Assembly (NCBI RefSeq): GCF_006874465.1
Contig: NZ_VIRL01000009.1
Location: forward strand, 124,001 to 188,000
DNA from: Microbispora bryophytorum
GTDB lineage: Bacteria > Actinomycetota > Actinomycetes > Streptosporangiales > Streptosporangiaceae
Direction of reading: 5' to 3'
Length of the DNA stretch: 64,000 bases
Part shown: positions 1 through 64,000 of the stretch, one piece after another
How the letters are laid out: each line of letters opens with the position of its first letter
Position numbering within the stretch: the first letter of the stretch is position 1
Program-made: the position numbers and the translations under genes
The notes under the pieces: generated by a model
Told to the model about the DNA's origin: nothing
The model's input: only the letters and a program-made list of their open reading frames with translations
Database searches by the model: none

Positions 1-115
1 CGAAGCCCGTACGGCTGACCTGCTTCAGCCAGACCGCCGGGATGATCTGGTCGGTGTCCACGTTGCTGCGGCGCAGCGGTACGGCCCGGCCGGTGTGAGT
101 GGTGAAGGCATCCAT
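1..115 (-). CDS. leuD: 3-isopropylmalate dehydratase small subunit (N-terminal part)
   Basis: Only the first 38 codons are in the window. The peptide opens [20 protein letters not shown] and continues [18 protein letters not shown], the standard LeuD amino terminus with the TDQIIPA motif. With LeuC it forms the isomerase that converts 2-isopropylmalate to 3-isopropylmalate in leucine synthesis. A good ribosome site (AGGAAGAG) lies just before the ATG. The leuC stop lies 32 bp upstream on the same strand, so leuCD is one operon. The rest of the gene lies beyond the left edge. Confidence 0.95.
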
Positions 116-147
116 GATGATCTCTTCCTGGGACTGAGGCGGGCGGG

Positions 148-1533
148 CTACAGGTCGGCGGGGGCGGTCAGCCGGCCGGTCACCGCGGTCGCGGCCGCCA
201 CCTGCGGCGAAACCAGGTGGGTGCGCCCGCCCTTGCCCTGGCGGCCCTCGAAGTTGCGGTTGGAGGTCGAGGCGCTGCGCTCGCCCGGCTTCAGAGTGTC
301 GGGGTTCATGCCCAGGCACATCGAGCAGCCGGCCTCGCGCCACTCGGCCCCGGCCGCCTTGAAGACCTCGTGCAGGCCCTCCTCCTCGGCCGCCTTCTTG
401 ACCCCCATGGAGCCCGGGACGATCAGCGTGCGGGTGACGACCTTGCGGTCGCGCAGGATCTCGGCGGCGGCCCGCAGGTCCTCGATGCGGCCGTTGGTGC
501 AGGAGCCGACGAAGACGGTGTCCACCTGGATGTCGCGCAGCGGCGTGCCCGCGGCCAGGCCCATGTACTCCAGCGCCCGCTCGGCGGCGGACCGCTCGAC
601 CGGGTCGGCGAACTGCTCGGGCGACGGCACGGCGGAGCCGAGCGGCGCGCCCTGGCCCGGGTTGGTGCCCCACGTGACGAACGGCGTGAGGGTCGAGGCG
701 TCGATCTCCACGACCTTGTCGAACTCGGCGTCGTCGTCGGTGCGCAGCGTCTTCCAGTACTCGACGGCCTGGTCCCAGACCTCGCCGGAGGGCGCGTGGG
801 GACGGCCGCGCAGGTACTCGAACGTGGTCTCGTCGGGTGCGATCATGCCCGCCCGCGCGCCGGCCTCGATCGACATGTTGCAGACGGTCATGCGGCCCTC
901 CATGGAGAGCTTGCGCACGGCCTCGCCCCGATACTCGACGATGTAGCCCTGGCCGCCGCCGGTGCCGATCTTCGCGATGATCGCGAGGATCAGGTCCTTG
1001 GCGGTCACGCCGGCCGGCAGCTCGCCCTTGACCTCGATGGCCATCGTCTTGGGCCGGTAGGCGGGCAGCGTCTGGGTGGCCAGCACGTGCTCGACCTCAG
1101 AGGTGCCGATGCCGAACGCGATGGCGCCGAACGCCCCGTGCGTCGAGGTGTGCGAGTCGCCGCAGACGATCGTCATGCCGGGCTGGGTGAGCCCGAACTG
1201 CGGGCCGATGATGTGCACCACGCCCTGACCGGCGTCGCCCATCGGGTGCAGGCGGATGCCGAACTCCGCGGCGTTCTTGCGCAGCGTCTCGACCTGCGTG
1301 CGGGACACCGGGTCGGAGATCGGCCCGAGCACGGTCGGGACGTTGTGGTCCTCGGTGGCGATCGTGAGGTCGGGACGGCGCACGGTGCGGCCGGTCATGC
1401 GCAGGCCGTCGAACGCCTGCGGGCTGGTCACCTCGTGGATGAGGTGCAGGTCGATGTAGAGCAGGTCGGGTTCGCCTTCGGCCCGGCGTACGACGTGTTG
1501 CTCCCAGACTTTCTCAGCCAGTGTGCGACCCAT
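148..1533 (-). CDS. leuC: 3-isopropylmalate dehydratase large subunit
   Basis: The product has 461 residues, the normal LeuC length. It is the aconitase-like subunit of isopropylmalate isomerase and carries the [4Fe-4S] cluster. The ligands are visible: Cys345 in VGSCTNGR, and Cys403 and Cys406 in [14 protein letters not shown]. The active-site segments [13 protein letters not shown] (about 125-137) and [10 protein letters not shown] (near 427) are intact. The ATG follows a GAGGAGG ribosome site. Downstream is leuD. Upstream, divergent, is ndgR, and the shared intergenic region holds two palindromes that I infer to be NdgR operators. NdgR-type regulators are known to act on leuCD in Streptomyces. 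Confidence 0.97.
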
Positions 1534-1573
1534 GGTTGTGACGCCTCCTCGCGTTCAGACCCCCGCGGTCGTG

Positions 1574-1588
1574 TCTCTTATCATGAGA
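1574..1588. promoter_or_regulatory. TCTC-N7-GAGA palindrome, putative NdgR operator (copy A)
   Basis: The sequence reads TCTCTTATCATGAGA. It sits 41 bp upstream of the leuC start and is followed at 1594-1605 by a second perfect inverted repeat, ATATC GG GATAT. The same 15-bp pattern recurs at 1644, 20276 and 24071, always near branched-chain amino acid genes. Assignment to NdgR is inferred from position and recurrence. Confidence 0.6.
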
Positions 1589-1643
1589 CGGAAATATCGG
1601 GATATGGACACTGTATCTGCTGATTCCCAACATTGCGTTTGCA

Positions 1644-1658
1644 TCTCGTATGGCGAGA
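1644..1658. promoter_or_regulatory. TCTC-N7-GAGA palindrome, putative NdgR operator (copy B)
   Basis: The sequence reads TCTCGTATGGCGAGA and lies 15 bp before the ndgR ATG. A -10-like CAGTAT ends six bases before that ATG, so the transcript may be leaderless. Binding at this site should then control ndgR itself (inference). Confidence 0.55.
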
Positions 1659-1673
1659 CGGCAGTATCGGGGT

Positions 1674-2390
1674 ATGGACAACTCTAGCGGGGTCGGAGTA
1701 CTCGACAAGGCGGTTCTCGTACTCAACGCCCTGGAGGCGGGCCCCGCTTCCCTGGCGCAGCTCGTCCAGGCCACCGGCCTGGCCAGGCCCACGGCCCACC
1801 GGCTGGCCGTCGCGCTGGAGCACCACCGCATCGTCTCCCGCGACACGCAGGGCCGGTTCGTCCTCGGGCCCCGTCTGTCGGAGTTGTCCACCGCCGCGGG
1901 CGAGGACCGGCTGCTCGCCGTCGCCGGGCCGGTGCTCACCCAGCTTCGCGATCTCACCGGGGAGAGCGCCCAACTCTATCGACGCCAGGGCGACGAGCGG
2001 GTCTGCGTGGCCGCCGCCGAGCGCGCCAGCGGACTGCGCGACACGGTGCCGGTCGGCTCCGCGCTGCCCATGACCGCGGGCTCCGCCGCGCAGATCCTGC
2101 TCGCCTGGGAGGAGCCCGACCGGCTGCACCGCGGCCTGCGGGGCGCCAAGTTCACCGCCGCCACGCTCGCGAGCGTACGCAGGAGGGGCTGGGCGCACAG
2201 CGTCGGCGAGCGCGAGCAGGGCGTGGCGAGCGTCTCCGCGCCCATCCGCGGCGCCGGCGGCAAGGTGATCGCCGCGGTCTCCGTGTCCGGCCCCATAGAG
2301 CGGCTGACCCGTACGCCCGGCCGGATGCACGCCGCCCCCGTCGTCACCGCCGCCGAGCGCATCACCGAAGCCATGCGCCGCGCGAACTGA
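1674..2390 (+). CDS. ndgR: IclR-family regulator of branched-chain amino acid genes (NdgR type)
   Basis: The product has 238 residues. The N-terminal winged helix-turn-helix (about 5-60: GVGVLDKAVLVLNALEAG, LARPTAHRLAVALEHH) is followed by an IclR effector domain (about 75-235) with YRRQGDERVCVAAAE and SVSAPIRG. The start MDNSSGVGVLDKAV matches Streptomyces NdgR closely. I chose that ATG over one eight codons upstream for this reason. No strong ribosome site precedes it, and a -10-like hexamer six bases upstream suggests a leaderless mRNA. Known NdgR proteins control leuC and amino-acid-dependent development. Here the gene is divergent from leuCD, and operator-like palindromes recur near cimA and leuB. 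Confidence 0.93.
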   Translation: MDNSSGVGVLDKAVLVLNALEAGPASLAQLVQATGLARPTAHRLAVALEHHRIVSRDTQGRFVLGPRLSELSTAAGEDRLLAVAGPVLTQLRDLTGESAQLYRRQGDERVCVAAAERASGLRDTVPVGSALPMTAGSAAQILLAWEEPDRLHRGLRGAKFTAATLASVRRRGWAHSVGEREQGVASVSAPIRGAGGKVIAAVSVSGPIERLTRTPGRMHAAPVVTAAERITEAMRRAN

Positions 2391-2524
2391 TCGGACAGAA
2401 TCTCCGCGGCGCCCGGGAAGATCACTCATAGGCTCCGCCACGAGCTCCTCCGCCGTGCGATCCACCACGGTCGACACCGCTCCTTCCGGGCAAATCCTGG
2501 CGGTCGCGGCACTAGGCTGGCGGG

Positions 2525-4228
2525 GTGACAGACCGCATCGAGGCAGCCGCCGCTGAACTGCGTCCCCTGCTCCAAGAATTCATCCTCTGGGCGCCGGACA
2601 ACGCACCCGGCAGCGACCCCGACCTCGTGGGCCCCGTCGCCCTGTGGCATCGCCTGATCGCCCGCGACGACGTCGGGCTGTGGAAGCGCGGCGACCTGCG
2701 CACGGTCCTGCTGGAGCGCATACCCCAGGTGGTCGAGGACCCCGACGCCGCCGCGGACGGCATGGTCCCCGCCATCCGGGCCTACCTGACGTTCCTGTCG
2801 TCCACCGGACGGCTCTCGCCGGGCTCGGCGTCCCTGGAGACCCTGCTCGCGGAGCTGGACGAGGTCGAGGACGACTTCGTCGACACGATGGAGGACACCA
2901 TCGCCGAGCGTGACTGGGACGAGGAGGAGGACGAGCTCGACGAGGACGAGGCCGACGAGGGCCTCGGCGACTTCGAGCCGTTCGCCGACGAGATCGGCGC
3001 CCTGCCCACGATCCGGCTGCGTCCCGACACCGAGCTCGCCGATGCGGCCCGCCGGGTGACCCTCATCGCGCAGGCCCGCGACCTGGCGCTGTGGGTCGGC
3101 ACCCGGCGCAAGGTGGGCGAGGAGACGCTGCTCACCGAATCCGAGGTGGACGAGGCGGTGCGCACGCTCGGCCTGCCCGACGCGGGCAACATCTGGAACC
3201 TGTGGAACCTCGCGATCGACCTGGAGTTCCTCGCCCCCGACGGCGACGACACGGTCAGCGTGGACTCCGACACCGCCGCCTGGCCCTTCGAGGACGACGA
3301 CGACGTCCTGGACGCCTGGATGCTCGGCCTCCACTCACTCGACTACGGCGACCCGGAGCTGGACGACGACGATCTCACGCTGGCCCTGTCCGGCCTGACC
3401 CGCGCAGTGCTGATCCGCCTGCTGGCGGCCGGCGGCACGCGGGCGGTGGCCTCGCTGCGCGACGAGCTGGCCGAGGCCGCGGCGGAGTACGACGACCTGG
3501 GCGCCGACGCCTGGGCCGCGGCCGGCGACCCGCTCGCCTCCGCGCTCGCCTGGCTGACCGGCTACGGCATGGCCGCCGTCGAAGGCGAGGCGGTGACCCT
3601 GACGCCGCTCGGCACGGAGGGCCTCGTCCACCTGCTTGACGACGAGGACATCGAGATCGACGCCCGGCCCGCGATCGACGCCATGACCGCGCTCGACCTG
3701 CTGTCGTTCAGCGCCGACATGTCGGAGGAGGAGGCCGACGAGGAGTTCGCCGCCTGGCTCTCCCTGCGCGACCCGGCGCGGGCCGCCTCCGAGCTGCTCG
3801 AAGCCGCCTCCGAGGAGGAGGCGGACGCCCTCGTGCGGGTCCAGGCCGCCAGCCTGGTGGGCTCCCTGGGCGAGGCCGCCATCCCCGCCTGGCAGGAGGC
3901 GCTGAAGGAGCCCTCGCTGCGGCCGTACGCCGCGACGCACCTGACCCAGATGGACGTCGAGGACGCCCCGGAGCCGACCCAGGCGGACACCCACTGGCTG
4001 ATTCTCGACATGTGGACGATCTCCGCCGGGCTCGGCCGGCCGGAGTTCGTGTCCAGCCTGCACGACATCGGCCCGGCGCAGACGCTCATCGGGCTGCTCG
4101 ACGTGATCTGGAAGGTCCACCACCCGCACGCCGAGGAACTGCTGGACCTCATCGGCGAGACCCACCCCGACAAGCAGGTGGTCAAGGCCGCCAAGCGGGC
4201 GCTGTTCAAGGCGCGGTCGGGACGTTAG
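2525..4228 (+). CDS. Acidic hypothetical protein with an Asp/Glu-rich linker
   Basis: The product has 567 residues and starts with GTG (TDRIEAAAAELRPLL). I do not recognise a named family. The N-terminal part (1-130) is helical and soluble. A strongly acidic stretch at about 117-150 (EVEDDFVDTMEDTIAERDWD, then mostly E and D) separates it from a larger helical region that ends in what look like HEAT-type repeats (about 400-567: AASEEEADALVRVQAASLVG, EALKEPSLRPYAATHLTQ). There is no signal peptide or membrane segment, so it is probably a cytosolic adaptor. Similar long acidic proteins are common in actinobacteria. It stands alone between ndgR and mgtC; no regulation can be read. Confidence 0.75.
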   Translation: MTDRIEAAAAELRPLLQEFILWAPDNAPGSDPDLVGPVALWHRLIARDDVGLWKRGDLRTVLLERIPQVVEDPDAAADGMVPAIRAYLTFLSSTGRLSPGSASLETLLAELDEVEDDFVDTMEDTIAERDWDEEEDELDEDEADEGLGDFEPFADEIGALPTIRLRPDTELADAARRVTLIAQARDLALWVGTRRKVGEETLLTESEVDEAVRTLGLPDAGNIWNLWNLAIDLEFLAPDGDDTVSVDSDTAAWPFEDDDDVLDAWMLGLHSLDYGDPELDDDDLTLALSGLTRAVLIRLLAAGGTRAVASLRDELAEAAAEYDDLGADAWAAAGDPLASALAWLTGYGMAAVEGEAVTLTPLGTEGLVHLLDDEDIEIDARPAIDAMTALDLLSFSADMSEEEADEEFAAWLSLRDPARAASELLEAASEEEADALVRVQAASLVGSLGEAAIPAWQEALKEPSLRPYAATHLTQMDVEDAPEPTQADTHWLILDMWTISAGLGRPEFVSSLHDIGPAQTLIGLLDVIWKVHHPHAEELLDLIGETHPDKQVVKAAKRALFKARSGR

Positions 4229-4384
4229 CGGCGCCGGCGAGGCCCGGACGGCTGCGTCCGCCCCGGCCTCGCCGCCACTGGCGTCTCGCCGTCACTGCCG
4301 TCGCTCTCGCCGCTGTCGTCCACTGCCGTCGCTGTCCGTCACGACAGGATGACCAACCCGGGCGTGCGGACTTAATGTGGTCGC

Positions 4385-5107
4385 GTGACCCCCATCTCAC
4401 TAGCGGTGAGCCCTGTGGCGTGGTGGCAGCCGGCCGTTGACCTCGCCATCGCGCTCGTGTTGTCGGCGGCCATCGGGCTGGAGCGGGAGATCCGGCAGAA
4501 GAGCGCCGGGCTGCGCACTCACACGCTGGTGGGGTTCGGCGCCGCGCTGTTCATGCTCGTGTCCAAGTACGGCTTCTCCGACATCCTCGGCGACTCCGTG
4601 GTGCTCGATCCGTCCCGCGTGGCGGCCCAGATCGTCTCCGGCATCGGCTTCATCGGGGGCGGGCTGATCTTCGTACGCCGCGACGCGGTCAAGGGGCTGA
4701 CCACGGCCGCAGCCGTGTGGCTCACCGCCGGAGTCGGCATGGCCGCGGGAGCGGGTCTGTGGCTGCTGGCCGTCGTGGCCACGGTGGGGAACTTCGTCGT
4801 GATGCTGGGGCTCACTTCCCTGGCCGCCCGGCTCCCCCGGTCCAAGCACGCCCAGTCGCGGCTGCGCCTGTCGTACTCGGACGGCCGGGGCGTGCTGCGC
4901 CAGGCCCTGGCCGAGTGCACGAGCCGCCGTTTCGCGGTCGACGAGCTGTCGCTGGACCAGCCGGGTCAGAGCCGGGACACCGGCACGGTCACGGTCACCC
5001 TGCTGATCCACGGCCCCGGCTCCATCGGAGACCTCACGAGCAGGCTGGCCGAGATGGAGGGCGTGCTCACCGTCTCCTGCGCCGACGCCGACACCGAGCA
5101 CATCTAG
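4385..5107 (+). CDS. MgtC/SapB-family membrane protein
   Basis: The product has 240 residues with a GTG start. Four to five hydrophobic segments fill residues 15-150 and carry the family motifs GLEREIRQKSAGLRTHTLVG (31-50) and GFIGGGLIFVR (near 92-102), followed by KGLTTAAAVWLTAGVGMAAG. The soluble C-terminal part (about 155-240) has an ACT-like fold pattern ending in VLTVSCADAD, as in long MgtC proteins. MgtC proteins sit in the inner membrane and are linked to magnesium limitation and inhibition of ATP synthase. The gene stands alone and no magnesium-responsive leader is visible in the 156 bp before it. Confidence 0.88.
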   Translation: MTPISLAVSPVAWWQPAVDLAIALVLSAAIGLEREIRQKSAGLRTHTLVGFGAALFMLVSKYGFSDILGDSVVLDPSRVAAQIVSGIGFIGGGLIFVRRDAVKGLTTAAAVWLTAGVGMAAGAGLWLLAVVATVGNFVVMLGLTSLAARLPRSKHAQSRLRLSYSDGRGVLRQALAECTSRRFAVDELSLDQPGQSRDTGTVTVTLLIHGPGSIGDLTSRLAEMEGVLTVSCADADTEHI

Positions 5108-5132
5108 AGCATTCTGAGCAGTCCCAGGCGTG

Positions 5133-6599
5133 TCATCGGACTTCCTTCGTGGATACCCCGGCCTTCAGGCCGGGGAGGAAACGGAGCTCCCGCGTAGCGG
5201 GGCAGGGAAAGCCGAATCGCCGCCAGGGCGATTCGGCGTGTACGGCCACCGGCCGACAGCCGCCGCTCACACGGAAGCCGATAGAACGTGAGGCATGACG
5301 CAGCAGGTCAAGCGGGCGTTCAAGTACCGCTTTTACCCCACGGACGAGCAGGCGGCCGAGCTGTCTCGCACGTTCGGCTGCGTCCGCCTCGTGTACAACA
5401 AGGCGCTGGAGGAACGCACACAGGCTTGGTACGGCGAGCAGCGCCGTGTCTCCTACGTGCAGTCGTCCGCCGCGCTCACGGAGTGGAAGAAGACCGAGGA
5501 GCTTGCCTTCCTGACGGAGGTGTCCTCCGTCCCACTCCAGCAGACGCTCCGCCATCTTCAGACGGCGTTCGGGAACTTCTTCGCCAAGCGCGCCAAGTAC
5601 CCGCGGTTCAAGTCGCGGAAGAAGTCCCGCGCGTCCGCCGAGTACAAGGTCGCGCAGGCTCTCCGCCGTCTGCACGATCGTCGTCTCGGCGGGGCGCGGA
5701 CTCCATCCGAGCTCGTCGCGGGCGCGGTCGTTGTGGATGACCGGTCGCGGCGGCTCGTTCCCTGGCACCTCCTGCGTGGGAACGCGCGCGGCGAGCGGGC
5801 CGAGCCGCCGGCGCAGGATCCCGGCCACCTCCAGGAAGCTCAGCGCCGGGCCGTCGGAAACGGCCAGGAAGCGCTTGCCCGCGGCCTCTGGCCTGGCCAT
5901 GGCGCGGATGTGCAGGTCGGCCACGTCGCGCACGTCGACGACGCCGAAGCGCTGCCGGGGCGCGACGTTCATCGTCCCGTCGAGCATCGCCTTGATCAGC
6001 TGCGTCGAGGAGCCCAGGTCGATCGTCAGGGCGGGCCCGAGGATGAACGTCGGGTTGACCACGACGAGCTCGGTGTCGCCGCCGTCGCGCTCCATCAGGT
6101 CCCACGCGGCCCGCTCGGCGATCGCCTTGGAACGCGGGTAGGGCGCCAGTCCCGGGGTGTCAGGATCGGTCCAGTCGGCCTCGGTGAACTCGGCCCCCGG
6201 CTTCGGCGTGTATCCGATCGCGGCGAAGGACGAGGTGAGCACGACGCGCCGGGCGCCCGCCTCCCGCGCGGCGCGCAGCACCCGCAGCGTGCCCTCGCGG
6301 GCAGGGACGATCAGCTCGTCGGGATCCTCCGGCTGGACGAACGGGAAGGGCGAGGCGACGTGATGGACCTCGTCGCACCCGGCCACCGCGGCGGCCCAGC
6401 CGTCGTCGGCCGTCAGGTCCGCGGCGACGATCTCCAGGCCGGTGTCATCGGCATCACCGCGGCGCACCGCCGCCCGCAGGTCGGCCTCGCGGGCCGTCGA
6501 GCGCACGGTCGCGCGCACGGACCGCCCGGCCCGCAGCAGCGCCGCGATCAGATGCGTGCCCACGTAGCCGGACCCGCCGGTGACCAGAACCCGGTTCAT
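5133..6599 (-). CDS. NAD-dependent epimerase/reductase with a chimeric C-terminus from IS sequence
   Basis: Residues 1-318 form a complete Rossmann-type short-chain reductase of the dihydroflavonol reductase/epimerase group. They carry GGSGYVGTHLIAALLRAG (8-25), the catalytic YPRSKAIAE (near 165) and a family-like end, WSPRPAETTIVQTAESLRDL. Beyond that the frame runs antisense through the TnpB remnant for about 170 further residues of unnatural sequence, giving 488 residues instead of about 340. The native stop was therefore lost to the insertion. The Rossmann and catalytic parts are intact and may still fold. The start overlaps the merR stop by four bases, so the two are coupled and MerR probably controls it. 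Confidence 0.8.
   Translation of the reverse strand: MNRVLVTGGSGYVGTHLIAALLRAGRSVRATVRSTAREADLRAAVRRGDADDTGLEIVAADLTADDGWAAAVAGCDEVHHVASPFPFVQPEDPDELIVPAREGTLRVLRAAREAGARRVVLTSSFAAIGYTPKPGAEFTEADWTDPDTPGLAPYPRSKAIAERAAWDLMERDGGDTELVVVNPTFILGPALTIDLGSSTQLIKAMLDGTMNVAPRQRFGVVDVRDVADLHIRAMARPEAAGKRFLAVSDGPALSFLEVAGILRRRLGPLAARVPTQEVPGNEPPRPVIHNDRARDELGWSPRPAETTIVQTAESLRDLVLGGRAGLLPRLEPRVLGALGEEVPERRLKMAERLLEWDGGHLRQEGKLLGLLPLRERGGRLHVGDTALLAVPSLCAFLQRLVVHEADAAERARQLGRLLVRGVKAVLERPLDLLRHASRSIGFRVSGGCRPVAVHAESPWRRFGFPCPATRELRFLPGLKAGVSTKEVR
5140..5294. mobile_element. IS200/IS605-type element end with three hairpins
   Basis: Three perfect hairpins stand in a row: CCCCGGCC-TTCA-GGCCGGGG (5156-5175), CCCGC-GTA-GCGGG (about 5189-5201) and GCCGAATCGCC-gccag-GGCGATTCGGC (5211-5237). 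Structured ends of this kind flank TnpB elements. No second end or TnpA gene is seen, so this is a remnant. The three hairpins are directly visible; their role is inferred from family knowledge. Confidence 0.65.
5295..5645 (+). pseudogene. Truncated TnpB (IS605 OrfB), N-terminal 117 residues only
   Basis: The peptide starts MTQQVKRAFKYRFYPTDEQA and includes FGCVRLVYNKALEERTQAWY and YPRFKSRKKSRASAEY, the typical TnpB/OrfB N-terminal helix-turn-helix region. A full TnpB runs to about 370-400 residues and carries a RuvC nuclease domain and a zinc ribbon. Here homology stops at residue 117, where the reading frame enters the antisense strand of the epimerase gene. The RNA-guided nuclease core is gone, so the copy cannot be active. 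The junction is abrupt and suggests a deletion or one-ended recombination that also removed the natural end of the neighbouring gene. Confidence 0.88.
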
Positions 6600-7033
6600 C
6601 GCAGCCCCCTCAAGCGGCCGACCGCGTCCACGACACGCTGTGTCGCCTCGGCCTCCGCGACGGCGTCACCACGGTCGCGGGCGTCCCACATCGCCGCTTT
6701 CTCGCGCAGGTAGCCGAGCCGCGCCTGCTGGGCGGCGATCTCGGCCTCGATGCGCTCCGCGTGACGAAGCAGCAGATCGCGCTGCTCGGCCGCCGCCGCC
6801 CGACCGCGCGCCCGGTTGGCCAGGTAGGCGCGCATGTCCTCGATACCGACGCCGACCGCGCGCAGGCAGGCCAGTGCCTCGATCACGTGGAGGTCCTCGT
6901 CGCGATAACGGCGATGCCCGCTGTTCCCGTCGCGGTCGATCGGGCCGATCAGCCCCACGTCTTCGTAGTAGCGCAGCGTGGGCTCACTCAGCCCGCTGCG
7001 CCGGGAAACGTCCTGGATGGTGATGGTTGCCAT
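6596..7033 (-). CDS. MerR-family transcriptional regulator
   Basis: The product has 145 residues. The N-terminal winged helix (TITIQDVSRRSGLSEPTLRY, YEDVGLIGP, HRRYRDEDLHVIE; about 3-60) is classic MerR, followed by a dimerisation coiled coil (about 75-125). There is no cysteine metal site, so it belongs to the small-molecule or redox-type MerR group. Its stop overlaps the start of the epimerase gene by four bases, a common arrangement in which a MerR regulator drives a linked reductase. The upstream DNA is the duplicated tRNA-Glu flank, so the promoter region may have been rebuilt by that duplication. Confidence 0.9.
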   Translation of the reverse strand: MATITIQDVSRRSGLSEPTLRYYEDVGLIGPIDRDGNSGHRRYRDEDLHVIEALACLRAVGVGIEDMRAYLANRARGRAAAAEQRDLLLRHAERIEAEIAAQQARLGYLREKAAMWDARDRGDAVAEAEATQRVVDAVGRLRGLR

Positions 7034-7086
7034 GCCAGGCAGCGGGCCATGAGCAGAGCGCGGCGTCCCCGTAACGGCGAAACCCC

Positions 7087-7104
7087 CGGCACGGGGAAGT
7101 GCCG
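7087..7104 (-). terminator. tRNA terminator hairpin, duplicate copy
   Basis: On the minus strand the stem CGGCAC-ttcccc-GTGCCG is followed by GGGGGTTT. It is identical to the hairpin at 7194-7211 and belongs to the first unit of the tandem duplication. Confidence 0.6.
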
Positions 7105-7193
7105 AGGATTCTCGATGATGTAGCCCCCACCGGATTCGCGCCCGCGCAGCGGGCCATGAGCAGAGCGCGGCGTCCCCGTAACGGCGAAACCCC

Positions 7194-7211
7194 CGGCACG
7201 GGGAAGTGCCG
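7194..7211 (-). terminator. Terminator downstream of the tRNA cluster
   Basis: The minus-strand stem CGGCAC-ttcccc-GTGCCG is followed by GGGGGTTTCG and lies 17 bases past the tRNA-Glu 3' end. It is the natural terminator of the three-tRNA transcript. Confidence 0.65.
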
Positions 7212-7227
7212 AGGGTTCTCGATGATG

Positions 7228-7300
7228 TAGCCCCGACCGGATTCGAACCGGCGCTACCGCCTTGAGAGGGCGGCGTCCTAGGCCACTAGACGACGGAGCC
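7228..7300 (-). tRNA. tRNA-Glu (CTC)
   Basis: This is a 73-nt cloverleaf. The acceptor GGCTCCG pairs with CGGGGCT (G-U pairs allowed). The anticodon stem-loop CCGCC-CTCTCAA-GGCGG gives anticodon CTC, and the T arm contains GGTTCGAATCC. No CCA is encoded. It is the second of three tRNAs to be charged or used by the GltX/GatCAB system encoded in this window. Confidence 0.93.
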
Positions 7301-7313
7301 GAGTGCAGTGAAG

Positions 7314-7386
7314 TAGTCCCGAGCGGATTCGAACCGCCGTTACCGCCTTGAGAGGGCGGCGTCCTAGGCCACTAGACGACGGGACC
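7314..7386 (-). tRNA. tRNA-Glu (CTC), second copy
   Basis: This 73-nt cloverleaf has acceptor GGTCCCG/CGGGACT, anticodon CTC and T loop TTCGAAT. It shares the D and anticodon arms with the copy at 7228 but differs in the acceptor and T stem. It lies 13 bp upstream of that copy in the same transcript. Confidence 0.93.
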
Positions 7387-7430
7387 TTACACTGCGCTTG
7401 TTTCCAGCAGAATCCCTTGGGGGGATCCAG

Positions 7431-7502
7431 CTGGGGTACCAGGACTCGAACCTAGACTAACGGAGCCAGAATCCGTCGGGCTGCCAATTACCCCATACCC
7501 CA
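7431..7502 (-). tRNA. tRNA-Gln (CTG)
   Basis: This 72-nt cloverleaf has acceptor TGGGGTA pairing with TACCCCA, discriminator G, anticodon stem ACGGA/TCCGT with anticodon CTG, and T loop TTCGAGT. In actinobacteria this tRNA is normally first charged with glutamate by GltX and then amidated by GatCAB, both encoded in this window. Confidence 0.93.
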
Positions 7503-7753
7503 TCTGCTTGCGGGGGCCTCGCGGCTCCCGCTTGCGACTCCGAAAGAATAGCCCAGCTTGCGACCCACTACCAAAACGATTGCGGCGCGCCTCGCGATCT
7601 CGTGATCCGATCCCCCGCGCGAAGGGTCCGATCCCCCTGCTCGGAGTGCGTAGATCCCCCCGTACGGAGGGCGCCGGCCCTCCTGGGCACAGGGCCGGGT
7701 CCTCCTGTGCGAGGCTGGGGAAAACGCCCGCACCACGTGAGGAGCCGCCAGCC

Positions 7754-9748
7754 ATGACCTCGGCCGCGAACCCCTTCCTCAGCCCGAGCACCCTGCCCTA
7801 CGGGCTGCCCCCCTTCCAGGAGATCAGGGAGGAGCACTACGCGCCGGCGTTCGAGCAGGGCATGGCCGAGCAGATCGCGGAGGTCGAGGCGATCACCGGG
7901 AACCCGGAGCCCGCGACCTTCGAGAACACCGTCGAGGCGCTGGAGAGATCCGGCGCTCTGCTCGAACGGGTCTCCGCGGTGTTCTTCAACCAGGCGTCCT
8001 CCGACACGACGCCCGGCGTCCAGGAGATCCAGAAGGACGTCACGCCGAGGCTCGCCAAGCACGCCGACGCGATCCACCTCGACGCCGAGCTCTTCGCGCG
8101 CATCCAGGCGGTCGAGGCGGCCGACGAGGAACAGCGGTGGCTGCTGAAGCGCTACCTCACCGACTTCACCCGGGCGGGCGCCACGCTGGGCCCGCAGGAC
8201 CAGGCCCGGCTCAGAGAGATCAACGAGCGGCTGTCGGCCCTGGGGACGGCGTTCCAGCAGAACTTGCTCGCCGACACCAACGAACGGGCGGTCGTGGTCG
8301 AGGACGTGGCCGAACTCGACGGGCTGTCGCAGGACGCGATCCAGGGGCTCGCCGACCAGGCCAGAGAGCGCGGGCTGGACGGCAGGTATCTGATCACGCT
8401 GGTCCTGCCCACCGGGCAGCCCACCCTGGCCGAGCTGACCAACCGGTCCCTGCGTGAGCGCATCCACCGGGCCTCGGCCGGGCGGGGCGCGGCGAACGCC
8501 GAGCTGATCAAGGAGATCGCGGTCCTGCGCCGGGAGCGCGCACGGCTGCTGGGCTACGAGAACCACGCGGAGTACGTCCTGGCCGACCAGACGGCGGGCA
8601 CGACTCGGGCGGTCACCGAGATGCTCGACCGGCTCGTGCCGCCCGCCGTCGCCAACGCGCGCAAGGAGCAGGCGGACCTGGAGGAGATCGCCGGCCACCC
8701 GATCCAGCCGTGGGACTGGGCGTTCTACTCGGAGAAGGTGCGCAAGGCCCGCTACGACATCGACAGCCGGCGCATGCGGCCGTACTTCGAGCTGAACACC
8801 GTGCTGGAGAAGGGCGTCTTCAACGCGGCGTCACGCCTGTACGGCGTCACCTTCCACGAGCGCCCCGACCTGTACGGCTACCACCCGGAGGTGCGGGTCT
8901 TCGAGGTGCGCGACGAGGACGGCTCGCCGCTGGGCCTGTTCCTCGGCGACTTCCACGCCAGGGCCTCCAAGCGGGGCGGGGCCTGGATGAACAGCCTGGT
9001 GAAGCAGTCGGGCCTGGAGGGCACCAGGCCGGTGGTGGTCAACAACCTCAACATCGTCAAGGGCGAGCCGACCCTGATGACGTTCGACGAGGTCAACACC
9101 ATGTTCCACGAGTTCGGGCACGCACTGCACGGGCTGTTCTCCGACGTGCGCCACCCCCGCTTCTCCGGAACGTCCGTGCCGCGCGACTTCGTCGAATACC
9201 CCTCGCAGGTGAACGAGATGTGGGCGACCCATCCGGAGATCCTGGCCGAGTACGCCAGGCACCACGAGACGGGCGAGCCGATGCCGCAGGACCTCGTCGA
9301 CCGGATGCTGGAGACGCAGAAGTTCAACCAGGGCTTCGCCACGCTGGAGTATCTGGCCGCCACCCTGCTCGACTGGGCGTGGCACACGGCCTACGACGGC
9401 GACGGGGACGCCGGTGAGGACGTGGAGGAGTTCGAGAGGCGGGCGCTGCGGGAGGCCGGGGTGGACCTGCCGACCGTTCCCCCGCGATACCGCAGCACGT
9501 ACTTCGCCCACATCTGGGCGAGCGGCTACAGCGCCGGCTACTACTCCTACATCTGGAGTGAGGTCCTCGACGCCGACACCGTCGAGTGGTTCAACGAGAA
9601 CGGCGGGCTGCGCCGGGAGAACGGCGACACCTTCCGCCGGGCCCTGCTGTCCCGGGGCGGCAGCGTCGACTCGATGACGGCGTTCCGCGACTTCCGCGGC
9701 CGCGACCCGGAGATCACTCCGCTGCTGGACCGCCGCGGGCTGCTGTAA
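7754..9748 (+). CDS. M3-family metallopeptidase (oligopeptidase A/dipeptidyl carboxypeptidase type)
   Basis: The product has 664 residues, about the usual 680 for Dcp/PrlC enzymes. The zinc motif HEFGH lies near residue 452 (NTMFHEFGHALHG), and the third ligand region follows (FVEYPSQVNEMWA). The C-terminal YRSTYFAHIWASGYSAGYYS is the substrate-binding tyrosine segment of the family. There is no signal peptide, so it is a cytoplasmic peptidase that trims short peptides. The chosen ATG (MTSAANPFLSPSTL) starts the conserved region. The longer upstream frame lacks homology. It is followed by the convergent gltX. Confidence 0.93.
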   Translation: MTSAANPFLSPSTLPYGLPPFQEIREEHYAPAFEQGMAEQIAEVEAITGNPEPATFENTVEALERSGALLERVSAVFFNQASSDTTPGVQEIQKDVTPRLAKHADAIHLDAELFARIQAVEAADEEQRWLLKRYLTDFTRAGATLGPQDQARLREINERLSALGTAFQQNLLADTNERAVVVEDVAELDGLSQDAIQGLADQARERGLDGRYLITLVLPTGQPTLAELTNRSLRERIHRASAGRGAANAELIKEIAVLRRERARLLGYENHAEYVLADQTAGTTRAVTEMLDRLVPPAVANARKEQADLEEIAGHPIQPWDWAFYSEKVRKARYDIDSRRMRPYFELNTVLEKGVFNAASRLYGVTFHERPDLYGYHPEVRVFEVRDEDGSPLGLFLGDFHARASKRGGAWMNSLVKQSGLEGTRPVVVNNLNIVKGEPTLMTFDEVNTMFHEFGHALHGLFSDVRHPRFSGTSVPRDFVEYPSQVNEMWATHPEILAEYARHHETGEPMPQDLVDRMLETQKFNQGFATLEYLAATLLDWAWHTAYDGDGDAGEDVEEFERRALREAGVDLPTVPPRYRSTYFAHIWASGYSAGYYSYIWSEVLDADTVEWFNENGGLRRENGDTFRRALLSRGGSVDSMTAFRDFRGRDPEITPLLDRRGLL

Positions 9749-9927
9749 CGGCCACGACGGCCCTGAGGGTCCTTAGGGCCCTTCCGCCGCGGCAGAGGAA
9801 GCTCATGCCGCGGCGGGGAGGGCTCGGGCGTCTCCTCGGCCCTGAGGGGCCTTCCGCCGCGACACAAGAGGCTCGCCGGCGTCTCCGGGAAGGCCGGAGG
9901 CCGGCGCCGTGCTGTCGCCCGGCCTGC

Positions 9928-11292
9928 TCAGGCCAGCTTGGCGAGGGCCGCGCGCACCCGGTCGAGCGAGCGCTCGCGGCCGAGCACCTCGATCGACTCG
10001 AACAGCGGCAGGCCCACGGTCCGGCCGGTGATCGCCACCCGCACGGGCGCCTGCGCCTTGCCGAGCTTGAGCCCGTGCGCGAGGCCGACCTCCTCCAGGG
10101 CGGTCTTGAGCGAGTCGGGGTCCCAGCTGACCGTCTCCAGCCGCTCGGCGTACCCGGCCAGGATCTCGGCCGCCCCCGGCTTCATCGCCTTGTCCCAGGA
10201 CGCCTGGTCGAAGACGGGCTCGTCGAGGAACAGGAAGTCGACGTTGGCGGTGACCTCGGACAGCACGGCGACCCGGGTCTGCACCAGGTCGGCCACGCGG
10301 TCGAACACCGAGCGGTCCCAGGACGGGTCGAGCCACGGCTCACAGCGGGCGGCGAACACCGCGCGGGGCAGCGCCCGGATGTACTCGCCGTTGAAGGCCC
10401 GCAGCTTCTTCTCGTCGAAGAACGCCGGCGCCTGGTTCACGTCCTCCAGCCGGAACAGCGGCCTCATCTCCGACCACGGCATGATCTCGCGGTCGTCGCC
10501 GGGGCCCCAGCCGAGCAGCATGAGGTAGTTGACCATCGCCTCGGCGAGGTAGCCCTCGTCGCGGTAGGACTCCAGGGCGACCTTGTCGCGGCGCTTGGAC
10601 AGCTTCTGCCGCTTCTCGTTGACGATCACCGGCACGTGTGCCCAGACCGGCGGCTCCGCACCGAGCGCCTTCCACAGAAGCTGCTGCTTGGGCGTGTTCG
10701 ACAGGTGCTCCTCGGCCCGTACGACCTGGCTGATCCGCATCTCCATGTCGTCCACGACGTTGGCGAGGATGAACAGCGGAGAGCCGTCCCCGCGGACGAT
10801 GACGAAGTCCTCCATCGCCGCGTTGGGGAACTCCACCCGCCCGCGGACCTTGTCGTCCACGACCGTCACGCCCTCGTCGGGTGTGCGGAACCGCACGGCG
10901 CCCTCGGTTAGGCCGCGGTCGCGGCAGTGGCCGTCGTAGCCCTGGTGCTCCGAGCCGGTCCTGGCCTTCACGTCGTCGCGCGTGCAGGTGCAGTGGTAGG
11001 CCCTGCCGTCCTTGAGCAGCTTGGTCGCGGCGTCGCGGTGCTGCTGCTCGTAGGCGGACTGGAAGTAGGGCCCCTCGAAGTGCGGCGAGTCGCCGTTGAT
11101 GCCGATCCAGGCGAGGGCCGAGATGATGCCCTCGGTCCACTCGGGCCGGTTGCGAGCCGCGTCCGTGTCCTCGATGCGCAGCACGAACGTGCCGCCGGAC
11201 TGCTCGGCGATCGCCCAGTTGAACAGCGCCGAACGGGCCCCGCCGACGTGGAACATGCCGGTGGGCGAAGGGGCGAAGCGCACCCTAGTCAC
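9928..11292 (-). CDS. gltX: Glutamyl-tRNA synthetase
   Basis: The product is 454 residues with a GTG start, slightly shorter than the roughly 490 common in the family. The class I signatures are present: [20 protein letters not shown] (HIGH region, 8-27) and KLSKRRDK (KMSKS region, near 235). The C-terminal anticodon-binding helical domain is intact. In organisms without GlnRS this enzyme is non-discriminating and also charges tRNA-Gln with glutamate, which GatCAB then corrects. Its first eight bases overlap the end of the FAH-family gene, so the two are cotranscribed. No glutaminyl-tRNA synthetase gene is seen in the window. Confidence 0.97.
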
Positions 11293-12055
11293 GTGAGATC
11301 ACCCGGTTAGTGAGAGTTCCGATTCCTTCGATGGAGACGCCGACCTCGTCGCCCACGGACATCGGGCCCACCCCGGCGGGCGTGCCGGTCAGGATGACGT
11401 CGCCGGGCAGCAGGGTCATGACCGCGCTCACGTACGCGATGAGCGCGGGGACGTCGTGCAGCAGGAGGGAGGTGCGGGCGCTCTGCCTGACCTCGCCGTT
11501 GAGCGTGGTGGTGATCGCCAGGTCGGCCGGGTCGAGTTCGGTCTCGATCCAGGGACCAAGCGGGCAGAACGTGTCGAAGCCCTTGGCCCTGGTCCACTGA
11601 CCGTCCCTGGCCTGAAGGTCGCGTGCGGTCACGTCGTTGGCGCAGGTGTATCCGAAGACGACCTCACCGGCCCGCTCGGCGGGGACGTCACGGCACAACC
11701 GGCCAATCACCACGGCCAGTTCGCCCTCGTAGTCGACCCGCTCCGACAGCTTCCCCGGGTACGCGATCGTCTCCGACGGCCCGATCACGGTCGTGCTGGG
11801 CTTGAGGAACACGACCGGCTCCGCCGGGGGTTCGCCGCCCATCTCCCTGGCGTGGTCGGCGTAGTTCTTGCCGATAGCGATGATCTTGCTGGGCAGCATG
11901 GGGGCGACCAGGCGGACCTCGGCCACCGGGACCCGCTCGCCGGTCAGCTCCACCCCGTGGAAGGGGTGACCACCGATGCGGGCGATGACCTGCCCGCCTT
12001 CTTCCACCATGCCGAAGGCGACCTGGTCGCCCATCGAGAACCTCGCGATACGCAC
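11285..12055 (-). CDS. Fumarylacetoacetate hydrolase family protein
   Basis: The product has 256 residues. The FAH catalytic domain spans about 55-255: [42 protein letters not shown] with the metal-binding glutamates, and [10 protein letters not shown]. Family members are oxaloacetate decarboxylases, acylpyruvases or hydratase/isomerases, and the exact substrate cannot be read here. The gene sits directly upstream of gltX with an 8-base overlap, an arrangement I recall as common in actinobacteria, so it is probably a housekeeping metabolite-repair enzyme. Its ATG lies 84 bp from the divergent monooxygenase-like gene. Confidence 0.9.
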
Positions 12056-12139
12056 GTCACGAGCCTAGTAGGGGGACGGCGGGTGAACGTACGTAAGGTG
12101 GTCGGGTATCCGCTGGAGTCGAGCGTACGGGGAGTCGAT

Positions 12140-12556
12140 GTGCCTTCGGTCGTGAAGATCAACGTGCTGACGGTGCCCGAGGAGATGCGGCGCGAACTGG
12201 AGAAGCGGTTCGCGAGCCGGGCAGGGATGGTGGAGTCGGCCGACGGGTTCGAGTGGTTCGAACTGCTGCGGCCGGTGGAGGGCGGCGACCGCTACCTCGT
12301 CTACACCCGCTGGCGCAGCGAGGAGGACTTCCGGCGCTGGCAGGAGAGCCGGGCGTTCCAGGCGGGACACGCGCGGGCCGCCGCCGAGGCCGCCGCGCAG
12401 GGCCAGGGCCACGGGCAGGACCAGGGGCAGGGGCAGGACCAGGGGCAGGGGCAGGGACAGGGCCACGGACACGGACACGGCGGCCCGGCCGCGACCGACT
12501 CCGAGTTGTGGACCTTTGAGGTCGTGGAGAGCGCCGGCCCCAAACAGGACGACTGA
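12140..12556 (+). CDS. Antibiotic biosynthesis monooxygenase-like (ABM/heme oxygenase fold) protein
   Basis: The product has 138 residues. The ABM dimeric alpha-beta barrel is recognisable in KINVLTVPEEMRRELEKRFA, MVESADGFEWFELLRP and YLVYTRWRSEEDFRRWQESR (about 5-75), ending with SELWTFEVVES. Relatives include IsdG-type heme-degrading and quinol monooxygenases. I chose the GTG at 12140 because GGGGAG lies five bases before it; a second GTG at 12152 is possible. Between the barrel strands is an unusual low-complexity insert rich in Gly, Gln and His (about 90-113, with GHGHGHGG), encoded by short DNA repeats. It may bind metal or may be a slippage product. Confidence 0.82.
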   Translation: MPSVVKINVLTVPEEMRRELEKRFASRAGMVESADGFEWFELLRPVEGGDRYLVYTRWRSEEDFRRWQESRAFQAGHARAAAEAAAQGQGHGQDQGQGQDQGQGQGQGHGHGHGGPAATDSELWTFEVVESAGPKQDD

Positions 12557-12605
12557 GCCGGGCCCGTCGACGCCCTGAACGCCCCCGGTCACGCGCCGCC
12601 GGGGG

Positions 12606-12717
12606 CGTTCAGACATCCAGGGCCGTTCAGTCCGGAGAGGGCCGTTCAGCCAGACAGGGCCCTTCAGTCCGAGAGCACCGTTCAGTGAGCAGCGTTCAGT
12701 CCCAGAGCGCCGTTCAG
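12606..12717. repeat. Degenerate tandem repeat anchored on a stop codon (unit about 18 bp)
   Basis: Seven copies of a CTGAACGG-type core (minus strand) are spaced 14-19 bp apart between two convergent genes. The last copy is the actual end of the HD-protein gene, so its TGA is part of the repeat. Confidence 0.75.
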
Positions 12718-13313
12718 GCGTCGAGCGGGTGGGCGGCGAGCCGGGCGGCGATGCCGGCCTCGACGGAGCAGGCCGCCGCGCAGCCCGGCTTGCGCCGCGT
12801 CTGCTCCTCGAAGGCGGCGAGGAACTCCGCGCCGAACCCGAGCCGGGGATGGCGCTCCAGCACGGCGGCCCGGGCGTCCGCCGGGAACTCCTCGGGCCGC
12901 CGTCCCGACACATCCCACGACGTGGCCACCTGCAGCAGGTGCGACTCGGGGTCCTCGGACGCGGCGACCGGGTCGCGCATGTGGACGACAATGATCTCCT
13001 CGGCTCGCGCGGATCTGTCCGGCGACCATCCGGCGGCCATGCCGAAGACCCAGGCGAGACGTCCCCCCGCCTCCTCGAACGGCACCGTGTGGCTGTCGAA
13101 GGTCTCGGTCAGCCCGATGTCGTGGAGCAGGGAGGACACGTAGTACAGCTCGTCGTCGAAGCCGATCCCGTGCGCCCGGGCGTACCCGGCACCCCACAGG
13201 TAGGACCTGATCGAGTGGTTGAGCAGCGCGGGCGGGCAGAAGCGGGTGGCGACGGCGAGCGCGGCCGCCGCGGTTGGTGTCTCGGGGAACGTCTCTGAGA
13301 ACGGGACCGGCAT
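12714..13313 (-). CDS. HD-domain phosphohydrolase-like protein
   Basis: The product has 199 residues. The metal-binding HD motif is visible in YYVSSLLHDIGLTETF (near 57-72), with an upstream histidine in LLNHSIRSYLWGAGYA (about 30-45) and downstream EEIIVVHMRD. The overall pattern resembles the cyanamide hydratase/HD family of small single-domain enzymes. There is no signal peptide. The substrate cannot be read. The gene is monocistronic, convergent with the ABM-like gene, and its stop codon lies in a degenerate tandem repeat. Confidence 0.82.
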   Translation of the reverse strand: MPVPFSETFPETPTAAAALAVATRFCPPALLNHSIRSYLWGAGYARAHGIGFDDELYYVSSLLHDIGLTETFDSHTVPFEEAGGRLAWVFGMAAGWSPDRSARAEEIIVVHMRDPVAASEDPESHLLQVATSWDVSGRRPEEFPADARAAVLERHPRLGFGAEFLAAFEEQTRRKPGCAAACSVEAGIAARLAAHPLDA

Positions 13314-13388
13314 GGCCCCAGGCTGGCGGAGCGGGCCGGCCGGGCGCGAGCGGCCGTACGGCCAATTCCCACACGATTCAGGCCAGAG

Positions 13389-13690
13389 CTACGGACGCAG
13401 GCCGTCCAGTACGAGGTCGCCAAGGCGGCCGGGGCGGGTGTGGTCGGCGCGGTGGCGTTCACCGGTTACCGCGGCCAGGACGATGGCTTGCACATCTTCA
13501 CCGTCTACATCGGCACGCACCACGCCTGCCTTCTGAGCAGAGGCCAGAAGCTCTGCGAAGATCTGTCGCAGTTGGACGGCCGTCTGCCGGGTGGCGTCGG
13601 TCAGGTTCACACCCGCCCCGGCGAGCGCGTCCGTGAGGTCCTGCTTGGCGCGGGCCTCATCGATCAACCGCCGGAGGAAGGGGAAGAACC
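13389..13690 (-). pseudogene. TetR-family regulator, C-terminal fragment
   Basis: About 100 C-terminal residues remain (FFPFLRRLIDEARAKQDLTD, QLRQIFAELLASAQKAG, ADVDGEDVQAIVLAAVTG), matching the ligand-binding tail of TetR proteins. The DNA-binding N-terminal half is missing. Upstream the frame enters the antisense of the snoaL-like fragment. The break point near 13690 abuts the broken 5' end of that divergent gene, so one deletion removed both starts and the promoter between them. Confidence 0.8.
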
Positions 13691-14109
13691 CCGACGTCGC
13701 CCGGCTTCTCCGCCTGACCGCCTCCGGGCCCTGCGAGGAGATGGCCGATCTGTTCGCCGAGGACGCCGTCTTCGAGTTCCCGTTCCAACTGCCCGGCAGA
13801 GCGCAGGAAGAGCAGGACCGGGAGACCTTCCGCGCCCATCTCAACGCAGGTGCTCAGCTCCAGAGGTTCGAGTCCGTGGACGACATCGAGATCCACCGGA
13901 CGACCGACCCCGAGACGGTGATAGCCGAATACCGGCTGCAGGGCCGGGTCACCGCGACGGGCAAGCAGTTCACCTCCCAGGTCGTCATGGTCGCCAGGGT
14001 CCGCGACGGACTGATCACCTGGTCGCGCAACTATTCCAATCCGCTCGACAGCGTGATCGCTTTCGGCGTGGTCGACGACCTCGTCGCCGGGTTGACCGCC
14101 GGCACCTGA
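13690..14109 (+). pseudogene. SnoaL-like/nuclear transport factor 2 fold protein, 5'-truncated
   Basis: The remaining sequence carries a recognisable NTF2-like domain (ARLLRLTASGPCEEMADLF, AEDAVFEFPFQLPGR, then VVMVARVRDGLITWSRNYSN) and a normal C-terminus. No native start is present. The frame can be read from an ATG at 13591, but those first 33 residues are antisense TetR sequence. SnoaL-like genes divergent from a TetR regulator are common, so this is the other half of the same deletion. A chimeric 172-residue protein could still be made. Confidence 0.75.
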
Positions 14110-14240
14110 TGATTCCCGGCCGGCCCGGCGCTGAGCGGTGTTTGTGAGCAGTTGTGCACTTGTAACCAGAGTGACTTGACCAGATCGTCAGAATTCGGAC
14201 AGCATGAGCGGCTCCTAATCGATCTCGGAAGGAATCCGGC

Positions 14241-15911
14241 GTGTTCCGCCGCTTCTCAGCCCTCTCCCTGGTGGCCGTCGTCCCGCTGACCGCGCTCACC
14301 CTGGCCGCGCCCGCCCAGGCGCGGGCCCCGCACCGCACGCCGGAGTGCCAGGGGGACTGGCTGCCCGCCACCCCCACCTCCGGTGACGTCATGAGCGGCA
14401 AGCTGTCCTTCCTCGACCTGCCCGCGGTCACGGTCGGCAAGGACGTCAACTGGCGCCTGGACCCGTACAAGAACAGGTCCTGGCAGATGGTGTTCCAGTC
14501 GCTGCGGTGGATGGGCCGGCTCGTGGCCGACTACGAGGCGACCGGCGAGGAGGCCTACCTCGGCCGGGCCGAGGAGATCGCCAAGGACTGGGTCGCGGAC
14601 AACCCGTACGGCGGGCGCACGACCAGCCCGTACGCCTGGGCCGAGCACCCGATCGCGCTGCGCGCCCCGGCCCTGGTGTGCCTGAGCAGGTACGTGAAGG
14701 CCGGTTGGCTGACCAACAGCCTGGCCCTGCACGCGAAGCTGCTGTCGAACCCCAAGAACTACGAGCTCGGCCATAACCACGGGCTCGACCAGGACATCGG
14801 CCTGCTGCGCATCGGCTGCCGCTACGGGAACCCGAAGTGGAAGAACCTCGCCGTCAGCCGCATGGTGAAGTCGATGAAGCTCGACATCGACGGGCAGGGC
14901 GCGCTGCGCGAGCAGGCGCCGCGTTACGCCATCTACGTGCACGACCGGCTCAGGGTGGCGGTCGACACGATCAAGGACTGCGGGATGAAGGTCCCCTCGG
15001 CGCTGGCCACCCGCTGGGAGAGCCTGCCGCGGCACATCAGCGCCGCCACCCAGCCGAACGGCTACATGGTGCCGATCGGCGACGGGCCGGCCGACGTCCA
15101 GCCGACCGCCTTCGACCACGCCAAGTCGACCGTGCAGGTCTTCAACGCCGGATACGTCTTCGGCCGCACCGCCTGGAACGACCCCAAGTCGGCCTACTAC
15201 TCGATCCGGTTCGGGCCGGCGCTGAAGTTCCACGGCCACGAGGACCACATGGGCGTGACCTACTACGCCCAGGGCCGCTCGATCCTCACCGAGGCGGGCT
15301 TCGTCTCCTACGAGAACACGCCCTATCGGCGGTGGACGCTGGGCCCGGAGGCCCACAACGTGCCGATCCTCGTGGGCAGGAAGTTCCGCGGCCACACCCC
15401 CACGGCGCTGGTGTCCAAGTCCGTGCGCACGGACCGGCAGGCGTTCACGTTCACCGACAGGGCGTACGGCGTGCCGCGCAAGCGGTCGGTGCTGGTGAAC
15501 CACCGCGAGGACGTGATGGCGGTGCTCGACAGCGGCGGCGGGAAGCTGCAGAACCTCTGGCACCTCGATCCCGCGCTGAAGGTCGTGTCCAACTCGGGCG
15601 GGCGGGTCGTGGTGGGCGACGCCGAGTGGAAGGCGTCGATCGTCCAGCTCGCGATGCCGTCGTGCAAGCCCGTCGGCGGCCAGCGGGTGGTGCGCGGGCA
15701 GACCTCGCCCTACCAGGGCTGGATCTCGCCGGCTTACATGCGCAAGGAGCCGGCTCCGGTGATCGTCTCGCCCGTCGCGACGTCGTTGCTGACCGTGGTG
15801 GTGCCCGGGACCGACCGGCCGGAGGTCAGCTGCTCGGGACGCACTCTGACCGTTCACACCCCGGCCGGTTCGGTCACGCTTCGCGCGAGCTCCTCCGGCA
15901 CGCTGTCGTAG
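14241..15911 (+). CDS. Secreted heparinase II/III-like polysaccharide lyase
   Basis: The product has 556 residues with a GTG start after GGAAGGA. A signal peptide (FRRFSALSLVAVVPLTALTL, cut near AQARA) directs export. An alpha-toroid domain (about 60-290, with ELGHNHGLDQDIGLL) is followed by the heparinase II/III beta-sandwich (about 300-500: FHGHEDHMGVTYYAQGRSIL). This domain order is that of PL12/15-type lyases acting on uronic-acid polymers. The exact polymer cannot be inferred. The gene stands alone after the tetR/snoaL scar; a 131-bp upstream region probably carries its promoter. Confidence 0.88.
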   Translation: MFRRFSALSLVAVVPLTALTLAAPAQARAPHRTPECQGDWLPATPTSGDVMSGKLSFLDLPAVTVGKDVNWRLDPYKNRSWQMVFQSLRWMGRLVADYEATGEEAYLGRAEEIAKDWVADNPYGGRTTSPYAWAEHPIALRAPALVCLSRYVKAGWLTNSLALHAKLLSNPKNYELGHNHGLDQDIGLLRIGCRYGNPKWKNLAVSRMVKSMKLDIDGQGALREQAPRYAIYVHDRLRVAVDTIKDCGMKVPSALATRWESLPRHISAATQPNGYMVPIGDGPADVQPTAFDHAKSTVQVFNAGYVFGRTAWNDPKSAYYSIRFGPALKFHGHEDHMGVTYYAQGRSILTEAGFVSYENTPYRRWTLGPEAHNVPILVGRKFRGHTPTALVSKSVRTDRQAFTFTDRAYGVPRKRSVLVNHREDVMAVLDSGGGKLQNLWHLDPALKVVSNSGGRVVVGDAEWKASIVQLAMPSCKPVGGQRVVRGQTSPYQGWISPAYMRKEPAPVIVSPVATSLLTVVVPGTDRPEVSCSGRTLTVHTPAGSVTLRASSSGTLS

Positions 15912-15944
15912 ACCTCCTCCCCCGACAGGAGGGGTGGCGGGCGG

Positions 15945-16607
15945 TTATCCGTACACCGACGGAGAGCCGCCCGCCAGGGGGCCGCCTGCCAGTTGCTTGG
16001 CCTGGGCCGGCACGGTGCTGAGCTTGTCGACCTCGTGGGCCAGCCCCTCCAGGACCGCCCGCAACTGCACCTGCGTGACGTCCGCGAACGTACGCAGGTA
16101 GGCGATCCTGCGCTCCAGTTCCTCGGCCTCGGCGCTCTGCAGCCCGTCGCCCGAGGCGCGGTAGGCGCCGACCGCCCGGTTGGCGGCCTCCTCGGCCTGC
16201 CGCTGCGCCTCCATCAGGAGTTCCTCGTACTGCCGGCGGGCCTGGCCCACGATGCGCCGCGCGTAGTCCTCCGCCTCGGCGATCTGGGCGTCGGCGGTCT
16301 GCTGGGCGCGGGACAGGATGTTGATGGCGTCGACGTTCAGGGTCTGGGACGCGGCGGCCTGGTCCGGGTTCATGCCGTGTTCCTTGTACCACTGCTTCAT
16401 GCGGTCGATGTGCGCCCGCAGGTCCGCCTTCTCCTTGTCGCTGGTCGCCATGTCCTCCGCGACGCGGTAGAGGAACGTGCGCACCTCGTCCTCGCTGTAG
16501 CCGCGGCGCCCGAGCGATGTGCGCGTGAACTCCTGCTTGCGTATCCGATCCGGGGTGAGGGGCTGGCGCTCGGCCGCCGGGCTTCCCCAAGGCATCTCTG
16601 CCGTCAT
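15945..16607 (-). CDS. DivIVA-domain coiled-coil protein
   Basis: The product has 220 residues. The DivIVA N-terminal module (LTPDRIRKQEFTRTSLGRRG, YSEDEVRTFLYRVAEDMAT; about 17-55) precedes a long coiled coil rich in Ala, Glu and Arg (about 85-180, with AQIAEAEDYARRIVGQARRQ). DivIVA proteins bind curved membrane at poles and septa. The start ATG overlaps the flavohemoglobin stop by four bases, so this gene is translationally coupled to two globin genes, an unusual partnership. It is shorter than the essential Wag31 type and is probably an accessory paralogue. Confidence 0.88.
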   Translation of the reverse strand: MTAEMPWGSPAAERQPLTPDRIRKQEFTRTSLGRRGYSEDEVRTFLYRVAEDMATSDKEKADLRAHIDRMKQWYKEHGMNPDQAAASQTLNVDAINILSRAQQTADAQIAEAEDYARRIVGQARRQYEELLMEAQRQAEEAANRAVGAYRASGDGLQSAEAEELERRIAYLRTFADVTQVQLRAVLEGLAHEVDKLSTVPAQAKQLAGGPLAGGSPSVYG

Positions 16608-17725
16608 GATTCCCGACCTCTGTCGCTCGTGAACTCGTCGAAGTGGATCTGGTCGGTGGGCACGCCGGCATCCAGCAGCCGTCCGACGGTGGCCTGCGCC
16701 ATCTCCTCCGAGCCGCAGACGTAGACGTGCTGACCACGCCATCCCTGCAGCGCGACGTCCACGGCGTAGCCGCGGGTGCCCTGGTAGAAGGGGTCGTGGG
16801 AGACGACCGGCACGACGTTGAGCCAGGGATGCTCGGCGGCCATCTTGGCCAGCGTCTCGTAGTCGTACAGCTCTCTGGAGTTCCGGGCGCCGACGACGAG
16901 GTCCACCCTGCGGGTCGGGCCCTCGTAGGCGACCTGCTCCACCAGCGCCTTCATCGGCGCGAGGCCGGTGCCGCCCGCGATCATGAGCAGGTCGCCCTGG
17001 ACCTCCGGGGTGAGCGTCAGCCGTTCGCCCACCGCCGCGCCCACGCGCAGCACCTCACCCCGCCGCGCGCCCATGACCAGCGCGGAGCTGAGCACGCCGC
17101 CGTCGACCATGCGTACGTGCAGGTCGATGGTGTTGTCCTGGCGGGGCGCGTTGGCGAACGAGTAGAACCGCCAGATGCGCGGGCGCATGGCGTAGGAGAT
17201 CGACGCCGACTGGCCCGGACGGAAGGGGTACTGGTAGTTCAGCCGGGCGCGGATGACGGCGATCCCGAGGGTGCGCATCTCGTGACTGACGATCTCGGCC
17301 TCCCACCAGGGCGGGGTGGTCTTCGACGCGTCGTTGGCGGCCTCGACCATCACCTGGGCGACCAGGTTGTACGCCTGCGTCCAGTCGTGCGCGAGCTGAG
17401 GAGTCCAGCGGTCGCCCAGGAAGTGCTCGAGCGTGGCGAGCAGCGCCTGGCCGACGGCGGGGTAGTGCGTCGCGGTCACCGCGAACTTGCGGTGGTCGCG
17501 GCCGAGCTGCTGCAGGACCGGGACGACCTCGTCCAGCCGGTCGACGTTGCTGATGACGCTTCCCAGCGCGCCCACGAGCTTGTCGCGCTGGCGCGCCATC
17601 GACACCGGGAACATGTCCCGCACGTCCGGGTTCATCAGGAAGAGAACCGAGTAGAAGTACAGCGGCACCTGGTCGCCCGATCGGGAAACGAGGTGCCAGC
17701 TGTCCTTGAGAGCTTGCGTATCCAC
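16604..17725 (-). CDS. Flavohemoglobin (nitric oxide dioxygenase type)
   Basis: The product has 373 residues with a GTG start. Residues 1-135 are a globin with the proximal His in GRDHRKFAV. Residues 150-250 are the FAD domain with RFYSFANAP. Residues 255-373 bind NAD(P)H (MIAGGTGLAPMKALVEQ, YVCGSEEM). Such proteins oxidise NO to nitrate in the cytoplasm. The start directly abuts the stop of the truncated globin gene and the end overlaps the divIVA-like gene, so all three form one operon. A palindrome upstream of the operon may be its operator. Confidence 0.92.
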   Translation of the reverse strand: MDTQALKDSWHLVSRSGDQVPLYFYSVLFLMNPDVRDMFPVSMARQRDKLVGALGSVISNVDRLDEVVPVLQQLGRDHRKFAVTATHYPAVGQALLATLEHFLGDRWTPQLAHDWTQAYNLVAQVMVEAANDASKTTPPWWEAEIVSHEMRTLGIAVIRARLNYQYPFRPGQSASISYAMRPRIWRFYSFANAPRQDNTIDLHVRMVDGGVLSSALVMGARRGEVLRVGAAVGERLTLTPEVQGDLLMIAGGTGLAPMKALVEQVAYEGPTRRVDLVVGARNSRELYDYETLAKMAAEHPWLNVVPVVSHDPFYQGTRGYAVDVALQGWRGQHVYVCGSEEMAQATVGRLLDAGVPTDQIHFDEFTSDRGRES

Positions 17726-18109
17726 TCAGTCGGCCGTTTCCGCGGGCTCGGCGACGATGGACGACTTCACCTTGGCGAGGACGAGGCCGACGTCGCGCAG
17801 GATGTCCTCACCGACGCCGCTGTCCTGCAGCACGCCGGTGAGGTGCTCGCCCACCTTGTCGTAGTGCCGCGACGTGATGCCCATGCCCGTGTGGGCCTCA
17901 CCCAGGTCACGGCCCTCGTACGGATCGGGACCGCCCAGGACCGAGCACAGCAGCACGACCATGTGCCGCTTCAGCCTGGGCATGTCGACACCGACGAAGT
18001 ACGGCTTCAGATCGTCGTCGCCGACCACGCGCTCGTAGAAGCGCTCGACGACGTCGCGCACTACCGGCGCGCCGCCGATCTGGTCGTAGTAAGACGGCGA
18101 AGTGATCAC
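17726..18109 (-). CDS. Truncated hemoglobin (group I type)
   Basis: The product has about 127 residues. The 2-on-2 globin fold is recognisable: YYDQIGG at the start, the B-helix tyrosine in ERFYERVV, DLKPYFVGVDMPRLKRHM, and the proximal His segment HTGMGITSRHYD. Group I globins (GlbN) handle NO and oxygen. I chose GTG at 18109, which follows GGGAGGG by a few bases. An ATG four codons upstream begins inside that ribosome-site sequence. It is the first gene of the globin-divIVA operon and directly abuts the flavohemoglobin gene. Confidence 0.88.
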   Translation of the reverse strand: MITSPSYYDQIGGAPVVRDVVERFYERVVGDDDLKPYFVGVDMPRLKRHMVVLLCSVLGGPDPYEGRDLGEAHTGMGITSRHYDKVGEHLTGVLQDSGVGEDILRDVGLVLAKVKSSIVAEPAETAD

Positions 18110-18498
18110 AGACCCTCCCATTCGGGGTGCACCAGCGAGGGGATGACTATGCGTCGAAAATTTTCGAACCGGACGCAGTCACGTGGCTGGTCATGGTGAC
18201 AGACGGTCGCTCGGCTCTCACGGCGCCGGTCGCTTTGGCAGACGATCAGAAGCCGACGACAGGCACCGCGACAGCGCGGAGTTCAGTGCGCAGCTGCTTC
18301 TTGCGTTCACCCTCCGTAGAGCCTGAGCAGGACGCTGAGGCTGGAACCGCGGTCGGGACCGCCGATCGTGGCGAAGACCGCCTCAGGAGCTTCGCCTATC
18401 TAAGCACCAACTAGACTAAATGTCACTAAAACCGCTACATTCACCAGCGCAACGTGAACACCACTCGCACCATGCCGGTGGAAGGGCTAACGGGCTGG
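18110..18498. other. Non-coding region between the globin operon and cimA
   Basis: This stretch of about 390 bp holds the palindrome at 18154 and an AT-rich patch at about 18400-18445 that may contain the globin promoter (minus strand). No convincing gene is seen; an open frame at 18127-18414 has no recognisable features. Confidence 0.6.
18154..18167. promoter_or_regulatory. 14-bp perfect palindrome upstream of the globin operon
   Basis: TCGAAAATTTTCGA is AT-rich, symmetric and lies about 45 bp upstream of the truncated globin start. Position and symmetry suggest an operator for a nitrosative or oxidative stress regulator. Which one cannot be told. Confidence 0.5.
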
Positions 18499-20073
18499 TC
18501 AGGCGCTATGTCCCGCCCGCAGCAGGCCGTATGTCACCGCCTGCTCCAGCGCCTGCCACGAGGCCTCGATGACGTTCTCGGCCACGCCGACCGTGGCCCA
18601 CTCGCCGGTCGCGTCGCTGGAGGTGACCAGCACCCGGGTCACCGCGTCCGTGCCGTGCGTGCCCTCCAGGATGCGGACCTTGAAGTCGATCAGTTCGACG
18701 GCCGCCAGCTCCGGATAGAGCTTCTCCAGCGCCAGTCGCACCGCCCTGTCGAGCGCGTTGACCGGGCCGTTCCCCTCGCCCGTGGCGATGATCCGCTCGC
18801 CCTTCGCGTGCAGCTTGACGGTCGCCTCGCTGACCACGTCGCCGCCGGGACGGCGCTCGACGATCACCCGCCACGACTCGACCGTGAAGTAGCGCCGCCG
18901 CTCGCCGTCGACCGTGTCGCGCAGCAACAGCTCGAACGACGCGTCGGCCGCCTCGAACGTGTGCCCCTTGGCCTCCAGGTCCTTGACCCGCTCGACCAGC
19001 CGCCTGGACTCCTCGCCGGTGAGCTCGTAGCCCAGCTCGCGGCCCTTCAGCTCGACCGAGGCGCGGCCCGCCATGTCGGAGACCAGCATGCGCATGTCGT
19101 TGCCGACCTCGGCGGGGTCGATGTGCTGGTAGAGGTTCGGGTCGACCTTGATCGCCGACGCGTGCAGGCCCGCCTTGTGCGCGAAGGCCGACGTCCCGAC
19201 GTACGGCTGGTGGGAGTTCGGCGTCACGTTGGTTACCTCGGTGATCGCGTGGGCGATGCGGGTCATCTCGCCCAGCGACTGGGGCGGCACGAGGTCGAAT
19301 CCCCGCTTGAGCTGGAGGTTGGCCACCACCGTGAACAGGTTGGCGTTGCCGGAGCGCTCGCCGTACCCGTTGGCGCAGCCCTGCACGTGCGTGGCGCCCG
19401 CCTTCACCGCGGCCAGGGTGTTGGCGACCGCGCAGCCGGTGTCGTCGTGGCAGTGGATGCCGATGCGGGCCCCGGTGCCGGCCGCCTCGTGCACCACGTC
19501 GGCCAGCTCGTCGGGGAGCATGCCGCCGTTGGTGTCGCACAGGGCGATCACCGACGCCCCGGCCTCCGCGGCGGTCCGCAGCACCTCCAGCGCGTACGCG
19601 GGGTCGGAGCGGTAACCGTCGAAGAAGTGCTCGGCGTCGAGGAAGACGCGCCGGCCCTCCGCCGTCAGATGGGAGACCGTGTCGCGGATCATCGCGAGGT
19701 TCTCCTCCAGCGTGGTGCGGAGGGCCAGCTCCACGTGACGGGAGTGGCTCTTGGCCACGAGCGTCACGATCGGCGCGCCGGATTCGCGCAGGGCGGCCAC
19801 CAGGGGGTCGTCGGCGGCCTTCACGCCCGCCCGGCGGGTCGCGCCGAACGCGGCGAGCTGCGCGTGCTTCAGGTCGAGCTCGGTCTGAGCCCGCCGGAAG
19901 AACTCGGTGTCCTTGGGATTCGCCCCCGGCCAGCCACCCTCGATGAAGCCGACGCCGAGATCGTCGAGGTGGCGCGCGATGGCCAGCTTGTCGGCGACGG
20001 TGAGGTTCAGCCCCTCCTGCTGGGCGCCGTCGCGGAGCGTCGTGTCGTACACGTGGAAACGATCGTCGGCCAT
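18499..20073 (-). CDS. cimA: (R)-citramalate synthase
   Basis: The product has 524 residues, the CimA length. The HMGL-like catalytic domain (about 1-270) opens with YDTTLRDGAQQEG and carries GIHCHDDTGCAVANTLAA, the metal-binding histidines, and GYGERSGNANLF. The C-terminal LeuA-type allosteric dimer domain (about 390-515) includes ATGEGNGPVNALDRA. CimA condenses pyruvate and acetyl-CoA to citramalate, a threonine-independent entry to isoleucine that uses LeuCD and LeuB next. AAGGAG precedes the ATG. An attenuator with a branched-chain leader peptide and a TCTC-N7-GAGA palindrome lie upstream. Some homologues are annotated as 2-isopropylmalate synthase-like, but the start and C-terminus fit CimA. 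Confidence 0.93.
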   Translation of the reverse strand: MADDRFHVYDTTLRDGAQQEGLNLTVADKLAIARHLDDLGVGFIEGGWPGANPKDTEFFRRAQTELDLKHAQLAAFGATRRAGVKAADDPLVAALRESGAPIVTLVAKSHSRHVELALRTTLEENLAMIRDTVSHLTAEGRRVFLDAEHFFDGYRSDPAYALEVLRTAAEAGASVIALCDTNGGMLPDELADVVHEAAGTGARIGIHCHDDTGCAVANTLAAVKAGATHVQGCANGYGERSGNANLFTVVANLQLKRGFDLVPPQSLGEMTRIAHAITEVTNVTPNSHQPYVGTSAFAHKAGLHASAIKVDPNLYQHIDPAEVGNDMRMLVSDMAGRASVELKGRELGYELTGEESRRLVERVKDLEAKGHTFEAADASFELLLRDTVDGERRRYFTVESWRVIVERRPGGDVVSEATVKLHAKGERIIATGEGNGPVNALDRAVRLALEKLYPELAAVELIDFKVRILEGTHGTDAVTRVLVTSSDATGEWATVGVAENVIEASWQALEQAVTYGLLRAGHSA

Positions 20074-20139
20074 CTCTGTGTCTCCTTGCGGGGTTCATAT
20101 CTCGCCGCACGCGCCGACCGGTCCATGCACCGGCCCAAA

Positions 20140-20169
20140 CAAAAAGACCCCTCACGGACGTGAGAGGTC
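20140..20169 (-). terminator. Attenuator terminator of the cimA leader
   Basis: On the minus strand GACCTCTCACG pairs with GTGAGGGGTC (one mismatch, small loop) and is followed by TTTTTGTTT. It lies 67 bp before the cimA ATG, downstream of the leader peptide. A 10-bp stem (GCGCGCCGGC with GCCGGCGCGC) between the end of the leader ORF and the terminator is a candidate alternative structure. Confidence 0.8.
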
Positions 20170-20188
20170 TGCGCGCCGGCGATGTCCT

Positions 20189-20272
20189 TCAGCCGGCGCG
20201 CCTGCCGATAATGAGCAGACCGTAGTGCATGGTGCTGAGCAGTTTGCCACAGCCGGTCACCCTCTGGCACAT
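20189..20272 (-). CDS. cimA leader peptide (branched-chain attenuator)
   Basis: This is a 27-codon ORF ending in MHYGLLIIGRRAG and stop, with an earlier part MCQRVTGCGKLLST. It contains Leu-Leu and then Leu-Leu-Ile-Ile codons. An internal ATG at 20230 gives a 13-residue form that resembles the ilvB leader (MH start, RRAG-type end). No ribosome site precedes the first ATG. A TACTAT hexamer ends seven bases upstream, so a leaderless transcript is likely. The last codons form the 5' arm of a strong hairpin upstream of the terminator, so stalling at scarce Leu or Ile codons could set termination before cimA. Confidence 0.75.
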   Translation of the reverse strand: MCQRVTGCGKLLSTMHYGLLIIGRRAG

Positions 20273-20574
20273 CGATCTCATAGTACGAGATGCGAGAGAG
20301 TGTCAGCGCAGGTCAGAGCGGTCATGATCTCGTTCCATCGCACCGGCCGTCGCCGGGGTCTCGCGCTCATCAGGAGGAACCGAACCCGGGATCTCAATGG
20401 ACGTCGGGCAATGATGGCGTAATAACCCGCCATGCGGGCGCGGGACACACGATCGGCGCCCCCGCGATGAGTACGCTCGCGAAGCGATTCGCTCGGCGGA
20501 TCGCATTGCCCAGGGCACGTTTTATACGCGACGTCTGGTGCGACCAGGCGTCTGATCCGAACAGGGGGCGGCGA
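20273..20574. other. Divergent intergenic region, cimA leader to secreted protein
   Basis: About 300 bp. The left end carries the cimA promoter and palindrome. The right end has a TTTTATACG stretch near 20520 and an AGGGGG ribosome-site-like run before the next ATG. Nothing else is evident. Confidence 0.55.
20276..20290. promoter_or_regulatory. TCTC-N7-GAGA palindrome over the cimA promoter
   Basis: TCTCATAGTACGAGA spans the TACTAT -10 hexamer (20280-20285, minus strand) of the cimA leader transcript. A CTGACA -35-like hexamer lies at 20301-20306 with a short 15-bp spacer. The same palindrome type flanks ndgR, which suggests that NdgR controls cimA. Confidence 0.55.
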
Positions 20575-21219
20575 ATGACTTGTCGGCGCGGCGGCGGGGC
20601 GTTTCTCACCGGCAGGATCGCCGGTCTCCTTCTCGCCGGAGCTTCGGCTTCGACCGCGTTCATCACCGGCGTCGCCCCGCTCGGGGCCGCCGCCGACAAC
20701 GGGCACGGCCGCGCCGACCGCGCGGTGCGAAACGTCGCCCAGGGGAAGGATCCGCAGCACCGGCCCGGGACCAGGCTGTCGGTGTCCGGCGCCACGCGCA
20801 ACCGCGGCTACCAGCACACGTCCACCAACACCGCCGGCGGCTCCTCGAACGTGCAGAACGCGCTGTGCCGGCGCGCCCGGGTCTGCAACGTCACCCAGCA
20901 CGTGACCGTCGTCGGCCCACGTGTGACCGAGAGCCCGGCGCCTCCCGCGCCGGCGAAGGCGCCCGGCGCCAGGCCCACTCCGGTGCCCACCGTCACCGTC
21001 ACGGTGACCGCGGCGCCCCCGCTCGCCGCTCCGGCGGAGCCGCCGCCGTGCCCTGCCCCGCGGCCCCTGCTCAGGGTCGTCGGCAGGGTCGACGCCGGGA
21101 TCGACGCCGGGATCGACGCCGGGGCAGGCAGGGCCGGCGGGGGAACCGGCCTGCTCGGAGGGCTGGTGTCGCTGTCCGTCCTCCCCGTCGGCACGGCCTG
21201 CCCGGGCGCGACCGGCTGA
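20575..21219 (+). CDS. Probable secreted protein of unknown function
   Basis: The product is 214 residues and not recognised. A likely signal peptide (TGRIAGLLLAGASASTAFIT, residues 12-31) is followed by NGHGRADRAVRNVAQGKDPQ and a small cysteine-containing segment (about 95-110: ALCRRARVCNVTQHVTVVG). The rest is Pro/Val/Thr-rich with a DAGIDAGIDAG repeat encoded by 12-bp DNA repeats. The segment NTAGGSSNVQNALCRRARVC recalls actinobacterial cell-surface proteins, but no family can be assigned. The ATG at 20575 is preferred for its purine-rich upstream run. The gene is convergent with ilvE. Confidence 0.6.
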   Translation: MTCRRGGGAFLTGRIAGLLLAGASASTAFITGVAPLGAAADNGHGRADRAVRNVAQGKDPQHRPGTRLSVSGATRNRGYQHTSTNTAGGSSNVQNALCRRARVCNVTQHVTVVGPRVTESPAPPAPAKAPGARPTPVPTVTVTVTAAPPLAAPAEPPPCPAPRPLLRVVGRVDAGIDAGIDAGAGRAGGGTGLLGGLVSLSVLPVGTACPGATG

Positions 21220-21240
21220 GCCAGCCCGGGGACCGGACCG

Positions 21241-22332
21241 TCAGCAGATCTTGTGGATCCAGTGGTGGGCGTCGGGGCGGCTGCCGTACTGGATCCCCAC
21301 GAGCTCTTCACGGATCTTCATCGTGACCGGCCCGGGAGTGCCGTCGCCGACGGTCCAGCTCCGGTCGACGCCCTTGACCGACCCGACGGGCGTGACGACG
21401 GCGGCGGTGCCGCAGGCGAAGACCTCGGTGAGCTCGCCGGACTCGCAGCCCGCCTGCCACTCCTCGATGGAGATCTTGCCCTCCTCCGCCGTGTATCCCA
21501 GCTCGGCCGCCAGACTGAGGATCGAGTCACGGGTGATGCCCGGCAGCAGCGTGCCGGTGAGCGCCGGGGTGACGAGGCGGTCGCCGAAGACGAAGAACAG
21601 GTTCATCCCGCCCATCTCCTCGACCCACCGGTGCTCGAAGGCGTCGAGCCAGACGACCTGGTCGCAGCCCTCCTCGACGGCCTGCCGCTGGGCCACGAAA
21701 GCCGCCGCGTAGTTTCCGCCGCACTTGGCGAACCCGGTGCCGCCGGGCGCCGCGCGGGTGTACTCCGTGGACAGCCAGACCGAGACCGGCTTGAGGCCGC
21801 CGGTGAAGTACGACGCCGCGGGCGAGGCGATCACCATGTACTTGTAGTTCCGCGAGGGGTGGTTCACCCCGAGGGCGGGCTGCGTGGCGATCATGAAGGG
21901 CCGCAGATAGAGGCTGTGGCCCTCGGTGGTCGGCACCCAGTCGCGGTCGGTCTGCACAAGGAGTTCGAGCGACTCGACGAACGTCTCCTCGGGAAGCTCC
22001 GGCATCGCCATCCGCAGCGCGGACTGGTTGAACCGCGCCGCGTTCGCGTACGGCCGGAAGGCCACGATCGAGCCGTTCGGCTGCCGGTACGCCTTGAGCC
22101 CCTCGAACAACTCCTGGGCGTAGTGGAACACCGACGTGGCGGGGTCGAGGACGAGCGGACCGTACGGCTGAAGCTTCGCCTCGCTCCAGCCCTCCCCCTC
22201 GCTCCAGTCGATGGAGATCATGTGGTCGGTGAAGACCTGACCGAAGCCGGGGCTCGCCAGCACCTGCTCGCGTTCGGCCGCACTGCGGGCCTGCGGATTG
22301 AGCTGCACGTCGAACCTGAGGTGGGTGGTCAT
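21241..22332 (-). CDS. ilvE: Branched-chain amino acid aminotransferase
   Basis: The product has 363 residues, class IV PLP aminotransferase. The signatures are present: FHYAQELFEGLKAYRQPNGS (about 69-88), the PLP lysine region GTGFAKCGGNYAAAFVAQ (near 198-215), EEMGGMNLFFVFGD and TGTLLPGITRDSIL. It transfers amino groups in the last step of Leu, Ile and Val synthesis and the first step of their breakdown. AGAAGGA precedes the ATG. It lies just downstream of leuB, separated by a strong terminator, so it has its own promoter in the 143-bp gap. A CTACG-TCGT-CGTAG inverted repeat at 22348-22361 lies 16 bp before the start. Confidence 0.97.
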   Translation of the reverse strand: MTTHLRFDVQLNPQARSAAEREQVLASPGFGQVFTDHMISIDWSEGEGWSEAKLQPYGPLVLDPATSVFHYAQELFEGLKAYRQPNGSIVAFRPYANAARFNQSALRMAMPELPEETFVESLELLVQTDRDWVPTTEGHSLYLRPFMIATQPALGVNHPSRNYKYMVIASPAASYFTGGLKPVSVWLSTEYTRAAPGGTGFAKCGGNYAAAFVAQRQAVEEGCDQVVWLDAFEHRWVEEMGGMNLFFVFGDRLVTPALTGTLLPGITRDSILSLAAELGYTAEEGKISIEEWQAGCESGELTEVFACGTAAVVTPVGSVKGVDRSWTVGDGTPGPVTMKIREELVGIQYGSRPDAHHWIHKIC

Positions 22333-22412
22333 GCGAGGTCCTTCTCTCTACGTCGTCGTAGTAATTGTGCGACGAGTCGGCTAAGGGAAAACTAGGGCAT
22401 TTCGCAGGTATG

Positions 22413-22450
22413 AAAAAGCGCATGGCGGCCCATACCGGGCCGCCATGCGC
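22413..22450 (-). terminator. leuB transcription terminator
   Basis: A perfect 14-bp stem (GCGCATGGCGGCCC with GGGCCGCCATGCGC, loop of five) is followed on the minus strand by TTTTTC. It separates leuB from ilvE. Confidence 0.9.
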
Positions 22451-22475
22451 ATGATGTCGGGATGAGCGGCCGGGA

Positions 22476-23522
22476 TCAGCCGGCTACTCGGGCGGCGATG
22501 TCGTCGCCGATCTCGCGGGTGGAGCGCGCCGTCCACGCGCTCTGGCGCTCGATCAGGTCGTCGGCCACGGCCTGCTCGACGCGGGCCGACGCCTGGGCGT
22601 GGCCGAGGTGGTCGAGAAGCATGGCGACCGACAGGATCGTCGCGGTCGGGTCGGCCTTGCCCTGGCCCGCGATGTCGGGCGCGCTGCCGTGGACGGGCTC
22701 GAACATGGACGGCGCCGTGCGGGCCGGGTTGACGTTGCCGCTGGCCGCCAGGCCGATGCCGCCGGCGACCGCCGCGCCGATGTCGGTCAGGATGTCGCCG
22801 AACAGGTTGTCGGTGACGATCACGTCGAACCGCTGCGGCTGGGTGATGAAGAACATGGAGGCCGCGTCGACGTGGCAGTAGTCGGTCTCGACCTCGGCGA
22901 ACTCCATGCTGAGCCGGTCGACGGTGCGCGCCCACAGGTCGCCCGCGTACGTCAGGACGTTGGTCTTGTGGACCAGCGTCAGCTTGCGGCGGGGCCGGGC
23001 CAGGGCCTTCTCGAAGGCGTAGCGCACGACGCGCTCGACGCCGTAGGCCGTGTTCAGGGACTCCTGGGTGGCGATCTCCTGCGGCGTGCCGCGGCGCATC
23101 ACGCCGCCGGCGCCCGCGTACGGGCCCTCGGTGCCCTCACGGACGACGATCATGTCGATGTCCTCGGGGCGGGCCTCTCCCAGCGGAGTCGTCACGCCGG
23201 GGAACAGCTTGACCGGGCGGAGGTTCACGTAGTGGTCGAGCTCGAAGCGCAGGCGCAGCAGCAGCTCGCGCTCCAGGACGCCGGGCGGCACGCTCGGGTC
23301 GCCGACGGCGCCCAGCAGGATCGCGTCGTAGCCGCGCAGCTCGTCGAGCACCTCGTCGGGAAGCGTCTGCCCGGTCGCGTGGTAGCGCTTGGCACCGAGA
23401 TCGTATTCGGTGGTCTCGGACTTGACGCCTGCGGCGTTGAGGACCTTGAGGCCTTCGGCGACGACCTCCGTGCCGATACCGTCACCGGGGATCACTGCCA
23501 GGCGGATGTTGCTCGACTCCAT
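22476..23522 (-). CDS. leuB: 3-isopropylmalate dehydrogenase
   Basis: The product has 348 residues. Motifs of the isocitrate/isopropylmalate dehydrogenase family include [19 protein letters not shown] (10-28), LLGAVGDPS, the arginine-rich [20 protein letters not shown], the metal-binding [20 protein letters not shown] and [18 protein letters not shown] for NAD. It oxidises 3-isopropylmalate in leucine synthesis and acts on erythro-3-methylmalate in the citramalate route. It is followed by a strong terminator. Upstream lie an inverted repeat at 23547-23565, a small ORF and a TCTC-N7-GAGA palindrome. Confidence 0.97.
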
Positions 23523-23546
23523 GCGTGTACCTTACCGGTTGTCTCG

Positions 23547-23565
23547 GAGATCGAAACACGATCTC
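23547..23565. promoter_or_regulatory. Inverted repeat upstream of leuB
   Basis: GAGATCG-AAACA-CGATCTC is a perfect 7-bp dyad 24 bp before the leuB start. Its GAGA/TCTC arms are in the opposite order to the operator-like palindromes elsewhere in the window, so it may be a different site. Confidence 0.45.
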
Positions 23566-23730
23566 AGCATTCGGTCAGACGGACGTATCCGCCCGTCAGG
23601 CGGGTCCCGCCGCGACGGAACGCCGGCAGTGAGGTCCCGTGCCGTGGACACCCCGCCGGCGCCCCGGGGATCACGATCGGCGCATCCGGAGGGTGGCCCG
23701 GTCCTGCCGGTCCCGCCGATCCCGGTCGGG

Positions 23731-23841
23731 TCAGCGCTGCGGCGCGCCCCCGTTGTCGCGACGGTCGAGCGCGATCTGCAGGGCCGCCGCCGCCTCGTCC
23801 TCAGCGTCCTCGGAACGGCCCCAGGGATACATCTCGTACAT
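23731..23841 (-). CDS. Small 36-residue protein of unknown function
   Basis: The ORF encodes MYEMYPWGRSEDAEDEAAAA followed by LQIALDRRDNGGAPQR and a stop. GAAGAGAG stands nine bases before the ATG, a good ribosome site. The peptide has an aromatic head (YEMYPWG) and an acidic, Ala-rich body that could form a helix. It lies between serA and leuB on the same strand, 208 bp upstream of leuB and about 230 bp downstream of a TCTC-N7-GAGA palindrome, so it may be the first gene of the leuB transcript. I recognise no family. The good ribosome site and ordered composition argue that it is real. Confidence 0.6.
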   Translation of the reverse strand: MYEMYPWGRSEDAEDEAAAALQIALDRRDNGGAPQR

Positions 23842-24070
23842 GGCGATTCTCTCTTCGACGGAGAAATGCTGAGCGAATCCGCCTGTCGCGGATCCGAACG
23901 CCGGCCGCCGGTAGAACGCGGGTCACGCGTCACGGGCGAACCGAAAGGCCTGCGGCTCGGCGCTCCGCGACGGGCCGGCCTGCCCTGATCAGGCCCCGTC
24001 GCGGCAGGTGGAAGTGCGGGGCGCCTCGTCATCGCAAGACTACCCCACAATCTCGTAGGACGACCTAGTA

Positions 24071-24085
24071 TCTCACTTGGTGAGA
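24071..24085. promoter_or_regulatory. TCTC-N7-GAGA palindrome upstream of the small ORF and leuB
   Basis: TCTCACTTGGTGAGA. Just downstream on the minus strand is GATACTAGG, which may supply a -10 element. It is the fourth member of the palindrome family and fits a promoter reading toward leuB. Confidence 0.55.
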
Positions 24086-24141
24086 CGAGGCGCGTGGCAC
24101 GTGGACCGTATGACGGACCGCACCGGGCCGGAGACACGCGA

Positions 24142-24170
24142 ACGGCCCGGCGCACTGCGCGCCGGGCCGT
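24142..24170 (-). terminator. serA terminator hairpin
   Basis: A perfect 12-bp stem, ACGGCCCGGCGC with GCGCCGGGCCGT, has a 5-base loop. It lies 23 bases past the serA stop. The T-tract is weak (TTCG). Confidence 0.7.
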
Positions 24171-24192
24171 CCGATGGGCTGATGCCGGAGGG

Positions 24193-25782
24193 TCAGTCCT
24201 CCAGGTCGACCGTACGGCCGCTGTCGGCGCCGATCTCCCCCGCGATCTGCTCGACGACCTCGGACGGGATCGCGGTGTCGACCGTCAGCGCGATGAGCGC
24301 CTTGCCGCCCTTCACGTCCCGGGAGACCTGCATGGAGGCGATGTTCACGCTGTGCTCGCCGAGCAGCCGGCCGACGATGCCGACGATGCCGGGGCGGTCG
24401 GCGTAGGTGAAGAACGCCAGGTGCTCGGTCGGCTCGATCTCCATCGCGTAACCGTTGACCTCGACGATCTTGGTGATCTGCCGGGGGCCGGACAGGGTGC
24501 CGGAGACCGAGACCGTGCGGCCGTCGGCCAGCACGCCGCGCACCGTGATGACGTTGCGCCAGTCGGGGCTGTCCGCGCTGGTGACCAGCTCGACCCCGAC
24601 GCCGCGGTCCTTGGCCAGCAGCGGCGCGTTGACGTAGGTCACCGCGTCCTCGACTACGCCGGTGAAGACGCCCTTGAGCGCGGCCAGCTCCAGGACCCGG
24701 ACGTCCTGGGCGGAGATCTCGCCGCGGACCTCGACGACCAGGCGGGTGGCCACCTCGCCCGCGAGCGCGGTGAAGATGCGGCCCAGCTTCTCGGTGAGGG
24801 GCAGGCCCGGCTTGACGTCCTCGGCGACCGCGCCGCCCTGGACGTTCACCGCGTCGGGCACGAACTCACCGGCGAGGGCCAGCTTGACGCTGCGGGCTAC
24901 CTGCGTGCCGGCCTTCTCCTGCGCCTCGTGGGTGGAGGCGCCGAGGTGCGGGGTCACCACGACCTGGTCGAGCTCGAACAGCGGGCTGTCGGTGCAGGGC
25001 TCCTTGGCGAACACGTCGATGCCCGCGCCCGCGACCCGGCCCTCCTTGAGGGCGGAGTAGAGGGCGTTCTCGTCGATGATCCCGCCGCGGGCGACGTTGA
25101 TCAGCCGGACGCTCGGCTTGACCATGTGCAGCTCGCGGTCGCCGATGAGGCCGAGGGTCTCCTTCGACTTCGGCAGGTGGACCGTGATGAAGTCGGCCTG
25201 CTGGAGCACCTCCTCCAGGGACGCCAGCCGCACGCCCATCGCCGCCGCGCGGGCCGGCTGCAGGTAGGGGTCGTAGGCGATGATCTCGACGCCGAAGGGC
25301 TGCAGGCGCTGGGCGACGAGCTGGCCGATCTTGCCGAGGCCGAGGATGCCGATGACCTTCTCGTCGAGCTCGACGCCGGTGTACTTCGAGCGCTTCCACT
25401 CGCCGTCCTTGAGCGCGGAGTGCGCCTGGGCGACGTTGCGGGCGCTGGCGAGGATCAGCGCGACCGTGTGCTCGGCGGCGCTGGTGATGTTGGAGGTCGG
25501 GGCGTTCACGACCATGACGCCGGCCTTGGTCGCGGCCTCGACGTCGACGTTGTCCAGACCCACACCGGCGCGGGCGACGACGCGCAGCCTGGACGCCGCC
25601 GCGATGGCCTCCGCGTCCACCTGGGTGGCGCTGCGTACGATCAGGGCGTCCACGTCGGCGAGAGCAGGCAGCAGCTGCGACCGGTCGGCGCCGTCGGTGT
25701 GCCGGACCTCGAAATCCGCGCCGAGCACGGCGAGACCCGCTTCTGAGAGCTCTTCTGCGACAAGTACGACGGGCTTGTTCAC
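24193..25782 (-). CDS. serA: D-3-phosphoglycerate dehydrogenase
   Basis: The product has 529 residues, the long actinobacterial type. The catalytic and NAD domains (1-310) show GILGLGKIGQLVAQRL, VRLINVARGGIIDENAL, DVFAKEPC and VTPHLGASTHEAQEKAG. The allosteric substrate-binding domain follows (about 315-450), and a C-terminal ACT domain (about 455-529, RPGIVGIVGRLLGEHSVNIA) senses serine. It starts serine synthesis from 3-phosphoglycerate. The start is GTG with an AAGGA site. It is read in the same direction as leuB but has its own terminator. The linkage of serA with the ilv/leu genes is typical of actinomycetes. Confidence 0.97.
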   Translation of the reverse strand: MNKPVVLVAEELSEAGLAVLGADFEVRHTDGADRSQLLPALADVDALIVRSATQVDAEAIAAASRLRVVARAGVGLDNVDVEAATKAGVMVVNAPTSNITSAAEHTVALILASARNVAQAHSALKDGEWKRSKYTGVELDEKVIGILGLGKIGQLVAQRLQPFGVEIIAYDPYLQPARAAAMGVRLASLEEVLQQADFITVHLPKSKETLGLIGDRELHMVKPSVRLINVARGGIIDENALYSALKEGRVAGAGIDVFAKEPCTDSPLFELDQVVVTPHLGASTHEAQEKAGTQVARSVKLALAGEFVPDAVNVQGGAVAEDVKPGLPLTEKLGRIFTALAGEVATRLVVEVRGEISAQDVRVLELAALKGVFTGVVEDAVTYVNAPLLAKDRGVGVELVTSADSPDWRNVITVRGVLADGRTVSVSGTLSGPRQITKIVEVNGYAMEIEPTEHLAFFTYADRPGIVGIVGRLLGEHSVNIASMQVSRDVKGGKALIALTVDTAIPSEVVEQIAGEIGADSGRTVDLED

Positions 25783-26142
25783 TGGGCTGAGTCCTTCGTG
25801 AAGTGCGACAGCGCGGACGACGTGAGTCTATCCGGGCCTTGTGAAAGCTCTCACGAGCGCCCGGCATGCGAGATACCCAAGGTCTCGGCGGCATCGCGGC
25901 GGCACGACGACCCGGTCTCAGATTCTCGCTCGGTGCGGCTTCGGCGCCGCCGCGGCCCGGCCGTCCGGACGGTTCTGCTGGGACCGGCGGGGTTCATGAG
26001 ACGTGCTCACCTACTGGCACAGCCGGTCGATGTACCCCGTCTACGCCTGATCCATACGGACTGCCACCCATCTCGGTATTGATCGCACCTAATATTGGGG
26101 ATTAGCCTGATTCGCCATGGTCCAGTCCCTATCGTTCAGGCT
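25783..26142. other. serA / SseB-like divergent intergenic region
   Basis: About 360 bp. It should hold the serA promoter. A partial dyad GAGATACC-caa-GGTCTC occurs at 25868-25884. The right end (26085-26115) is AT-richer. I see no gene or RNA structure. Confidence 0.5.
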
Positions 26143-27105
26143 ATGAGCATCGGGAACCCCTCCCTGGGCGACGTTCTCGCGCGGCATGGCAGCCCCCGGC
26201 AACTCCTTGCGGCCCTCGCGGAGTGGGGCATCCTGGTGGCGGTCCGCCCCGACCGCTCCGTGGTGCTCGGCACGACGCAGAACGGCGAACGCGTTCTGCT
26301 CGGCTACACGGGGCCGGCGACCTATGCCCGGCACCGTGGCAGCCACGCGCTGTCAGCATGCGACGTCGACACCATGCTCGACATCCAGCGCGTCACAGGC
26401 GTGCGCGAGATCGTGATCGACGCGGCCGGCCCCGCTGCCGCCGCCGTACCGATCGAAGATCTCCGGCGCTACCTGGAGGAGACCCGCACCGGTCCCGCTC
26501 CCGCACTGTCGGCCATGGGCTCGGCCGCCCCGACCGCGTACGCCACGGGCGCGATGGCGACCGTGACCCGCGCGCAGGTCACGCGGCAGGCTCCCCCGCC
26601 GCCCGTGCCCACCTCGCCCATGACCGCACCGCCCGTGCCCACCTCGCCCATGACCGCACCGCCCATGCCCGCACCGGTCGTGCCCGCCCCGGCCGCGGCG
26701 GCGCCCTCCCCGCTTCCGTCGCAGTGGATCCCCGCCCCCCGCCAGCACCTGTCGGGGGCCATGCAGGTCGTGGATCCCGGCTATCGCAGGACGCGTCATC
26801 CGATCCTCCCGGCCCTGCGGGTGGCGGTCGCCGAACTGCTGCCGGAGTATCCCTACGTCCACCACATCTGGATCTCCGAGGCGCGTACCGCCGCCGGGTT
26901 GTGGGGGATCATGCTGCACGTCAAGGTGCACACCCTCGCCGCCGACGACATCGTGAAGGAACTGCACCGGCGGGTGCGCGCCCGGCTGCCGCAGCTCGCG
27001 GCCAGCGAGGCCCCGGTGCTCATGGCCCGGGTCGCCGACGCGCACACCGAACGCCGTCTGATCGAGATCGGCGCGCACGTCGTCTGCCCCGACGTGCGCG
27101 ACTGA
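26143..27105 (+). CDS. SseB-like protein with a Pro-rich repeat linker
   Basis: The product has 320 residues with no signal peptide. The N-terminal domain (1-125: LLAALAEWGILVAVRPDRSV, CDVDTMLDIQRVTGVREIVI) resembles the SseB N-terminal domain common in actinobacteria. A linker (about 150-200) carries two and a half copies of PPVPTSPMTA, encoded by a 30-bp tandem DNA repeat. The C-terminal domain (about 215-320) has RTRHPILPALRVAVAELLPE and AGLWGIMLHVKVHTLA and could be a second SseB-type module. Function is unknown; SseB-like proteins are thought to be scaffolds. The gene is divergent from serA and followed by an MFS gene. Confidence 0.7.
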   Translation: MSIGNPSLGDVLARHGSPRQLLAALAEWGILVAVRPDRSVVLGTTQNGERVLLGYTGPATYARHRGSHALSACDVDTMLDIQRVTGVREIVIDAAGPAAAAVPIEDLRRYLEETRTGPAPALSAMGSAAPTAYATGAMATVTRAQVTRQAPPPPVPTSPMTAPPVPTSPMTAPPMPAPVVPAPAAAAPSPLPSQWIPAPRQHLSGAMQVVDPGYRRTRHPILPALRVAVAELLPEYPYVHHIWISEARTAAGLWGIMLHVKVHTLAADDIVKELHRRVRARLPQLAASEAPVLMARVADAHTERRLIEIGAHVVCPDVRD

Positions 27106-27229
27106 CCCGGAACCCCGTCGCCGATCTCCGCCCGTCGCACTCGGCGGAGATCGGCGAGACACCGGGCAGCGGCCGAACAGTTGCGGGAGAGTCCTTCCGA
27201 ACGGTCGCTTGCTCGGCTTGAATGTCGCC

Positions 27230-28675
27230 ATGGTCTCCACGGCGGCGACGCCCTCCCCGTCGAAGGTCTCCCTCGGGGTTCGCCTCGGGTATGCCGTCGG
27301 CTCGTTCTGCACGGCCAACTTCGCCACGATCCCCGGGCTGCTGCTGCTCTTCTACATGACCAACGTGCTCGCGGTCCCCGCCGGGCTCGCGGGCGTCGTG
27401 CTCTTCCTGCCCAAGGCCTGGGACCTGATCGCCAACACGATGGTCGGCCGCTGGTCGGACCGCACCGTCTCGCGCTGGGGACCACGCCGTCCGTGGCTGC
27501 TCGCCGGGGCCGCGGTGCTGCCGGTGTCGTTCGCGCTGGTGTTCGCCGGGCCGCCGCTCACCGGCGCGCCCGCCGCCGCCTACGTCGGCCTCACGTTCCT
27601 GCTGGCCACCACCGGATACGCGCTGTACGAGGTGCCGTACAAGGCCATGCCGGCGGAGATGACGACCGACTACCACGAGCGGACCTCACTGCTGCAGTGG
27701 CGCATGGTCCTCATCGCGGTCGGGATCGCGATGAGCGGCATCCTCGCTCCGGCGATCGCCGGCGACACGGCCGACGGGTATCGCACCATGGGCATCAGCT
27801 TCGGCGTGATCCTGCTCGTCGCGATGCTGGCCTCGTTCTTCGGCACCGCCCGCGCGCCCTTCACGGCCCCGCAGAAGTCCGAGGGGACGCTTCGGGAGCA
27901 GCTTGCCGCCGCCCGCACGAGCAAGCAGTTCCTGTGGCTTCTCGGGCTCAGCTCCGCGCAGACGCTCGGGGCCGGCGTGATGCTCGCGGGGGCGCCCTAC
28001 TTCGCCGCGTACTCTCTCGACGACACCTCCGCCACCACCACGCTCTTCGCGGCGCTCGTGGGGCCGATGCTGGTCACGATGCCCCTGTGGGTGTGGCTGG
28101 CCCGCAAACTCGACAAGCGCGGCGCGATGATCCTTTCGGGCTCGCTGTTCACGGGCGGAGCGCTGCTGATCCTCGCGACGCCCGCGCTCGGCGAGCTGTA
28201 CGCGCACCTGTGCGTGATGATCGTGGGCGTCGGCTACGCGGGCCTGCAACTGCTGCAGTTCTCCATGCTCGCCGACGTCATCGCCCACGACGGCGCGGTG
28301 AGCGGCGAGCGCAGGGGCGGGGTCTTCACCGGCCTGTGGACCGCGGTGGAGAACGCGGTCACGGCGCTCGGGGCGACCGCGTACGGGTGGGTGCTGAGCG
28401 CGGGGGGGTTCGTCTCCTCCGATCCCGAGCATCCGGTGACCCAGCCGGGCAGCGCCCACGTCGCCGTGATGATCGGCGTGACCGTGGTGCCCGCTCTGAT
28501 CACGTTCGCGGGCGTGCTGATGACCTTCAAATACAGCCTGACCGCCGACCGTCTCGCCACCGTCGCGTCCGGCAGCACGGCCTCGGCGGCCGCCGTCTCC
28601 GGGAGCGACGGGCAGCACGGCGGGCAGCACGGCGGGCAGTCGGAACCCGGCGAAGCGCTCCGCGCCGAGGACTGA
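27230..28675 (+). CDS. MFS transporter, GPH/melibiose-carrier type
   Basis: The product has 481 residues and about twelve membrane helices (first VSLGVRLGYAVGSFCTANFA). The glycoside-pentoside-hexuronide cation symporter signature appears as VVLFLPKAWDLIANTMVGRW and SDRTVSRWGPRRPWLL (about 55-92). The C-terminal tail is hydrophilic with a GQHGGQHGGQ repeat. Family members move sugars or related solutes with cations; the substrate is not evident. I chose the ATG at 27230. TTG codons upstream are possible and no clear ribosome site is seen. The gene stands alone. Confidence 0.85.
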   Translation: MVSTAATPSPSKVSLGVRLGYAVGSFCTANFATIPGLLLLFYMTNVLAVPAGLAGVVLFLPKAWDLIANTMVGRWSDRTVSRWGPRRPWLLAGAAVLPVSFALVFAGPPLTGAPAAAYVGLTFLLATTGYALYEVPYKAMPAEMTTDYHERTSLLQWRMVLIAVGIAMSGILAPAIAGDTADGYRTMGISFGVILLVAMLASFFGTARAPFTAPQKSEGTLREQLAAARTSKQFLWLLGLSSAQTLGAGVMLAGAPYFAAYSLDDTSATTTLFAALVGPMLVTMPLWVWLARKLDKRGAMILSGSLFTGGALLILATPALGELYAHLCVMIVGVGYAGLQLLQFSMLADVIAHDGAVSGERRGGVFTGLWTAVENAVTALGATAYGWVLSAGGFVSSDPEHPVTQPGSAHVAVMIGVTVVPALITFAGVLMTFKYSLTADRLATVASGSTASAAAVSGSDGQHGGQHGGQSEPGEALRAED

Positions 28676-29066
28676 CGTCACATCCCGCAGGGTCGGGACG
28701 GCGATCGCGGCACTGGCGTTGGAGTCGGCCGCCGGAGTCGGCCGCCGGCATCGTCGGCGAGCCGATCGACGGCGGCGCCGGGTGCCGGGACGGCGATCTT
28801 GTCGTGGTGGGACGGCTACCCGCGAGGAGCTGAAACGCGGGGCGCGGAAGGCCGGCCACGACCTTAAGCGCCCCTCAGGGCGATCCCGGCGCCGATCCGG
28901 CCGCTGACCTGCGGATTATCGGACATCTCACGCCTAACACAGGATAAAGGAAGTTTAAGAAAAGGTAGATACTTTCTGGATTGGACCGGTTTATCATCAC
29001 ATGTCGGTCTGCATCCGACCATAATGACGACTTCCCCAGCGTCTAACCCCCACTGGAGGAATGATC
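28676..29066. other. Intergenic region upstream of the CAP-domain gene
   Basis: About 390 bp. A 14-bp tandem repeat (GGAGTCGGCCGCC) occurs near 28720. Bases 28915-29010 are markedly AT-rich (AGTTTAAGAAAAGG, TAGATACTTTC) and probably hold the promoter of the secreted protein. I looked for a c-di-AMP riboswitch and did not find its conserved core. Confidence 0.5.
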
Positions 29067-29978
29067 GTGAACAGAGCGCTCGGAGCGGTCCTGTGCCTCG
29101 GGAGCGTCGCGGCCGTCGGCATGGCGGCCGGCCCCGCTCAGGCCGAGGCCCAGCACGCGGGCTGCCGGGTCGCCGCCGCGAAGCCCTACGTCAGCGTGGA
29201 CGGCAAGATCCGCGCGGCGGGCTCGCGGGCCGGTTGCATCGACAACGCCCGTTTCCGGGTCCGGATCGTGAACAGCACGCCGGGCCCCGACCGCGTGGTC
29301 AAGAGCGGCTCGAAGGTGGTCAGGAACGCGCGCGTCGTCGTCGCGCTGACCTGTGCGGACGGTGCGTACTACAGCGTCGTCACCGACTACCGCGGCCACG
29401 TGTCGCGATCGAGGCCGGTGCGCCTCGACTGCGACGTCCCCACCCCGGTTCCCACGGCCACCTTTTCCCCGAGCCCCACCGCCGTCCCCAGCACCAGGCC
29501 CACCGCGGTTCCGAGCACGGTGCCGAGCACGGTGCCGAGCACCGCCCCCGCCGCGAGTCCCTCCGCGAGCTCCTCTCCCACGAGTGGCTCGGCCGTGGGC
29601 ACCGTCATCGAGAACGAGGTGGTGCGCCTCACCAACGTCGAGCGGGAGAAGGCGGGCTGCGGCCCGCTGAAGCACGACGCGCGCCTGCGCTCCGCCGCGT
29701 ACTCCCACTCGGCCGACATGTCCGCCAAGAACTACTTCGACCACACCTCGAAGGACGGCCGCTCCTTCGCCGACCGCATCACGGCCACCGGATACACCTG
29801 GCGTGCGGCGGCGGAGAACATCGCCAAGGGCTACGGCACGGCCCAGGCGGTGGTCCAGGGCTGGATGAACAGCCCCGGACACCGGCAGAACATCCTCAAC
29901 TGCAACTACACCGACATCGGGGTCGGGTACGTCGCCGCCGGCGGCCCGTACTGGACCCAGGACTTCGGCCGGCAGTAG
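29067..29978 (+). CDS. Secreted CAP/SCP-domain protein
   Basis: The product has 303 residues. A signal peptide (residues 1-26, ending AGPAQAEA) is followed by a small Cys-containing domain (about 30-120) with repeats of Ser/Thr/Val. A Pro/Ser/Thr linker (VPSTVPSTVPST, about 125-175) leads to the CAP domain (about 180-303: VVRLTNVEREKAGCGPLKHD, AAYSHSADMSAKNYFDHTS, GWMNSPGHRQNILNCNYTDI). The histidines and glutamate of the CAP cleft are present. Bacterial CAP proteins act at the cell surface; the activity is uncertain. GGAGG sits one base from an ATG, so the GTG two codons later is the more likely start. Confidence 0.9.
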   Translation: MNRALGAVLCLGSVAAVGMAAGPAQAEAQHAGCRVAAAKPYVSVDGKIRAAGSRAGCIDNARFRVRIVNSTPGPDRVVKSGSKVVRNARVVVALTCADGAYYSVVTDYRGHVSRSRPVRLDCDVPTPVPTATFSPSPTAVPSTRPTAVPSTVPSTVPSTAPAASPSASSSPTSGSAVGTVIENEVVRLTNVEREKAGCGPLKHDARLRSAAYSHSADMSAKNYFDHTSKDGRSFADRITATGYTWRAAAENIAKGYGTAQAVVQGWMNSPGHRQNILNCNYTDIGVGYVAAGGPYWTQDFGRQ

Positions 29979-30057
29979 AAACGCGCCCACCCCGGACGTG
30001 ACGGCGAATACGGCGGTCTTCTGGACACCTCGGACCACTGCGGCGGATACTCCAATC

Positions 30058-30591
30058 ATGAGCTCTCCCCCGGTTCGCGCCTCGGACGGGGACCGCGAAC
30101 GCGCGCTCAGCGAGCTCCGCGACCGGGCCGCCGAAGGACGCCTGTCCATGGAGACCTTCGTCGGCCGGGTGGACCAGGCGCTCCGTGCTCGCAGCCGCAA
30201 CGAGTTGGACGAGCTGGTCGCAGACCTCCCGGACCGCGGGCGCTGGCGCAGAAGGATCACCGACGCCGTCGCCTCCGTGTCGGAGCTGAGCAACCGGATC
30301 GAGTCCGCCTGGCGGCGTCCCCGGCTGCCCCGGCTGGCCCTCCCCGCCGACGGCAGGGCCCGCTACCTGGTCGGCCGCGGCTCCTCCTGCGACCTCGTCC
30401 TCGCCGACCTGACCGTCTCACGGGTGCACGCCGAGCTGCGGCGCGAGCACGACTCCTGGCTGCTCGTCGACCTCAGCTCGATGAACGGCACCCGGCTGAA
30501 CGGCTGGCGCCTGGTCGGCCCCGCGTCCGTGCGGGCCGGCGACGAGGTGGCCTTCGGCGACTCCGTGTTCCTGGTCTCGATGCCGGCCTGA
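30058..30591 (+). CDS. DUF1707-FHA signalling protein
   Basis: The product has 177 residues. The N-terminal DUF1707 module (RASDGDRERALSELRDRAAE, GRLSMETFVGRVDQALRA; about 7-55) precedes a linker and a forkhead-associated domain (about 95-175: YLVGRGSSCDLVLADLTVSR, VHAELRREHDSW, LSSMNGTRLNG). The FHA phosphothreonine-binding residues GRGSSC, SRVH and MNGT are intact, so it should bind phosphorylated partners of Ser/Thr kinases. No kinase gene is present in the window. There are no membrane segments. The gene follows the CAP gene but has its own spacing. Confidence 0.9.
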   Translation: MSSPPVRASDGDRERALSELRDRAAEGRLSMETFVGRVDQALRARSRNELDELVADLPDRGRWRRRITDAVASVSELSNRIESAWRRPRLPRLALPADGRARYLVGRGSSCDLVLADLTVSRVHAELRREHDSWLLVDLSSMNGTRLNGWRLVGPASVRAGDEVAFGDSVFLVSMPA

Positions 30592-30726
30592 TCGCCGTAT
30601 GTGCGGCTCAAGCCCGCCCTGTGCCGAGATCACCCGGTGCAGGGATCACCCTGTGCGAGATCGACTGGTGCCGAGATCACCCGGACCCCGGCAGCCGGCC
30701 GCTGGCACAGGGGCCGTGAAACGCGA

Positions 30727-30769
30727 CGCGGCGCCGCCCCCCACCTCGCCGGTGGGGCGCGACGCCGCG
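30727..30769 (-). terminator. ilvC terminator hairpin
   Basis: The inner stem CCCCACC-tcgcc-GGTGGGG (30739-30757) is extended by outer CGCGGCG/CGCCGCG arms. It lies 23 bp past the ilvC stop and is followed on the minus strand by TCGCGTTTCA. Confidence 0.7.
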
Positions 30770-30791
30770 GTCACGCCAGCGTGCGCGAGCC

Positions 30792-31841
<1,050 letters not shown>

Positions 31842-32366
31842 CTATGCGCTGCGGTCGAGGGCGCGAAGCGAGCGGTCGGTGATGGAACGGGCGCCGCGGC
31901 CGATGGCCACCATGCCCGATTGCACGAGCTCCTTGATGCCGTACGGCTCAAGGACCCGGACGAACGCCTCCAGCTTGTCGGTCGTCCCGGTGACCTCGAT
32001 CGTGACCGCGTCCGGGGCCACGTCTACACAACGCGCCCGGAAGAGGTTGACGAGTTCGAGGACGTGCGACCGGCTCTCGGAGTCGGTCCGCACCTTAATC
32101 AACATCAGCTCGCGCTGCACCGACTGGCTGTTGTCGAGCTCGACGATCTTGATGACGTTGACAAGCTTGTTGAGCTGCTTGGTGACCTGCTCCAGCGGGA
32201 GGTCCTCCACGTTGACGACGATGGTCATCCGGGAGATGTCGTCGTGCTCCGTGGGCCCGACCGCCAGCGAGTCGATGTTGAACCCGCGGCGGCTGAACAG
32301 GGCGGCGACCCGGGCCAGCACGCCCGGCTTGTTCTCCACCAGGACGGACAGCGTGTGGCGGCTCAT
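31842..32366 (-). CDS. ilvN: Acetolactate synthase small (regulatory) subunit
   Basis: The product has 174 residues. An ACT domain (1-75: MSRHTLSVLVENKPGVLARV, RGFNIDSLAVGPTEHDDISR) binds valine. The C-terminal ALS_ss_C domain (about 85-160) holds LIKVRTDSESRSHVLELVNL. It raises activity of IlvB and gives it feedback sensitivity. The ATG overlaps the stop of a 28-codon micro-ORF, which is itself coupled to another micro-ORF and to ilvB, so translation runs as a chain from ilvB to ilvN. Confidence 0.96.
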   Translation of the reverse strand: MSRHTLSVLVENKPGVLARVAALFSRRGFNIDSLAVGPTEHDDISRMTIVVNVEDLPLEQVTKQLNKLVNVIKIVELDNSQSVQRELMLIKVRTDSESRSHVLELVNLFRARCVDVAPDAVTIEVTGTTDKLEAFVRVLEPYGIKELVQSGMVAIGRGARSITDRSLRALDRSA

Positions 32367-32449
32367 GCCATCTCCTCGGCTTCGGCTCGGAGCTCGGTCG
32401 TGCCGAAGGCGCGCGATTCAGCGCCTCGCCAGGCGCTGCTCTCGCTCAT
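32363..32449 (-). CDS. Micro-ORF 2 between ilvB and ilvN (28 residues)
   Basis: The product is [28 protein letters not shown]. It begins with ATGA overlapping the stop of micro-ORF 1 and ends with ATGA overlapping the ilvN start. AGGAG stands before its own ATG, and GAGGAG lies inside its last codons for ilvN. Its sequence has no recognisable function. Its value may be translational coupling that sets the IlvN to IlvB ratio (inference). Confidence 0.55.
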   Translation of the reverse strand: MSESSAWRGAESRAFGTTELRAEAEEMA

Positions 32450-32502
32450 GCCTGCTCCTCGCACTGCTGGTCGTTGTCGCGCCGGGCCGTGGCGGGGCTC
32501 AT
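32446..32502 (-). CDS. Micro-ORF 1 between ilvB and ilvN (18 residues)
   Basis: The product is [18 protein letters not shown]. Its ATG overlaps the ilvB stop (ATGA), and GGAGGG/GGAG sits in the end of ilvB. Its stop overlaps the start of micro-ORF 2. The 3' end, GAGGAGCAGGCATGAGC, resembles the 3' end of micro-ORF 2, GAGGAGATGGCATGAGC, which suggests that one arose from the other by duplication of a ribosome site and start. Confidence 0.5.
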
Positions 32503-34244
32503 TCTCCACCCTCCCAGTTCGGCGCCATGTCGCGGGCGTAGTTGATGTCGTCGTTGCTGGTGCCGGCGGCGACCATCGGCCAGACCATCGCGTCCTGGTG
32601 CACGACGAAGTCGACCACCACCGGCACGTCGTTGATCTCCATGGCCTTACGGATCGTCTCGTCCACGTCCTCCGGGCGCTCACACCGCAGGCCGACACAA
32701 CCGTAGGCCTCGGCGAGCTTCACGAAGTCGGGGATCCGCTTGACCCGCTGCAGATCGGTGTTGGAATACCGCTCGTCGTAGAACAGCGTCTGCCACTGAC
32801 GGACCATGCCGAGGTTGCCGTTGTTGATGACGGCCACCTTGATCGGCACACCCTCGATCGCGCAGGTCGCCAGCTCCTGGTTGGTCATCTGGAAGCAGCC
32901 GTCGCCGTCGACCGCCCACACGACCTTGTCCGGGCGGCCCATCTTGGCGCCCATGGCGGCCGGCACGGCGTACCCCATCGTGCCCGCGCCGCCGGAGTTG
33001 AGGAAGGTGCCGGGGTTCTCATACTTGATGAACTGGGCGGCCCACATCTGGTGCTGGCCGACGCCCGCCGCGTAGATCGCGTCCGCCCCGACCAGCGCGC
33101 TCAGCCGCTCCATGACGTACTGCGGGGCGAGCGAGCCGTCGGCGAACTCCTCGTAGCCCAGCGGGTAGGTCTCCTTGTAGCCGTTGAGCAGCCGCCACCA
33201 CTCGCTGTAGTCGCCCTTGCGGCCATCGGCCTGCTCGGCCCGCACGGCGGTGATCAGGTCCCCGATCACCTCACGGCAGTCGCCCACGATCGGCACATCG
33301 GCGTGGCGGTTCTTGGAGATCTCCGCCGGGTCGATGTCGGCGTGGATGACCTTGGCGTGCGGCGCGAAGCTGGACAGCTGGCCGGTGACCCGATCGTCGA
33401 ACCGGGTGCCGAGCGCGATCAACAGGTCGGCGCGCTGCAGCGCGCCGACGGCCGAGACGCTGCCGTGCATGCCGGGCATGCCCATGTGCTGGGGGTGGCT
33501 GTCGGGGAAGGTGCCCCGGGCCATCAGCGTGGTGACCACCGGGATGCCGGTCAGCTCGGCCAGCTCCAGCAGCTCGGTCGAGGCGTGCGCCTTGTGCACG
33601 CCGCCGCCGACGTAGAACACCGGCCGCTTCGCCTCGGTCATCAGCCGGGCGGCCTCGCGGATCTGCTTGGAGTGCGGCCGGGTCACCGGCCGGTAGCCGG
33701 GCAGCTGCATGACCGGCGGCCAGGAGAAGGTGGTCGTGGACTGCAGGGCGTCCTTGGAGATGTCCACCAGCACCGGCCCCGGGCGCCCGGTGGAGGCGAC
33801 GTGGAACGCCTCGGCGATGGTCCGCGGGATGTCATCGGCGCTGGTGACCAGGAAGTTGTGCTTGGTGATCGGCATCGTGATGCCGGAGATGTCGGCCTCT
33901 TGGAAGGCGTCGGTCCCGATCAGCGGCGAAGCCACCTGCCCGGTGATCGCCACGATCGGCACCGAGTCCATGTAGGCGTCGGCGATCGGGGTGACCAGGT
34001 TGGTCGCTCCCGGGCCGCTGGTGGCCATGCACACCCCGACCCTGCCGGTCGCCTGCGCATACCCCTCGGCCGCGTGGCCCGCACCCTGCTCGTGCCGTAC
34101 AAGCACGTGCCGGACCTTGGTCGAGTCGTAGAGGGGGTCGTAGGCGGGGAGAATGGCCCCGCCCGGGATCCCGAACACCGTGTCGACCCCGACCTGCTCC
34201 AGCGCCCGCACGAGGGCCTGGGCACCTGTCATTTTCTCGGTCAT
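32499..34244 (-). CDS. ilvB: Acetolactate synthase large (catalytic) subunit
   Basis: The product has 581 residues. It holds the three TPP-enzyme domains: the N-terminal PYR domain with [18 protein letters not shown] and the catalytic Glu in [14 protein letters not shown], the central FAD-binding domain, and the C-terminal TPP domain with [20 protein letters not shown]. It makes acetolactate or acetohydroxybutyrate for valine, leucine and isoleucine. I chose the ATG at 34244 ([12 protein letters not shown]), which has an AAGGAA site. An ATG 20 codons upstream sits in the terminator T-run and is unlikely. Expression is governed by the attenuator upstream. Confidence 0.96.
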
Positions 34245-34304
34245 CGGCTCGTTCCTTGTGGCTGAGCTTGCTTCTGCTGGGCTGCTTGGCGTGACTCCTG
34301 GCAT

Positions 34305-34338
34305 AAAAAATGCCCCATCCGCTGGGCGGAGCTGGGGC
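34305..34338 (-). terminator. ilvBNC attenuator terminator
   Basis: On the minus strand GCCCCA..TCCGC-cca-GCGGA-TGGGGC forms a bulged stem followed by ATTTTTT. It lies 61 bp before the ilvB start and just after the leader peptide. A competing stem, GGCGCGCAG with CTGCGCGC, joins the leader end to the terminator edge. Confidence 0.85.
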
Positions 34339-34360
34339 GCGCGCAGGACCGAGGGCTTCG

Positions 34361-34408
34361 TCAGGCTGCGCGCCTGCGAAGTACTACGAGAATCCCACCG
34401 CTATGCAT
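34361..34408 (-). CDS. ilvB leader peptide
   Basis: The 15-residue peptide [15 protein letters not shown] has consecutive Ile-Leu-Val-Val-Leu codons, the signature of branched-chain attenuation. TTGACG (34439-34444) and CATCGT (34415-34420), 18 bp apart, place the start of transcription at or near the ATG, so the leader mRNA is probably leaderless. The Arg-Arg-Arg-Ala-Ala codons form the 5' arm of the competing hairpin. This is the type predicted upstream of ilvB in actinobacteria. It matches the cimA leader in layout. Confidence 0.85.
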
Positions 34409-34414
34409 GGCTAC

Positions 34415-34444
34415 ACGATGTCCGATGGAGCGCCCCCACGTCAA
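34415..34444 (-). promoter_or_regulatory. ilvBNC promoter
   Basis: A -35 TTGACG and a -10 CATCGT are separated by 18 bp. The -10 ends six bases before the leader ATG, consistent with a leaderless start. The -35 is near perfect and the -10 keeps only the A2 and T6 consensus. Confidence 0.55.
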
Positions 34445-34489
34445 ATCATCTGGGACACCCGTCTCGCCATCCAAGACACCCCACCCGCC

Positions 34490-34808
34490 GTGATCTTGGA
34501 GTTTGTCGCACGAAGGTCCGACGAACTGGGCGGACCCCCTTCGTGATCTTGCAGTTTGTCGCAGGCGACGGGGACGAGCTGCGGAATCCACCTTCGTGAT
34601 CATGCACGAACGCCCAAGAAGGAACGACGACCAGCACGAGCGCCAACCTGATCTTGCAGCCCGCGAGGCATTCGACCCGATGCATCCCACCTGCATGATC
34701 ACAAACAGGAAACACCCAGGTCGGGATGGGTGTACGTCATAAAACTGCAAGATCACCAAAGCCAAACGGCCTGGTAACGGCCTCGCGTGCGACAAACTAC
34801 AAGATCAC
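34490..34808. repeat. Dispersed 20-21 bp repeats in both orientations
   Basis: TGATCTTGNAGTTTGTCGCA occurs at 34490-34510 and 34543-34563 (plus) and at 34788-34808 (minus). Shorter relatives lie at 34649 (TGATCTTGCAG), 34741-34756 (minus) and GATCATGCA at about 34600 and 34692. The three best copies differ only at one central base. They fill the gap between ilvB and the GGDEF gene. Confidence 0.75.
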
Positions 34809-34830
34809 GGCGGTGGGGGGGGGGTGGGGG

Positions 34831-37581
34831 TTAGGCGGTGTTCTGGAGGGTGGTGGTGGGCCTCAGGGAGTCGACGCCGCGTGCGGTCATGGGACGGGCC
34901 ACCAGATAGCCCTGGCCGCGTGTGCAGCCCATCTTGCGCAGCAGGTCGAGTTGCTCGGGACGCTCGATGCCCTCGGCGACGACGATCAGGCCGAGGTCGT
35001 TGCCGAGTTGCACGATCGTCTTCGTCAGCAGGGTCAGCGTGTCGTCGCGGCCGAGCCCGGAGACGAACGACGGATCGATCTTGATCATGTCGACCGGCAG
35101 CTGGCGCAGGAACGCGAGCGACGCGTAGCCGGTGCCGAAGTCGTCGATGGCCAGCCGTACGCCGAGGGTCCTCAGCTCCGACAGCCTGCTGATCGTCTCC
35201 CCCGCGTCCTCGACCAGCATCTCCTCGATGACCTCAAGGGTCAGCGCGCTGGCGGGCAGCCCGCTCTCGCTCAGCGCCTCCGCCACGGTCTCCACGAAGC
35301 GCGGGGCCATGATCTGCCGGGTGGACAGGTTCAGCGCCAGCCCGATGTCCCAGGACGACGCGCGCCAGGCCGCCACCTCGCGGCACGCCTCGCGCAGGAT
35401 CCACTCGCTGAGCGGCACGATGATCCCGGTGTCCTCGGCGGGCCCGAGGAACTGCTCCGGCGGCACGAACGTGCTGCCCCTCCACCAGCGCACCAGCGCC
35501 TCGACGGCGGTCACCCGCGACGTCGCCAGGTCGACCACGGGCTGATACTCGATCGCGAACTGGTTCTCCAGCAGCGCCCGCTGCAGGTCGGAGGCGATCT
35601 CCAGGCGGCGCAGGACGTCGGCGTGCATGTGGGTGGCGAAGACCTCCATCCGGCGCCCGCCGAGCTCCTTGGCCCGCGACATCGCCACGTCGGCGTTGCG
35701 CAGCAGATCTCCGGGCGGCAGGTCCTCCTCGGCGAACGCCACACCGACGCTGGCCGTCAGCGCGACGTCCCGATCCGCGACCCGGAACGGCTCATTCGAG
35801 ACCGCGCGGACGAGCCGCTCGGCCAGGTCGATGGCGGTCTGCGCGTCGGCGCCGCCGGACCCGCCGCCCTCCAGCAGCACCGCGAACTCGTCTCCGCCCC
35901 ACCGGGCGAGCGTGTCGTCGGCCCGTACGGCCGAGCGCAGGCGGCGGGCGGCCTGACCGAGGAGGTGGTCGCCGCTGGCGTGGCCCACGGAGTCGTTGAC
36001 GGAGGTGAAGCCGTCGAGGTCCAGGAAGATCACCGCGGTCCCGCCGGCGCCGCGCCGGCTGAGCACGTCCCGGGCGCGTTCCTCGAAGTAGGCCCGGTTG
36101 GGCAGCCCGGTGACCCCGTCGTGGAAGGTCAGGTGGGTGACCTGGTTGCGCAGGGCCACCTGGTCGCTGAGGTCGCGGATCGTGACCAGGACGAGGTCGT
36201 CGTCGCGTACGTGCCGGGCGGCGACGGACTCGGTGGGACGCCAGGTGCCGTCGGAGGCCCGGAACCTGCAGGAGATGCGGGTGCCGCCCTCCTGCTCGGG
36301 CCCGTCGCCGTCCTCGTCCGTCATGCGGTCGAGCAGGGCCTGTACGGCCGGCAGGTCCTCGGGGTGGATGTAGTCGAAGATCGACCGGAAGGCGAAGTCC
36401 TCGGGGCAGTAGCCGTACGTCGTCTCCAGACCGGGGCCCGCCTCCTGGATGACCCCGGCGGGGTCGCACACGAGCACGACGTCGCCGGTGTTCTCGGCCA
36501 GCCTGCGCAGTTGCTGCTCGCCGACGTCGACGAGCCGGCGCATGCCCGCGGTCTCGACCAGGAGCACGAACAGCCGGCCGAGCAGGACGAGGACGACCGA
36601 GGCGGCCACGACCACCAGGGCGGCGTCGCGGCTGCCGCCGATCGCGTACAGGGTGGCGACGAGCGTGGCCGCGGCGACCAGCACGAGCGGCGTGGCGGCC
36701 GTCAGCGCGGCGGCCAGCGGTCTGGCCGGCCGGTCCTCCTGCACCCACGGGGCGACGGCGAGGACCAGCAGCATGGCCGGGACCACGAGCCCTGCCGCGA
36801 GCGGCGGAGTGTCGCCGTCGAGACGGGCGAGGGCCGTTGCCATCTCGGCCACCGTTATCGCGGTGAGCACCCCCACGCCGGTGAGCCCGACCACCCGGTT
36901 GCCCGACCGGGAGGCCGCCACGGCCGGTGTCACCGCGCAGGTCGCGAGCAGGCAGACCACGGGCAGCGCGAGCGCGACGAAGAAGGCTCCGGTGTCCTCC
37001 GCCTTCCTGAACGCCGGGCCGAGCACGGCGACCCAGGCCACGGCGAAGACCGACGCCGCGCCCAGGTAGGCGTCGGCCGCCTGGCGTATCACCCCGCGCG
37101 TGAACGCGGGTGGTTTCACCGACATGCCGCAGCCGATGGCGAGCAGCACCGATCCGACGAGCATGAGCAGGTCGGCGAACGTGAGCACGAACGGCGTGCC
37201 GTCGGCCACGGGACGCACGCCGACGCCGAGGAGCCAGGTCAGCGACCCGGCGGCCATCCACCGCCAGGCGCCGGACTGCCTGCGGTGGGCGGGGACGACG
37301 CGGGAGGCGGCCATGATCAGTGAGATCGCGGCGAGCAGCCCGGTGACGACCCCCGCGATCGCGGTCACGACCGGCGCCGAGCCTCCGGTGACCAGGGCCA
37401 CGACGACCGCCACCGCGCCGAGACCGGCCGCGGTGGTGAGTGGGACCCGGGGGTCACGCCTGGCTTTCACGCGCGTCGCCTCTGCACCCGTCGCCGCTTC
37501 ACCGCCGGGCGTCATGGCCTCCGGGGTTTCGGCGGAGGCCGGAATCGCATAAGCGTCGCCGGGTTCGGTGGGGTGTGTCAT
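34831..37581 (-). CDS. Membrane PAS-GGDEF-EAL cyclic di-GMP protein
   Basis: The product has 916 residues. About nine hydrophobic helices (residues 45-345) form a membrane sensor. A PAS domain follows (about 365-480: ENTGDVVLVCDPAGVIQEAG, GYCPEDFAFRSIFDYIHPED), then GGDEF (about 490-655) with an intact RWGGDEFAVLL and the inhibitory RADD site five residues before it. The EAL domain comes last (about 660-905) with EALVRWW, LTLEVIEEML and AIDDFGTGYASLAFLRQLPV. Both synthesis and hydrolysis motifs look intact. In actinomycetes such proteins set developmental timing through c-di-GMP. It stands alone, upstream of the ilvB repeats. Confidence 0.93.
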   Translation of the reverse strand: MTHPTEPGDAYAIPASAETPEAMTPGGEAATGAEATRVKARRDPRVPLTTAAGLGAVAVVVALVTGGSAPVVTAIAGVVTGLLAAISLIMAASRVVPAHRRQSGAWRWMAAGSLTWLLGVGVRPVADGTPFVLTFADLLMLVGSVLLAIGCGMSVKPPAFTRGVIRQAADAYLGAASVFAVAWVAVLGPAFRKAEDTGAFFVALALPVVCLLATCAVTPAVAASRSGNRVVGLTGVGVLTAITVAEMATALARLDGDTPPLAAGLVVPAMLLVLAVAPWVQEDRPARPLAAALTAATPLVLVAAATLVATLYAIGGSRDAALVVVAASVVLVLLGRLFVLLVETAGMRRLVDVGEQQLRRLAENTGDVVLVCDPAGVIQEAGPGLETTYGYCPEDFAFRSIFDYIHPEDLPAVQALLDRMTDEDGDGPEQEGGTRISCRFRASDGTWRPTESVAARHVRDDDLVLVTIRDLSDQVALRNQVTHLTFHDGVTGLPNRAYFEERARDVLSRRGAGGTAVIFLDLDGFTSVNDSVGHASGDHLLGQAARRLRSAVRADDTLARWGGDEFAVLLEGGGSGGADAQTAIDLAERLVRAVSNEPFRVADRDVALTASVGVAFAEEDLPPGDLLRNADVAMSRAKELGGRRMEVFATHMHADVLRRLEIASDLQRALLENQFAIEYQPVVDLATSRVTAVEALVRWWRGSTFVPPEQFLGPAEDTGIIVPLSEWILREACREVAAWRASSWDIGLALNLSTRQIMAPRFVETVAEALSESGLPASALTLEVIEEMLVEDAGETISRLSELRTLGVRLAIDDFGTGYASLAFLRQLPVDMIKIDPSFVSGLGRDDTLTLLTKTIVQLGNDLGLIVVAEGIERPEQLDLLRKMGCTRGQGYLVARPMTARGVDSLRPTTTLQNTA

Positions 37582-37770
37582 GGCTGCCCCTCCCGTTCTC
37601 GACTCGGCTTTACTCTCCCTGTCACATGGCCAGTGTGCGCACTGCCGCTGATCGAGAGGGGGACAACGAGCGAGTCGTCACCGATCTGATAACCAGCCGC
37701 GCACGCTGAGCTCCACCGTACGCACCCCAGGTCACGGGGCAGCCACGTTCCGGAATCCTTAATGGAGCGG

Positions 37771-38691
37771 TCAGTAATGGCCGGTGATCATGTTATCGAG
37801 TGGACGGCCCGTCAGATGCCGAATCACCTGTTCCCGCACCAGCCGCCGCGTACGCCGGATGGACGCGGGCGTGCTGCCGGCGATGTGCGGGGTGATGAAG
37901 ACCCCCGGCGCGGTCCAGAGCGGGTGATCGGACGGCAGCGGTTCGACAGGGGTGACGTCGAGCGCCGCCAGCAGCCTGCCCGTCCGCAACTCGGCCAGCA
38001 GCGCGTCGGCGTCCACGACCGAGCCGCGTGCGGCGTTCACCAGCAGCGCGCCGTCCTTCATCCGGGCGAGGAACTCGGCGTCCACGAGACCGGCCGTCCC
38101 CGCCGTGGCGGGCACCAGCAGCACGACCACGTCCGCGGCGGGCAGCAGCGCGGGCAGCTCGTCCTGGCCGTGGACGTTGTCCCTGGCCGTGCGCGCCACC
38201 CGGACGATGTCCACCTCGAATCCGGCCAGACGCCGCTCGAGCGCCTCGCCGATCGAGCCGTACCCGACGATCAGCACGGTGGAGTCGGCGAGGACGCCGG
38301 TGTGGCGGTAGGCCCACTCGCGTCTGGCCTGGGCGGCAGCGAATCCGGGGAACTCCCGCAGCATGGCGATCATCGCGCCCACCGCCCACTCGGCCGTGCC
38401 CGCGTCGTGGACCCCCCGCGCGTTGCACAGGACCGCCTTCGGCGGCACGTGCGGCAGGTAGGGCTCGACCCCCGCCGTCACGGTCTGCAGCAGGCGGAGG
38501 CCGGTCATGCGGCCCAGAAGGCCGGGGGTGTCCGGCACCGGGACCAGCGGAGGCACCCAGATCTCCACCTCCTCGGGCGGGCCGGGCGGCGGCGTCCTCC
38601 CGTCGTACACGGCGCAGTCGAGGGCGGGGAGCCCCTCGGGAAGTTCCGTGAGTGCGGCGGCGATGTCCTGTGATGCGACCCAGATCTTCAC
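37771..38691 (-). CDS. D-isomer-specific 2-hydroxyacid dehydrogenase
   Basis: The product has 306 residues with a GTG start at VKIWVASQDIAAAL. The NAD-binding motif VGYGSIGEALERRL lies near 145-158. Catalytic segments are VNAARGSVVDADAL (Arg), DVTPVEPLPSDHPLW (Glu) and ITPHIAGSTPASIRRT (His). The substrate is unknown; it could be a hydroxypyruvate or phosphoglycerate-like reductase. TAGGTT ends seven bases before the GTG, so the mRNA is probably leaderless. It is divergent from the PQQ sugar dehydrogenase with a 65-bp gap. Confidence 0.88.
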   Translation of the reverse strand: MKIWVASQDIAAALTELPEGLPALDCAVYDGRTPPPGPPEEVEIWVPPLVPVPDTPGLLGRMTGLRLLQTVTAGVEPYLPHVPPKAVLCNARGVHDAGTAEWAVGAMIAMLREFPGFAAAQARREWAYRHTGVLADSTVLIVGYGSIGEALERRLAGFEVDIVRVARTARDNVHGQDELPALLPAADVVVLLVPATAGTAGLVDAEFLARMKDGALLVNAARGSVVDADALLAELRTGRLLAALDVTPVEPLPSDHPLWTAPGVFITPHIAGSTPASIRRTRRLVREQVIRHLTGRPLDNMITGHY

Positions 38692-38756
38692 GATGAACAA
38701 CCTAGGGAACCATCGCCCCCGCCAGCGAGTATGGGTACGTGAGGAGGTCATCGGGA

Positions 38757-39938
38757 ATGGCGAACAGGCACGGCGTGGGCGCGGCGCTTCTGGGTGCGGC
38801 CCTTATGACGGCGACGGTGGCGTGCGGGGCGGGTGAGGAGGGCGGGGGCAGGACTCCCCCGCCGCTGCCCGCCGCGAGCGACACGGGCGCCACCGGGGGT
38901 GTCACCACGGGTGCCGCTCCGGGCGCTTCGGGCGCCTCCACGGGCGCTTCTACCGGCGCCGGTGAGACGAATGTCACACCGGCGGCGCCGCGCACACTGG
39001 TCACCGGTCTGGCGGTGCCGTGGGCGATCGCGTTCCTGCCCGGCGGCGACGCGCTGGTGACCGAGCGCGAGTCCGCGCGGCTACTGCGGGTCACACCACG
39101 CGGCCAGGTCCACGAGGCCGGCGTGATCGAGGGAGTGTCCGCGAGCGGCGAGGGCGGCCTGCTGGGCGTGGCCGTCTCGCCCCGCTACGCCGCCGACCAC
39201 TTCGTCTTCGTCTACTTCACCGCCCAGAACGACAACCGGATCGTCCGCTACCGCTACGACGAACGGCTCTCCGACCGCCGGGTGATCGTCAGCGGCATCC
39301 CGAAGGGGGCCATCCACAACGGGGGCCGCCTCGCCTTCGGCCCCGACGGCTACCTGTACGCCTCGACCGGGGAGACCGGCGAACGCGGCATGGCCCAGGA
39401 CAGGAGCTCGCTGGGCGGCAAGATCCTGCGCATGACGGTGGACGGCCGGCCCGCCCCGGGCAACCCCTTCGGCACCCTGGTGTGGACCTACGGGCACCGC
39501 AACGTGCAGGGCCTGGCCTGGGACGACCGGGGGCACATGTACGCCACCGAGTTCGGCCAGAACACCTATGACGAGATCAACCTCATCGAGAAGGGCCACA
39601 ACTACGGCTGGCCGGAGGTCGAGGGGGTGAGCGGCCGGCCCGGATACACCGACCCGCTGCTCACCTGGTCGACCGCCGAGGCGTCGCCGTCCGGCCTCGC
39701 GTACGCCCGGGGGGCGCTGTGGGCCGGGGCGCTGCGCGGCGAGCGCCTCTGGCGCGTGCCGGTGGACGCTTCGGGGCGCGTCGGCCGTCCCACCGCGCTC
39801 TTCACGGGCGAGTACGGCAGGCTGCGCGCGGTGGCCGCCGCGCCCGGCGGCACGCTGTGGGTGAGCACCAGCAACCAGGACGGGCGCGGATCCCCCCGGG
39901 ACGGCGACGACCGGATCCTGGTGGTGCGGCCCTCCTGA
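38757..39938 (+). CDS. PQQ-dependent sugar dehydrogenase lipoprotein
   Basis: The product has 393 residues. The leader (MANRHGVGAALLGAALMTAT) ends in a lipobox, TVAC, so it is a lipid-anchored extracellular protein. A Gly/Ala/Thr linker (about 35-75) precedes a six-bladed beta-propeller of the soluble glucose dehydrogenase/GSDH family (about 80-393: VPWAIAFLPGGDALVTERES, IHNGGRLAFGPDGYLYASTG, WTYGHRNVQGLAWDDRGHMY). Relatives oxidise aldoses with PQQ and calcium. The ATG at 38757 follows GAGGAGG. Its stop lies at the edge of a tandem repeat. Confidence 0.9.
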   Translation: MANRHGVGAALLGAALMTATVACGAGEEGGGRTPPPLPAASDTGATGGVTTGAAPGASGASTGASTGAGETNVTPAAPRTLVTGLAVPWAIAFLPGGDALVTERESARLLRVTPRGQVHEAGVIEGVSASGEGGLLGVAVSPRYAADHFVFVYFTAQNDNRIVRYRYDERLSDRRVIVSGIPKGAIHNGGRLAFGPDGYLYASTGETGERGMAQDRSSLGGKILRMTVDGRPAPGNPFGTLVWTYGHRNVQGLAWDDRGHMYATEFGQNTYDEINLIEKGHNYGWPEVEGVSGRPGYTDPLLTWSTAEASPSGLAYARGALWAGALRGERLWRVPVDASGRVGRPTALFTGEYGRLRAVAAAPGGTLWVSTSNQDGRGSPRDGDDRILVVRPS

Positions 39939-40052
39939 TCAGCGCCTTCCGATCAGCGCCCTCCTGATCAGCGCCATCCGATCAGCGCCATCCGATCAGC
40001 GCCATCCGATCAGCGCCACTGATCAGGGCCGCTGATCGGCGTCTCTGATCAG
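39935..40052. repeat. TGATCA-containing tandem repeat between convergent genes (unit about 14 bp)
   Basis: Eight or more units of GATCAGCGCC(A/C/T)TCC fill the 110 bp between the two stops. Several contain TGATCA, which carries TGA on both strands. The TGA of both flanking genes is part of the array. Confidence 0.85.
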
Positions 40053-42034
40053 CGGCAGACGACCTCGGCCTGGGCGCGGTAGGAGGTGCGGAAGGTCTGC
40101 CGGGAGACCGCCTCGCCGTCCTCCCGCAGCACCCACGTCACCACGGCGGTGAAACCGGGCTGCCCGTGCGTCGCCACGCAGCCGGGCCCGTAACCGGTCA
40201 CAGCGGGCAGGGAGACCTGCTGCCCGACGACCGGCCCCTCCAGGCCCACGTCGTACCGCTTGGTGCTCCACAGCGTCACGGTCAGCGAGGTGCCGGTGGC
40301 GGACGCGTGGACGAGCACTCCGTACGGCGAGTCGTTCCTCCAGCGCAGGTCGGGACCGGGGAAGGACACGGCGGCCTCGACGCCGACCGGCAGGTGTGCG
40401 GCGTGGACCTCGGGCGGCGTGTGCTCGGAGACCCGGAGCCCGGCCCGGATCACGGCGTTCATCAGGGTGGTCGCGACCTGGGTCATCCCCGCCGCCTCCG
40501 TACCGGCCCGGCCGTGGATCATGGTGGGGCCGATGCCGTCGAAGCCCGCCGCCGCGGTGCGCGGGCCCACGACCTCGTTGAACGAGAACGTCTCCCCCGG
40601 TCTCACCAGGTGGCCGTCGAGGAGCGCGGCGGCCCTGCGGATGTTGCCCGCGCTCTGGGGACAGCAGGCGTAGGAGGTGGTGAAACGGCCGGCCTCCTCC
40701 CGGACCCCCATCCGCTGCACCGCGTCGTCGGTGATCCGCGGCGGCCCGTTCACGACCGGCACGGCCACCGTACGGCCGCCGCCGTCGAGAGCGGTCAGCA
40801 CGTCCGCGGCGAGGCGGTCGGTGTCCACCCGGTCGCCCGGCCTGCCGGGCACCAGGACCGGCCGGCCGTCCTCGATCGTGAGATCGGCGTCGCGGGCGAC
40901 CCGCGCGGAGCCGACCAGCGTGGGCTCGACGCCGGCGATCGCCGCCTCGGCGTCGAAGCGCGGCCGCAGGACCGCTCCGTCAGGCGCGAACGTCAGGTGC
41001 CGCGCCAGCGTGGCCGGCGACAGGCTGACGGCCGCGGTCCCGTTGGTCAGCGTGAGCGGCGCGGCCACCGCGCGTCTCGCCCAGCGCAGGGCGCGCCGCA
41101 CCTCGGCACGGGTGATGTGCGGCAGATCCCGCACCGTGGGCACCACCACGACCGCCTCCGGGTCGAGGTACCCCCTGACGATCTGGTCGGCCGTCGCTCT
41201 CCTGTCGATGAGGCGGCCCACCCGCGGATACGCCGGGACCGGGGTGACCCCGTCGAACGTGACGTCGCCCTCGCGCCCCGGGCGCTCCAGTGGCGCGGCG
41301 ATGACCCTGGCCACCGCCTCGTCGAGTTTGCGGCGGTCCACGGACACGACCGGCTTCACCTCGCGGGTGCCGGTCAGCCCGCTCCACACCTCCGGCGGGC
41401 TGGGGAAGCCCCCCGGCGCGGCGTAGACCGTGGCCTCGGCGTCGAGCATCAGACCGGCCTGCTGCGGGTCCACGGTCAGCCGGCGCGTGCCCTGCCGTAC
41501 GATCATGGGCGTTCTGACCTGGGCGTACAGCCGTTCACCCAACGTGGCGACGGCCTCGGTCCTGCTCTGTCCGCCGATGTCCACGCCGAGCACCGTGGTG
41601 CCGGGAAGGACCTTCCCCATCATGGAGACGGCCGGCACGAGATAGAGCATCAGGAGCAACGCCGCCAGGCCGATCAGCGCACGCCGGAGCGTACGGCTCT
41701 GGGAAACGGGGTCGAGCCGTTCGAGGTCCGGCGACGGGCCGACGGCGGGTTCCTCGCGTATCAGGCGCTCCGGGACACGCCACGGTTCGACCGGCGGAGC
41801 CGGCGGCGGGAGGTTTCCGTTACCGGACGGCTTGGCCGCCGGAGCGGCGGGAGCGGAAGGTTCGGCGAAGATGTCGGCCGAGACTCCCGGGGGGAGGGCC
41901 GATACCCCGCGGGGCAGCGAGGTGACGCCGCGCACCGGGTGTTTGTGCGGAGGAGCGGACGGTTTGTGTGGAGGAGCGGACGCCGCCCCGGACGGATCCG
42001 TGGGCGGGTCGACGGACGCTCCGGCGTTGCGCAC
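40049..42034 (-). CDS. VanW-family membrane-anchored cell-wall protein
   Basis: The product has 661 residues with a GTG start. A long disordered Pro/Ala/Ser N-terminus (1-115, cytosolic) leads to one membrane helix (about 118-136: ALIGLAALLLMLYLVPAVS). Outside are two peptidoglycan-binding-like domains (about 150-400, with TTVLGVDIGGQSRTEAVATL) and the VanW domain (about 470-610: RFTTSYACCPQSAGNIRRAA, VRPGETFSFNEVVGPRTAAA). The usual GGGxxQVxTTLyNA motif is altered to EAAGMTQVATTLMNAV. A short G5-like tail ends the protein. The VanW role is not established; it is probably wall-associated. Confidence 0.87.
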   Translation of the reverse strand: MRNAGASVDPPTDPSGAASAPPHKPSAPPHKHPVRGVTSLPRGVSALPPGVSADIFAEPSAPAAPAAKPSGNGNLPPPAPPVEPWRVPERLIREEPAVGPSPDLERLDPVSQSRTLRRALIGLAALLLMLYLVPAVSMMGKVLPGTTVLGVDIGGQSRTEAVATLGERLYAQVRTPMIVRQGTRRLTVDPQQAGLMLDAEATVYAAPGGFPSPPEVWSGLTGTREVKPVVSVDRRKLDEAVARVIAAPLERPGREGDVTFDGVTPVPAYPRVGRLIDRRATADQIVRGYLDPEAVVVVPTVRDLPHITRAEVRRALRWARRAVAAPLTLTNGTAAVSLSPATLARHLTFAPDGAVLRPRFDAEAAIAGVEPTLVGSARVARDADLTIEDGRPVLVPGRPGDRVDTDRLAADVLTALDGGGRTVAVPVVNGPPRITDDAVQRMGVREEAGRFTTSYACCPQSAGNIRRAAALLDGHLVRPGETFSFNEVVGPRTAAAGFDGIGPTMIHGRAGTEAAGMTQVATTLMNAVIRAGLRVSEHTPPEVHAAHLPVGVEAAVSFPGPDLRWRNDSPYGVLVHASATGTSLTVTLWSTKRYDVGLEGPVVGQQVSLPAVTGYGPGCVATHGQPGFTAVVTWVLREDGEAVSRQTFRTSYRAQAEVVCR

Positions 42035-42227
42035 GCCTCGGTCTCCTCCAGCTCAAGGTCAACAACGATCAGTTAACCCTAAAACACCCTCTGCTGGATA
42101 CGTCCTGACGCAACGCCGACGGCCGGCCACACGGAATCGTGACCGGCCGTTCTCACGCCCTGCCGCGGGCGGCCCAGACGCCGCCTCGGCGGATTCGCAC
42201 GGCGAGGCGGCGTTCGTCAGGGCTTCC

Positions 42228-43736
42228 TCAGCCCTGGACGCCGAGCTTCTCCAGGATCAGCTCACGGGCCCGGCCCGCGTCCGCCTTGCCCCGGCTGGCC
42301 TTCATGACGCCGCCGACCAGCGCGCCCACGGCGGCGATCTTCCCGCCGCGCACCTTCTCCGCGGCGTCGGCGTTGTCCGCCAGCACCTGGTCGATGATCG
42401 CCGACAGCTCGCCCTCGTCGCTGACCACCTGCAGGCCGCGCTTGTCCACGACCTCGTCCGGGCCGCCCTCGCCGGCGAGCACGCCCTCCAGCACCTGGCG
42501 GGCCAGCTTGTCGTTCAGCGCGCCGGAGGCGACCAGCTCGGCCACCCGGGCGACCTGAGCCGGGGTGATGGGCAGGTCGGCGAGCACCGTGGCCGACTCG
42601 TTGGCCCGCCGGGCCAGCTCGCCCATCCACCACTTGCGCGCGTCGGCGGCGGGAGCGCCCGCGGCCACCGTCGCCTCGACCAGGTCGATCGCGTCGGCGT
42701 TGTGCATGGCCGCCATGTCCAGGTCGGACACGCCCCACTCCTGCTGGAGCCGCGTGCGCCGCGCCGACGGAAGCTCGGGCAGCGCCGCCTTCAGCGACTC
42801 GACCCAGGCCGGGTCGGGCGCGATCGGCAGCAGGTCGGGCTCGGGGAAGTAGCGGTAGTCCTGCGCCTCCTCCTTCGACCGTCCCGAGGTCGTCTGCCCG
42901 GTGTCCTCGTGGAAGTGGCGGGTCTCCTGCACGATCCGGCCGCCCCCGGCGAGGATCGCCGCCTGACGCTCGATCTCCCCTCGGACCGCCCGCTCGACGC
43001 TGCGCAGCGAGTTGACGTTCTTGGTCTCCGTACGGGTGCCCCACTCGGTGGTGCCGCGCGGCATCAGCGAGACGTTGACGTCGCAGCGCAGCGAGCCCTG
43101 CTCCATCCGCACGTCGGACACGCCGAGCGAGCGCATCACCTCGCGCAGCTCGGTGACGTACGCGCGGGCGACCTCCGGGGCGAGCCGGTCGGTGCCCTCG
43201 ATCGGCTTGGTCACGATCTCGACGAGCGGGATGCCGGCCCGGTTGTAGTCGACGATCGAGTAGTCGGCGCCGTGGATCCGCCCGGTCGCGCCCCCCACGT
43301 GGGTGGACTTGCCGGTGTCCTCCTCCAGGTGCACCCGCTCGATCTCCACGCGGACGGTCTTCCCGTCCACCTCAACGTCCAGGTAGCCGTCCGTGCACAG
43401 CGGCTCGTCGTACTGGCTGATCTGGTAGTTCTTCGGCATGTCCGGATAGAAGTAGTTCTTCCGGGCCATCCGGCACCACGTCGCGATGGTGCAGTTGAGC
43501 GCGAGGCCGATCCGGATCGTCGACTCGATCGCCTTCTCGTTGGCCGTCGGCAGCGAGCCGGGCAGCGCCAGGCACACCGGGCAGACGTGCGTGTTCGGCG
43601 GCGCGCCGAAGGCCGTCGGGCAGCCGCAGAACATCTTCGAGGCGGTGCCAAGCTCGACGTGCGTCTCCAGCCCCAGCACCGGCTCGAAGCGCTCCAGCGC
43701 CTCGTCGTACGGCATGAGCGTCTCAGTGCTGCTCAC
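42228..43736 (-). CDS. gatB: Aspartyl/glutamyl-tRNA(Asn/Gln) amidotransferase subunit B
   Basis: The product has 502 residues with a GTG start. The GatB cradle domain (1-295) has [20 protein letters not shown] with the zinc cysteines (CGCP, CPVC) and [20 protein letters not shown]. The helical and YqeY-like tail (about 350-500) ends [20 protein letters not shown]. It binds the tRNA and phosphorylates Glu- or Asp-tRNA before amidation. The start GTGA overlaps the stop of the DUF4276 gene, so gatB depends on translation of that gene. Normally gatB follows gatA directly. Confidence 0.97.
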
Positions 43737-44323
43737 AGGTAACCAAGTCCCTTCAATGCGTTCCTCGCGTCGGAGACCCAGTCCGCGTACGCGGGCACCT
43801 GGGCGAGGACGTCGAGGTCGATGTTACGAGCGATGTATTCGAAGTAGTCACGAACGGGTTTCCCGCGGCGCGGCGCCACCTCGGCGAGGACCCGCTTGGG
43901 ATCTGCGATCTTCTCGACATCCCGCGGTCGGGCGGGCAGCCGTCCCTGGTCGCTCCCGCTCAACCGGCGCCACACGCCGGCGTCCGCGAGGAGCCAGGCC
44001 TCGGTCTCCTGAACCGGCACCAGCGCGATCACCGGTGTGGGCAGTCCCGAGTCGCGCACGACCCGGTTCGCCTTGTCCCGCTCCCTGTGATCGTTGTGGA
44101 CGAAGAGCAGGTGGCAGTCGCTCGCCAGCTCGCGCAGCGCGCCGGTCGTCCTGCCGTGCTCGTAGATCGACCGGCAGGCGCCGATCTCGGTGCTCTCCAC
44201 GTCGACGGCGCAGCGAGAGGACTGCGCGGTGAGCTCCCGAAGCTGCCGCGAGATCACCACGCCGAGGAAGACCTCGTCGGTCTCGCCCTCGGCGATCAGT
44301 CCGGGCACCAGCGGCCTGCTCAT
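43733..44323 (-). CDS. DUF4276 family TOPRIM-like protein, partner of the adjacent ATPase
   Basis: The product has 196 residues. The N-terminal strand [20 protein letters not shown] (7-26) with an EGETD acid site, the segment [17 protein letters not shown] (72-88) with clustered acids, and [14 protein letters not shown] (101-114) are hallmarks of DUF4276, a family related to TOPRIM nuclease folds. It is read from an ATG overlapping the stop of the SMC-type ATPase, and its own stop overlaps the gatB start. ATPase plus TOPRIM pairs include OLD-type and PARIS-type antiphage systems; in PARIS the second protein is DUF4435, not this family. Function here is inferred from the pairing. It may act on nucleic acid or tRNA. 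Confidence 0.82.
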
Positions 44324-45498
44324 GGGACCTCGCCCACGGCGCTCAGATACTTGCGCACCTGGCGGGGAGAGACGAACGTGCCGGGCTCGCCCTCCGCCCG
44401 CACCGGCTTGGCCACCGTGACCCTGGAGATCCTGTCCCTTTCGGGGTCGACGCGTACGGCGGTGTCGAGGAAGACCAGCGCGTCCGGCCGGAGGCGGTAC
44501 AGCTCGGAGACGACCACCGGCGAGTGCGTGGTGAGGATCACCTGGCGCAACGGCCGGTTGACGCACTCCGGATCGTCGAGATCGGTGACCCTGCCCTGGA
44601 TCCTGCGCAGCAGCTCCGCCAACCGGCTGGGATGCAGCCCGTTCTCGATCTCCTCGATGAGCAGCACTCCGGCATGGTCCGGATCGTGCAGCGCGGCCAG
44701 CAACGCGATGACCCTGAGCGTGCCATCGGACAGCAGAGTGCTGGGTACGGCGCCCTGGCCGTCCACAAGCACGTCGAACGTCCACTCCTGACGCCGGTCG
44801 TCCAGAATCGGCTCGATCCCGGCGATGTCCGGGATCAGCGCCACCATGTCGACGAGGAGTTCCTCGATCGCCCCCTCCGCCTTGAGTCGTCCGAGGACAG
44901 TGGCGAGGTTGCTCCCGTCCGCCCGCAGCGGTCCATGATCTGCCGCCGACGACCAGGAGCGGAGGCGATCCGGGTCGGGCCGGTGCAGACGCCAACCGCC
45001 GAGTTCCCTGTTCAACAACCTCATGTAGCGCGGAGCGTCGGCCTTCTCCCCCGCGAGGGCCTGCAACGCCTGGTCCCTCGCTTCTCGCCCCTTGGTCAGC
45101 TGGTTGTTCACCCAGCCCGGCAGCCCGGCAGAAGCACCTCCGGGGGTCGCAAGAATCCCGCGCGCTTCCGGTACGCCCTCGTCGTCTAGTTCAGCGCCGC
45201 TCTCGAATACTTCTACGAAGAGGCCGTGTCCGAACTGTCCCAGAACGCGAGCCCGGATATCGAACCGAGCCACCGGTTGCCCTTTGCTGACCCGGTGAAA
45301 CAACTCGTGCGGCCGTCCACGGCGGGATGCCAGGAGCGGATCCTTGAATTCCCAGCCGGCAAGGCTCAGGTAATCCAGGGCGTCGAAGAGGTTGGACTTG
45401 CCGCTGGAGTTGGGGCCGACGAGGGCGAGGAACGGCGGGATGTCGAGCTGGAAGTCCAGGAAGGACTTGAAGCCGTCGATCTCGATGCGGGTGATCAT
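44320..45498 (-). CDS. SMC/ABC-type AAA ATPase (AAA_15/AAA_21) of a putative defence pair
   Basis: The product has 392 residues. It opens MITRIEIDGFKSFLDFQLDI with Walker A GPNSSGKS (28-35), an LLSDGTLR signature (255-262), Walker B GVLLIEEIENGLHP (277-290) and the switch segment ILTTHSPVVVSEL (321-333). This is the ATPase head of RecF/OLD-like proteins, with no fused nuclease. The nuclease-like part is the separate DUF4276 gene that overlaps its stop. GGAGGGG precedes the ATG, 25 bp after the gatA stop, so the pair is cotranscribed inside gatCAB. Such placement is unusual and makes loss of the pair costly, since gatB is downstream. Confidence 0.87.
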   Translation of the reverse strand: MITRIEIDGFKSFLDFQLDIPPFLALVGPNSSGKSNLFDALDYLSLAGWEFKDPLLASRRGRPHELFHRVSKGQPVARFDIRARVLGQFGHGLFVEVFESGAELDDEGVPEARGILATPGGASAGLPGWVNNQLTKGREARDQALQALAGEKADAPRYMRLLNRELGGWRLHRPDPDRLRSWSSAADHGPLRADGSNLATVLGRLKAEGAIEELLVDMVALIPDIAGIEPILDDRRQEWTFDVLVDGQGAVPSTLLSDGTLRVIALLAALHDPDHAGVLLIEEIENGLHPSRLAELLRRIQGRVTDLDDPECVNRPLRQVILTTHSPVVVSELYRLRPDALVFLDTAVRVDPERDRISRVTVAKPVRAEGEPGTFVSPRQVRKYLSAVGEVP

Positions 45499-45523
45499 GC
45501 CGCCGTTCCCCTCCCCTCGGCGA

Positions 45524-47014
45524 CTAGAGCGCGGGCGCGCGGGACAGCAGCGGGCCGCCCCACCGGCTCTCGAAGGCCTTCTCCACGGCGGCGCCGACCC
45601 GGTAACAGCGGTCGTCGGCCAGGGTCGGGGCCATGACCTGCAGGCCGACCGGCAGGCCGTCCTCGTCGGCGAGGCCGCACGGCACCGAGATCGCCGCGTT
45701 GCCGGCCAGGTTGGTCGGGATCGTGCACAGGTCGGCGAGGTACATCGCCATCGGATCGTCGGCCCGCTCCCCGATCGGGAACGCGGTGGTCGGCGTGGTC
45801 GGCGAGACCAGCACGTCCACCTGCTGGAAGGCCGCCTCGAAGTCACGCATGATCAGCGTGCGGACCTTCTGGGCCTGCCCGTAGTAGGCGTCGTAGTAGC
45901 CGGACGACAGGGCGTACGTGCCGAGCATGATGCGCCGCTTGACCTCGGGGCCGAAACCGGCCGCCCGGGTCAGGGCCATGACCTCCTCGGCGCTGCGGGT
46001 GCCGTCGTCGCCGACGCGCAGGCCGTACCGCATGGCGTCGAAGCGGGCCAGGTTGGACGAGCACTCCGACGGCGCGATCAGATAGTACGCGGGCAGCGCG
46101 TAGGAGAAGGTCGGGCAGGAGACCTCGACGACCTTGGCCCCGAGCGACTCCAGCAGTTCGACGGCCTCGTTGAACCGGGCGAGCACGCCGGGCTGGTAGC
46201 CCTCCCCGCCGAACTCCTTGACCACGCCGACCCGCATGCCGGCCACGTCGGCGTGCCGCGCGGCCTCGACGACCGCCGGGACCGGCGCGTCGATCGAGGT
46301 CGAGTCGAGCGGGTCGTGCCCGGAGAACGCCTCGTGCAGCAGCGCCGCGTCGAGCACGTTGCGGGCGAACGGGCCGGGCGTGTCGAGCGAGGACGCGAAC
46401 GCGATCAGCCCGTAGCGGGACGAGCCGCCGTAGGTCGGCTTCATGCCGACGATGCCGGTCACCGCGGCGGGCTGGCGGATCGAGCCGCCGGTGTCGGTGC
46501 CGGTGGACAGCGGCGCCTCGTAGGCGGACACCGCGGCCGACGAGCCGCCGGAGGAACCACCGGGAATCCGGGAAAGGTCCCAGGGGTTGTGCGTCGCGCC
46601 GTACGCCGAGTTCTCCGTGGACGACCCCATGGCGAACTCGTCCAGGTTCGTCTTGCCGAGGATCACCAGACCGGCCTCGCGCAGGCGGCGGGTCACGGTC
46701 GCGTCGTACGGCGGGAGCCAGCCTTCGAGGATCTTCGAGCCGGCGGTCGTCGGCATGCCGGTCGTGGTGAACACGTCCTTGTGCGCGATCGGCACCCCGG
46801 CGAGCGGGCCGAGCGTCTCACCGGCGGCGATGCGCTCGTCGACCGCGCGGGCCTGCGTCAGCGCGGACTCCGCGTCCACGTGCAGGAAGGCGTTGACCCG
46901 GCCGTCGACCTCGGCGATCCGGTCGAGGTGGGCCTGGGCGACCTCGACGGCGCTGACCTCTCGGGAGGCGACCAGCGCGCCGAGCTCGGCGGCGGTCTTG
47001 CGAATCAAGCTCAT
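45524..47014 (-). CDS. gatA: Glutamyl-tRNA(Gln) amidotransferase subunit A
   Basis: The product has 496 residues of the amidase signature family. The Ser-cisSer-Lys triad is in [20 protein letters not shown] (Lys), [20 protein letters not shown] and [14 protein letters not shown] (Ser, cis-Ser). It hydrolyses glutamine and passes ammonia to GatB. The ATG at 47014 overlaps the gatC stop by four bases. Downstream, at 25 bp, comes the ATPase gene rather than gatB. It works with GltX and the tRNA-Gln encoded near 7.4 kb. Confidence 0.97.
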
Positions 47015-47310
47015 TCTTCCTCCCCGAGGATCCGCGGCACGCGGAAGCGGTCGTCCTCCACCGCGGGCGCGCCGGACAGCGCGGCCTCGGGCGTGAGGCC
47101 GGGCCGCACGTCGTCGGGCCGGAACACGTTGGTCAGCGGAAGCGCGTGCGAGGACGGCGGAATGTCGTCGGCCGCCACCTCCGCGACGCGGGCGACGGCG
47201 CCGACGATCTGGTCGAGCTGGGCGGCGAAGTGGTCGAGCTCGTCGTCGGCCAGTGCCAGCCGGGACAGCCGGGCGAGGTGAGCGACCTGATCGCGGGTTA
47301 TGGCGGACAT
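47011..47310 (-). CDS. gatC: Glutamyl-tRNA(Gln) amidotransferase subunit C
   Basis: The product has 99 residues, the normal size. It starts [20 protein letters not shown], the conserved GatC helix, and ends with [11 protein letters not shown], the loop that inserts between GatA and GatB. The start was set by this match; an upstream frame extension has no homology. It is the first gene of the gatC-gatA-ATPase-DUF4276-gatB transcript. Confidence 0.95.
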
Positions 47311-47434
47311 GAGTCGTCGAACCCGTTTCATGATGGAGATTGGACCTCCCCATCCTAGGGCTCGCCACCGAGCGCGGCCGACCCGACGAGGCCGCGTCAC
47401 ATGGTCTTAATGCGCCGCCGCCATTTGTGACGGG

Positions 47435-49579
47435 TCAGTGCGGCGCGAGACGGGCACCGCCGCTCTCGCGGTCCCGGAAGGCCGCGCCGAGCCGGCCGCG
47501 TAACCAGGTGGTCGCCTCGCTCGCGGGCATGGGCTTTGCCAGCCACCATCCCTGGCCCGCCTGGCACCCCATCTCGCGCAGCAGCGTCGCGACCTCCGGC
47601 GACTCGACCCCCTCGGCGACCGACCTCAGCCCGAGGGACCGTACGAGGTCGATGATCGAGCGGACGATCCGCTCGTCGTCCGGCGAGTCCCCGAGCCGCC
47701 GGACGAACGACGCGTCGATCTTGACCTCGGAGACCGGGAGCCGCTGGAGCCGGACGAGCGAGGAGTAGCCGGTGCCGAAATCGTCGAGGGCCAGCTGGAT
47801 GCCGAGACCGGCCAGGGTGCGGATCGTCTCGGCGCTGTAGGCCTGGTCGGTCATGAGGATGCGCTCGGTGACCTCCAGGCGGATGGCCTCGGGAGGCAGG
47901 TCCAGCTTCTCCAGCCCGGACTCCAGTTGCTCGGGCAGGCTCGAATCCAGCAGGTCGCGGGCCGACACGTTGACCGAGACCGGCACCTCGACGCCCGCGT
48001 GCCACCACCGGGCCGCCTGCCGCAGCGCGTGGCCGATGACGTGCTGGGTGAGCTCGCGCATCAGGTACGACTGCTCGGCGAGCGGGATGAACTCGGTGGG
48101 CGAGATCGGCCCGCGCACCGGGTGCCACCAGCGCAGCAGCGCCTCGATGCTCTCGACCCTGCCGTCCTCCAGGCTCACCTTGGGCTGATAGTGAAGCTCC
48201 AGCTCGTCGGCGTCGATCGCCCGGCGCAGGTCGCCGAGAAGGCTCAGCCGCTCCGGCGAGTTGCGGTCCTTGCACGGCAGGTAGAACTCGACGCCGGTGC
48301 GGCCCTCCTTGGCCAGATACATCGCCACGTCGGAGCGTTGCATGAGCAGCTCGAAGTCCGGCGCGTGGTCGGGATAGAGCGCGATGCCGATCGACGCGTC
48401 GAGGTCGAAGGTCATGCCTTCGAGGCGTACCGGCTCGGTCACGGCGACCCGCAGCCGCGAGGCGACCTCCTTGGCCGCCTGGGCGTCCCTGATCGACGGC
48501 AGCAGCACCGCGAACTCGTCCCCGCCGAGGCGGGCCACCACGTCACCGGGCCGCACGCTGTGGGTGAGCCGGTGGGCCACGATCTGCAGCAGCCGGTCGC
48601 CGACCGGGTGGCCGAGCGTGTCGTTGACCTCTTTGAAGCGGTCAAGGTCGAGCAGGAGCAGCCCCACCCGCTCGCGCTCGCGCGCCTCGGTCAGGGCCTC
48701 CTCGGTGCGCAGGATGAGCATCTTGCGGTTCGGCAGGCCGGTGAGCCCGTCGTGGGTGGCCTGGTGGTCGCGGCGCAGGGAGAGCGTCGCGGTGAAGTAG
48801 ACCGCGGTCAGCGGCGCGACGAACAGCGGCACCAGGGCCGTGGAGTGCGCCATCACGACCACGACGAGCGGCGCGAGCCCGAGCAGCGCGCCGTAGACGA
48901 GGGACTGCGGGCCGACCGACGCCTTCATCACCCTGGCGAGCGGCCGGCGCTCGTGCAGCGCCACCGCCTGGCAGACCAGGATCGCGCGGACCGCGAAGTA
49001 CGCCGCCGCGGCCAGCACGATCGCCGGGATGTCCGCGCCGTCGGGTGTCCAGGGCACGCGGGGCGCCGGATGCACGCCGAACGCGGCGAAGGCGGCCGCG
49101 GCCGCCGTGCAGGCCAGGGTCACCTGGGCGAGGTTGAACAGCACCCGGTGCCAGGCCCTGCGATGCACCAGGCCGCTGACCACCACGGCGACCGCCTGCA
49201 TCAGCACCGCCGTCGGCAGGCCCTGGTACATCAGCACGGCGAAGGTGAACATCGTGGAGGTCGGCGTGCCCCCGACCAGCGTCGAGGAGCTGAACGTGAC
49301 CGGGCGCAGCTCGCCCAGCACCACCAGGACGGTCAGCATCCAGAACAGCGGAGTGCGGGCCGCCTCGCCCAGCTCGCCGAAGCCGAGCCGTACCTGCGTG
49401 ATCACCAACGCGGTGACACCGACGGCGGTGACCGCCGTGAGGTAGGCCCACAGGGGCGAGCCGGGGCGCGGTCCGGTGTCCCGGGTGTCGACGGGCGCGG
49501 ACATTTCGCCCAGGTCGACGACGGGCAGGAGAACGCGTGGCACCCCGGCGAACGGCATAAGACCGCGTGAAAGCGTCAT
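47435..49579 (-). CDS. Membrane GGDEF-EAL cyclic di-GMP protein
   Basis: The product has 714 residues from the ATG at 49579, which lies ten bases after GGGGGG. A membrane part of about eight helices (about 30-270) leads to GGDEF (about 280-440), with VVARLGGDEFAVLLPS and an RPGD inhibitory site, and EAL (about 450-700), with EALLRWW, IRLEVTERILM and ALDDFGTGYSSLVRLQRLPV. All key residues of both domains are visible. It has no PAS domain, unlike the protein at 34.8 kb, and resembles the RmdB-type phosphodiesterases of Streptomyces. It lies downstream of nothing in the same direction and precedes gatC by 124 bp. Confidence 0.93.
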   Translation of the reverse strand: MTLSRGLMPFAGVPRVLLPVVDLGEMSAPVDTRDTGPRPGSPLWAYLTAVTAVGVTALVITQVRLGFGELGEAARTPLFWMLTVLVVLGELRPVTFSSSTLVGGTPTSTMFTFAVLMYQGLPTAVLMQAVAVVVSGLVHRRAWHRVLFNLAQVTLACTAAAAAFAAFGVHPAPRVPWTPDGADIPAIVLAAAAYFAVRAILVCQAVALHERRPLARVMKASVGPQSLVYGALLGLAPLVVVVMAHSTALVPLFVAPLTAVYFTATLSLRRDHQATHDGLTGLPNRKMLILRTEEALTEARERERVGLLLLDLDRFKEVNDTLGHPVGDRLLQIVAHRLTHSVRPGDVVARLGGDEFAVLLPSIRDAQAAKEVASRLRVAVTEPVRLEGMTFDLDASIGIALYPDHAPDFELLMQRSDVAMYLAKEGRTGVEFYLPCKDRNSPERLSLLGDLRRAIDADELELHYQPKVSLEDGRVESIEALLRWWHPVRGPISPTEFIPLAEQSYLMRELTQHVIGHALRQAARWWHAGVEVPVSVNVSARDLLDSSLPEQLESGLEKLDLPPEAIRLEVTERILMTDQAYSAETIRTLAGLGIQLALDDFGTGYSSLVRLQRLPVSEVKIDASFVRRLGDSPDDERIVRSIIDLVRSLGLRSVAEGVESPEVATLLREMGCQAGQGWWLAKPMPASEATTWLRGRLGAAFRDRESGGARLAPH

Positions 49580-49762
49580 CGGTAAGAAACCCCCCAAGAG
49601 GTCACTATGGGAGGGTACGGCCTCTGGGCCACTTCGCGAAACCGCTTGGGCACACTCCGTCACCATGATTTCTGGAGATATCACGGTCTGACCCGACCTG
49701 CGGTGAAAGTTTCAATTGCTCCACAGGTCCGATCCCCCGCCCGCCTGCACCTATTAGGTTGA

Positions 49763-51298
<1,536 letters not shown>

Positions 51299-51316
51299 TC
51301 CCCACCGCACAGTTCA

Positions 51317-51350
51317 GGCGTGCCGTACGGCCTTTGCCGTACGGCACGCC
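51317..51350 (+). terminator. Cellulase gene terminator
   Basis: A perfect 15-bp stem, GGCGTGCCGTACGGC with GCCGTACGGCACGCC, has loop CTTT and is followed by CTTTGCC. It lies 18 bp past the stop of the cellulase gene. Confidence 0.9.
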
Positions 51351-51438
51351 CTTTGCCATACGGTGCGCCCTTCGCCGCGGGTCCCGGCATCTGCTCGGGT
51401 TCGGGCTCCGCCGGAGAGGGCTGGCGTACAGTCGGTTC

Positions 51439-52539
51439 ATGATCTTGTGGCGGGAACGGATCGGGCGCGGCCTGGCCGGCGGTGTCGTGATTGTTCTGCT
51501 TCTCGCCGCAACCGCCTCGTATCCCGTCGAGATGCCGGCCGCGTGGTTCCTGGAGGCGGACGGCTGCCCGACCGCAGTGATGGATGTGCGAGGGACCGCC
51601 GATCGGCCGGGGCCTCTGGTGCCCAGCGAGGGCGCCGTCTTGGTGACGCTGTGCGAGCTGATCACGCCGTTGAGGTATGGTCCCGGGCCGCTGCCGTCAC
51701 CACGGCCGGGGCGAGACCGTAGCCTCAGCACCCATGTGGCCGAGATGATCGCCATCCTCAACGCGCTGCCCGCACGAGATGAGGCGGAGGCGGAGGCGCG
51801 GGCCGAGATGGCCACCGAGGGCCGGACGCCACCCGATGATCTGCACCTCGGCGAGGTCTGTGTGGACGTCGGGTACGGCGAACAGTTGTCGTTCGCGGTG
51901 CGCTACCGCGACCGCCCGCCCGTGCTGCTCGTGCTCGACCGCAACTGCGGTCTGGTCCACAGCGCGGGCCGGACCCGGTTTCTGCGCGGACAACCCGTGG
52001 ACCGCTTCCTCTCCTTCTACCGGGACCAGATCGCGAGGGACTCCGACGCGGTCCCGGCGCCCACGTGCCCGGGCAAGGTGGCCGTGGCGGAGATCGACAA
52101 TCGGCCGGACCCGGAGTTCCCGGAGGACGGCATGGCCCGCAACCGGGGCCGTACGGACCGGTTCCTGCCCAGCCCGCTCGCCGTGGTCACCGCCTGCCGC
52201 TATCGCGCGGACGGAGACGATCTGCGGCTGCGCGCCCACCGGGTCGTCCGAGACGGTCTCGAACCCGTCCGGGCACTTCTCAACAGCGCGGCCACCATAC
52301 AGAGCGTGACCGACGACCGGGGCACCACCGACTTCGTCAACCGCGTCGACTGCGGCAGGCCGAGGGCCGCGACGCCGGTCAGCCGTCTCGACGTCGTGTG
52401 GGCGGCCGACACAACGGGTGCCGTCGCCGAGACGCGGATCTGGCGGACCCCCTGCCAGGCCGTGTTCACCGGCACCGCCGCCGAATTGAAGGCCGAACCC
52501 GCGTTGCTGGATCGGCTCGACTCCTGGCTTGGCCGGTAG
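51439..52539 (+). CDS. Membrane-anchored hypothetical protein
   Basis: The product has 366 residues. One N-terminal hydrophobic helix (about 10-28: GLAGGVVIVLLLAATASYPV) anchors or exports it. The remainder is soluble and contains several cysteines (DGCPTAV, LCELITP, GEVCVDVG, DRNCGLVH, APTCPG, TACRYR, RVDCGRP, RTPCQAV), probably paired in disulfides outside the cell. Two similar-looking halves (about 40-190 and 200-360) may be repeats. I do not recognise the family. It stands alone between the cellulase and the PhzF gene. Confidence 0.68.
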   Translation: MILWRERIGRGLAGGVVIVLLLAATASYPVEMPAAWFLEADGCPTAVMDVRGTADRPGPLVPSEGAVLVTLCELITPLRYGPGPLPSPRPGRDRSLSTHVAEMIAILNALPARDEAEAEARAEMATEGRTPPDDLHLGEVCVDVGYGEQLSFAVRYRDRPPVLLVLDRNCGLVHSAGRTRFLRGQPVDRFLSFYRDQIARDSDAVPAPTCPGKVAVAEIDNRPDPEFPEDGMARNRGRTDRFLPSPLAVVTACRYRADGDDLRLRAHRVVRDGLEPVRALLNSAATIQSVTDDRGTTDFVNRVDCGRPRAATPVSRLDVVWAADTTGAVAETRIWRTPCQAVFTGTAAELKAEPALLDRLDSWLGR

Positions 52540-52546
52540 GACCGCG

Positions 52547-53434
52547 TCATCCCCCGGCAGGAGCACGGACCGCCGCGCCGGACACCCGGACCCGGGTATC
52601 CCCGTCCCGCAGTTCCACTCGCAGCAGACCGGGCCGTCCCATGTCGACACCCTGGTGCAGGGTCAGCACCGCAGCGGGACCGGCCTCGCCGAGGTCCCGC
52701 AGATACGCCCCTAACGCGGCTGCGGCGGCCCCGGTGGCCGGGTCCTCCACGATCCCGCCCACGGGGAACGGATCACGCACCTGGAAGACGTCCGCCGACT
52801 CTCGCCACACCAGTTGCAGGGTGATCAGATCCCGGTCGGTCATGTACTGCGCCAGCCCTGAGAAGTCGTAGTCCAGATCGGCCAGGCGCTCACGGGTGGC
52901 GGCGGCCAGGACCAGGTGGCGCGATCCCGCGAAGGCGATCCGCGGGGGCAGTCCGGGATCAAGCTCGTCGAGCCGCCAATTCAGCGCGTCGAGCGCCTGC
53001 GCCACGTCGAGGTCGCCGACCGGCTCCACGTACGGCTCGACGCTGGTCAGGGTCGCCCACAGCACGCCATCGTCGTCCGCCGTCACCTCGACCGGTACCG
53101 TTCCGGCCTGCGTCTCGAAGACCAGGCCACCCGGACCGATCCGTTCGGCGAGGGCGACCGCCGAGGCCACGGTGGCGTGCCCGCAGAACGGCACCTCCAT
53201 CTTCGGACTGAAATATCGCACGGTGAACGTCCGGCCGGTCTCGGCAGGGTGCTCAGGAGCCGCGCTCAGGAATGCCGTCTCCGGATGACCCACCTCCTCG
53301 GCGACGGCGAGCATGGCCGCCTCGTCCAGCCCGGCGGCGTCGAGCACCACCCCGGCCATGTTGCCGCCGGCGGGATCGGTGGTGAAGGCCGCGTAGTGCA
53401 GGACGGGGGCTATCGGATCAGCAGAAGTCGCCAC
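52547..53434 (-). CDS. PhzF-family isomerase/epimerase-like protein
   Basis: The product has 295 residues. The two-domain PhzF fold shows HYAAFTTDPAGGNMAGVVLD (13-32), the catalytic Glu in EVGHPETAFLS, the second-domain FCGHATVASAVALAERIG, and VEDPATGAAAAALGAYLRDL near 238-257. Members isomerise small hydroxy acids, as in phenazine synthesis, but no phenazine genes are present, so the substrate is unknown. The start is GTG. The gene is convergent with the membrane-anchored unknown and divergent from the ATPase at 53.6 kb. Confidence 0.9.
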   Translation of the reverse strand: MATSADPIAPVLHYAAFTTDPAGGNMAGVVLDAAGLDEAAMLAVAEEVGHPETAFLSAAPEHPAETGRTFTVRYFSPKMEVPFCGHATVASAVALAERIGPGGLVFETQAGTVPVEVTADDDGVLWATLTSVEPYVEPVGDLDVAQALDALNWRLDELDPGLPPRIAFAGSRHLVLAAATRERLADLDYDFSGLAQYMTDRDLITLQLVWRESADVFQVRDPFPVGGIVEDPATGAAAAALGAYLRDLGEAGPAAVLTLHQGVDMGRPGLLRVELRDGDTRVRVSGAAVRAPAGG

Positions 53435-53594
53435 GTTCGAAGGAACAGGAGAGCAGATGCCTCTGTTCCCCGGGCGCGAGAGCGCGTCGCGAGGTTCAGG
53501 GGTTGTCGGCGGCCCGCGCTTCCTCTGCAGGCTCCTCCATCAATGTAAGATCGCACCTACGTTAGATTGGTTCTACGTATGATCGAGGCGATCT

Positions 53595-55028
53595 GTGGAA
53601 TTCAAGGGGAGGGCCGCCGATCTCTCGCTACTTGATCGGCAGTTGCGGCAGGTGACGGAGGGATCGGGCGGCACTCGCGGGCGCGCCATGATCATGACCG
53701 GCCGGCGACGGGTGGGAAAATCGCGACTGGTTCAGGAGTTCTGCGACCGCGCCGGCGTGCCGTACGTGGTCTTCCAGGCCACCAGGGGCCGTAGCCCGGT
53801 GGCCGAGCGTGCCGACTTCATCGGCATGCTCGCGCAGTCCGCGCTGCCGGGTGCCGAATTGATCGCCGGGGTGCAGGCCGGAGACTGGAACCAGGCACTC
53901 CGTGCTCTGGCGGTGGCCGTGCCCGACCAGACGCCGAGCATCGCGGTCATCGACGAGGTGCCGTGGTTGGTGGAACAGGACCGCGAGTTCGAAGGGGCGT
54001 TGCAGACGGTCTGGGATCGGCATCTGTCCGCCAAGCCGGTGCTGCTCATCCTGGTCGGCAGTGACCTGTCGGTGATGGAGGCGTTGCAGTCCTATGGCCG
54101 CCCCTTCTTCGGCCGCGCCGCGAAGATGACCGTCCAGCCGCTCCACCCCGCGGATGTGGCCGTCATGACCGGGCTGGACGCCGCCGACGCCATCGACGCC
54201 TTTCTGATCACCGGGGGTTTTCCCGAGGTGGTCCAGGCGTGGCAGCCGGGCATGAGCCGCGTCGACTACCTGCGGGAGTCGTTGAGCAATCCGCTGTCCG
54301 CGCTGCTGATGGCCGGTGAGCTGTCATTGCTCGGGGAGTTCCCCGAGACCTCCCACTCGCGTGCGGTCCTGTCGGCGGTGGGGATCGGGGAGCGCACGTT
54401 CTCCGCCATCGCCACCGAGGCGGGTGGCGCCTCCCCCCTGGCCTCCGGCACTCTTTCGCCGCTGCTGTCCACCCTTATCGGCAAGCGGGTGCTGGCCGTC
54501 GACACCCCGCTGTCGACCAAGCCGGACACGAAGAACAAGCGCTATCGCATCGCCGATCCGTATCTGCGCTTCTGGCTCGCCTTCCTCGACCGCGGCATTC
54601 CGCTGGTCGAGCGCGGCCGGGGCGAACGTGTCCTGGCCACCATCGAACGCTCCTGGACCTCCTGGCGTGGCCGCGCCGTCGAGCCTGTCGTTCGTCAGGC
54701 ACTGTTGCGGCTTCTTCCTGACGATCGATGGCCCGAGACCGATGCCATCGGCGGATGGTGGAACCGGCAGAACAATCCCGAGATCGATCTCGTCGGGGCG
54801 GACCGCGAGCCGGTCGCGCGGCACGTCCACTTCCTCGGCTCGATCAAATGGCTGGAGAACGGGTCGTTCGGCCGCCATGAGTACGAAAGCCTGGTGCGCG
54901 ACATGCTCGCCGTTCCGGGCGCCGGCACCGGCACTCCGCTGGTGGCCGTTTCCCGCTCCGGTGTCGACGACGGCCTGCCGCTCGCCGCGCACTGGGGTCC
55001 CGAAGATCTGCTGGCCGCCTGGCTCTGA
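53595..55028 (+). CDS. AAA ATPase with DUF234-like C-terminus
   Basis: The product has 477 residues with a GTG start. The P-loop MIMTGRRRVGKSRLVQEF (32-49), a sensor region TPSIAVIDEVPWLVEQD (112-128) and VLLILVGSDLSVMEAL mark the archaeal-type ATPase_2 family. A winged-helix part follows, and the C-terminal half (about 300-470, with KNKRYRIADPYLRFWLAFL) resembles DUF234, a possible nuclease-like module. These ATPases are common as single genes of unknown role and some sit in defence loci. An AT-rich promoter (TATGAT near 53579) precedes it. It has no partner gene. Confidence 0.82.
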   Translation: MEFKGRAADLSLLDRQLRQVTEGSGGTRGRAMIMTGRRRVGKSRLVQEFCDRAGVPYVVFQATRGRSPVAERADFIGMLAQSALPGAELIAGVQAGDWNQALRALAVAVPDQTPSIAVIDEVPWLVEQDREFEGALQTVWDRHLSAKPVLLILVGSDLSVMEALQSYGRPFFGRAAKMTVQPLHPADVAVMTGLDAADAIDAFLITGGFPEVVQAWQPGMSRVDYLRESLSNPLSALLMAGELSLLGEFPETSHSRAVLSAVGIGERTFSAIATEAGGASPLASGTLSPLLSTLIGKRVLAVDTPLSTKPDTKNKRYRIADPYLRFWLAFLDRGIPLVERGRGERVLATIERSWTSWRGRAVEPVVRQALLRLLPDDRWPETDAIGGWWNRQNNPEIDLVGADREPVARHVHFLGSIKWLENGSFGRHEYESLVRDMLAVPGAGTGTPLVAVSRSGVDDGLPLAAHWGPEDLLAAWL

Positions 55029-55118
55029 CGGCATCGGCGTATTCCCCGCTTCTACGGGACCGGAGCCGCCGCGATCATGCGCGCCGTGGGGGTGAACCAG
55101 CCGGCTGAGCGGCCGGGG

Positions 55119-57933
<2,815 letters not shown>

Positions 57934-58944
57934 TTACTCGCCGGGGTCCTCGCTCAGCACCCGGGCCGCCTCCCTGCACCGGGCCAGCGCCGCCTTGGCG
58001 TACGCGGGCGAGGCCCCGGCCAGGCCGCAGGAGGGGGTGAGCACGACCTGCTCGGCGAGCCGGGCGGGCGGGAAGCCGAGGCGCCGCCACAGCTCGACCG
58101 CCGGTTTGGCCACCACCCCGACGTCCGCCAGCCGGGTGTCGGTCCCCGGCACGACGCCGAGGAACAGCGCGAGCCCCTTCTCGATCGTCTCCCCGATGGC
58201 GTCCTCGTCACGGCGGCGCAGCAGCGCCGCGTCCACCGACGCGCCCCGCGCGCCCGCCGTACGGATCACCTCGTACGGCACGCCCGGCGCGCAGCAGTGG
58301 ACGACCGGGAAGGCGGGTGCGAGCGCGGACAGCACGGTCCTCAACCGTTCGGCCGCGATCGGGGAGTCGACGGCGGCCAGCCGCCCGAAGCCGGACGCGG
58401 TCGGCACCGTGCCCGCCAGCACCCCGGGCAGCCCCGGCTCGTCGATCTGGACGACGAGGTCGGCTCCGGGAATCCGGCGCCGGACCTCCTCCACGTGCCG
58501 CGCGAGCCCCTCGGCCAGCGACTCGGTCAGGTCGCGTACGGCTCCCGTGTCGGCGAGCACCTTGTCGCCGTACCTGAGCTCGATCGCTCCGGCGAGCGTC
58601 CACGGCCCGCATGCCTGGATCTTGAACGGCCCCTGGTAACCCTGGGAGACCTCCTCCAGGCCGTCGAGGTCACGGGTGAGGTGGTCCCTGGCCCGCCTGA
58701 AGTCCCGTCCCGGCCGGTCGGCGAGCCGCCAGCCGGACGGCTGCACCTCCACCGGCAGCTCGACCAGGAGAGACGCCGTACGGCCGATCATGTCCGCGCC
58801 GACGCCCCGGCCGGGCAGCTCGGGCAGGTAGGGCATGGGCAGTTCGCCGAAGGCCGTCCTGACCGCCTCCAGATGGTCCTCGCCCGGGTAGGACCCCACC
58901 CCGGTGGCCGTGGCCCGAGGCCATGGATAGTCGCTCACGTTCAT
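57934..58944 (-). CDS. Methionine synthase (vitamin B12-independent) C-terminal domain-like protein
   Basis: The product has 336 residues. It starts MNVSDYPWPRATATGVGSYP and matches the UROD/MetE C-terminal barrel: PFKIQACGPWTLAGAIEL, LVVQIDEPGLPGVLAG, FPVVHCCAPGVPYEVIR and QVVLTPSCGLAGASPAYA, the last with a zinc-type Cys. It lacks the MetE N-terminal half. In actinobacteria this short form lies beside mnmA and ligA. Its methyl donor and acceptor are unproven. The ATG lies only 13 bp from that of the divergent MBL gene, and the two promoters must overlap. Confidence 0.88.
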   Translation of the reverse strand: MNVSDYPWPRATATGVGSYPGEDHLEAVRTAFGELPMPYLPELPGRGVGADMIGRTASLLVELPVEVQPSGWRLADRPGRDFRRARDHLTRDLDGLEEVSQGYQGPFKIQACGPWTLAGAIELRYGDKVLADTGAVRDLTESLAEGLARHVEEVRRRIPGADLVVQIDEPGLPGVLAGTVPTASGFGRLAAVDSPIAAERLRTVLSALAPAFPVVHCCAPGVPYEVIRTAGARGASVDAALLRRRDEDAIGETIEKGLALFLGVVPGTDTRLADVGVVAKPAVELWRRLGFPPARLAEQVVLTPSCGLAGASPAYAKAALARCREAARVLSEDPGE

Positions 58945-58957
58945 TAGCTTAGGGTTT

Positions 58958-59590
58958 ATGAAACTCACCAAACTCGGACACGCGTGCTGGCGGCTGGAGA
59001 AGGACGGCCGGACGCTCGTCATCGACCCGGGCTCGTTCAGCGGCGAGGGACTCCTCGACGCCGCGGACGCGGTGCTCGTCACCCATGAGCACTTCGACCA
59101 CGTGGACGCGAGTCTGCTCAAGAACGCGAGCCCGGACCTGGAAATCTTCACCTGCCAGGCGGTCGCCGACCAGCTCGGCCAGATCCCGGCGAAGGTCCAG
59201 GTCGTCAACCACGGGGACGCCTTCGACACGGCGGGCTTCCACGTGCAGGCGGTCGGCGAGTGGCACGCGCTCAACCTCCCCGACGTCCCGCCCGTGCAGA
59301 ACGTCGGCTTCTTCGTGGACGACGAGGTGTTCTACCCCGGCGACGCCCTCACGCCGCCCGGGCGCGACGTGCCCACGCTGCTCGTGCCGACCAACGCGCC
59401 GTGGCTCAAAGGAGCCGAGATGATCATGTATCTGCGCTACGTCCGGCCCGCCCGGGCCTACTCGACCCACGACGGGCTGGTCAACGAGATCGGCGCGACG
59501 CTGATCGACAACTGGCTCGGCATGGAGGCCGACAAGCAGAAGGCCGACTTCCGCCGCATCCCGGCCGGGGAGTCCGTCGACATCTCCTGA
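58958..59590 (+). CDS. MBL-fold metallohydrolase
   Basis: The product has 210 residues. The metallo-beta-lactamase motif is THEHFDHVD (near 42-50), with further ligands in GEWHALN and YPGDALTPPG and a C-terminal STHDGLVNE. The UlaG-like pattern suggests a phosphodiesterase or lactonase; the substrate is unknown. A TAGCTT hexamer ends seven bases before the ATG, so the mRNA is probably leaderless. The stop lies in a perfect 9-bp hairpin (GTCGACATC-tcct-GATGTCGAC, 59576-59597). Confidence 0.88.
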   Translation: MKLTKLGHACWRLEKDGRTLVIDPGSFSGEGLLDAADAVLVTHEHFDHVDASLLKNASPDLEIFTCQAVADQLGQIPAKVQVVNHGDAFDTAGFHVQAVGEWHALNLPDVPPVQNVGFFVDDEVFYPGDALTPPGRDVPTLLVPTNAPWLKGAEMIMYLRYVRPARAYSTHDGLVNEIGATLIDNWLGMEADKQKADFRRIPAGESVDIS

Positions 59591-59599
59591 TGTCGACGG

Positions 59600-59710
59600 C
59601 CGGGATCTCGGGCGGCCGGGATCCCGGCCGGCTGGAATCTCAGACGGCCGGAATCTCAGACGGCCGGAATCTCAGACGGCCGGAATCTCAGAGCCTGATC
59701 TCAGACGGCC
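59600..59710. repeat. Tandem repeat anchored on the mnmA stop codon (unit about 16 bp)
   Basis: On the minus strand the mnmA end GGCCGTCTGA is repeated about four more times as GGCCGTCTGAGATTCC. The copies fill the gap to the convergent MBL gene. The first copy is the coding end of mnmA. Confidence 0.85.
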
Positions 59711-60786
59711 GACGCGATCGTGGCGGAGCCGATGACGACGTCCCCGTCGTAGAGGACGGCGCCCTGACCCGCCGCGACGCCGGTCGCCGGGCGGTCGAGC
59801 TCGATGTGCAGCTCGCCGCCGGAGACCTGGGCGCGGCAGCCGTACACCTCGCCGTGGGCGCGCAACTGGACCGTGCACGTGATCGGCTCGTACGGCTCCG
59901 TCAGCGGGCCGTTCCACACCGGCCGCTCGCTCACGATGCTCCGGACCTCCAGGGAGGTGCGGGGACCGACCGTGACCGTGTTGGACACCGGCTCGATCGA
60001 CAGCACGTAGCGCGGCCTGCCGTCGGCGGCAGGCCGGTCGATGTGCAGGCCCTTGCGCTGCCCGACCGTGAAGCCGTACGCCCCCTGGTGGCTGCCGACC
60101 ACCCGGCCGGTGAGCGCGTCGACGATCGGCCCCTCGGACGCGCCGAGCCGGTCGGCGAGGAACGCCCGGGTGTCGCCGTCGGCGATGAAGCAGATGTCGT
60201 GGCTGTCGGGCTTGTCGGCGACGGTCAGCCCGCGCCGCGCCGCCTCCTCGCGCACCTGCGCCTTGGTCGAACCACCCAGCGGGAAGATCGCGTGCGCGAG
60301 CTGCGCGCGGGTGAGCACGCCCAGCACGTACGACTGGTCCTTGGCCTCGTCGACGCTGCGCCGCAGCACGCCGTCCTCCAGCCGTGCGTGGTGGCCGGTG
60401 GCGACGGCGTCGAAGCCGAGCGCGAGCGCCCGGTCGAGCACCGCCTCGAACTTGATCTTCTCGTTGCAGCGCAGGCAGGGATTGGGGGTGCGCCCGGCGG
60501 CGTACTCGCTGACGAAGTCCTCGACCACGTCACGATGGAACCGTTCCGCCATGTCCCACACGTAGAAGGGGATGCCGATGACGTCGGCCGCCCGGCGCGC
60601 GTCGCGGGCGTCCTCCAGGGTGCAGCACCCGCGCGCGCCGGTGCGGTAGGACTGCGGATTGGACGACAGCGCCAGATGGACGCCGGTGACGTCGTGCCCC
60701 GCCTCGGCGATCCGGGCGGCGGCCACCGCGGAGTCGACCCCGCCGGACATGGCGGCGAGGACGCGGAGCTTTCGTGTGGGACCCAT
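59701..60786 (-). CDS. mnmA: tRNA-specific 2-thiouridylase
   Basis: The product has 361 residues. The PP-loop [17 protein letters not shown] (14-30) binds ATP. Catalytic cysteines are in [14 protein letters not shown] (near 105) and [11 protein letters not shown] (near 198). The middle and C-terminal barrel domains are complete, ending with IASAV. It makes 2-thiouridine at U34 of Glu, Gln and Lys tRNAs. The cysteine desulfurase encoded at the right end of the window is the likely sulfur donor. A tandem repeat copies its stop region. Confidence 0.97.
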
Positions 60787-60862
60787 AACAGTTCGAGGTT
60801 ACCGCCCGCGGAGCCGCGCCCGCGTTGGCATCGGGGCGGGCGGGCTGCCAGGATGCGGGGTC

Positions 60863-61903
60863 ATGCGAGTGTTCGGGCGCAAGAGCGAGTCCGCCGACCC
60901 CGCCGAGGCCATCGCGGCATTCTGGACCTGGTGGGATCAGTCACGGCCCCAGATCGACGCGGGCGTCGAGGCGGAGGACCCCGAGGCCCTGTTCGAGCTG
61001 ATCGGCCCCGCCGTCACCGCCCTTCATCCGTCCCTCGTCTGGGAGATCGCTCCCGGCCGCATGGCCGTGAACGCCCTGGTCGTCAGCGCGTCGAACGACC
61101 CGGAGCTGCGGCCGTTCGCCCACCGGTGGGCCCTGGCGGCGCCGCCGGCGGACGCGATGTGGGAGTTCCATCCGTCGCGGCAGGCGAACCCGCAGGCCGC
61201 GGATCTGACGGTCGACGTCGGCGGTCGCGAGTTCGGGCTCGACCGGCTGGTGGTGGCGCTGCGCGTGCCGCCCGGCGCGCCGCGCGTGGACGTCACCGCA
61301 TTCCACCCGATCTTCCCCGACGTCGACGACGACACGCGGACGGAGGCGGCCTTCCTCGCGCTCGACTGGCTGCTGGGCGAGGACGAGGTGGCCCGCTGGG
61401 TGGGCGAGATCGTGGCCGCGGAGTTCGAGCCGATCGACGCCCTCCCCGCGATCCATCTGCCCGCCGTCGTCGCCGACGTGGCGGAGGGTTTCGCGGAGGA
61501 GCAGTGGGCGCTCCTCGAAGGCACCACCGCCACCGGCGGCCGGCTGACCGCCGCCGCCCGCTATCCCCTCCGGCCGGTCGACTTCCCGCTGTTCGACCAG
61601 CACATCGCCGTCACGCTGCCCTACCGGGAGGCCGACGGCGACGGGCTGCCCGCCGGGGCCTCCCTGGACGCGCTGCGCGACTTCGAGGAGCGGCTGACGG
61701 AGCGCCTGGCCGCGCTCGGCTCCGCCGTGCTGACGGCCCACCTGACCGCCGACCGCAGCCGGGTGCTGCACGTCTACGCCGACCCCGCGGCGGCCGTGCC
61801 GCCCGTGGTCGAGGAGGCCGCGGCCGAGTGGAAGGAGGGGCAGGCCCGCGTCGACGTGGCCGAGGACCCCTCATGGAGCGCGGTCGCCGCCTTCCTGACC
61901 TGA
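60863..61903 (+). CDS. Hypothetical protein, possible DUF695-type C-terminus
   Basis: The product has 346 residues with no signal peptide. The N-terminal part (FWTWWDQSRPQIDAGVEAED, LVWEIAPGRMAVNALVVSAS; 20-90) and the C-terminal part (about 230-346, RPVDFPLFDQHIAVTLPYRE) resemble actinobacterial proteins of unknown role; the latter recalls DUF695. The ATG was chosen over an upstream frame extension lacking homology. It is divergent from mnmA. Nothing indicates a function. Confidence 0.7.
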   Translation: MRVFGRKSESADPAEAIAAFWTWWDQSRPQIDAGVEAEDPEALFELIGPAVTALHPSLVWEIAPGRMAVNALVVSASNDPELRPFAHRWALAAPPADAMWEFHPSRQANPQAADLTVDVGGREFGLDRLVVALRVPPGAPRVDVTAFHPIFPDVDDDTRTEAAFLALDWLLGEDEVARWVGEIVAAEFEPIDALPAIHLPAVVADVAEGFAEEQWALLEGTTATGGRLTAAARYPLRPVDFPLFDQHIAVTLPYREADGDGLPAGASLDALRDFEERLTERLAALGSAVLTAHLTADRSRVLHVYADPAAAVPPVVEEAAAEWKEGQARVDVAEDPSWSAVAAFLT

Positions 61904-62019
61904 ATCGCCCATTCAGCGCGTTTCATCACATTTGAGCACGGGCACGTCGCGATAGACGCAACGCGCGGGCGGGGGCCCGCGTTCCGCCCGCTCCCGCAGG
62001 CTGCGGGGCCGATCCGGCG

Positions 62020-62958
62020 ATGGGATTGGGATCGGACATGGCTCAGCGCGCACTGGACCGGTTGCTGAACGCGATCGAAGGCGATGCCCGCCTCGACCGG
62101 CCGGGTCACCGGCTCGAACAGGGCCTCGCCTTCGCCGAGAACCTCCTCGGGGTCACCGGAGGCCGCGCCCGCGGTTTCCTGCACGGCGTCTGGCTGGGGC
62201 ACCCTCTCCACCCGGTGCTCACCGACCTCCCGATCGGCTCCTGGACGACGGCGCTGGTCCTGGACCTCACGGGGCAGAAGCGCGCGGCGCGCGCAGCCGT
62301 GGGAGTCGGCCTCGCCGGGGCACTGGCCGCGGCGGTGACCGGCCTGCACGACTGGCAGCACACGCACGACAACGCCCGGCGCGTCGGCATGGTCCACGGC
62401 ACGCTCAACACGCTCGCCGTCGCCCTGTACGGCTGGTCGTGGTGGCAGCGGGGCCGGGGACACCACCTGCGGGGGCGGCTCGCCGCCCTGCTCGGCTATC
62501 CCGTGATCATGGCCGGCGGCTTTCTGGGCGGCACGCTCGTCCACCGCCACCGGATCGGGGTCGACCAGACCGGCGGGCAGCTCGATCCCCGCCACTTCAC
62601 CCCTGTGCTGGCCGAGCGCGACCTGACCGGCGACCGGCTCCACCGGGTGCGGGCGGGCGACGTGGACGTCGTCCTGGTCCGCGCGGACGGCCGTATCCAC
62701 GCGCTGGAGAACGCCTGCCCGCACCTGGGCGGCCCGTTGTCCCAGGGCTGGCTCCGCGACGGGTCCATCACCTGCCCCTGGCACGGTTCGCAGTTCGAGC
62801 TGCGCAGCGGCGAGAGTCTGAACGGCCCGGCCACCGCCCCCGTGCCGTGCTTCCAGACCCGCGTACGCGACGGGTGGATCGAGGTGCGCCGGGCGCCGAA
62901 GCCGACGAGCTCGCCTCCCGGCAGCGCGCTGGTCCACCAGCAGGAGGTGCGGCCATGA
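62020..62958 (+). CDS. Rieske [2Fe-2S] protein fused to a DUF2231-like membrane domain
   Basis: The product has 312 residues. The N-terminal part (about 50-175) has four to five membrane helices with GHPLHPVLTDLPIGSWTTAL, a DUF2231 hallmark. The C-terminal Rieske domain (about 195-295) carries the cluster ligands in NACPHLGGPL and CPWHGSQFELRSG. This points to membrane electron transfer. The stop overlaps the start of a hemerythrin gene by four bases, so the two form an operon that may sense or handle oxygen or redox stress. Confidence 0.9.
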   Translation: MGLGSDMAQRALDRLLNAIEGDARLDRPGHRLEQGLAFAENLLGVTGGRARGFLHGVWLGHPLHPVLTDLPIGSWTTALVLDLTGQKRAARAAVGVGLAGALAAAVTGLHDWQHTHDNARRVGMVHGTLNTLAVALYGWSWWQRGRGHHLRGRLAALLGYPVIMAGGFLGGTLVHRHRIGVDQTGGQLDPRHFTPVLAERDLTGDRLHRVRAGDVDVVLVRADGRIHALENACPHLGGPLSQGWLRDGSITCPWHGSQFELRSGESLNGPATAPVPCFQTRVRDGWIEVRRAPKPTSSPPGSALVHQQEVRP

Positions 62959-63509
62959 GGAGAAGGCCACAGGCGCTCACGGAGGTGCGGGAGGCGCCGC
63001 CCCGACAGGAGCGCAAGAGGGCGACGCGGGTGCTCGTGGAGCACCACGAGGTGCTGCGGGGGCTCATACGGCGCCTGCTGGAGACGCCGCGCTCGGAGCC
63101 CGGACGACGGCGCGCGCTCGCCGACGAGCTGTTCGACGAGCTGCGGATGCACGAGCTGATCGAGGAGGAGATCTTTTATCCCGCGATGCGGGACGTCACC
63201 CCGGCCGTCGGCGCCGCCTGGTCCGAGCACCGCCAGCTCAGCGACCAGCTCGCGGCGCTGGTGCGCGCCGACCCCCGGACCGGCCGGTTCGACCGGGAGC
63301 TGAGGGTGATGCATGACGCGCTGGAGTCGCACGCCCATCTCGACGAGGAGCGGCAGATGTTCCCCGAGATCGAGCGCTTCGCGGATGAGGAGCAGCTGAT
63401 CGAGCTGGGCGACCGGCTCCAGGCCCGCCTCGGGCGGCTGCGCTCGTCGCGGCGCCTCCGGACGGTCCATCGCCTGCAGCGCGCGCTGCTGCGCCGTACG
63501 GCCCGGTAG
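62955..63509 (+). CDS. Hemerythrin HHE-domain protein
   Basis: The product has 184 residues. The di-iron ligands of the hemerythrin bundle are visible: EHHEVLRG (near 30), HELIEEEIFYPAM (near 70), EHRQLSDQL and HDALESHAHLDEERQMFPEI (near 120-139). A basic C-terminal tail follows. Such proteins bind oxygen or NO, or repair iron centres. It is translationally coupled (ATGA) to the Rieske gene. Confidence 0.92.
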   Translation: MRRRPQALTEVREAPPRQERKRATRVLVEHHEVLRGLIRRLLETPRSEPGRRRALADELFDELRMHELIEEEIFYPAMRDVTPAVGAAWSEHRQLSDQLAALVRADPRTGRFDRELRVMHDALESHAHLDEERQMFPEIERFADEEQLIELGDRLQARLGRLRSSRRLRTVHRLQRALLRRTAR

Positions 63510-63578
63510 GCGCGGCGACGGCCGTCACCGGATCCGGCGGGGCCCATGCCCGCGCTCTAGAGGGACAACCGGGGCAAG

Positions 63579-64000
63579 TTACGACAGACCAGCACGACGA
63601 GCGCGCTCGACGACATGCCCGATGACCTCCGCGACCCGGTCGACGTCCTCTTCCACGGAGGTGTGACCGAGGGAGAAACGCAGCGAGCCGCGGGCGCGGG
63701 CGCCGTCCTGGCCCATGGCGAGCAGCACGTGGGACGGCTGGGCGACCCCGGCCGAGCAGGCCGAGCCCGTGGAGCACTCCACGCCCTTGGCGTCGAGGAG
63801 CATGAGCAGGGCGTCCCCCTCGCACCCCGGGAACGAGAAGTGGGCGTTGCCGGGCAGCCGGTTCACCGGGTCGCCGTTCAGCACGACGTCGGGCACGGCC
63901 AGCCGTACGCGCTCGATCAGGTCGTCGCGCAACGCCGACAACCGCCCGGCCGTGGCGGGCTGCCGGGCCACGGCCGTCTCGACCGCCGCCGCGAACCCGG
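63579..64000 (-). CDS. Cysteine desulfurase (C-terminal part)
   Basis: About 140 C-terminal residues are in the window and the start lies beyond the right edge. The active-site cysteine is in [20 protein letters not shown], typical of class II NifS/IscS enzymes, and the C-terminal [20 protein letters not shown] also fits. It removes sulfur from cysteine for iron-sulfur clusters and for MnmA, whose gene lies downstream on the same strand. An iscS-mnmA linkage is typical of actinobacteria. Confidence 0.93.

Follow-up and report, generated by a model that had tools for sequence, protein, structure and literature searches.

The window, that is, the whole stretch of 64,000 nt from Microbispora bryophytorum analysed here, carries on its minus strand a gatCAB operon whose open reading frames follow one another in the order gatC, gatA, ATPase, DUF4276 and gatB. 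The location of an SMC/OLD-like ATPase and a DUF4276 gene between gatA and gatB, put forward in the original prediction, was confirmed, as was the close packing it described: 25 nt from the gatA stop to the ATPase start, an ATGA overlap between the ATPase and DUF4276 genes and a GTGA overlap between the DUF4276 gene and gatB.

45524-47014, minus strand: gatA, the upstream gene, its product secure as GatA by Pfam
45524-45550, minus strand: gatA 3' end, lacking the strong ribosome-binding word that cassette-free relatives have there (AAGGAGG in LLKEAPAL, TGA)
45499-45523, minus strand: 25-nt gap between gatA and the ATPase gene, with a GGAGG-type ribosome-binding word ahead of the latter
44320-45498, minus strand: ATPase gene (392 aa; AAA_21/AAA_15; SMC/Rad50/PtuA-type head), a putative sensor
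45004-45363, minus strand: ATPase residues 46-165, hypervariable and mosaic, a putative recognition domain
43733-44323, minus strand: DUF4276 gene (196 aa), a putative nuclease effector with conserved residues
43733-43760, minus strand: 3' tip of the DUF4276 gene, which includes GAAGGGA as candidate ribosome-binding word for gatB and overlaps gatB by GTGA; retained in deletion scars
42228-43736, minus strand: gatB, the downstream gene, its product secure as GatB by Pfam

A consensus scan for promoters and terminators across positions 43500-47500 returned 0 and 0, a result that says little for a high-GC actinomycete. Elsewhere in the window, positions 49829-51298 of the plus strand encode a protein that by eye is secreted and cellulase-like and contains a linker rich in Ser and Pro; the opposite strand has a long open frame there.

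The two proteins and known defence systems

The ATPase matched AAA_21 (E=4e-33) and AAA_15 (E=4e-17) in Pfam and contains the predicted motifs GPNSSGKS and LLIEEIE, and EGETD and HNDHRERD are present in the translated frames of the pair. The second protein matched DUF4276 with E=6e-7 and 30.4 bits, just above the cut-off of 30.2, its conserved residues being E12, G13, D16, H76, D78, E106, E108 and K143. The best PADLOC models were HEC-01A for the ATPase (PDLC04184, E=8e-86, PADLOC's own thresholds being left aside) and HEC-01B for the adjoining DUF4276 protein (PDLC04210, E=1e-37). Judged by these profiles, the pair is a HEC-01-like candidate defence-type ATPase with a DUF4276 partner. HEC-01 (Hma-embedded candidate 01, PADLOC-DB) has the same order, ATPase then DUF4276, whereas the gatCAB embedding and the gatB start-site pattern described below were not encountered for it in the papers searched, and the HEC-01-like copies from other sites group separately. 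Several HECs are described as validated, HEC-06 being named (PMC12988326), and HEC-01 is listed as an annotated defence system in one gut species (PMC12724379).

PARIS offers a first functional analogy: its ABC-type ATPase AriA is described as sensing phage proteins, upon which the tRNase AriB is set free, and the two are sometimes fused (PMC12409363). The window similarly combines an ATPase, as putative sensor, with a small putative nuclease, and one relative (L074) carries a fused ATPase-DUF4276 frame. An AriA model matched the ATPase at E=8e-33, well behind HEC-01A. The DUF4276 protein, however, had no AriB match among the 12 PADLOC families listed with E up to 10, HMMER filters limiting weak matches. 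On this missing AriB match we rejected membership in PARIS, in agreement with the original prediction.

OLD systems are a second analogy for sensing by an ATPase and action by a nuclease (PMC10568477). Members of this family (classes 1-3, Gabija GajA, retron Eco8) share the SMC-like ATPase head, and the DUF4276 model weakly resembles the OLD Toprim in a fold comparison; as far as such a model goes, the label TOPRIM-like given in the original prediction is plausible. A search of the DUF4276 profile against the PDB gave nothing credible. Unlike the single chain of OLD, the ATPase and DUF4276 proteins are two separate ORFs in the window, and the helicase of Gabija and the reverse transcriptase of retrons are not found between gatA and gatB. 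Finally, the best Foldseek match of the ATPase model was 8eea, the PtuA of Septu (E=2e-14), whereas the partner in Septu is the HNH nuclease PtuB (PMC12409363 and PDB titles) and that in the window is DUF4276.

Distribution and exchange at the gat junction

We searched gatA and gatB in 200 genomes of the family and paired their coordinates, which left, among the matches listed, the 134 genomes nearest to the window, its own included. Among the matches listed for these 134, a DUF4276 match occupied the gatA-gatB gap in 51, gatA and gatB lay at most 60 nt apart with no pair in 57, the gap measured 61-600 nt in 13, and it exceeded 2.3 kb with no DUF4276 match in another 13. The pair was found in 20 of their 44 genera, nine of which also hold pair-free members. 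The 134 genomes gave 64 DUF4276 match rows, 52 in the gap and 12 elsewhere, the latter all weak (E 3.8e-9 or worse). The prediction that related genomes keep the pair between gatA and gatB thus holds for many of them, and close relatives with the pair elsewhere and no conserved neighbourhood were looked for and not found.

The window's DUF4276 protein matched 60 of the 200 family genomes, and gatA, ATPase, DUF4276 and gatB were consecutive in 30/30 loci of the best family matches (including L001, the window itself), so that the order is not fortuitous. Loci from named genomes were at gat in 14/27 cases, 13 of these 14 belonging to Microbispora, Nonomuraea, Streptosporangium and Actinomadura and one to a distant actinobacterial MAG (L045). 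In the order of this MAG, 6/149 genomes match DUF4276, the MAG included, and a further locus of that order (L117) has gatC, gatA, ATPase, DUF4276 and gatB in a row. A phylum-wide profile search, with up to seven candidates scored per genome, matched 5/396 genomes, namely the window's own and four others, in which neither gatA nor gatB occurred within up to ~6 kb per side, less at contig ends; with so few candidates scored, a missing match carries little weight.

A general gatA|gatB hotspot across the class was considered and set aside: 12/128 genomes outside the family have gatA-gatB gaps of 1.2-12 kb. Within the family, other inserts exist at this junction. Another clade of the family (L091-L097) has gaps of 2.4-4 kb with opposite-strand ORFs resembling secreted, cell-wall-anchored proteins, and one genome (L076, ~3280-4510, strand opposite gatA) has a surface-protein-like ORF between the pair and gatB.

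In a careful DUF4276 tree of 72 proteins (without the malformed L058, L061 and L074, fragments and duplicate loci), all 55 gat-embedded rows fell on one side of a branch with 100/100 support. Across it lay 16/17 copies from other sites, a separate HEC-01-like group one long branch apart; one long-branched Bacteroidota copy stood among the gat rows. These other copies were retrieved through the window's protein or its motifs, so the tree may lack gat-group members located elsewhere. Two Streptomyces plasmids carry degenerate versions of the pair (L106:5033-6633, L108:3843-5441) that also fall on the gat side. On this side, three deep types were distinguished, I (the window's), II and III, ~30% identical, the types of L058, L061, L074 and the fragments being assigned by eye. 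The gat site thus holds at least three deep types of one pair kind, plus the unrelated insert of another clade. On a gatB tree built quickly from 94 rows, no fewer than 12 changes of type and 20 between pair and no pair are required; supported branches taken alone force fewer.

The exchange is best seen in Microbispora, where each of the 10 genomes sampled has the pair or at least a copy that can be recognised; six belong to type I and four to type II. The flanking gat proteins are 92-99% identical to those of the window, and cassette versions ~30% identical interchange between gat genes that share 95-99% identity. Measured per 100 nt, the DNA of type II strains is 86-99% identical to the window's across gatA and gatB, falling to 43-63% within the cassette once past the first ATPase codons. 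The central domain of the ATPase is itself hypervariable and mosaic in this genus. Damage is seen in two of these four type II genomes: L058 is a shortened fusion missing the DUF4276 start, and L061 has an internal deletion in DUF4276, together with a recombinant ATPase in which a type I start precedes a type II body. Another locus (L062:1516-5339) carries type I and type II pairs in tandem between gatA and gatB. A single ATPase-DUF4276 frame was seen only in L058 and, as a continuous natural fusion of type III, in L074 (1522-3558). No recombinase gene was seen in the pair-sized inserts, which are filled by the two genes.

The gatB start site and deletion scars

Among the 57 cassette-free loci with a gap of at most 60 nt, 19, hand-picked across genera, were read for the start site; one of these (L135) is a scar, in which gatA continues in frame into the final eight codons of DUF4276. 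A strong gatB ribosome-binding word was present at the gatA end in 15 of the 18 abutting cassette-free operons read (9/10 at gaps of at most 2 nt, 6/8 at 8-60 nt), usually as AAGGAGG inside LLKEAPAL with TGA at the gatB start. The 57 pair loci had this word in one case, the distant L045, and lacked it in 56. Their gatA mostly ends in LLSKAPAL or similar followed by TAG or TAA, and 35/57 retain a weak word such as AAGG. In most, a weaker candidate site lies within the last DUF4276 codons ahead of gatB. It reads GAAGGGA in type I loci with an overlap and GGAAGGA in the majority of type II loci; the remaining copies of types II and III offer nothing beyond GGAG- or GAGG-like words ~16 nt away. 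In 37/57 pair loci the DUF4276 gene runs 4 or 8 nt into gatB; in 18 the two genes do not overlap, and the word lies in the spacer.

The strong word was likewise found in 0/11 scars and 0/3 operons with gaps of 150-300 nt. Twelve of the 13 operons with gaps of 61-600 nt were read; a DUF4276 tail could be recognised at the end of nine, is doubtful in one (L084) and is absent from two. Of 10 scars translated, including one of 770 nt (L079), most begin with ATPase-like codons, and one frame is open into gatB in six, three of them from one genus. We rejected these frames as proof of selection, since 6/10 in frame is not significant. Overall, the strong word was missing from 65/65 cassette or scar rows vs 4/19 empty rows, L135 being placed among the latter. 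When supported independent tree pairs are compared, however, the association between cassette and missing word comes down to 4/4 informative cases (p=0.125). The cassette seems, from this pattern, to have taken over the gatB start signal, which would explain why remnants keep the DUF4276 tip.

GatCAB is essential where Gln- and Asn-tRNA have no other route. Neither GlnRS nor AsnRS was found above curated cut-offs in the host genome, so that GatCAB should be the only route to both and should be essential. According to the original prediction, removal of the pair would silence gatB, an essential-gene lock. This idea is indirectly supported in changed form: the strong word missing at the gatA end, a candidate site in or just behind DUF4276 and a host without GlnRS and AsnRS speak for it; on the other hand, the pair is often absent or decayed and is thus not indispensable.

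A probable immune cassette in an essential operon

The locus is best read as a defence cassette that exists in alleles, has settled in an essential operon and is partly locked there. That a two-gene HEC-01-like immune cassette resides where gatA meets gatB in the essential gatCAB operon is probable, at roughly 0.6; the weak gatA words, the three operons with gaps of 150-300 nt and a dN/dS result lower this slightly. By analogy with PARIS and OLD, the ATPase would sense an invader through its variable domain and activate or release the DUF4276 protein, which would act as a metal-dependent nuclease, cut nucleic acid and stop the infection. The cassette would spread via ordinary homologous recombination through gatA and gatB, an exchange that would account for the group's fidelity to this position. 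The translation of gatB would lean on the cassette tip, in such a way that clean excision would be selected against and loss would proceed by internal deletion.

A related arrangement is described for the core defence hotspots cDHS1/2 of Pseudomonas aeruginosa, where immune genes lie between fixed core genes and transfer by recombination through the flanks is suggested (PMC10250203). Unlike these hotspots, the gat site takes mostly a single kind of cassette, its neighbours are tightly packed genes of an essential operon, and the start-site pattern of the downstream gene is changed. More tentatively, the cassette may be self-locking, its last codons carrying the ribosome-binding site on which an essential gene depends: it could be exchanged for another specificity or hollowed out and could not be cleanly removed, would form a lasting immune slot expressed with the translation operon, and its effector may even act on the Gln/Asn-tRNAs served by that operon.

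The start-site pattern and the scars that retain the tip would also suit a selfish addiction cassette, in which a toxin-like effector is held by the ATPase and the whole is kept mainly via the taken-over gatB start, with little benefit to the host; several decayed copies agree with this. We nevertheless find it unlikely, as the diversified, mosaic, recognition-like domain and the swapping of alleles argue for recurrent selection on specificity, and the two-gene inserts show no recombinase gene.

The operon position, and only this, suggests that the pair may act on or monitor tRNA, as originally proposed, for instance by cleaving tRNA-Gln or tRNA-Asn when the GatCAB pathway is disturbed, be it through charging or through infection. 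In favour, a single DUF4276 group has stayed at the gat junction through deep divergence, spanning two orders, GatCAB seems to be the host's only source of Gln- and Asn-tRNA, and AriB of PARIS is described as a Toprim nuclease that cleaves tRNAs including tRNA-Asn (PMC12409363). On the contrary, frequent absence (the 57/134 genomes, among the matches listed, with gatA and gatB at most 60 nt apart and no pair), swapping and a hypervariable ATPase domain are unlike housekeeping, and site fidelity is accounted for by recombination through the flanks. A module serving this pathway is consequently rather improbable, and tRNA is only a possibility as target of the effector.

A passive ancient insertion, inherited vertically, sporadically lost and with no function at the site, would agree with the single gat group and the intermediate states of decay, yet it is highly improbable given the full-length frames and conserved motifs of most copies, the replacement within genera by ~30%-identical versions and the 12 or more switches of type that the gatB tree requires, which led us to reject a purely vertical relic.

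The ATPase and DUF4276 pair is in itself an already known kind of candidate, and the apparently new part is its resident, swappable place in an essential operon together with the start-site pattern. Neither this embedding within gatCAB with its start-site pattern nor any paper on DUF4276 (PF14103) was met in the literature searched, which covered few preprints and few subscription journals. Searches for defence genes mostly look at islands and mobile elements. If the resident immune cassette is real, an immune module can persist for very long without mobility genes, through a fixed slot in an essential operon, and further immune modules would be worth seeking between the tightly packed genes of essential operons. 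HEC-01 would moreover become testable, as closely related strains supply matched alleles whose main differences lie in the recognition region of the ATPase.
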